A DNA stretch of 26,148 bases, taken from positions 1-26,148 of the IMG/VR virus record IMGVR_UViG_3300042567_001704. One strand, given 5' to 3'. Below are positions 1 to 26,148 of this stretch, one piece after another. How positions within the stretch are numbered: position 1 is the first letter of the stretch; the number at the start of each line of letters is the position of its first letter. This stretch comes from a virus. The notes below the pieces were generated by a model, which was not told the origin of the DNA, searched no databases, and saw nothing but the letters and a program-made list of their open reading frames with translations. The position numbers were made by a program, and so were the translations under genes.

Positions 1-192
1 ACCCAGTATCACTGCCACATCACTAGGCTCATAGTTAAAGTCGTCAACGATGACACCTTCATCACCACAGGCCTGCACACCTTGAATAAAAAATTTCAAG
101 GTGTTTAGTTTGTCTGTGGCAGCTTTCAAACTCTCAGCAGATGTGTACTGTTCTTTTTTGGGCAACGTGGCCAAATAACTTACTACTTTCAT
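1..192 (-). CDS. Partial phage protein at the left edge, possibly glycosyltransferase-related
   Basis: Only the N-terminal 64 codons are in the window; the frame runs off the left edge without a stop. It begins MKVVSYLATLPKKEQY and continues through a segment with FFIQGVQACGDEGVIVDDF and a DVAVILG strand. The ATG at 192 overlaps the TGA of the upstream gene (ATGA), so it is the last visible member of the minus-strand sugar-modification run. The pattern 'whole-domain hydrophobic strands ending in DVAVI-G' reminds me of uncharacterised phage proteins found beside glycosyltransferases, but the fragment is too short to assign. The start is well supported by the overlap; the function is not. Confidence 0.6.
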   Translation of the reverse strand, partial: MKVVSYLATLPKKEQYTSAESLKAATDKLNTLKFFIQGVQACGDEGVIVDDFNYEPSDVAVILG

Positions 193-1001
193 TGTTCTTG
201 CATCATTCTAAAAGCGGTGCCATCACGCAATTCTCTCACATGATATTGTCCATAAGCCATGCTGTGGCACCATGCATCCAGTGTGTCTTTCTCTGCCCAG
301 ACTGGGCTTTCAATGCGACTCAAGTCCTTGCTGGCTACTGGTTCAGCCACATGGCTAGGAGCCAACACAAATGCTGGCACACCAGCAAATATTGATTCCA
401 CTGCTGCAACACTATTAAATGTAACCAAAGCATGTACATCATTGGCCAACACTTGGTGTAACGGAGCAGTAGCCACACGATCAATTCGTTTGGGTGCTCG
501 TTGTCTAACTTCAACAGGACGATCTGTATATTTTTTTATTTCTGCAACAGTTTGTTCAACCCATTGTTGTTGATCAATGCCGTAGTACCTGCAGGGCTTT
601 TCGTCAGGCGCTGCCACAATAATTTTTCTACCAAACTTTCTTGGTTGCAATTGAATGCCTAATGCTTGCCACCTGTCGGCAGGCCTTGGCACGATTGTTC
701 GGTGTTGTAAATCGTTGCGAACAATACGATGATACAGCTTATTGCCCATGCGATTAAACTTACTGATGTTGTTGCCAACATAGCCAGAATCCACATAGTA
801 AAAATCTTTGTTATCCGCCAAGCACTTTTGCATGATCTTGTACTTGAGGATGCCACGCATGACCGGAGTCATTCCGTCCATTAGCACATCATATTTGTAG
901 TCAAAAAAGTCTGTGTCAGTGGGCTCTTGGCCAGCACTCCGGGCCAGCATGTTGATGTACTCATCCTGATTGCCTTTGCTGAGGAAAATAAAATTAGTCA
1001 T
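189..1001 (-). CDS. Putative GT-B-like / capsule-type glycosyltransferase
   Basis: A 270-residue protein. I chose the ATG at 1001, not the longer in-frame start at 1052, because it forms an ATGA overlap with the stop of the upstream gene, the junction used throughout this operon. The N-terminus (MTNFIFLSKGNQDEYINML) and middle are unremarkable. Residues about 188-212 read DVHALVTFNSVAAVESIFAG followed by VP, the C-terminal nucleotide-sugar-binding pattern of capsule polysaccharide and GT-B transferases, where a Ser/Asn-rich strand leads into a helix with a conserved acidic residue and 'GVP'. It would transfer a sugar to an unknown acceptor in the cytoplasm. It sits between a GT8-like gene and another member of the same run. 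The fold assignment is moderately supported; donor and acceptor are unknown. Confidence 0.7.
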   Translation of the reverse strand: MTNFIFLSKGNQDEYINMLARSAGQEPTDTDFFDYKYDVLMDGMTPVMRGILKYKIMQKCLADNKDFYYVDSGYVGNNISKFNRMGNKLYHRIVRNDLQHRTIVPRPADRWQALGIQLQPRKFGRKIIVAAPDEKPCRYYGIDQQQWVEQTVAEIKKYTDRPVEVRQRAPKRIDRVATAPLHQVLANDVHALVTFNSVAAVESIFAGVPAFVLAPSHVAEPVASKDLSRIESPVWAEKDTLDAWCHSMAYGQYHVRELRDGTAFRMMQEQ

Positions 1002-1687
1002 ATGATATCTCTTTGTTGGCAGTACTCTGTTAGTATGCGTTCTCTGTGCCACTCGTTGCCTTGTGGTGTATCAGCAAACTCGTGAAAGCATGGAGTGCCC
1101 AAGGTATAATGCAAGAGCTTGGCCGCGGGGTTTGGCCCGTATTCATCGGGCAACCAATTCCATTCAGGCGGTAGTTCACCCACACGCTCGTCATCTAGCC
1201 ACGTGAAGCGGTGGAGCTCACTGCCTGTGGATTTTTGGATGAATTCGGGAGTAAGTCGCCTGTTAGGAAAGCTAGCACAATTCCACAAAATAACACTAGA
1301 CCAATTTTTTCGAGGATAGTCTTCATTTTTTGCTCCTAGATATTTTACCGGCATCTTTGTCTTGTAGTCATGCTTGACCACTTGTACATCTTTGGACATG
1401 TCTCTCATGGCCCAAAGTTCTGCAATGTCGCCGCGCACAATCATGTCACCATCTATAAAAATTGCTGACCCAGTCCAACTCATCAAATACGGAACTAGGA
1501 AACGTGTGTAGATAAAGTGATTGCTACCGTCAGTATGTGTTTCGTCGTAGTCGCGAAACAAGTTAAGCGCCACTGGTACAATGCTCACAGGCCGACTTGC
1601 ATTTCTAATAATGCTGTTAACGCAGGTGTGATATGCTATGGCTTCTCGTGGATCATAGCCAACAAAGATTGGTATGATATCCTTCAT
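998..1687 (-). CDS. GT8-like glycosyltransferase (GT-A fold)
   Basis: A 229-residue protein starting MKDIIPIFVGYDPREAIAYH, the usual opening strand and YDPRE turn of phage and bacterial GT8-like transferases. The metal-binding DxD motif is visible as FIDGDMIV at residues about 77-84 (D79-G-D81). A conserved FIYTRFLVPYL helix precedes it at about 58-68, and a C-terminal LLHYT segment at about 191-195 could supply the usual metal-ligating histidine. The length is typical of minimal GT-A enzymes. Start and stop overlap both neighbours by four bases, so translation is probably coupled. The likely role is adding a hexose to a host surface glycan or a phage product; the sugar cannot be predicted. 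Confidence 0.82.
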   Translation of the reverse strand: MKDIIPIFVGYDPREAIAYHTCVNSIIRNASRPVSIVPVALNLFRDYDETHTDGSNHFIYTRFLVPYLMSWTGSAIFIDGDMIVRGDIAELWAMRDMSKDVQVVKHDYKTKMPVKYLGAKNEDYPRKNWSSVILWNCASFPNRRLTPEFIQKSTGSELHRFTWLDDERVGELPPEWNWLPDEYGPNPAAKLLHYTLGTPCFHEFADTPQGNEWHRERILTEYCQQRDII

Positions 1688-2439
1688 CTGCGTTCAATAT
1701 CCTCTTCCACACAACTCTCACCATACTGGATCTCAATTAGTTTTAAAGGTCTATCGGTTTCATTGCACAACATGTGCCAGCTATTTTTTGGAATAAAAAT
1801 ATGTTCATGTTTGACAAAAGTGCCCAGAGACTCTTCGTCTGTGCTATTATCAAGTGTGTACACTGCGGCTTCGCCTTCGGCCACAAACCAAAACTCAGCA
1901 CGTTGTTCGTGGCGTTGCATACTCAAACAAGTCTTGGGCGCAACTGTGAGCTCTTTGAGTTTGGTATTTGCACCTACTTCGTGTAGCACACGATAGTACC
2001 CCCATGCCCTAGTTGTCTTTGGTGTTTTCCATTCTTCCAGGATCCATGAACTGGAATTGGCTTTGTTGTCTCCCCCAACTCCAAACACAAACTCCACATT
2101 GTCAACTACCATCTCTGGAATGTTTTCAGATGTTCTATCTCCGCCGTTGGCAAAGATGATTTCATCGTTGGGATATTTTTCTTTGACCTTGCGAATAGCA
2201 TCAATGCTGGATCCGTCATCGTCATTGAATTCAATTACTTCTCCAACCATGTGTAGATTGTCCAACACAATCATGCGTTCACGCCAGGGCATGAACGGGC
2301 GGCCTTTTTTGCGTGTGAGCCACGCATCTGAGTTTAGTCCTACCACCACATGATCACCCAGGTGATCGGCATGATTCAGGTAAGAGATATGTCCGGAATG
2401 TAGCGGATCAAAGCCGCCTGTAACAATTACGATTTTCAT
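1684..2439 (-). CDS. Nucleotidyltransferase-cupin fusion (RfaE/TagD-type plus type II PMI-like)
   Basis: A 251-residue two-domain protein. Residues 1-~140 are a cytidylyl/adenylyltransferase: MKIVIVTGGFDPLHSGH carries the HxGH nucleotide-binding motif (H14-S-G-H17), and a later ANGGDRTSENIPE segment resembles the GGD region of heptose-phosphate adenylyltransferases. Residues ~145-251 are a cupin resembling the C-terminal domain of type II phosphomannose isomerases: RAWGYYRVL, then LSMQRHEQRAEFWFV with metal-ligand candidates, then IPKNSWHML and LIEIQYGESCVEEDIERR. The fusion would activate a sugar or polyol phosphate and possibly isomerise or bind a sugar phosphate. It is first in the minus-strand run and directly follows a TATAAATA element. 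Both domains are clear; the substrate is inferred. Confidence 0.85.
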   Translation of the reverse strand: MKIVIVTGGFDPLHSGHISYLNHADHLGDHVVVGLNSDAWLTRKKGRPFMPWRERMIVLDNLHMVGEVIEFNDDDGSSIDAIRKVKEKYPNDEIIFANGGDRTSENIPEMVVDNVEFVFGVGGDNKANSSSWILEEWKTPKTTRAWGYYRVLHEVGANTKLKELTVAPKTCLSMQRHEQRAEFWFVAEGEAAVYTLDNSTDEESLGTFVKHEHIFIPKNSWHMLCNETDRPLKLIEIQYGESCVEEDIERR

Positions 2440-2444
2440 GTTGA

Positions 2445-2452
2445 TATTTATA
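2445..2452 (-). promoter_or_regulatory. T4-type late promoter, predicted leaderless
   Basis: The minus strand reads TATAAATA followed by TCAAC and then the ATG at 2439. TATAAATA is the T4 late-promoter element, which normally lies at about -13 to -6, so transcription would start on the A of the initiation codon. No Shine-Dalgarno sequence fits in the five intervening bases. It would drive the minus-strand glycosylation run. Confidence 0.6.
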
Positions 2453-2476
2453 GGCTAATATAATGGTAAATATAAT

Positions 2477-3046
2477 ATGGAGCATTTTTACCAAGACATC
2501 TCGGGCTTTATGAGTCACAAAAACACAGTGATGCTGGACATGGCATTGGATCAATTTCCCAGATCGGGTACCTGGGTTGAGCTAGGATCTTGGACTGGTC
2601 GCAGTGCGGCATATTGTGTGGTTGAATTGCTCAATCGAAAAAAACTAGGTAAATTTTACTGTGTGGATAGTTGGAAGGGTGAAACTACTATAGCATATGA
2701 TCAAGCCATAGTGCAAGATCTTCAGAACATTTTTCGTAAAAATGTTGATCCTGTTATTGATCATATCAGTATGCTGAACATGATGAGCTGGGACGCCGCT
2801 GCTGAGTTTGCGGATGAATCTGTGGATTTTTGTTATGTGGATGCCGGGCACAGTTACGAAGCAGTGACCAACGATCTCACAGCCTGGTGGCCCAAGATGC
2901 GCCCAGGTGCCATGTTTGGTGGGGATGATTATACCAAAGGTTACCCGGGAGTGCAACAGGCAGTTTGGGACTTTTTTGGGCCACAGAACATAAAGGTTCG
3001 TAGAGCAGGACGTTGTTGGTTGGTAACAAAACCAAACGCACAATAA
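2477..3046 (+). CDS. Class I SAM-dependent methyltransferase-like protein (Methyltransf_24-like)
   Basis: A 189-residue protein. Motif I is TWVELGSWTGRSAAY at about residues 31-45, followed by a FYCVDSWKGE strand with the acidic residue expected to hold the SAM ribose. DFCYVDAGHSYEAVTNDL at about 116-133 matches the post-motif segment of the Methyltransf_24 type often found in glycan clusters, and GAMFGGDDY follows. It is the first plus-strand gene of the modification block, divergent from the nucleotidyltransferase-cupin gene with only 37 bases between starts. Two TATAAT-like hexamers lie upstream (2459-2464 and 2471-2476), but neither has a convincing -35. The methyl acceptor is probably a sugar or glycan; that is inference. 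Confidence 0.75.
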   Translation: MEHFYQDISGFMSHKNTVMLDMALDQFPRSGTWVELGSWTGRSAAYCVVELLNRKKLGKFYCVDSWKGETTIAYDQAIVQDLQNIFRKNVDPVIDHISMLNMMSWDAAAEFADESVDFCYVDAGHSYEAVTNDLTAWWPKMRPGAMFGGDDYTKGYPGVQQAVWDFFGPQNIKVRRAGRCWLVTKPNAQ

Positions 3047-3066
3047 CAAGATGATTTAAATACCAT

Positions 3067-3705
3067 ATGAATACATCTTGGCAAGAACATTATCGCACCA
3101 CATACTATGATTTACTAAATCCCAACGTCAGCGGAGCAAAACGATCTTTGGTCGAAGGCATTTACAAGCGAGCCGCAGGGTTTGATCTCATGTTTGATCT
3201 GCTGTTGAGTCAACGTCAAGAAAACTTTGTGATTGTGGAAACTGGTACTCTTAGGAATCCAGGCAACTGGAAAGATGGACAAAGTGCGGCATTGTTCACT
3301 GAGTTTGTGGATTGGCACGGTGGACAAATGCGCAGTGTGGACATTGATCCTGCGGCAGTTGATATTGCACGTAGACATATCGTGAGTGATCGATTCACGG
3401 TCACATGCAGCGACAGTGTTGCCTGGTTGGATTCCATGGCAGATCGAGACCAAGTTGATCTATACTATCTAGATTCCTGGGATGTCAAATGGCACAATGA
3501 CGCAGACAGCGCCCAACACCATCTTAAAGAATTTCTCTCAATCGAACCTTACCTAAAGCCAGGTTGCATTGTGGCCATAGATGACAACAGTCGTTGGGCC
3601 GCTACCCAAGCTCGCACAGGCAAAGGCCGCGCCATTGTGGAGTATCTTGAGACCAAGAATCATCATCCCATCCACGATGAATACCAAATAATATTTCAAT
3701 TCTAA
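3067..3705 (+). CDS. Second class I methyltransferase-like protein
   Basis: A 212-residue protein. FVIVETGTLRNPGNWKDGQS at about residues 55-74 is a motif I variant (ETGT), followed by MRSVDIDPAAVDIARRHI, a textbook motif II strand and helix with an acidic ribose ligand. DLYYLDSWDV and a CIVAIDDNSRW segment near the C-terminus fit the same fold. It lies 20 bases downstream of the first methyltransferase-like gene and its last base is the first base of the next gene. The sequence TTTAAATA four bases before the start region (3055-3062) could be a weak late-type element. The two methyltransferase-like proteins are not obvious tandem duplicates. The acceptor is unknown. Confidence 0.72.
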   Translation: MNTSWQEHYRTTYYDLLNPNVSGAKRSLVEGIYKRAAGFDLMFDLLLSQRQENFVIVETGTLRNPGNWKDGQSAALFTEFVDWHGGQMRSVDIDPAAVDIARRHIVSDRFTVTCSDSVAWLDSMADRDQVDLYYLDSWDVKWHNDADSAQHHLKEFLSIEPYLKPGCIVAIDDNSRWAATQARTGKGRAIVEYLETKNHHPIHDEYQIIFQF

Positions 3706-4493
3706 TGATTATAGATACATTTTTATTCAACGACGAATTTGACATGCTGGATATACATCTAGCAATTACCAGTCACTTTGTTGACCGCTGGATAGTGCTG
3801 GAAGCCAGTAGAACGTTTAGTGGCATACCCAAGCCTTATAATCTAACCAACAACCTGGCGCGATACCAAGCACAGTATCCTGACAGAATACAGGTTGTTA
3901 CACTGGAATTAAACGAAGATCAAACCAACTTGATTTGTGAAACCATGATGCGGCAAGGCCTACAACCTGCAATTGATCAATACAATGCAGATGACATTGT
4001 TATTCACGGCGACCTTGACGAAATTATAGATCCTACCAAATGGTCAGCCATTGTTGATCTTATGAACACTCATGATCGTGCAGTCACTTGTGGGTTCGAA
4101 ATGTACATGTACCGTTTTGATCAACGGGCTGATCGTGGCTGGAAAGGCAGTGTGGTTGCTAGAAAAAGCATGTTCGCTACGCCGCACGAATTGTACAAAG
4201 GACAAAACGTCAAACGCAAAGACCGCAGTCATTGTGTGGGACTCAAAGAACCAGTAGGATGGCACTGGACCTGGATTGGCACAGATGAATTGGTAAAAAA
4301 CAAAGCTCGAAGTTGTATCGAAAGCCAGCACAGAGATCCAGACCAGATACTTGAAGCATTCAAACGCTTGGACACAATATCAGCAATTAATCACAAGTGT
4401 ACCACTCAAACTATCAATACTGCATACCCTGAACAAGTACAATCAGTATTGAAAAACTATCCTGAATATTGGAATCATGCTCCTGTGCCATAA
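3705..4493 (+). CDS. GT17-like glycosyltransferase
   Basis: A 262-residue protein resembling family GT17 (beta-1,4-N-acetylglucosaminyltransferase type). The N-terminus MIIDTFLFNDEFDMLDIHLA, then VDRWIVLEASRTFSGIPKP, is the signature opening of this family (FNDE, VEA/LEA, TFSG, KP). The metal-binding acidic cluster is IVIHGDLDEIID at about residues 99-110. Homologues occur in several aquatic phages next to other transferases. Start and stop overlap the flanking genes by a single base (TAATG type). It would act in the cytoplasm on a nucleotide-sugar donor; the acceptor is unknown. Among the sugar genes here this is one of the more confident family assignments. Confidence 0.85.
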   Translation: MIIDTFLFNDEFDMLDIHLAITSHFVDRWIVLEASRTFSGIPKPYNLTNNLARYQAQYPDRIQVVTLELNEDQTNLICETMMRQGLQPAIDQYNADDIVIHGDLDEIIDPTKWSAIVDLMNTHDRAVTCGFEMYMYRFDQRADRGWKGSVVARKSMFATPHELYKGQNVKRKDRSHCVGLKEPVGWHWTWIGTDELVKNKARSCIESQHRDPDQILEAFKRLDTISAINHKCTTQTINTAYPEQVQSVLKNYPEYWNHAPVP

Positions 4494-5296
4494 TGAAAAC
4501 CGATCGAGAACTCAAGCAACAGCATCGTGCGGCTAGACAAGCACATCGCGAATCAAAAAGAAACCCATCGGTCACAGTGAGTCAATCCACAGTGGTTGAT
4601 TGTGCCTGTGTTATTCATGGCACTGGTTATGACTGGGAGTATGTGGAAAGACTGTACAACATGCTCATACGTCAGCTTCCGGGTGGCATACGTTTTCATG
4701 TGTATACTGAACATGATAGGTCGGTGCCACCACACATGATCAAACACATCTTGGATGATTGGGGATTTGGCGGTCCAAAAAAGTCCTGGTGGTACAAGAT
4801 GCAGTTGTTTAATCCTGCACACTATTCAGGACGCTTGCTGTACCTAGATCTTGATGTGGTAGTGGTTCGTGACCTGGAATGGATTACCGCACTTTCCACA
4901 GACTATTTTTGGACCATTAGAGATTTTAGATATCTGCAAAACCCTCGGGTCAACTCCATGAACTCCAGTGTGATGTGGTTCGACGTAGATCGTTTTGGTT
5001 GGGTATGGGACAAATTTAATTCTGGTCCTGTGTCGCAAATGATTCAAGGTTTCCCTGGAGATCAAGACTTTTTAAATGCTACAATAGATCACAACCAACG
5101 CAGATTCTTTGACGACAGTAAATTTCAAAGCTATCGTTGGCAATGCCTAGACGGTGGATACAATTTCAAGCGCCGCACTCATCATCGGCCCAACTCTGGC
5201 ACTGTGATAGCGCCAGACACAGCAGTTGTGGTATTCCATGGCAGGCCCAAACCACATCAAACCACGGATCCTGCTATCCGGGAACACTGGCAATGA
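4493..5296 (+). CDS. GT8-like glycosyltransferase with basic N-terminal extension
   Basis: A 267-residue protein from the ATG at 4493, which shares its first base with the TAA of the previous gene; a longer in-frame start at 4469 lies inside that gene and is less likely. Residues 1-25 (MKTDRELKQQHRAARQAHRE and on) form a charged, probably helical extension. The GT-A core carries RLLYLDLDVVVVRDLEW at about 114-130, with DxD at D119/D121. NSSVMWFD and PGDQDFLN segments follow in the order typical of GT8-like proteins, and VVVFHGRPKPH near the end supplies the usual HG. The next gene overlaps by four bases. Donor and acceptor are unknown. Confidence 0.82.
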   Translation: MKTDRELKQQHRAARQAHRESKRNPSVTVSQSTVVDCACVIHGTGYDWEYVERLYNMLIRQLPGGIRFHVYTEHDRSVPPHMIKHILDDWGFGGPKKSWWYKMQLFNPAHYSGRLLYLDLDVVVVRDLEWITALSTDYFWTIRDFRYLQNPRVNSMNSSVMWFDVDRFGWVWDKFNSGPVSQMIQGFPGDQDFLNATIDHNQRRFFDDSKFQSYRWQCLDGGYNFKRRTHHRPNSGTVIAPDTAVVVFHGRPKPHQTTDPAIREHWQ

Positions 5297-6138
5297 AACC
5301 AGTATTGCCTTTTTTAGAAATAATGCTTACACAGGTGTGCAATCTAAGTTGCGCAGGGTGTAGCACATACAGTGATTATCGTCATCAAGGCTATGCAGAC
5401 TGGTCTACAACTCAGCAGTGGTTGCAACAGTGGTTGGAAAAAATCTCAATTGAGGACATTGGATTCATGGGAGGTGAGCCCTTGATAAATCCACGTGTAC
5501 TTGAATGGCTTGAGGGTGTGCGTGAATTGTTGCCTGACAGCCGTATACGTTTTCCAACCAATGCACTATTACTTGAAAAACACTGGAATGTTGTGGAGTG
5601 GTTGTATCAGGATGGCAATGCTGTTCTTAAAATAACCAATCATACTGATGGCGCGGTGCTAGACACTATAGATAGATTGCGCAGTACCTATCGTTGGGAA
5701 CCCATACGTGAATATGGCATTGACCGATGGATTACAGATACCGGTTTAAGATTGCAAATAAACACACCCACAAAGTTTACTCAAACATTTCAAGGCACAT
5801 ACACCGACATGCAACCCTGGTTGTCTGACCCCAAGGAGGCCTATGCAAATTGTCATCAACAAACATGCCCCATGTTGTGGCAAAGTAGAATCTACAAATG
5901 TTCAACATCGGCATTGACACAGTCAGCATGGCAAACACATGGTAACACTAACTTGGCGGTTTGGAAAAAGTATTTTGATAATGCGACCAATGGCAGTATT
6001 GGGCTTGACTCTCATGCCAGTGCAGTTGATCAGTTTGTGGAAAACTTTGGACATGCTCATGCAATTTGTGAACAATGTCCTTCGGCCCGGCACCATGACT
6101 CTGCAATTGACCATCGAATCCGGGTAATGCAAAGATGA
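5293..6138 (+). CDS. Radical SAM enzyme with extra C-terminal cysteines
   Basis: A 281-residue protein from the ATG at 5293 (ATGA overlap); the longer reading from 5137 lies inside the upstream gene. The cluster-binding motif is CxxxCxxC: TQVCNLSCAGCS with C16, C20 and C23. GFMGGEPLINP at about residues 57-67 is the SAM-binding GGE motif. Additional cysteines in ANCHQQTCPM, YKCSTS and ICEQCPS resemble the auxiliary-cluster (SPASM or Twitch-like) region of peptide- or sugar-modifying radical SAM proteins. It could modify a sugar, a peptide or a nucleotide made by this block; nothing visible fixes the substrate. No short precursor peptide was seen next to it, which slightly favours a non-peptide substrate. 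Confidence 0.85.
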   Translation: MKPVLPFLEIMLTQVCNLSCAGCSTYSDYRHQGYADWSTTQQWLQQWLEKISIEDIGFMGGEPLINPRVLEWLEGVRELLPDSRIRFPTNALLLEKHWNVVEWLYQDGNAVLKITNHTDGAVLDTIDRLRSTYRWEPIREYGIDRWITDTGLRLQINTPTKFTQTFQGTYTDMQPWLSDPKEAYANCHQQTCPMLWQSRIYKCSTSALTQSAWQTHGNTNLAVWKKYFDNATNGSIGLDSHASAVDQFVENFGHAHAICEQCPSARHHDSAIDHRIRVMQR

Positions 6139-7220
6139 CGGATTTTAACACTGCTCAGATGTCGCAGTTACTGGGTCAGTCCAATGTAACTGTGGTGTAT
6201 CTCTGGGCCGACGGAGATTATTGGCTTAGACAACAAGAATTTTGTGCGGCATTTCGAGCTACACCACCAACACACAATGTGGTAATTCATGTGCAATTTG
6301 AAGGCCTGAGTCTTACCCAGGCTGGGGTGGTAGAGGTAGTTCAAAAGATTATGCAGGAAACTGGTAGAGATGCCAATTCAATCTATATTTTTAGCCCTAA
6401 CAGTATAAATTCTGATTGTCCATGGCCAAATTTGTTTTGGAGATTGTTTAGTATCAGTGATGAATTTACAAGAAGTCAAATTTATTGGAGAAACGATGTA
6501 CCTCCGATAGAACATGATTTTAAAACCTGGGCTTTATTTGTAGGCAGAAGAACTACCCCTAGGCTGTTAGCATTATATGATATATGGCAAAACCCCAAAT
6601 TGAAACAAAATTGCTTGCTGAGCGTATTAACATCGTCTCTACCAGCTGAGATAGAAGTATTTGATCAACCTGATAAAATTCATGATCGAATTAATGATTG
6701 GATACCGTCAGATACAATGAATGATCAACAAAATAATTTTAAAGCGTTTTGCAAAAACATGCCTCTTAACAGTGTAGATGGAAAAAGTGTTGATGATCAA
6801 TATACATCACAAAACAAGGAAAACAGGAACATAAGTTTACCTTTAAGTTTGATAAATCTCAGTGGCAGATATCTGTTTGAAATTGTATTTGAAACAATGA
6901 CCTTGGGATCTACATTTACGCCCAGTGAAAAAACAATAAGAACTATTGTGGCTCAAAAGCCATTTGTGGCTTATGCACCAAATAATTTCTTGTCTAATTT
7001 ACGTTCTTTAGGATTTCAAACATTTGGTGAGTTATGGGATGAAAGCTATGACTTGTTAGAAGGAAAACATAGATATCAAGCGATTATGCAAATAGTAAGA
7101 CAGATAAGTACAAGCAGTCGCGATAATCAACTTAACTTGCATACAAAAGTTCAGAATATTTGTGTTGCCAATAAAAAACTATTATCACAGTATATTATGG
7201 CGCAAAAACATTCAAAGTGA
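6135..7220 (+). CDS. Conserved phage-type protein, possible transferase C-terminus
   Basis: A 361-residue protein with no catalytic motif I can name. The N-terminal ~160 residues look like alpha/beta strands (VTVVYLWADGDYW, NVVIHVQFEG). Residues ~258-320 read RYLFEIVFETM, then PSEKTIRTIVAQKPFVAYAP, then LRSLGFQTFGELWDESYD. This combination (a 'T/SEKT-R-I-A-KPF' helix followed by 'L-LGF-TF---WDESYD') recurs in uncharacterised phage proteins beside glycosyltransferases and is reminiscent of the donor-binding end of GT10-type fucosyltransferases. The gene overlaps the radical SAM gene (ATGA) and is visibly richer in A+T than its upstream neighbours, which could mark later acquisition. The function remains open. 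Confidence 0.65.
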   Translation: MTDFNTAQMSQLLGQSNVTVVYLWADGDYWLRQQEFCAAFRATPPTHNVVIHVQFEGLSLTQAGVVEVVQKIMQETGRDANSIYIFSPNSINSDCPWPNLFWRLFSISDEFTRSQIYWRNDVPPIEHDFKTWALFVGRRTTPRLLALYDIWQNPKLKQNCLLSVLTSSLPAEIEVFDQPDKIHDRINDWIPSDTMNDQQNNFKAFCKNMPLNSVDGKSVDDQYTSQNKENRNISLPLSLINLSGRYLFEIVFETMTLGSTFTPSEKTIRTIVAQKPFVAYAPNNFLSNLRSLGFQTFGELWDESYDLLEGKHRYQAIMQIVRQISTSSRDNQLNLHTKVQNICVANKKLLSQYIMAQKHSK

Positions 7221-7255
7221 TTTTGAAGCTTGAATTGAGTCAAAACAATTTGATA

Positions 7256-7263
7256 CATAAATA
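7256..7263 (+). promoter_or_regulatory. Late-type promoter variant CATAAATA
   Basis: CATAAATA differs from the T4 late element TATAAATA at one base and lies 23 bases upstream of the next gene. A GAGGA Shine-Dalgarno sequence (7276-7280) sits six bases before that ATG, so this transcript would have a normal leader, unlike the late-type element at 2445-2452. Confidence 0.45.
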
Positions 7264-7286
7264 ATATAAACAATTGAGGAATAAAA

Positions 7287-7733
7287 ATGTATAATCCAAA
7301 AAGTCTGCTAACATTGCATTGTCATGTACGCCCAGTTAACTCAACACAGGTCAAAATTGAAATAAATGATGATGTACATGAATTTGTACTAGAGCCGACA
7401 CTCAACTGGGTGGCAAGCACTGAAAAAACTGACGCACACGAGATAAAATTTTTAACTCCATCTAATGAAATTTTTACCATGAAAATTTCTTCAGATAATA
7501 GTCCCATATTGATATGTTATTATTACGTGGATAGGGGGCTGTTTAAGATTACTAGTCAACCAACATGGAATGAGCCAGAGTGGCAACCGTATGACGTATC
7601 TGGACATACAGAAGACGGGGCATATGGTGGAACTGGCAGTTTACAAATTATGACAGGCCAAACAGTGATGTTTGATGCACTTGTAAACGTACCTTGGTTG
7701 CTTGCTGCTAAAAATGAATTATTGCAGAATTGA
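7287..7733 (+). CDS. Hypothetical protein, probable beta-rich late product
   Basis: A 148-residue protein I do not recognise. It starts after a good GAGGA ribosome-binding site and a late-type promoter variant, so it is probably expressed late and independently of the preceding gene. The sequence alternates hydrophobic and polar residues (LLTLHCHVRPVN, VKIEINDDVHEFVL, FTMKISSDNSPILICYYYVD), suggesting a beta-sandwich. A glycine-rich HTEDGAYGGTGSLQIM stretch follows at about residues 111-126. There is no signal peptide or membrane segment. Its stop lies six bases from the stop of the convergent minus-strand gene, with no obvious terminator between. A small structural or adsorption-related protein is possible, but that is a guess. 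Confidence 0.55.
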   Translation: MYNPKSLLTLHCHVRPVNSTQVKIEINDDVHEFVLEPTLNWVASTEKTDAHEIKFLTPSNEIFTMKISSDNSPILICYYYVDRGLFKITSQPTWNEPEWQPYDVSGHTEDGAYGGTGSLQIMTGQTVMFDALVNVPWLLAAKNELLQN

Positions 7734-7739
7734 TTGTTA

Positions 7740-8357
7740 TTAATAAAGAGGATCATAAATCGGTATCATTGAAAAAACAGCGGTACCAGGTGCAATCTGC
7801 GTTTGATCTTTTGTTATAACCACAGTCTCTACATTGTAGTAGTTAAACTCAGGATCCATTGCGTTACTCCAGCCCCAAAAGCCTGATCCATGGTTGGCTT
7901 CAACAAATCCAGTAAAGCAATGAAAGTCACTGTACCAATTCAGTGCATAATCATTCATTAGCAGTCTCCATCCTGGTGCCATTTTAGCTCGCCAAGGCCA
8001 AGCCAGTATGCGAGGTTGCGCCCAAACATATTTGTCATTGACTTTTTCTGCCCAGGGCGTGCCATGTAACATTTCTTGCAACAACAGGCTGTATCTCCAA
8101 GATCCTTGCGTGATACCGCTATGCAATGCACTGTCCAAGGGAATGGTATATCCCAATTTACTTACTCCCAGTAATCCGTGACACAATCGTGCAGTATTAT
8201 TGCGATGGTCCCCTGACTCTGGCAGATAATGTCGCAGATCTCCACGCAGATTTCGCCACCACTCAGGAAAGTGTTTTGCACAAGGCAAAGGCGCAGGTGC
8301 AGAGTCTGCTTGTTCTGCTCGTTCCCATGTCAAATAATCGTTAACTACAATGTCCAT
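7740..8357 (-). CDS. Conserved phage protein of unknown function (Trp-rich, DUF6065-like)
   Basis: A 205-residue protein from the ATG at 8357. A longer reading from 8423 would run through the promoter repeat of the opposite strand and is unlikely. CAKHFPEWWRNL near the N-terminus (about residues 26-37), a G-YTIPLDSAL-like segment, VWAQPRILAWPWRAKMAPGW and VEANHGSGFWGWSN give an unusually tryptophan-rich protein. The order 'CPxxxxxWW ... P-WR--TPPGWS ... NYW/NWYS ... G' resembles phage proteins annotated as DUF6065 or simply hypothetical. No catalytic role is established. It converges with the preceding plus-strand gene, and its start faces the first early promoter repeat. Confidence 0.65.
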   Translation of the reverse strand: MDIVVNDYLTWERAEQADSAPAPLPCAKHFPEWWRNLRGDLRHYLPESGDHRNNTARLCHGLLGVSKLGYTIPLDSALHSGITQGSWRYSLLLQEMLHGTPWAEKVNDKYVWAQPRILAWPWRAKMAPGWRLLMNDYALNWYSDFHCFTGFVEANHGSGFWGWSNAMDPEFNYYNVETVVITKDQTQIAPGTAVFSMIPIYDPLY

Positions 8358-8364
8358 ACAATAT

Positions 8365-8417
8365 GTAGTACTTTTGCTGTACTTGACCAATAATTCCCAT
8401 TTTGCTACAATAGTGGC
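8365..8417 (+). promoter_or_regulatory. Early promoter repeat 1 (sigma70-like, extended -10)
   Basis: TTGACC at 8383-8388, a 17-base spacer and TACAAT at 8406-8411, with TG at 8403-8404 giving an extended -10. The segment GTACTTTTGCTGTA upstream of the -35 is shared with two further copies at about 8667 and 8959, so the whole ~50 bp unit is a repeated promoter module. It serves the gene at 8441. Confidence 0.85.
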
Positions 8418-8440
8418 ATACAAAGCAAAAAGGGGCTGAC

Positions 8441-8671
8441 ATGGGATACCGAATTATTGCAGACAAGTTTGAAACAGACATGATGCGCCAGAAGTATGGC
8501 CCACGTGCTGGATTAGAAGGTCCATTCAAGTATGCATCAGGACGGGTGCTATATTACGATCCCCGAGAAGGTCGCTACTATGACCCCACCACAGACTTCT
8601 ATGTCAGCCACGAGGAAATGGACGCTGAACACGGCATTCTTGTTCAGCGACTGGTTGATTTCCAAAAGTAA
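8441..8671 (+). CDS. Small early hypothetical protein with YYDP repeats
   Basis: A 76-residue acidic and aromatic protein. AAGGGG ends five bases before the ATG and an early promoter repeat lies just upstream. The central part contains two copies of a tyrosine-rich unit, YYDPREGR then YYDPTTDFYVS (about residues 46-64), which resembles the octamer pattern of eukaryotic OCRE motifs; with only two units this may be convergence. No known family is recognised. As the first gene of an early block with its own strong promoter it may act on host functions soon after infection; that is inference from position only. Confidence 0.7.
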   Translation: MGYRIIADKFETDMMRQKYGPRAGLEGPFKYASGRVLYYDPREGRYYDPTTDFYVSHEEMDAEHGILVQRLVDFQK

Positions 8672-8721
8672 TACTTTTGCTGTAATTGACAAATAATTGC
8701 CCTTTTGCTATAATATACACT
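8667..8721 (+). promoter_or_regulatory. Early promoter repeat 2 (sigma70-like, consensus)
   Basis: TTGACA at 8686-8691, a 17-base spacer and TATAAT at 8709-8714, with an extended -10 TG two bases upstream. The shared upstream box TACTTTTGCTGTA is present. The unit begins within a base or two of the previous gene's stop codon. It is a near-perfect match to the bacterial housekeeping promoter. Confidence 0.9.
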
Positions 8722-8740
8722 TAAAGAAACAAAGGAATAT

Positions 8741-8962
8741 ATGAATTTAAAACTCAAAGCCGCATTACAGACAGCAGGAGTTCTTGCTGTGATTTGTACC
8801 GTATCAGTTGGTGTACAACTTTTGTTAACAGGTTTAACCGCAGATGAAATCTCTAAAATACTGTCAGTAGGAAGTATCGCACTTTTGGTATATTGCATGT
8901 ACCAACTGGTGCTGAGCCGTTTAGAATACACCCAAAAAGTTGATGAAATCGCTAAAAAGTAA
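8741..8962 (+). CDS. Small two-helix membrane protein (early)
   Basis: A 73-residue protein with two probable transmembrane helices: ALQTAGVLAVICTVSVGVQL (about residues 8-27) and a second at about 42-59 including SIALLVYCMYQLVL. A short loop LTGLTADEISK lies between them and a charged tail SRLEYTQKVDEIAKK follows. AAAGGA lies five bases before the ATG and consensus promoter repeat 2 is directly upstream. The fold suggests an inner-membrane hairpin. Possible roles include superinfection exclusion or membrane interference during early infection, but nothing in the sequence proves either. I do not recognise a family. Confidence 0.75.
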   Translation: MNLKLKAALQTAGVLAVICTVSVGVQLLLTGLTADEISKILSVGSIALLVYCMYQLVLSRLEYTQKVDEIAKK

Positions 8963-9013
8963 TACTTTTTGTGTACTTGACCAATAAATCATCATTTGCT
9001 ATAATATACACAT
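8959..9013 (+). promoter_or_regulatory. Early promoter repeat 3 (sigma70-like)
   Basis: TTGACC at 8977-8982, a 17-base spacer and TATAAT at 9000-9005 with an extended -10 TG (9997-type spacing as in the other copies; here TTTGC precedes TATAAT). The upstream box reads TACTTTTTGTGTA, one small change from the other copies. It drives the AAA ATPase gene, whose AAGGAG ribosome site follows at 9040-9045. Confidence 0.88.
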
Positions 9014-9051
9014 AGACAGTAAGATAAACCCGCACACAAAAGGAGCCAACC

Positions 9052-10074
9052 ATGAGTGCAATCCGCGTAGTAAAAGGTACATACCGCAACAAACCCGTCC
9101 GCGACCAAGAATTTGTTCTTGTAAACGGTTTCCAAACTGGTGCCAAAGGTAACTATGTTACAGTGAAAAACAATGGCATCTTCCCAAACTGCCCTGATAC
9201 GGTGCGTATTAGTGTAGACAACATTTCTGACATAGAGTACACTAACGGCATGACAAAAGACAATACAGTACATTTTGAAAAATCCGTTCTTGCGGCAGAA
9301 ACTGACGAGGACGCAATGAATCGTATCCGCGAGCGTTTTGACATCCTAACAGAAATGACCAAAGCCACAGTCAGCGGCGACATCCGTGCAATGATTGTGA
9401 GCGGCCCTCCAGGCGTGGGCAAGAGTTACGGTGTTGAAACAGAAATTGAAAAGGCATGTTTGTTTGACAAACTTGCAGGCAAACGCCTTCGTGCAGAAGT
9501 GGTTAAAGGTAGTGCCACCCCAATTGGTCTGTTCCAAACCCTGTACAAATACTCAGATGAGAATTGTGTTATTGTGTTTGACGACTGTGATAGCATTTTG
9601 CTAGACGACGTGGCTCTTAACTTGCTGAAGGGTGCATTAGACTCCGGCAAGAAACGTACCATTAGTTGGTTGAGTGAATCCAGTGCCTTGCGTCGTGAAG
9701 GTATTCCAGATCGTTTCGAGTTCAAAGGTAGTGTAATCTTTATTACCAACTTGAAGTTTGACCAGATGAAGTCGCAAAAATTGCGGGATCACTTGGATGC
9801 ATTGCAAAGCCGTTGTCACTATCTGGACTTGACCTTGGACTCACAGCGTGACAAATTGTTGCGTATCAAACAAATTGCCAAAGATGGCGTGTTGTTCCAG
9901 GACTACGAGTTTGAAGAGGCTGTGCAAGACGACATCATTGACTTCATGCTGGTGAACAAGGACCGACTGCGTGAATTGAGTTTACGTATGGCTCTTAAGA
10001 TTGCAGACCTGCGCAAGATGTCAGTGCTAAACTGGAAACGTTTGGCAGAGACAACTTGTATGAAGGTTGCCTAA
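9052..10074 (+). CDS. AAA family ATPase with clamp-loader-like SRC motif
   Basis: A 340-residue protein with a strong AAGGAG ribosome site and its own early promoter. Residues 1-~90 are a small beta-rich domain of unknown role. The AAA core follows: Walker A GPPGVGKS at 118-125, Walker B VIVFDDCD at 173-180, sensor-1 strand VIFITNLKF and then LQSRCHYLDL, where the SRC resembles the arginine-finger motif of clamp-loader ATPases. The Walker B is FDDCD and not the usual DExx. It is not a clear gp44 because the expected N-terminal clamp-loader sequence is absent. A remodelling ATPase acting early in infection is the safest reading; partner unknown. Confidence 0.85.
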   Translation: MSAIRVVKGTYRNKPVRDQEFVLVNGFQTGAKGNYVTVKNNGIFPNCPDTVRISVDNISDIEYTNGMTKDNTVHFEKSVLAAETDEDAMNRIRERFDILTEMTKATVSGDIRAMIVSGPPGVGKSYGVETEIEKACLFDKLAGKRLRAEVVKGSATPIGLFQTLYKYSDENCVIVFDDCDSILLDDVALNLLKGALDSGKKRTISWLSESSALRREGIPDRFEFKGSVIFITNLKFDQMKSQKLRDHLDALQSRCHYLDLTLDSQRDKLLRIKQIAKDGVLFQDYEFEEAVQDDIIDFMLVNKDRLRELSLRMALKIADLRKMSVLNWKRLAETTCMKVA

Positions 10075-10075
10075 T

Positions 10076-10168
10076 ATGGCTTGGATAGGTGTCTTAATGT
10101 TGTTAATGTTAGGACACCTTTGGTGGGCACTACTCTTGTCGTTTATTATTTTGATGTTTGGAGATTGA
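10076..10168 (+). CDS. Tiny hydrophobic membrane peptide (30 residues)
   Basis: An ATG two bases after the ATPase stop opens a 30-codon frame, MAWIGVLMLLMLGHLWWALL and then LSFIILMFGD, followed by TGA. Almost the whole product is one transmembrane helix. The next gene starts two bases after its stop and uses GGAG inside this frame as ribosome site, so the ORF fits the tight spacing of the operon. Its size makes chance possible, but composition and exact spacing favour a real gene. Function unknown. Confidence 0.5.
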   Translation: MAWIGVLMLLMLGHLWWALLLSFIILMFGD

Positions 10169-10169
10169 T

Positions 10170-10343
10170 ATGGCAGGAAAAGCAAAATCGGTTTACCTAA
10201 CAGTGACTCCGAAAGATCAATTCCAGACTGTTTTTCGAAAGACATTTTTTGATGCCAAAGGGTACAACGACTATGTCAAGTCCGAAGAGTTCAAAGCCAA
10301 GTGGCCTGCAGATCAATTTGATGTTATAAAGGAAACCTACTGA
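10170..10343 (+). CDS. Small hypothetical protein (57 residues)
   Basis: A 57-residue basic protein, MAGKAKSVYLTVTPKDQFQT and on, ending FDVIKETY. I chose the ATG at 10170 over an in-frame TTG at 10158 because GGAG at 10160-10163 is placed six bases before it. The middle (FFDAKGYNDYVKSEEFKAKW) looks helical and charged. Its TGA overlaps the ATG of the next ORF. No family is recognised; it is part of the early cluster headed by the AAA ATPase. Confidence 0.65.
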   Translation: MAGKAKSVYLTVTPKDQFQTVFRKTFFDAKGYNDYVKSEEFKAKWPADQFDVIKETY

Positions 10344-10450
10344 TGTACGAAATTTACGATGGCGACTTGTTGTTGTTTACTGTGGCAACTCGAGACGAAG
10401 CAGACGAACAGAAGCAAATGGGATTTCGAATAGTGCGTGTGGCAAAATAA
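10343..10450 (+). CDS. Tiny hypothetical protein (35 residues)
   Basis: The ATG overlaps the previous stop by one base (TGATG) and AAGGA lies nine bases upstream. The product reads MYEIYDGDLLLFTVATRDEA and continues to VRVAK. The pattern 'YEIYDG-LL-F-VATRDEADE-----GF-IVRVAK' looks like a small beta-alpha-beta unit and not random sequence. The double terminator follows at once, so it is the last gene of the early run. Confidence 0.55.
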   Translation: MYEIYDGDLLLFTVATRDEADEQKQMGFRIVRVAK

Positions 10451-10462
10451 TTTTAGAAGTTT

Positions 10463-10494
10463 CCCGGGCATTGGTTGGCTCCGGCCCGGGTTTT
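10463..10494 (+). terminator. Rho-independent terminator 1
   Basis: CCCGGGC (10463-10469) pairs with GCCCGGG (10484-10490) around a 14-base loop and is followed by TTTT. It closes the early ATPase transcript just after the stop at 10450. Confidence 0.75.
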
Positions 10495-10498
10495 GTGG

Positions 10499-10530
10499 CA
10501 GGTACCCTTAAAAAAGGTACCTGTCTTTTT
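10499..10530 (+). terminator. Rho-independent terminator 2, abutting a promoter
   Basis: CAGGTACC (10499-10506) pairs with GGTACCTG (10516-10523) around an A-rich loop, followed by TCTTTTT. The T-run merges into the -35 hexamer of the next promoter at 10529, so termination and restart are packed into about 60 bases. Confidence 0.8.
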
Positions 10531-10557
10531 GACTTTTTGTTGCAATAAGTATATACT
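10529..10557 (+). promoter_or_regulatory. Sigma70-like promoter, predicted leaderless
   Basis: TTGACT (10529-10534), a 17-base spacer and TATACT (10552-10557), then GCTATT and the ATG at 10564. With the usual six-base gap from the -10, transcription would start on the A of the ATG. There is no room for a Shine-Dalgarno sequence downstream of the start. Confidence 0.8.
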
Positions 10558-10563
10558 GCTATT

Positions 10564-11427
10564 ATGCCTCAACATCTTGTTATCCGTTTAGGCCAAGACG
10601 GAGATCTAACACTTGAATTTAAAATACGTTCAACACCTATAGCCGAGCTATGGGTAGAACGTATGCAAGCCCGCGGCAGTTATTCGTTGGACCACCCAGA
10701 TAGATTTTATGGATTTGGCACTCTTGCACAAGAGCAGGCCCGTGCGGTAGAGTATATTCAAAAATGTATTGCCACTATCAACAGCCATGAAGTCATAATA
10801 CACAGACCGTTTGAGTACACACAAGACTGTCTCAACTATTTGCATAACATATTTGAACGCTATCACGGATTGTTAGATCAACAAAATACTGATTACTGGA
10901 ACCGTGCCCCTGATAAGGTTCGACGAGCCTTGGCAGAATTGAACCTAGCGGTACACAGATGTGAAACAGCGGCCGAAGGTACACAACCGAGATTGGTTTG
11001 CACTTGGTATGGCTTGCCCAAAACAAATTGTTTGGATCTGGCGCTCCAGGAGCAATACGGCGATAATCAAATCAAGTTCGGTACGGTGTATCTTAACTAT
11101 TGTGAGATTGGAAAAACTGTTGAAGACTTGGCCAATGATAACGATAAGTACATAGGTGATGATGCATTCCGACCTTTTGGTTATTACAGCGCCGACTTTA
11201 ACGTACAGTTTCACAATCAAGATCTAACTGAACGTTATGGCAAAGTGCAACAGTATATTGATCAGCACCGTGACTTTTTCCTTGCTCACAGCATCACAAA
11301 CGTGTATAATACACAAGCACGACCACAAAGGTTCCCGGTTGCAGATTTGATTTACACAGGCAACTGTGATCAATTACTAGCCGATATTGCCGCAAGGCAA
11401 TGGGTACAACAAGCGACAATAGAATGA
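10564..11427 (+). CDS. Conserved phage-type protein of unknown function upstream of uvsW
   Basis: A 287-residue protein, MPQHLVIRLGQDGDLTLEFK at the N-terminus. It contains helical, charged segments such as YHGLLDQQNTDYWNRAP, ELNLAVHRCE, and a C-terminal RFPVADLIYTGNCDQLL. The region with LVCTWYGLPKTNCLDL and GTVYLNYCEIGKTVEDLAND suggests a compact alpha/beta fold. There is no signal peptide, membrane helix or recognisable nucleotide motif. It follows a double terminator and is the first gene of the replication run, with a promoter whose predicted start is the ATG itself. Its stop overlaps the uvsW-like start (ATGA), so the two are probably co-translated. A function in replication or recombination is suggested only by this linkage. 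Confidence 0.7.
   Translation: MPQHLVIRLGQDGDLTLEFKIRSTPIAELWVERMQARGSYSLDHPDRFYGFGTLAQEQARAVEYIQKCIATINSHEVIIHRPFEYTQDCLNYLHNIFERYHGLLDQQNTDYWNRAPDKVRRALAELNLAVHRCETAAEGTQPRLVCTWYGLPKTNCLDLALQEQYGDNQIKFGTVYLNYCEIGKTVEDLANDNDKYIGDDAFRPFGYYSADFNVQFHNQDLTERYGKVQQYIDQHRDFFLAHSITNVYNTQARPQRFPVADLIYTGNCDQLLADIAARQWVQQATIE
11282..11310 (+). promoter_or_regulatory. Possible internal promoter for the uvsW-like gene
   Basis: TTGCTC at 11282-11287, a 17-base spacer and a perfect TATAAT at 11305-11310, about 110 bases upstream of the helicase start. The -35 is weak and the element lies inside a coding frame, so it may be chance. Confidence 0.4.
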
Positions 11428-12893
11428 AAAGATGCACAATACAAATTCGGGATGAAGTAAACATCAAATTAGAAGGACTAGATTTAGATGCTCGCAAAGC
11501 CTTGGTTACGGCTTTCAAATATGACGTACCATATGCCAGATATCTTCCGGCAGTGAGATTGGGACGATGGGATGGTAAGGTTTCGTACTTCCAGTTAGGT
11601 GGTAGCACATACACAAACTTGCTACCCGAGATCATTCCCATACTTGACAAGTTCAATTATGATATCGAAGTAGATGATCAAAGAGACTACTCTACCACAT
11701 TTGCATTTGAACAAGTGCGTGAGGATTCGTTTGCACATATCAAGTGGCCTAAAGGACACCCTGCTGTGGGTGAGCCTATTGTCATGCGAGACTATCAAGT
11801 AGAAATTGTCAACAACTTCCTGGCCAACCCACAGTGCCTGCAAGAGGTGGCCACAGGTGCAGGTAAAACAATCATGACAGCGGCCCTATCCAATGCAGTG
11901 GCACCATATGGACGCTCAATTGTGATTGTGCCTAACAAGAGTTTGGTAACGCAAACAGAAAAAGACTACATCAACATGGAGCAAGATGTGGGTGTGTTCT
12001 TTGGCGATAGAAAAGAGTACGGCCGCCAGCACACTATTTGTACCTGGCAAAGTTTGAACGTGCTGTTAAAGAATACCAAAGCAGGCACAGGCGAAGTAAC
12101 CATTGGTGAGTTCTTGGAAGGTGTGGTATGCGTTATTGTAGACGAAGTACACATGGCCAAGGCAGATGCACTTAAAACCCTGCTGACCGGGGTGATGGCT
12201 AGGGTGCCAATTCGATGGGGGTTGACTGGAACTATTCCAAAAGAGAAGTTTGAAAGCCAAGCATTGTTGGTAGGGCTTGGACCTGTTATTGGTCGCTTGA
12301 GTGCCAACGAACTGCAACAACAAGGTGTACTGGCCAACTGTCATGTGAACATTGTGCAGTTGGTTGACCACGTGGAATATAAAGAATATCAAAGCGAACT
12401 AAAGTACTTGCTAGAAGAGCCAGGCCGTCTGGACACTATGGCCGAACTCATACGCCGGGTAAACGAAACAGGCAACACCCTGGTGCTTGTGGACAGGGTG
12501 GCCGCAGGACATGCACTAGTAGAACGTCTAGGCGATCGTGCTGTCTTTGTATCCGGGGCAACCAAAGCAAAGGACAGACAAGATGAATACGACGAAGTCG
12601 CAGACTCAACAGACAAAATTATTGTTGCCACTTACGGTGTGGCAGCGGTTGGAATTAACATACCGCGAATCTTTAATCTGGTGCTTATTGAGCCCGGTAA
12701 GAGCTTTGTTAGGGTTATCCAAAGTATTGGTAGGGGCATCCGAAAAGCAGAGGACAAAGATCATGTGCAAATTTGGGACATCACCAGCACCTGCAAGTTC
12801 GCCAAGCGACACCTGACCAAACGCAAACAGTTCTACAAGGAAGCCAACTATCCTTTCTCTGCAGAGAAACTGGAGTGGATGAAGATAGCATGA
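11424..12893 (+). CDS. uvsW: UvsW-like superfamily 2 helicase
   Basis: A 489-residue helicase, close to the size of T4 UvsW. In T4, UvsW unwinds R-loops and branched DNA and shifts replication from origin- to recombination-dependent mode. The N-terminal ~110 residues form the accessory domain (YARYLPAVRLGRWDGKVSYF). Q-type and Walker A regions follow: MRDYQVEIV, then ATGAGKT at 143-149. DEVH is at 240-243 (motif II), LTGT at 267-270 (motif III), and QSIGRGIRK near the C-terminus is motif VI. I chose the ATG at 11424, which overlaps the previous stop; an earlier in-frame start at 11400 lies inside that gene. Confidence in the family is high. Confidence 0.93.
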   Translation: MKRCTIQIRDEVNIKLEGLDLDARKALVTAFKYDVPYARYLPAVRLGRWDGKVSYFQLGGSTYTNLLPEIIPILDKFNYDIEVDDQRDYSTTFAFEQVREDSFAHIKWPKGHPAVGEPIVMRDYQVEIVNNFLANPQCLQEVATGAGKTIMTAALSNAVAPYGRSIVIVPNKSLVTQTEKDYINMEQDVGVFFGDRKEYGRQHTICTWQSLNVLLKNTKAGTGEVTIGEFLEGVVCVIVDEVHMAKADALKTLLTGVMARVPIRWGLTGTIPKEKFESQALLVGLGPVIGRLSANELQQQGVLANCHVNIVQLVDHVEYKEYQSELKYLLEEPGRLDTMAELIRRVNETGNTLVLVDRVAAGHALVERLGDRAVFVSGATKAKDRQDEYDEVADSTDKIIVATYGVAAVGINIPRIFNLVLIEPGKSFVRVIQSIGRGIRKAEDKDHVQIWDITSTCKFAKRHLTKRKQFYKEANYPFSAEKLEWMKIA

Positions 12894-13594
12894 AAAAATT
12901 AGTAACTTGTGGCGACAGTTATATGAGTCTGGATTCGCCGCCTGGCGAAATCACAAGTTTTTTACAACTTTATGCTGAACGTAAAAATTTTCTACACGTT
13001 AGTTTGGCTCGCGCTGCTGCCACGTGCTTTGCCATACGGTTGCAAATTGACAATGCTATCGAACGCGGTGCTGATTTTGTAATAGTGGGGTGTACATCTA
13101 GTGATAGATTGGACGTAGTAATACCAGAGGCTCAGACTTATAGCTGGATTAAATTAAACAATATTTTGTACACAGGATATCGTAGCCTTAGTGAATACAA
13201 TATCAAATCAAAAAAACCACTGGTTGTGAGTGACGTGATAGAAAACTTGTTGAATAAAAAACACGAAACTGTATTGAGTAATCAACAACGTTTGGCAATT
13301 AAAAACTATGTTGCAGATTTACACAACAATAATTTAAAACGTCAAGAAAATTATTTTGTCATATCCGATGGATTACGCAAACTTCAATACCATCAAATAC
13401 CCTTTTTGTACATACCACACGGACTAGGAGACATGGATTGGTCCTGGGTTGGAAAAGTATGGCCAACAGATTGTCTTCCTTGTCAGATGCCAAACGGTGT
13501 TTTTGATTTTGAGCGTAGTGTTACACACAATGGACAAGCCGCTCATGACGGATTTTTAAATACACTTCTGGAACTTACCGAGGATTGGAATTGA
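12890..13594 (+). CDS. SGNH-hydrolase-like protein A
   Basis: A 234-residue protein from the ATG at 12890 (ATGA overlap with uvsW). MKKLVTCGDSYMS places the nucleophile candidate S10 in a GDS block I. A DFVIVGCTSSDR strand at about 62-73 corresponds to the region before block III. SVTHNGQAAHDGFLN at the C-terminus (about 210-224) supplies histidines that may stand in for the catalytic DxxH, though no clean DxxH is visible. Such proteins hydrolyse or transfer acyl groups in other systems; phage versions are mostly uncharacterised. It is followed by a second SGNH-like gene, and both look more A+T-rich than uvsW, which hints at a later insertion of the pair. Confidence 0.7.
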   Translation: MKKLVTCGDSYMSLDSPPGEITSFLQLYAERKNFLHVSLARAAATCFAIRLQIDNAIERGADFVIVGCTSSDRLDVVIPEAQTYSWIKLNNILYTGYRSLSEYNIKSKKPLVVSDVIENLLNKKHETVLSNQQRLAIKNYVADLHNNNLKRQENYFVISDGLRKLQYHQIPFLYIPHGLGDMDWSWVGKVWPTDCLPCQMPNGVFDFERSVTHNGQAAHDGFLNTLLELTEDWN

Positions 13595-14385
13595 AAAAAG
13601 AATTTGACATTGTAGTATGTGGCGACAGTTTTAGTTCAGCAACCAAAACTGGTAATCCGCGTACTAAAACTAGAGATCATTACAGTCAAATATTACAAGA
13701 CCAGTATGGCTATTCAGTGCTGTGCCTGGCTAGAAGTTCCATGACCAATCTTGGCATTGCCTGGCAGATGAGACAGGCAATTGAAATTGGATGTAAATTT
13801 TTATTGTATCATAACACCTGGAGTTGCAGACTGAACTTGTTGATCAATGATAATTTTCAAGTTGAAAAAGGATTGAAGAATTTCATATATCCATTCAAAG
13901 ATGATGAAAGTTCTTACACTAAGTATGTTGGACACAACCCAAGATGTACATCTTCAAATGGAATACCAACTAAGTTTGTATTCCATAATGGAGTACCAAC
14001 CACTGACAATGATGCACCCATACTGAGTACAGTACCACATGGTCTTGAAAACAATCCCACCTTGATACTCACCAAAGATCAACACAAGGCCATTGAATAC
14101 CATTTCAAATATTTTTTCAATGAAGAATTGTACCAAGAAGTTGACTCTTGGATCCTGGCACACTGGCATTATCAAGCAGAAAAAGCAGGAATAGTTCCCA
14201 TAGACATGAAACAGTCATTGGGACGAGCTATGTTTGATTATCAACTAAAAGGCAAGATGGTAGGTGATACTTATATCATGCACCCAGATCATGATGACGA
14301 TCGCCCTTTTCACACAGATCAAGCTACCCAACAAACGGTAGCAGATGCTGTGCATATGGAAATACAAACGCTATCAAATGCTTGA
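13591..14385 (+). CDS. SGNH-hydrolase-like protein B, TTG start
   Basis: A 264-residue protein. No ATG is available; TTG at 13591 overlaps the preceding TGA and sits six bases after GAGGA (13580-13584), whereas an earlier TTG at 13585 would touch that ribosome site. The chosen start gives MKKEFDIVVCGDSFSS, parallel to the N-terminus of the gene before it, with S13 in GDS as nucleophile candidate. Block II-like LARSSMTNLGIA and YHNTWSCRLNL follow. The C-terminus has HPDHDDDRPFHTDQAT, which may contain the acid-histidine pair. The two neighbours are related in plan but not close duplicates. The acyl or sugar substrate is unknown. Confidence 0.7.
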   Translation: MKKEFDIVVCGDSFSSATKTGNPRTKTRDHYSQILQDQYGYSVLCLARSSMTNLGIAWQMRQAIEIGCKFLLYHNTWSCRLNLLINDNFQVEKGLKNFIYPFKDDESSYTKYVGHNPRCTSSNGIPTKFVFHNGVPTTDNDAPILSTVPHGLENNPTLILTKDQHKAIEYHFKYFFNEELYQEVDSWILAHWHYQAEKAGIVPIDMKQSLGRAMFDYQLKGKMVGDTYIMHPDHDDDRPFHTDQATQQTVADAVHMEIQTLSNA

Positions 14386-14410
14386 CATTGTGTGACAAAT
14401 ACTATATTAT
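14382..14410 (+). promoter_or_regulatory. Sigma70-like promoter, predicted leaderless
   Basis: TTGACA (14382-14387), a 17-base spacer and TATTAT (14405-14410), then AACAAC and the ATG at 14417. The -35 overlaps the stop codon of the previous gene. The six-base gap again puts the expected transcription start on the ATG. Confidence 0.82.
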
Positions 14411-14416
14411 AACAAC

Positions 14417-14917
14417 ATGCGAATATTAACACTAGACAACACCTACTATGATTTGAATCACTTGCCGGAGGAAGTGGATGACATGCGTTTTGCCATACTT
14501 GACAACTCAAACCCAGCAGACCCAGACTATCATTTTATTCCGCTGATCTTTTTAGAATCGTTCAATGCACCTGCCTTGGTGTTGCGTATTGGAACACAAA
14601 CAATTAAAATGCCCATGGACTGGCAGATCTTGATTGGTGAACCCGACGTGGGTGACCTAGAAGTACTACCACTGACCAGCATCAATGATAGAGGGTTCAA
14701 GGTATTTCAATTCAATCCACTAAGCAGTTATAGGCCTAGTTTCCCGGACATTGAAATCCTAGATGTGTATCATGAAGTCAACTGGTATGCACCCAAACTC
14801 AAGAACGGTCAGATGTTGGCCGTGCCCCTAAACGATGATGCAGAGCCTGACTGTGTGTATTTTGTGAAAGATGTCAGTCGCAACTGTGAAATCGTCAACT
14901 ACAATCTGGCCTGGTAA
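14417..14917 (+). CDS. Conserved hypothetical protein heading the clamp-loader operon
   Basis: A 166-residue acidic protein, MRILTLDNTYYDLNHLPEEV and on. It contains FIPLIFLESFNAPALVLRIG, then IKMPMDWQILIGEPDVGDLE and VLPLTSINDRGFKVFQFNP. The central 'MP-DW-I-IG-P--GDLEV-PLT-INDRGF' string looks like a conserved beta core that I have associated with T4-like aquatic phages, without a known role. It has its own strong promoter and its last base is the first base of the cupin gene. Position next to the gp62-like gene suggests replication or early regulation, but no motif confirms it. Confidence 0.7.
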   Translation: MRILTLDNTYYDLNHLPEEVDDMRFAILDNSNPADPDYHFIPLIFLESFNAPALVLRIGTQTIKMPMDWQILIGEPDVGDLEVLPLTSINDRGFKVFQFNPLSSYRPSFPDIEILDVYHEVNWYAPKLKNGQMLAVPLNDDAEPDCVYFVKDVSRNCEIVNYNLAW

Positions 14918-15252
14918 TGAAACTCAAATACAACCATCATGACATCGGCGGAGAAGTTGTCAAAGACAACGAGACCTATGTGCTGAAAGATAATCGGACA
15001 CTGAACAATCTTGTGTTGTCAAGTACCAAACTGTATCGCGGCAAGGCCACTCGCGGACACAGCCATGCCGGGCAAGAAGAAGTTTACTTTTTTATACAAG
15101 GCACAGGCATGATGATTGTGGGTGAAGAAAAATTCAGAGTCAGCTCTGGTGATGTAATTCTCATACCCGACGGAGCATTCCATCAAGTGATCAACGACGG
15201 CGAAATGCATTTGATATTCAACTGTGTGTTTGACGGCAAAAGGAATCACTAA
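14917..15252 (+). CDS. Single-domain cupin
   Basis: A 111-residue protein with the two cupin motifs. Motif 1 is RGHSHAGQEEVYFFIQGTG (about residues 46-64), with the H-x-H and Glu metal ligands. Motif 2 is SGDVILIPDGAFHQVIN (about 80-96) with the distal histidine. The size is that of a lone small cupin, which often binds a metal and a sugar, polyketide or nucleotide ligand; the reaction cannot be told. It overlaps both neighbours by one base (TAATG) and is translated between an unknown and a small unknown ahead of gp62, an unexpected place for a sugar-type cupin. Confidence 0.85.
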   Translation: MKLKYNHHDIGGEVVKDNETYVLKDNRTLNNLVLSSTKLYRGKATRGHSHAGQEEVYFFIQGTGMMIVGEEKFRVSSGDVILIPDGAFHQVINDGEMHLIFNCVFDGKRNH

Positions 15253-15563
15253 TGGGCACACTCAAGCCAGATGCTACCTACATTTACGAACGTGCTGACG
15301 GTATTGTGTATGCTCGTGAAGCTGGCACCGACCCCAGCACACGTCAGGTTGTAGGATACGAATCTGGCACGGAATACGATCCCATCAACGGACACAAAAT
15401 AGACTACGATTCAAGAACAAGTGATGGTAGACCCCTACGCGATCATATTGTGGAAAACAAGATGTGGGGCGAGATCCGACGTGCTGCTCTGACCAATCCC
15501 ACTTTACAAGACGCCCTGGATCGTGTTATAATGATCTACAAACTGAGTAAGACCAATGAGTGA
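15252..15563 (+). CDS. Small conserved phage-type hypothetical protein
   Basis: A 103-residue protein beginning MGTLKPDATYIYERADGIVY and continuing AREAGTDPSTRQVVGYE. The N-terminal half is beta-rich and reads like the 'LKPDATYIYE--DG--VYARE' proteins I associate with marine T4-like phages; the C-terminal half (LRDHIVENKMWGEIRRAALT and on) is helical. It overlaps the gp62-like gene by eight bases. A promoter candidate lies inside its 3' end. Function unknown; in related phages such a protein is sometimes placed beside late regulators, but I cannot confirm that. Confidence 0.7.
   Translation: MGTLKPDATYIYERADGIVYAREAGTDPSTRQVVGYESGTEYDPINGHKIDYDSRTSDGRPLRDHIVENKMWGEIRRAALTNPTLQDALDRVIMIYKLSKTNE
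15503..15532 (+). promoter_or_regulatory. Possible internal promoter before the gp62-like gene
   Basis: TTTACA (15503-15508), an 18-base spacer and TATAAT (15527-15532) preceded by TG one base upstream (extended -10). It lies inside the preceding gene, about 24 bases before the gp62-like start, so it could boost clamp-loader expression. Confidence 0.45.
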
Positions 15564-16002
15564 TAAACTAAACATTGCCAACGAAATGCGACAGTTTGAT
15601 CGCAAGAACAGATCATTCTACGACGAACTCACCGCAGAAGAAAAGAAAAAGTTTTCAAACTATCTCATGATACGTTGGGGCGGTTCAGTAGAGGGCTCAC
15701 GTGAACTACAAGAATTTTATGTTATCAGTTGTAACGAGAGACTGAACAAACATTTCTTTGATGTTAGCAAACACCCCAAACTACACTGGCTCATGGCCAC
15801 ATCAGTAAGTCCAGACCTAGGCACACCAAGACACCCATGGATTGCGCCCAAGAAAAAGGAAGCAGGACTCAGTGCCAAACGCAAAGCCCTGATGGCCATC
15901 TACCCCACATACAAAGATGATGAGATTGATGTAATGTGCGAAATCACTACCCAGAAAGAAATTGACGAATACAATCGTCGTGCTGGCCAGGACAAAAAAT
16001 GA
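15556..16002 (+). CDS. 62: Clamp-loader small subunit, gp62-like
   Basis: A 148-residue protein. MSDKLNIANEMRQFDRKNRS, then FYDELTAEEKKKFSNYLMIR with WGGSVEGSRELQEFY and ERLNKHFFDVSKHPKLHWLM, matches the conserved plan I know for gp62 of T4-like phages. In T4, one gp62 joins four gp44 subunits to load the gp45 sliding clamp. The C-terminus is short and basic (RRAGQDKK). The length is somewhat below T4 gp62 (187 residues) and fits the compact forms in aquatic relatives. The partner gp44 is not in this window. It overlaps the next gene by four bases. Confidence 0.82.
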   Translation: MSDKLNIANEMRQFDRKNRSFYDELTAEEKKKFSNYLMIRWGGSVEGSRELQEFYVISCNERLNKHFFDVSKHPKLHWLMATSVSPDLGTPRHPWIAPKKKEAGLSAKRKALMAIYPTYKDDEIDVMCEITTQKEIDEYNRRAGQDKK

Positions 16003-16700
16003 ATCTAGTGGTCAACGGTTGCAGTTACATGGAATCGTATGCTGTGGGGCAAGGACATGTGGAGTTGGCCCAGCAGTTGGGACTAGACAATCCTGTTAGT
16101 CTTGCCATAGGTGGTAGCGCAAACAGTCGCATACTGAGAACCACACTCAAGCACAGCTACACAGCACCGCCAACATTGTATGTGTTGGGCATGACGTTTC
16201 TGTCAAGACTAGAGATACCCATATGTGAACAACTAAACGACTTTGAAGGACGTTGGGTCAATCCGCAAAATCAAGAGTTTAGACATCGCTGGCAGTTGGG
16301 ATGGACACAAGCAGACTCAGATCAATTTGTAGAAATCAAACTCAAAAGCGAAGTGTTTAGTATATTAGATCGCATTGAGGATTTGATGTATCGCATGCTG
16401 AGCACCATTGCTGATTTGCAAAGTCGTGGACATAGGGTGCTGATGTTTCAGCAAGCAGACAACCTATACTTAGATTTCTTATCAAACCCTAGATTAACAT
16501 TGTTTGATCAACCCGAAATCGTGGGCAAGTTTGGCTGGCGTGCCACAGCCTGGCAAGTCAGACAAGGTGTTCAACTCAAAGACTACGGACCTGGTGCACC
16601 TTATGTTCCGCCCGATATGACACATGCGGCAATTGGACATCACCAAATGCTAAATGAATATTTGACAAACTACATTCAAGAGCGTAAACTGTTAGCATGA
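15999..16700 (+). CDS. SGNH-hydrolase-like protein C with intact DxxH
   Basis: A 233-residue protein. MNLVVNGCSYMESYAVGQGH gives block I as NGCS with S9 as nucleophile candidate. SLAIGGSANSRILRTTL at about 34-50 is block II with the oxyanion Gly and a following Asn. DMTHAAIGHHQMLNEYL near the C-terminus (about 206-222) contains DxxH (D-M-T-H), then GH, the usual Asp-His pair. It is therefore the most catalytically complete of the four SGNH-like proteins in the window. It is embedded between the gp62-like and zinc-finger genes with ATGA overlaps on both sides. A deacylase or esterase acting on a host or phage glycan is plausible but not shown. Confidence 0.72.
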   Translation: MNLVVNGCSYMESYAVGQGHVELAQQLGLDNPVSLAIGGSANSRILRTTLKHSYTAPPTLYVLGMTFLSRLEIPICEQLNDFEGRWVNPQNQEFRHRWQLGWTQADSDQFVEIKLKSEVFSILDRIEDLMYRMLSTIADLQSRGHRVLMFQQADNLYLDFLSNPRLTLFDQPEIVGKFGWRATAWQVRQGVQLKDYGPGAPYVPPDMTHAAIGHHQMLNEYLTNYIQERKLLA

Positions 16701-17371
16701 GTTTTGTATGCGATTATTGCAAGAAAACGTTTTCTAGAGAAACGTCAATAGCTGTTCACATGTGTGAACCCAAACGTCGACAACTTGCTCGAGACGAAGC
16801 AGGTGTACGCATGGGATTCCAGGCCTACATCAAGTTCTATGAAACCATGCAAGGATCGGCCAAAAACAAAACACACGATGACTTTTGTGAATCACCGTAC
16901 TACAGAGCATTTGTCAAGTTTGGAAACTATTGTGTAAACACACATGTGGTTGCGCCCGCACGTTTCATGACCTGGTTGCTGAAAGCACAAAAGAAAATTG
17001 ACAATTGGTGCAGTGACAAAGTCTATACTGAATACTTGATTGAATACTTGCGTGTGGAAGCAGTAGACGATGCCTTGGCTCGAGCAATAGAACACAGCAT
17101 ACGTTGGGCAGAAGAAACTGGCAATCCTGCACATGACTGGATGCGTTATGGCAACACCAATAGTCTATGTTATGCTGTCACAGCCGGACGTATAAGTCCC
17201 TGGGTGATTTACAATTCAGAGTCTGGACAAAAGTTTCTAAGTGAACTATCAACTGAACAAGTGGCCATGGTATGGCCCTACATTGACTCAGACGCTTGGC
17301 AAAAGAAGTTTTCAAACTACCCAGCAGATCAAGAATACGTGAAAGATATTTTAACAAAAGCAGGATGGTAA
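16697..17371 (+). CDS. Zinc-finger protein of unknown function
   Basis: A 224-residue protein. The N-terminus MSFVCDYCKKTFSRETSIAV and then HMC forms a C2HC finger (C5, C8, H21, C23) like a classical C2H2 finger with the final His replaced by Cys. The remainder is mostly helical: AYIKFYETMQGSAK, PARFMTWLLKAQKKIDNWC, YLIEYLRVEAVDDALARAIE. Residues ~133-170 carry HSIRWAEETGNPAHDWMRYG, then a CYAVTAGRISPWVIYNS turn. I know similar finger-bearing hypotheticals in T4-like aquatic phages. A nucleic-acid-binding role is suggested by the finger and by its position next to replication genes; it is not established. Confidence 0.78.
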   Translation: MSFVCDYCKKTFSRETSIAVHMCEPKRRQLARDEAGVRMGFQAYIKFYETMQGSAKNKTHDDFCESPYYRAFVKFGNYCVNTHVVAPARFMTWLLKAQKKIDNWCSDKVYTEYLIEYLRVEAVDDALARAIEHSIRWAEETGNPAHDWMRYGNTNSLCYAVTAGRISPWVIYNSESGQKFLSELSTEQVAMVWPYIDSDAWQKKFSNYPADQEYVKDILTKAGW

Positions 17372-17372
17372 C

Positions 17373-17720
17373 ATGATTAAAAACATCACCGCTGGGCAAG
17401 GCATATACATTACCAACAATGGTCACAGCATGCCCTATATTGACATGACTCGCGCCAGTGCCGGCATGGTACGATACAATAACAATAACTTCGAAATTTA
17501 TGACGGTAGCAGTTGGATTATCATGCAAAGCAGTTATCCACAAGTGGAACTCAGCGGTGATGTGCAGGCAGTGATTAACTGGGCTCAAATCAAAATGGCA
17601 GAAGAATCACGTGCTAAAGAACTTGCAGCCAAACACCCCGCTGTGGCAGATGCATTACAAGCAGTAGCACGAGCCGAAGAACAAGTCCGCATTGTGACTG
17701 CATTGGTGGATACTGCATGA
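17373..17720 (+). CDS. Small virion-type protein with helical tail
   Basis: A 115-residue protein in two parts. Residues ~1-52 (GQGIYITNNGHSMPYIDMTR, then GMVRYNNNNFEIYDGSSWI) match the short beta module 'G-G-MVRYN----EVYDGSSW' found in many phage fibre and head-decoration proteins. Residues ~60-115 are helical and alanine-rich (INWAQIKMAEESRAKELAAK and on) and may form a coiled coil. It begins one base after the previous stop and overlaps the DnaE-like gene by four bases. A structural accessory is likely from the N-terminal module, despite replication neighbours. Confidence 0.65.
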   Translation: MIKNITAGQGIYITNNGHSMPYIDMTRASAGMVRYNNNNFEIYDGSSWIIMQSSYPQVELSGDVQAVINWAQIKMAEESRAKELAAKHPAVADALQAVARAEEQVRIVTALVDTA

Positions 17721-18286
17721 GCGCAGATATTGACATTGACTTTGCCAACAGAGATGATGCGCTGAAATTAATTCAGCATGTTCCTGCACAACAAAGCAAT
17801 GGTAAGAAGCACAACTCGGGTATCTATGTAACAGACATTCCTCAGGATCCTGTTAATCGTTGTGCCGCAATAGATTATGAAGAAGCAGAGCAACGTGGAT
17901 ATTTTAAACTAGACTTTTTGAACATGAGTGTGTATCAGTTGATTCGTGATCCTGCACACTATGAGCAAATGCTCACAGCCAGCCCACCCTGGGAACGACT
18001 GTGGACTGACGGACCTTGGGCCTCTCAACTGGTACACGTGGGCAATTATACAGATCTGCTACGAGTAATGAAACCAGATTCGATACCCAGGATGGCTGCC
18101 TTTATATCTATTATTCGTCCGGGCAAGGCACACTTACAAACTCGACCCTGGGCAGAAGTATTTGCTACAGTGTGGGATGGGGACGAATCAAAAGGCTACA
18201 CATTTAAGAAAAGCCACGCAGTTTCCTACGCGGCCTTGGTAGCACTACACATGAACTTGCTTAATCAAGACGACGCACAAGCGTAA
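17717..18286 (+). CDS. Miniature DNA polymerase III alpha (DnaE)-like protein
   Basis: A 189-residue protein that looks like a condensed bacterial DnaE. MSADIDIDFANRDDALKLIQ corresponds to the PDFDVDF...R palm motif, with D4 and D6 in the places of E. coli D401 and D403. KKHNSGIYVTDIP resembles KHAGGVVIAP. RGYFKLDFLNMSVYQLI resembles GLVKFDFLGLRTLTII, placing D66 at catalytic D555. LLRVMKPDSIPRMAAFISII then RPG (134-136) resembles the KPD...A-RPG stretch, and YTFKKSHAVSYAALVALHMN resembles FNKSHSAAYALVSYQ. The PHP, most of fingers and all C-terminal domains are absent; full DnaE has about 1,160 residues. Whether it polymerises is unknown. Its 3' end overlaps the opposite-strand gene by 26 bases. 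Confidence 0.8.
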   Translation: MSADIDIDFANRDDALKLIQHVPAQQSNGKKHNSGIYVTDIPQDPVNRCAAIDYEEAEQRGYFKLDFLNMSVYQLIRDPAHYEQMLTASPPWERLWTDGPWASQLVHVGNYTDLLRVMKPDSIPRMAAFISIIRPGKAHLQTRPWAEVFATVWDGDESKGYTFKKSHAVSYAALVALHMNLLNQDDAQA

Positions 18287-18638
18287 TTGACTTTCTTTTG
18301 CCTTTTCTTCGCACTATGTCCAGTAAACTGCATGCTGGGCCGTGCAGGATTTCCAAATCTTTGTTGACAAAAGTCTTCAAAGTGTAACGAAACTGTTCCC
18401 AATCATGTCTCAAAAAGATGTTGATGGGGATAGATCTATTGCTTTCCCACCACCACGTTGATGCTAGTTCCAAAAAAATTCGTTTGCTATCTTGATCTGC
18501 TACAGAGCCAAAGTCGTAGATTGTGGTCACAATATCATCACGATTTTGAACCACTCCTATGTATTCTAAATTAGCATAAACGCATAAGGTAATAAAGGGA
18601 TATTTTTCTGTTAGTTTTTCAAAGATACTGTTACTCAT
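18261..18638 (-). CDS. Conserved phage-type hypothetical protein
   Basis: A 125-residue protein from the ATG at 18638; an upstream ATG at 18671 would lie before the probable promoter. MSNSIFEKLTEKYPFITLCV opens the protein. LELASTWWWESNRSIPINIF then LRHDWEQFRYTLKTF, and a basic tail RRKGKRKSITLVRRLD, follow. The 'WWWES-R-IPINIFL---W--F---LKTF' plan seems familiar from T4-like aquatic phages, where it is annotated only as hypothetical. The basic tail would suit nucleic-acid or ribosome binding. It converges with the DnaE-like gene, sharing 26 bases at their ends, an arrangement that could produce antisense transcripts. Confidence 0.68.
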   Translation of the reverse strand: MSNSIFEKLTEKYPFITLCVYANLEYIGVVQNRDDIVTTIYDFGSVADQDSKRIFLELASTWWWESNRSIPINIFLRHDWEQFRYTLKTFVNKDLEILHGPACSLLDIVRRKGKRKSITLVRRLD

Positions 18639-18644
18639 ATGATA

Positions 18645-18650
18645 ATTATA
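18645..18650 (-). promoter_or_regulatory. TATAAT -10 element, predicted leaderless
   Basis: The minus strand carries a perfect TATAAT, then TATCAT and the ATG at 18638, giving the six-base gap seen in three plus-strand promoters. No good -35 is visible (TTGGAA at 15-base spacing is the best), so this is weaker evidence. Confidence 0.45.
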
Positions 18651-18744
18651 CTGTGTTAAGAATTTTTCCAATTAATTCTTGTTTACTTATACCAATTTAT
18701 CATATGGTAACATCTATTATTTTTTTACTAGCGAATGACATGTC

Positions 18745-19197
18745 ATGAAAATTTTTGAGTCAATACAAAGCATACCTCAGTTTGTTGGGCAAGGTGAAGC
18801 TATCAGCGAATGGATTGAGGTTACACAAGAACAAATAAATCATTTTGCAGATGCCACAGGCGATCGTCAATGGATTCATACTGATCCTGAACGAGCCAAA
18901 ACAGGGCCGTTTGGAGCAACAATTGCTCATGGTTTTTTTACCTTGTCCTTGATGCCCCAATTTTTTGTCAAAACTTTTTGGATTAAAAATCAAAAAATGG
19001 GGATTAATTATGGTGTCAATAAAGTACGTTTTACTAGCCCAGTTTTGACAGGTTCCCTGTTGCGAGCTAGAATTTCTCTAAAATCTTGTACTACAATTGA
19101 TAACGGTATGCAGTCAGTTTGGAGTGTCGTAGTTGAATGCAAGGGCAGTGACAAACCAGTTTGCGTGGCTGAAACAATAACCAGACATTATGCTTGA
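18745..19197 (+). CDS. MaoC/NodN-type (R)-specific enoyl-CoA hydratase
   Basis: A 150-residue single hot-dog-fold protein, the normal length of bacterial MaoC/NodN-like dehydratases. VTQEQINHFADATGDRQWIH and then TDPERAKTGPFGATIAHGFF is the hydratase-2 signature: D40 and H45 match the catalytic Asp-x4-His pair and IAHGF closes the active-site loop. LSLMPQFF and NYGVNKVRFTSPV, then TGSLLRAR, complete the fold. In bacteria it hydrates trans-2-enoyl-CoA to (R)-3-hydroxyacyl-CoA, linking beta-oxidation to polyhydroxyalkanoate or other acyl products. It is not a normal T4-like gene. It stands alone on its strand after a convergent minus gene, in an A+T-rich setting, and looks like a host-derived metabolic cassette. 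Confidence 0.88.
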   Translation: MKIFESIQSIPQFVGQGEAISEWIEVTQEQINHFADATGDRQWIHTDPERAKTGPFGATIAHGFFTLSLMPQFFVKTFWIKNQKMGINYGVNKVRFTSPVLTGSLLRARISLKSCTTIDNGMQSVWSVVVECKGSDKPVCVAETITRHYA

Positions 19198-19213
19198 AAC
19201 AAATAAGTAATAG

Positions 19214-20284
19214 ATGTATTCCACCACTGTTTATCTATATCAGCAACTTGTCCGAGTACTTTTGGTAGATACCAGTGGCGGGTATTTTACAGCGAGGTAC
19301 GATCCTGTGTACGCAAAACAATTGACAATAAACAAGGGAGTGGACAATGTTCTACTATTTGAATTCATAAATCAAGACCAGAAACCGGTAAACATTGCAG
19401 GTTCTAGCTTTGTTTTTCGTGTGGTAAATCAAGCAGGTGATGAACTCTTGGTAACCAAAGACATGGAAATATTGAGTTCAGCACTGGGGCGAGTTAAAGT
19501 GGTACTCAACTCAGAAGATACCATCAATATACAAGCACAACCTGCTAGTTATAGTATTCAACGCAGTGCAGGAAACTATGTGCAAGCGGCTTATGTGGAT
19601 GCCAATTCACAAGCTAGAGCAGATTGTAACATAGTAGACAGTGTATTTCCACAGTTTGTGCCCAGTGCAGTATGCACAGTGCCTGACATGTATGGCAAAA
19701 ACAACTTTGTGGGCACGGCCCCTACACAATTTCCTGACTGGGCACTCACACCACAACCACAGAACTCTATTCAACAAACCGAATTCTACAGCAGTCACAT
19801 GCCCACAAATGGTGCCAGCCTGACCACAGTAAAGTTTGATCTAGATACCTACACCGGCACGGTGAAAGTACAGGCTGCAGACAATTATGAATCAGTTTGG
19901 TATGATGTGACCGAAACTAGACAATATCTGAGTGAAACAGTGACTGATTATTTCAATATAATTGGCTTTCATCCGTTGTTGCGATTGGCACTGAATAATT
20001 CTATTGGATACGGCGCATCGGGCAATGTACAGGTCACCAACGGCGTGGTCACTGGTATAAGCATCACCAACGCAGGTTATTACTACGTGGCTCCGCCTAG
20101 TATTCAGATCCTTGGAACAGGATCTGGTGCTGTGGCCACTTGTACCATTGGTGATAACAACCAAATTTCTGGAGTGACCATTGTGAATGGTGGTTCGGGC
20201 TACTTGCCAATTCAATTCCAAGGTTCAATTGCTGCAACCGCGATATTCACAAACGGCAAGATTGAAAACGTTCAATATCGTTGA
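19214..20284 (+). CDS. Phage structural protein with beta-repeat C-terminus
   Basis: A 356-residue protein. The N-terminus MYSTTVYLYQQLVRVLLVDT then GGYFTARYDPVYAKQLTINK followed by GVDNVLLFEFINQDQKPVNI is a familiar opening for baseplate, fibre or neck-type proteins of aquatic T4-like phages. Residues ~265-345 hold two related beta units, GVVTGISITNAGYYYVAPPS and ISGVTIVNGGSGYLPI, each a 'G-V-I-NGGxGY' repeat typical of virion fibres. There is no enzyme motif. It is 16 bases downstream of the MaoC gene; no clear late promoter or ribosome site was found. Its stop codon is within the -35 element of the primase promoter. Exact virion location is unknown. Confidence 0.75.
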   Translation: MYSTTVYLYQQLVRVLLVDTSGGYFTARYDPVYAKQLTINKGVDNVLLFEFINQDQKPVNIAGSSFVFRVVNQAGDELLVTKDMEILSSALGRVKVVLNSEDTINIQAQPASYSIQRSAGNYVQAAYVDANSQARADCNIVDSVFPQFVPSAVCTVPDMYGKNNFVGTAPTQFPDWALTPQPQNSIQQTEFYSSHMPTNGASLTTVKFDLDTYTGTVKVQAADNYESVWYDVTETRQYLSETVTDYFNIIGFHPLLRLALNNSIGYGASGNVQVTNGVVTGISITNAGYYYVAPPSIQILGTGSGAVATCTIGDNNQISGVTIVNGGSGYLPIQFQGSIAATAIFTNGKIENVQYR

Positions 20285-20309
20285 TCTAGCGTAACTAATC
20301 TGTTATACT
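20281..20309 (+). promoter_or_regulatory. Sigma70-like promoter, predicted leaderless
   Basis: TTGATC (20281-20286), a 17-base spacer and TATACT (20304-20309) with extended -10 TG at 20301-20302, then CAACAG and the ATG at 20316. The six-base gap places the expected transcript start on the primase ATG. The -35 overlaps the stop of the structural gene. Confidence 0.78.
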
Positions 20310-20315
20310 CAACAG

Positions 20316-21305
20316 ATGCTAGACGTCCTTGCTTATCTGCCCGCAAAAAGAAAGCCCAGTCCACAGGGCTGGTTGAGTTTCAACGCGGTATGTTGTCAGC
20401 ACAATGGTAACAGTGCAGACAAACGTGGGCGTGGTGGCATTAAAGTAACAGAATCAGGTTGGAGTTATCATTGCTTCAACTGCGCATACACAGCTAGTTT
20501 TATTCTAGGACGCACAGTTAGTTTCAAAGCCCGAAGATTACTGGGATGGATGGGTGTGCCAGACAATGAGGTTGACATGCTCAATCTCGAAAGTTTACGA
20601 CATCGTAGCATACATGGTATTTTGGAAGATCGACAAAAGACATTTAACGCACTCAGTACCATTGAGTTTGAAGAATCAGATGATTTTCCACCTTATGCAG
20701 AAGTAGTCACACCTGAGCATCCGTTATACTGGGATTACATTCGTCGACGAAGTGTACCAGAAGACTTTCCCATAATGACTTCTATCAAGACTGATGGCGT
20801 TCATTGGGTTAGGCCTTTTGTAATGATACCATTTACCTATGATAACAAGGTGGTGGGATGGTGTGCTAGATTCTTAGATGACAAACAACCCAAGTATATC
20901 AATCACTCACAACCAGGTTATGTGTTTGGTACAGATCTGCAACATACCGACTGGCAACATGTGCTGGTGATGGAAGGCATTTTTGATGCACTCTCAATCG
21001 GCGGACTTGCAGTAATGCACAATACCATTAGCAATACACAAGCAAGATTGATTCGCAGTCTTGGACGTGAAGTCACGGTGGTACCTGACCAAGACACAGC
21101 CGGTGTGGAACTGATTGACCGTGCTGTGGAACTGGGCTGGGCAGTGAGTATACCTGAATGGCCGGCGGGTTGCAAGGATGTCAATGACGCTGTGATAAAA
21201 CTGGGACGACTAGGAGCCTTGCTAACTATTATGTCAGCAAGAGAAACTAACAAATACAAAATAGAAATAAGGAAAAAGCAACTTGGTAAAAGACTACGGA
21301 CTTGA
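20316..21305 (+). CDS. 61: DNA primase, gp61-like
   Basis: A 329-residue primase, close to T4 gp61 (342 residues). It would make RNA primers for lagging-strand synthesis with the gp41-type helicase encoded next. A zinc-binding head is visible: FNAVCCQHNGNS (C26/C27, H29) and WSYHCFNCAYTA (C53, C56). The TOPRIM core has VLVMEGIFDALSIGG with E220 and VTVVPDQDTAGVELIDRA with D258 and D260. The C-terminus is basic (EIRKKQLGKRLRT). It starts at a promoter with no leader and overlaps the helicase gene by 23 bases, so the two proteins are co-expressed, as expected for the primosome. Confidence 0.9.
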   Translation: MLDVLAYLPAKRKPSPQGWLSFNAVCCQHNGNSADKRGRGGIKVTESGWSYHCFNCAYTASFILGRTVSFKARRLLGWMGVPDNEVDMLNLESLRHRSIHGILEDRQKTFNALSTIEFEESDDFPPYAEVVTPEHPLYWDYIRRRSVPEDFPIMTSIKTDGVHWVRPFVMIPFTYDNKVVGWCARFLDDKQPKYINHSQPGYVFGTDLQHTDWQHVLVMEGIFDALSIGGLAVMHNTISNTQARLIRSLGREVTVVPDQDTAGVELIDRAVELGWAVSIPEWPAGCKDVNDAVIKLGRLGALLTIMSARETNKYKIEIRKKQLGKRLRT

Positions 21306-22740
21306 TGTCCAAAAATTTTTCTTAGAAATGATGTTGGAAGACGCAACAAGTTATGTGCGTGTTCAAAATATCTATAACCCGCAGAACTTTGACAAGAGTT
21401 TAAGACCTGCGGCAGAGTTCATCAAAGAACACTCAGACAAACACAAGACCATGCCTGACCGCACACAGATCATGGTCACCACAGGTATTAAACTTAACCC
21501 AGCACCGGATTTAAACGACGGGCATTATGAGTGGCTCATGACTGAGTTTGAATCATTTACTAAAAAAGAAGAACTATCACGAGCCATTTTAAAATCTTAT
21601 GACTTGCTGGAGAAGGGCGAGTTTGAACCTGTTGAAAAACTTATCAAAGATGCAGTACAGATATCACTTACTAAAGACATGGGCACGGATTACTTTGCTG
21701 ATCCTAAGGCTCGCATTGAGAAATACTTTAACTCGGGCGGGCAAGTAAGCACAGGATGGCCACAACTGGATAGATTGTTGTATGGTGGATTCAGTCGTGG
21801 TGAACTAAACATTTTTGCCGGCGGATCAGGTTCTGGTAAGTCACTTGTGATGATGAACATTGCACTAAACTGGTTGCAACAAGGCCTTAGTGGAGTGTAT
21901 ATCACACTAGAACTTTCAGAAGAACTCACAAGTTTGCGTACAGATGCCATGCTAACCAACATGAGCACCAAAGACATCCGTCGCGACATGGACACAACTG
22001 AACTCAAGGTCAAACTTGTGGCCAAAAAGTCTGGCAACTATCAGGTCAAAGGCCTGCCGGCACAGAGCAACATCAATGACATTCGTGCGTATTTGAAAGA
22101 GTATCAAATTCAAACAGGCAAGAAAGTTGACTTTGTGATGATTGACTACTTGGACTTGCTGATGCCTGTTAGTGCCAAAGTGTCACCTAATGACTTGTTT
22201 GTGAAAGACAAGTATGTGTCAGAAGAACTACGCAACTTGGCCAAAGAACTGGCAGTGCTAATGGTTACTGCAAGCCAGTTGAATAGAAGTGCGGTAGAGG
22301 AAATTGAATTTGATCACTCGCATATTTCGGGTGGTATTTCCAAGATCAACACCGCAGATAACGTGTTTGGTATATTTACAAGTCGCGCCATGAAAGAGCG
22401 TGGCAAGTATCAAATACAATGTATGAAGAGTCGAAGCTCGACCGGCGTTGGTCAAAAGATTGATTTGGAGTATAACATTGAAACCATGCGCATTACTGAT
22501 GAAGGCGGAGACGAGGGAACTGGATACAACAGACCCCAAAGCAGTATTATGGACTCAATCAAGGCCAAGAGCCAGGTCAAGGCTGCTGATACCGGAGTCG
22601 AAAGTGAATCATCTCCACCATGGGAACGAGCCACAGGAACTCCTGCCTGGGAAAAACCACCACAGGACACAGGCAAAGTCACAGCAGATGTTCAAAGTGC
22701 AAAACTAAAACAACTGCTAGGGCAGATTAAACAGTCATGA
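21283..22740 (+). CDS. 41: Replicative DNA helicase, gp41-like (DnaB family), TTG start
   Basis: A 485-residue hexameric-type helicase that would unwind the fork 5'-3' with the gp61-like primase. The N-terminal ~150 residues are helical. GGSGSGKS at 180-187 is Walker A; FVMIDYLDLL is the Walker B strand; VLMVTASQLNRSAVEE carries the sensor and Gln of motif H3, and KSRSSTGVG supplies the arginine-finger region. The TTG at 21283, inside the primase gene, has AAGGA nine bases upstream. The C-terminal ~60 residues are a flexible linker (PPWERATGTPAWEKPPQDTG) ending in a helix, KLKQLLGQIKQS. The last 67 bases of this gene occur a second time at 24071-24137; see those entries. Confidence 0.92.
   Translation: MVKDYGLDVQKFFLEMMLEDATSYVRVQNIYNPQNFDKSLRPAAEFIKEHSDKHKTMPDRTQIMVTTGIKLNPAPDLNDGHYEWLMTEFESFTKKEELSRAILKSYDLLEKGEFEPVEKLIKDAVQISLTKDMGTDYFADPKARIEKYFNSGGQVSTGWPQLDRLLYGGFSRGELNIFAGGSGSGKSLVMMNIALNWLQQGLSGVYITLELSEELTSLRTDAMLTNMSTKDIRRDMDTTELKVKLVAKKSGNYQVKGLPAQSNINDIRAYLKEYQIQTGKKVDFVMIDYLDLLMPVSAKVSPNDLFVKDKYVSEELRNLAKELAVLMVTASQLNRSAVEEIEFDHSHISGGISKINTADNVFGIFTSRAMKERGKYQIQCMKSRSSTGVGQKIDLEYNIETMRITDEGGDEGTGYNRPQSSIMDSIKAKSQVKAADTGVESESSPPWERATGTPAWEKPPQDTGKVTADVQSAKLKQLLGQIKQS
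22674..22740 (+). repeat. Helicase 3' end, copy 1 of a direct repeat
   Basis: These 67 bases align without gaps to 24071-24137: 55 match, and the first 45 differ at one base only. All differences up to the last two codons are synonymous (GTT/GTA, CTA/CTG, GGG/GGC, CAG/CAA, ATT/ATC). Copy 1 forms the functional C-terminus of the present helicase gene. Confidence 0.9.
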
Positions 22741-23381
22741 AGTTGGTTTGTTTCCCCCATTATACTTGTGGTGGGTTACTGTGCGACATTTTAAATAATA
22801 CATTTAGTCCTGTAGGTACTAATGGAGGTATAAACAGTATACATCACTCGTTTGGAAAAATTGGAGATGTTGATACTGTACAAATAAATTTTGATCAAAA
22901 AAAATTAATACAGTCTATATTGCTAAAATCGTCTGATGATAATTTATGGATAGGTACACATTGTTGGCCCGGCGTCTTGCCCCTAGATCAATTTGACCAC
23001 ATAATATCAGTTACTACCAGCACCTGGAAAAGTCGATTATATCGATGGACAAGAGCATATCATCACTACTTTGCTCCACAGTGGACACATCTGAGTGGAA
23101 TGTCTCAAATTGATAAAACAAGAGAGACTGCAAAAAATTATCACATCGCGTTTGACCCCGTTATGGCTGACAATGTTGTCAACATAGAATTTGCAGACAT
23201 TGTTGAGAACACACAAGAATTCAAACACATTGTAAAAGATTATTCAATTCAACATCATATAGAGCGTTGGCAATCGATCAATAGTTTTTTGTACACAGAT
23301 ATCTGGAACGCTCAAGCAACTCATGCATTCTATCAAGCCGAAGTAGAAATCAATCTGCAGCGATACTACAGATATGAATAA
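22737..23381 (+). CDS. Cassette ORF 1, sulfotransferase-like unknown
   Basis: A 214-residue protein, MKLVCFPHYTCGGLLCDILN at the N-terminus, overlapping the helicase stop (ATGA). The opening 'FPHYTCGGLLCDILN' resembles the PAPS-binding start of sulfotransferase-like proteins, in which a Gly-rich loop follows the first strand, but the classical basic residue is missing. TSTWKSRLYRWTRAYHHYF (about 96-114) and VNIEFADIVENTQEFKHIV (about 143-161) fit the C-terminal part of that fold, where a 'F-DIV' strand precedes a helix. A role in modifying a glycan or capsid sugar would fit the phage's other genes. This is weak family evidence. Confidence 0.6.
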   Translation: MKLVCFPHYTCGGLLCDILNNTFSPVGTNGGINSIHHSFGKIGDVDTVQINFDQKKLIQSILLKSSDDNLWIGTHCWPGVLPLDQFDHIISVTTSTWKSRLYRWTRAYHHYFAPQWTHLSGMSQIDKTRETAKNYHIAFDPVMADNVVNIEFADIVENTQEFKHIVKDYSIQHHIERWQSINSFLYTDIWNAQATHAFYQAEVEINLQRYYRYE

Positions 23382-24105
23382 AATTTTTACATTTGGGGAT
23401 GGCTATGCCACTGGGCATATATGGCCTGAATGGCCGCAAATTTTACAGGCATTGTTGCCAGAGTATCAAATAGTTAATACAGCAGGAATTGGCGCAGGTG
23501 CAGAATTTTTAGTGTCTGGTTTGATTGATCTTTTACCGAATATGCACCACCAACAAGCAATTGTGCAATGGCCGCAGGCCAATCGATTTGATAAGTTATT
23601 ACAAGATCAGTCGTGGGATTCTACAATTTCAAATGACAGTGTCTATCACTTTAATCGAGTACGCGATACTCAAAAAAGAGAGTGGTGGTTAAGTAGTACT
23701 AGTGACAGCGTAAAATTGTATCATGAGCATTATGTACAAAGTTCGCAAGGCCATCGTCGCTTGGAAATCTTTAAGACTTTGGTAACACACACATTAAATC
23801 AAATTGACTGCGGCACTGTATACACCTCAACTCAAGATCAAGAATTTTACAGTAGACAAACAAGATTTATTACAACCAGACAGAGTCAAATACAGCCTAG
23901 TCCAGTAGTGCATTTTTATTGGATAGTTGAAAAGATTCTACCAAAGTTAACAGCACAAGTTGATCAATCAAGACTTGTAATGTTAGAAGTCCTGATAAAC
24001 AAAATTAATTGGGTGCCTTATGATCCTAACAGGGAATCAATCTGGCAAGATATAGTTAGGAAATTGCACCCAAAGTCACAGCAGATGTACAAAGTGCAAA
24101 ACTAA
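23374..24105 (+). CDS. Cassette ORF 2, SGNH-like protein D with GDG in place of GDS
   Basis: A 243-residue protein, MNKIFTFGDGYATGHIWPEW and on, with the SGNH block I position occupied by GDG: the nucleophile Ser is replaced by Gly, so hydrolase activity is doubtful. NTAGIGAGAEFLVSGLIDLL (about 34-53) matches block II and QQAIVQWPQANRFD (about 59-72) the strand and Asn of block III. The last 11-12 codons (PKSQQMYKVQN) are read from the helicase repeat in a different frame, so the gene has lost its own stop and probably its native C-terminus. No DxxH pair is seen at the end, consistent with truncation. It overlaps ORF 1 by eight bases. Confidence 0.65.
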   Translation: MNKIFTFGDGYATGHIWPEWPQILQALLPEYQIVNTAGIGAGAEFLVSGLIDLLPNMHHQQAIVQWPQANRFDKLLQDQSWDSTISNDSVYHFNRVRDTQKREWWLSSTSDSVKLYHEHYVQSSQGHRRLEIFKTLVTHTLNQIDCGTVYTSTQDQEFYSRQTRFITTRQSQIQPSPVVHFYWIVEKILPKLTAQVDQSRLVMLEVLINKINWVPYDPNRESIWQDIVRKLHPKSQQMYKVQN

Positions 24106-24137
24106 AACAACTGCTGGGCCAAATCAAATCAAATTAA
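24071..24137 (+). pseudogene. Remnant of the helicase gene 3' end, copy 2
   Basis: In the helicase frame this reads KVTADVQSAKLKQLLGQIKS then N and TAA, matching the last residues of the intact helicase (ending IKQS). Upstream of 24071 that frame meets a TAG within about 15 bases, so there is no longer gene. The TAA overlaps the stop of the convergent structural gene at 24134, implying that the helicase originally ended here. Confidence 0.85.
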
Positions 24138-25063
24138 GCGTTCACTGCCTTGATAACAACAAAGTTCAACACAATGGCTTCGCCTAAGGAGCCCGAACTC
24201 ATGTTGCCTATTGAGATTCTACAACTGCCGGTAGCAACTGCATCGCACTGAACGTTGTATGCACCAGCGGTTGCTCCAGACCCGATACAAATCATTACAA
24301 CATCTGTGGCAGCAATCACACTATTGGTCAATGTAAAACTGACTTCTGCGGCTGCATTCAAACTGGCGTTGTTCATGGTAATTTGACCGCAACGCTTATT
24401 GAGTGTGACACCAGTTGCTTTACTAGTGATCTGGGTAACAGCACCGCCTGTGCCTGTGGAATAACCAACAGCAGATTCGGTGCTACCCAGCAGTGGTCGA
24501 TTTAGATCATAGATAGTAATAGTGGTACCACCATCCACAGTTGAAAATGCAAATTGATATGTACCTGTGGCTGCAAAAGTAATCACATTTGATGCATAAC
24601 CTTGAAGGCCTGTAGTACCTAAACTCACCGCGGCAGGTAGGGTTAATGTGTATGCAGTACTGGTGACATTTACAGCAATCTGTATGATGCCTTGACTCCC
24701 ACTGACAGGAAAGTTATTGAAATTCAAACTGATTGAACCAGTGGTTGAAATATACTGATATTGACCGGCGCTGTAGTCAATGGCTATGGACCCAGAAGTT
24801 GCTGCGTTTTGCAAAAAAGTATAACTGACATCTTGTAATTTAACGGCGTATATCAAATTATCCGCCATGTTGTTGTTTAGAGTGGTGCCTGCTAGAGCAG
24901 CTTTGAAAATACCATTGTTTTGTAAGTCTGTAATTTCAGTACCAGCATAACTAAAGTTGGTTTTGATATTGGTAAAATTATCTCGGAACCCCTGTGTGTT
25001 GTTGGGTTGTCCAGCCACCGGAAAGGTGCCGTCTACATTGTTTGGGTTGATTTGACTTGTCAT
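24134..25063 (-). CDS. Virion structural protein, fibre- or neck-type
   Basis: A 309-residue protein. The N-terminus MTSQINPNNVDGTFPVAGQP then NNTQGFRDNFTNIKTNF is a strongly conserved opening in structural proteins of aquatic T4-like phages ('P-NID---PVAGQDN-SQGFRDNF--I'). The rest is beta-rich and low in charge, with many Ser, Thr, Gly and Ala residues (ITFAATGTYQFAFSTVDGGT and on), as in fibre shafts or decoration proteins. An AGGA ribosome site lies about seven bases before the ATG, and AATAAATA a further ~10 bases upstream. Its stop overlaps the helicase remnant by three to four bases. The exact location in the particle is not known. Confidence 0.82.
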   Translation of the reverse strand: MTSQINPNNVDGTFPVAGQPNNTQGFRDNFTNIKTNFSYAGTEITDLQNNGIFKAALAGTTLNNNMADNLIYAVKLQDVSYTFLQNAATSGSIAIDYSAGQYQYISTTGSISLNFNNFPVSGSQGIIQIAVNVTSTAYTLTLPAAVSLGTTGLQGYASNVITFAATGTYQFAFSTVDGGTTITIYDLNRPLLGSTESAVGYSTGTGGAVTQITSKATGVTLNKRCGQITMNNASLNAAAEVSFTLTNSVIAATDVVMICIGSGATAGAYNVQCDAVATGSCRISIGNMSSGSLGEAIVLNFVVIKAVNA

Positions 25064-25083
25064 AGGTATTCCTGTATAGTAGA

Positions 25084-25091
25084 TATTTATT
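25084..25091 (-). promoter_or_regulatory. Late-type promoter variant AATAAATA
   Basis: The minus strand has AATAAATA, one change from TATAAATA, followed by a 20-base leader containing AGGA before the ATG at 25063. This is the expected layout of a late structural gene with a normal leader. A weaker plus-strand candidate, ACTAAATA at 25106-25113, faces the opposite way. Confidence 0.45.
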
Positions 25092-25132
25092 TGAACTTGA
25101 TATACACTAAATAATCCAAAGGCCCAGATTGC

Positions 25133-25381
25133 ATGCAGAAAAAGACCCGAAGTTTACTAGAAGAACTAGACTCGTTGTACGTAGAGCGTGATCGCCGCCT
25201 GATAATCGAAACTCGGGCCGACAGCATTATTGCCAGCGCCATACGCTTGATAGAACAGATCGAAGCAGAGTTTGGCGCAGAACAAGCTGACAATCTCACA
25301 CGTAAATTGCTCAATGCAATACGTACCAAAGATGCTGGCAAGTTCTCGCGTTCAGTTAGGAGAACCAATGCAGATTCATGA
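25133..25381 (+). CDS. Small helical hypothetical protein
   Basis: An 82-residue charged helical protein: MQKKTRSLLEELDSLYVERD then RRLIIETRADSIIASAIRLI, probably a coiled coil, ending in a basic RTKDAGKFSRSVRRTNADS. Similar small helical proteins occur upstream of structural genes in marine T4-like phages without known function. It is divergent from the structural gene at 24134-25063 and its last 14 bases overlap the next gene. The upstream region has a weak late-type element but no clear sigma70 promoter. Confidence 0.68.
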   Translation: MQKKTRSLLEELDSLYVERDRRLIIETRADSIIASAIRLIEQIEAEFGAEQADNLTRKLLNAIRTKDAGKFSRSVRRTNADS

Positions 25382-26148
25382 ATTAACACGACCACGCAAA
25401 ATTAACGAAGCCAGTGTGGCCGGTGCAATAGGCGGTGCAACAGCAGTAGCAGGCGGTATAGGATCTGCTCTGGGCAAAAGTTTAATGACCCAGGCGTTTG
25501 GTACAGATGTGACACCAAAATATGGAGATACTCAAAGTCGAGAGCAAGGCTTTAAAAGCATGGTCAACAGTTCAGCGGCCAAAACGCTGGCCACTACCAT
25601 GCAGACTGCTTGGGCACAAACTGTGCAAAACTTCCTGGCCAATAGTAAAGATTCTATGGGCAACCCTCCCACCAGTGTTAAAGCAGTTACTTCACCCAGC
25701 ATTGATGCGTTGAAAAATCAACTACGAGCATTGGTTAATAAAATGATTGATGGCCGAACCTCAAGTTTTGATTATAGTAATATGGCCAACAACATTGGTG
25801 ACCCTGTTGCTAAGGCTGGAAGTCAAGAAATCATTAGTAGAATCAATGAATATATAGAGTCTATTTTTGACGCCACAGTGCAGGGTGTTGATCCTAAAAC
25901 AATGTCTAATAGTTGGCTCAAACTAGTAGGCGACGGTATCTTGCCGGCGCAGAACGCAAGAGCCTATGATAGCAAATCTGGTAGTGTAATAACAATGTCC
26001 CCAGGCGCTACGAAATTGGCTGATTTGTTAAGGTTAGACGACGGGGATATAGTGAAGATTAGACAAACCATTAAAATCCCTGGCGGCGAGCAATATGCAA
26101 GAACAATTCTTGACAAGAGAACACCTGCAACAATAGCTTCTCCCTTGA
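25368..26148 (+). CDS. Partial late protein, open at the right edge
   Basis: The ATG at 25368 has AGGAG five bases upstream and opens a frame of 260 codons that continues past the window; the final TTG A is not a stop in this frame. MQIHELTRPRKINEASVAGA is followed by a glycine-rich hydrophobic stretch (IGGATAVAGGIGSALGKSLM, about residues 21-40) that may insert into or lie on a membrane, then helical, Asn/Ser-rich sequence (SSAAKTLATTMQTAWAQTVQ) and a beta-type segment DGDIVKIRQTIKIPGGEQY. I do not recognise a family. Composition and neighbours suggest a virion or assembly protein. Confidence 0.72.
   Translation, partial: MQIHELTRPRKINEASVAGAIGGATAVAGGIGSALGKSLMTQAFGTDVTPKYGDTQSREQGFKSMVNSSAAKTLATTMQTAWAQTVQNFLANSKDSMGNPPTSVKAVTSPSIDALKNQLRALVNKMIDGRTSSFDYSNMANNIGDPVAKAGSQEIISRINEYIESIFDATVQGVDPKTMSNSWLKLVGDGILPAQNARAYDSKSGSVITMSPGATKLADLLRLDDGDIVKIRQTIKIPGGEQYARTILDKRTPATIASPL

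Follow-up and report, generated by a model that had tools for sequence, protein, structure and literature searches.

A MaoC-type gene, metabolic and of host type, lies between phage genes on both sides in a viral record of 26,148 bases (hereafter the window, meaning the whole stretch of DNA analysed), and the same arrangement is found in related IMG/VR contigs. We consider it probable, with good confidence, that this is an auxiliary metabolic gene, that is, a bacterial MaoC/Rv0130-type gene acquired by a small phage lineage and encoding a hydratase that would act on host acyl-CoA. Phage metabolic genes of this kind are rare, though already known, and the history of acquisition and transfer is unusually clear here. 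The features discussed are collected in Table 1.

The rest of the window includes a set of replication genes, encoding a UvsW-type helicase, a primase, a DnaB-like helicase and a phrog_1250-related AAA protein, with helicase and primase genes near MaoC; the primase and the AAA protein are closest to those of large Agrobacterium (Atu_ph07) and Pseudomonas (PA5oct/MIJ3-type) phages (32-41%). The stretch 189-6138 encodes glycosyltransferases, two Methyltransf_24 proteins, a cytidylyltransferase-cupin fusion and a radical-SAM protein, a content that suggests surface-sugar modification. The hexamer TAAATA is rarer in the window than expected by chance (9 occurrences vs about 17), and several of these occurrences are found just upstream of gene starts (2445-2472, 3057-3062, 7258-7263 and 25084-25113), as in T4-type late promoters.

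Table 1. Coordinates of the features discussed, in the window unless another record is named.
Feature	Position	Strand	Remark
MaoC/Rv0130/NodN-like gene, putative (R)-specific enoyl-CoA hydratase / 3-hydroxyacyl-thioester dehydratase	18745..19197	+	150 aa, ATG start
Catalytic dyad codons D40...H45, in the hydratase 'overhanging segment'	18862..18879	+	codons at 18862 and 18877
IAHGF loop, residues I60-F64	18922..18936	+	from sequence; H62 invariant
Left flanking conserved gene, phrog_11637, no assigned function	18261..18638	-	divergent from MaoC
A+T-rich divergent spacer upstream of MaoC, presumed regulatory	18639..18744		106 nt; 23.6% GC; conserved beyond synonymous sites
Right flanking conserved gene, phrog_1084, weak virion/baseplate-type matches	19214..20284	+	16 bp downstream of MaoC
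Inserted segment	18639..19213	+	~575 bp; 11-54 bp spacer in relatives; true ATG of the minus gene ends at 18638
Recombination block, minus gene-MaoC-right gene	18291..20500		~2.2 kb; ~99% identical to L005; right edge approximate
Fatty-acid-type gene of G077	L143 1024-2217	-	
Fatty-acid-type gene of G077	L145 3469-4227	+	
Fatty-acid-type gene of G077	L146 4617-5339	-	
Fatty-acid-type gene of G077	L144 4284-4745	-	

A hydratase of the Rv0130/NodN-like subgroup

The first-pass annotation, made from the DNA letters, described the product as a MaoC/NodN-type enzyme of full length, and database and structural comparisons bear this out. The Pfam model MaoC_dehydratas (PF01575) matches most of the length of the protein (E-value 1.3e-28; 99.5 bits, the cut-off being 27), and Rv0130 of M. 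tuberculosis (PDB 2c2i) is the nearest protein of solved structure, with 51% identity over residues 1-149 (2.1e-46). An AlphaFold2 model, built from eight sequences, has a mean pLDDT of 92 and a predicted hot-dog fold; over all PDB chains its best match is again 2c2i (TM-score 0.94, rmsd 1.2), and the 3-hydroxyacyl-ACP dehydratases HadAB and HadBC are among its fold neighbours. Searches of NCBIfam gave no model above its cut-off and those of PHROG no match, while the BFVD collection of viral structures returned nothing at E<=0.001, so that the protein is unusual among predicted viral structures. Its nearest kin are thus bacterial enzymes and not a phage-only family lacking catalytic residues, the finding that had been named as telling against a metabolic gene. 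By sequence and by predicted fold, the protein is a member of the Rv0130/NodN-like subgroup of MaoC-like hydratases. Some NodN-like proteins are of unproven biochemical role.

Rv0130 itself has been placed among the NodN-like MaoC hydratases; its catalytic residues are Asp40 and His45, and Pro71 kinks its central helix (PMC2698920). The window protein keeps the same D40/H45 numbering and has a proline at position 71 of its central helix; it differs from Rv0130 in being encoded by a phage, and in the copy of the contig L006, which represents the second phage lineage, position 71 is a serine. The Asp-x4-His pair and the IAHGF loop, noted as intact at first reading, are confirmed by a 35-row alignment of homologues in which D40, H45 and H62 are invariant. 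A NodN-type protein of Rhizobium leguminosarum is 45.8% identical over residues 6-146 and shares the same motifs; its gene lies beside glmS on a conjugative plasmid, a point of difference being that there is neither a nodulation cluster nor nod-like neighbours. The (R)-specific enoyl-CoA hydratases of the PhaJ type (1iq6, 5cpg) share the fold family and the dyad, but, at 19-25% identity and TM-scores of 0.68-0.70, they are not the nearest subgroup, the identity to Rv0130 being 51%.

The reading frame is open in both phage lineages, and comparison of the window with L006 by the Nei-Gojobori method gives for MaoC a dS of 0.443 and a dN of 0.0745 (ratio 0.17), for the right neighbour 0.625 and 0.030, and for the primase 0.842 and 0.060, respectively. 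By these substitution rates the gene is under purifying selection, weaker than that acting on the core genes, and the earlier expectation of a likely active enzyme gains support at the sequence level. The product is most likely, from its sequence and its model, an active (R)-specific enoyl-thioester hydratase/dehydratase working on host acyl-CoA.

The donor was sought by phylogeny, as the first-pass annotation had proposed, and the outcome is a weak preference for Burkholderiales. A tree of 35 rows pairs the two phage copies with supports of 100/99 and puts homologues of Cupriavidus and Caballeronia (49-51% identity) nearest by path, the joining forks being weakly supported; chromosomal sampling for this tree was limited, and a scan of genome contigs gave three Bacteroidota matches only. 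A Burkholderiales-type donor may thus be taken as a lead only. One match in a phage collection (MT837097, 44.5%) was set aside, as its place in the tree is with Prevotella and it seems to be bacterial DNA. A candidate-viral IMG/VR contig of 17.9 kb (L096, 3501-5020) carries a MaoC gene, 49% identical to that of the window, adjoining a TauD-type dioxygenase.

Possible role in acyl-thioester metabolism

Among viral metabolic genes a MaoC-like one has already been reported, that of the haloarchaeal tailed virus HATV-2 (PMC8651126), which resembles the present case, by description, in that a MaoC-type hydratase is carried by a tailed virus, and differs in its archaeal host. A search of open-licence papers found no PhaJ reported as auxiliary metabolic gene and no MaoC in jumbo or freshwater phages; the 'MAOC' of PMC12376549 is mineral-associated organic carbon and not the enzyme.

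The hydratase would be a homodimer, as Rv0130 is; it would hydrate trans-2-enoyl thioesters to (R)-3-hydroxyacyl thioesters and would also catalyse the reverse reaction. In the infected cell of a presumed host, this activity could shift host acyl-CoA between the intermediates of beta-oxidation or fatty-acid metabolism and (R)-3-hydroxyacyl pools, the most likely direction being from fatty-acid or polyhydroxyalkanoate (PHA) carbon to acetyl-CoA during infection. An acyl-thioester substrate is supported by the annotated bacterial homologues found on plasmids, which lie mostly beside genes for acyl-CoA dehydrogenase, thiolase, FabG/SDR or acyl-CoA ligase. The pathway served may be PHA metabolism, beta-oxidation or lipid supply, and the first-pass annotation had also named homoserine-lactone-related acyl chains as a possible target. 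The window ORFs submitted to a Pfam scan include no PHA gene, and neither the window nor those large relatives that were searched, which are fragment records, matched the SDR, acyl-carrier-protein or ketoacyl-synthase families; any pathway must then rely on host enzymes, with the reservation that absence from fragments is not proof.

Lipid supply deserves to be weighed separately. The enzyme might serve the membrane or surface lipids of the infected cell, dehydrating 3-hydroxyacyl thioesters in the direction of fatty-acid synthesis, and not PHA or beta-oxidation, a reading that we hold as tentative and rather unlikely. It would agree with the presence of HadAB and HadBC among the fold neighbours, but the sequence is far closer to Rv0130 and NodN (51 and 46%) than to the Had proteins. 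It would also agree with two other phage contigs in which a MaoC gene co-occurs with FabF- and FabI-like genes, one of them having a FabG-like gene as well, but these MaoC proteins are only about 29% identical to that of the window, so their context may not carry over, and the partner genes are absent from the records of the window phage family that were searched.

The two contigs are of interest in their own right. G077 (IMGVR_UViG_3300044960_000113, 184 kb) encodes, besides the distant MaoC (29% to the window), a FabF-like ketoacyl synthase and FabI-like and FabG-like reductases, all with visible catalytic motifs (Cys-His-His, YxxxxxxK, YxxxK and D-x4-H); judged by sequence, these genes are candidates for all four steps of the fatty-acid elongation cycle. 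An acyl carrier protein was looked for on this contig and was not found; a RecA/UvsX-type gene adjoins the FabI-like gene. G076 (IMGVR_UViG_3300045136_000054, 93 kb) carries a distant MaoC, a ketoacyl synthase and one SDR.

Insertion, upstream spacer and movement between phages

When the primase gene was used as bait, 530 related viral stretches were recovered. Among the best 80 of these, 52 loci have both flanking genes readable and no MaoC, and their flanks are 11-54 bp apart, against 542-548 bp in the MaoC-bearing loci, all spacings being measured from the start of the tblastn match. The filled loci (17 records, some repeated) correspond to six IMG/VR contigs and the window. The replaced short spacer is bounded on each side by the start codon of a neighbouring gene, and visual inspection showed no target-site duplication. 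The same six contigs of the phage family were recovered with the MaoC bait and with the MaoC alignment, and a deeper search of viral contigs with the alignment added no further family members. Four records picked by a DNA pattern scan (L103, L094, L095 and L101) were chance matches, with no MaoC by tblastn. The distribution of empty and filled sites points most readily to a gain of this one gene by one lineage, so the acquisition of a single gene, suggested by the first-pass annotation, is well supported; since only six contigs and the window carry it, the gene is dispensable. A small lineage of a myovirus-like phage family would thus have taken a bacterial MaoC/Rv0130-type gene into a short spacer between two core genes.

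Some features of the neighbourhood had to be redrawn. The minus-strand neighbour, described at first as convergent with MaoC, is divergent from it, its ATG ending at 18638 and the gene running leftward; it converges with the plus-strand gene at 17717-18286. The A+T-rich flanks are real on the left (positions 18639-18744 have 23.6% GC, against 42.7% for the window) and not on the right, where 16 bp separate MaoC from the next gene. The ribosome site is indeed lacking, with no Shine-Dalgarno sequence upstream of MaoC, and this is nothing special, as 18 of the 25 window genes surveyed are without one. The assignment of the right neighbour as structural is plausible, given weak matches to virion proteins.

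The left spacer is strongly conserved. Compared with L006, 97 of 105 aligned positions are identical (92%), against 36 of 50 fourfold sites in MaoC (Fisher p=0.0012) and 233 of 378 fourfold sites pooled over four genes (p=1e-10); synonymous-site identity ranges from 57 to 72%. Conservation beyond synonymous sites points to the spacer as a likely regulatory region. No specific promoter was identified, and a simple sigma-70 scan stayed near its shuffle expectation. MaoC would be expressed rightward from this divergent spacer, presumably at some stage of infection and probably together with the following gene.

The locus has also moved between phages. The block listed in Table 1 is nearly identical to its counterpart in L005, whereas to its right identity falls to roughly 70-95% and to its left there is non-homology plus one gene about 78% identical; in the same comparison dS is 0.033 for the right neighbour, inside the block, and 0.485 for the primase. 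A block so similar between far more diverged flanks indicates that MaoC was transferred by recombination, and the sequence comparison places this exchange as recent. Directly to the left of the block, L005 has a homing-endonuclease-like gene (3849-4466, minus strand; phrog_314, 3.1e-7, and NUMOD3 weakly). The window phage is without this gene, so it is a possible cause of the transfer only. In other relatives, the spacer between the pol gene and the minus gene is occupied by different single cargo genes. Elsewhere in the window, a repeat of about 50 bp copying the 3' end of the DnaB-like helicase gene flanks a cargo slot (22674-22723 and 24071-24119), as it does in L006 (8907-8971 and 9940-9993), and the cargo differs, being two ORFs in the window and a radical-SAM-like ORF in L006.

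Such mobility raises the question of whether MaoC is of use to the phage at all. It could be carried along, with little benefit, by recombination in a variable part of the genome, perhaps under the action of a neighbouring homing endonuclease; the block transfer with diverged flanks, the endonuclease-like gene of L005, the changing cargo of the adjoining spacer and the small number of phages carrying MaoC would all suit such a passenger. We regard this as unlikely: a dN/dS of 0.17 at a dS of 0.44 with the frame open in both lineages, an upstream spacer more conserved than synonymous sites and the absence of that endonuclease gene from the window phage itself argue against it. A combined scheme, in which MaoC would be a mobile module traded by recombination beside a homing endonuclease gene and would let the phage burn host PHA or fatty acids, appears improbable. 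Finally, a re-use of the hot-dog fold in a structural or regulatory role (e.g. virion-associated and co-expressed with the next gene), to which the closeness of MaoC to a possible virion gene, starting just 16 bp further on, might point, is very improbable and was dropped because the catalytic residues are retained, dyad and loop being kept in both phage lineages with 51% identity to Rv0130, and in most relatives the downstream gene is made in the absence of MaoC.

An acquired hydratase acting on host acyl-CoA is thus the reading that we prefer. The locus offers a cleanly bounded entry of a metabolic gene into a phage, for which sequence comparison reveals the empty site, the filled site, the selection on the gene and its later movement. 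Should the hydratase work during infection, it would link phage infection to acyl-CoA and possibly to storage-polymer metabolism.
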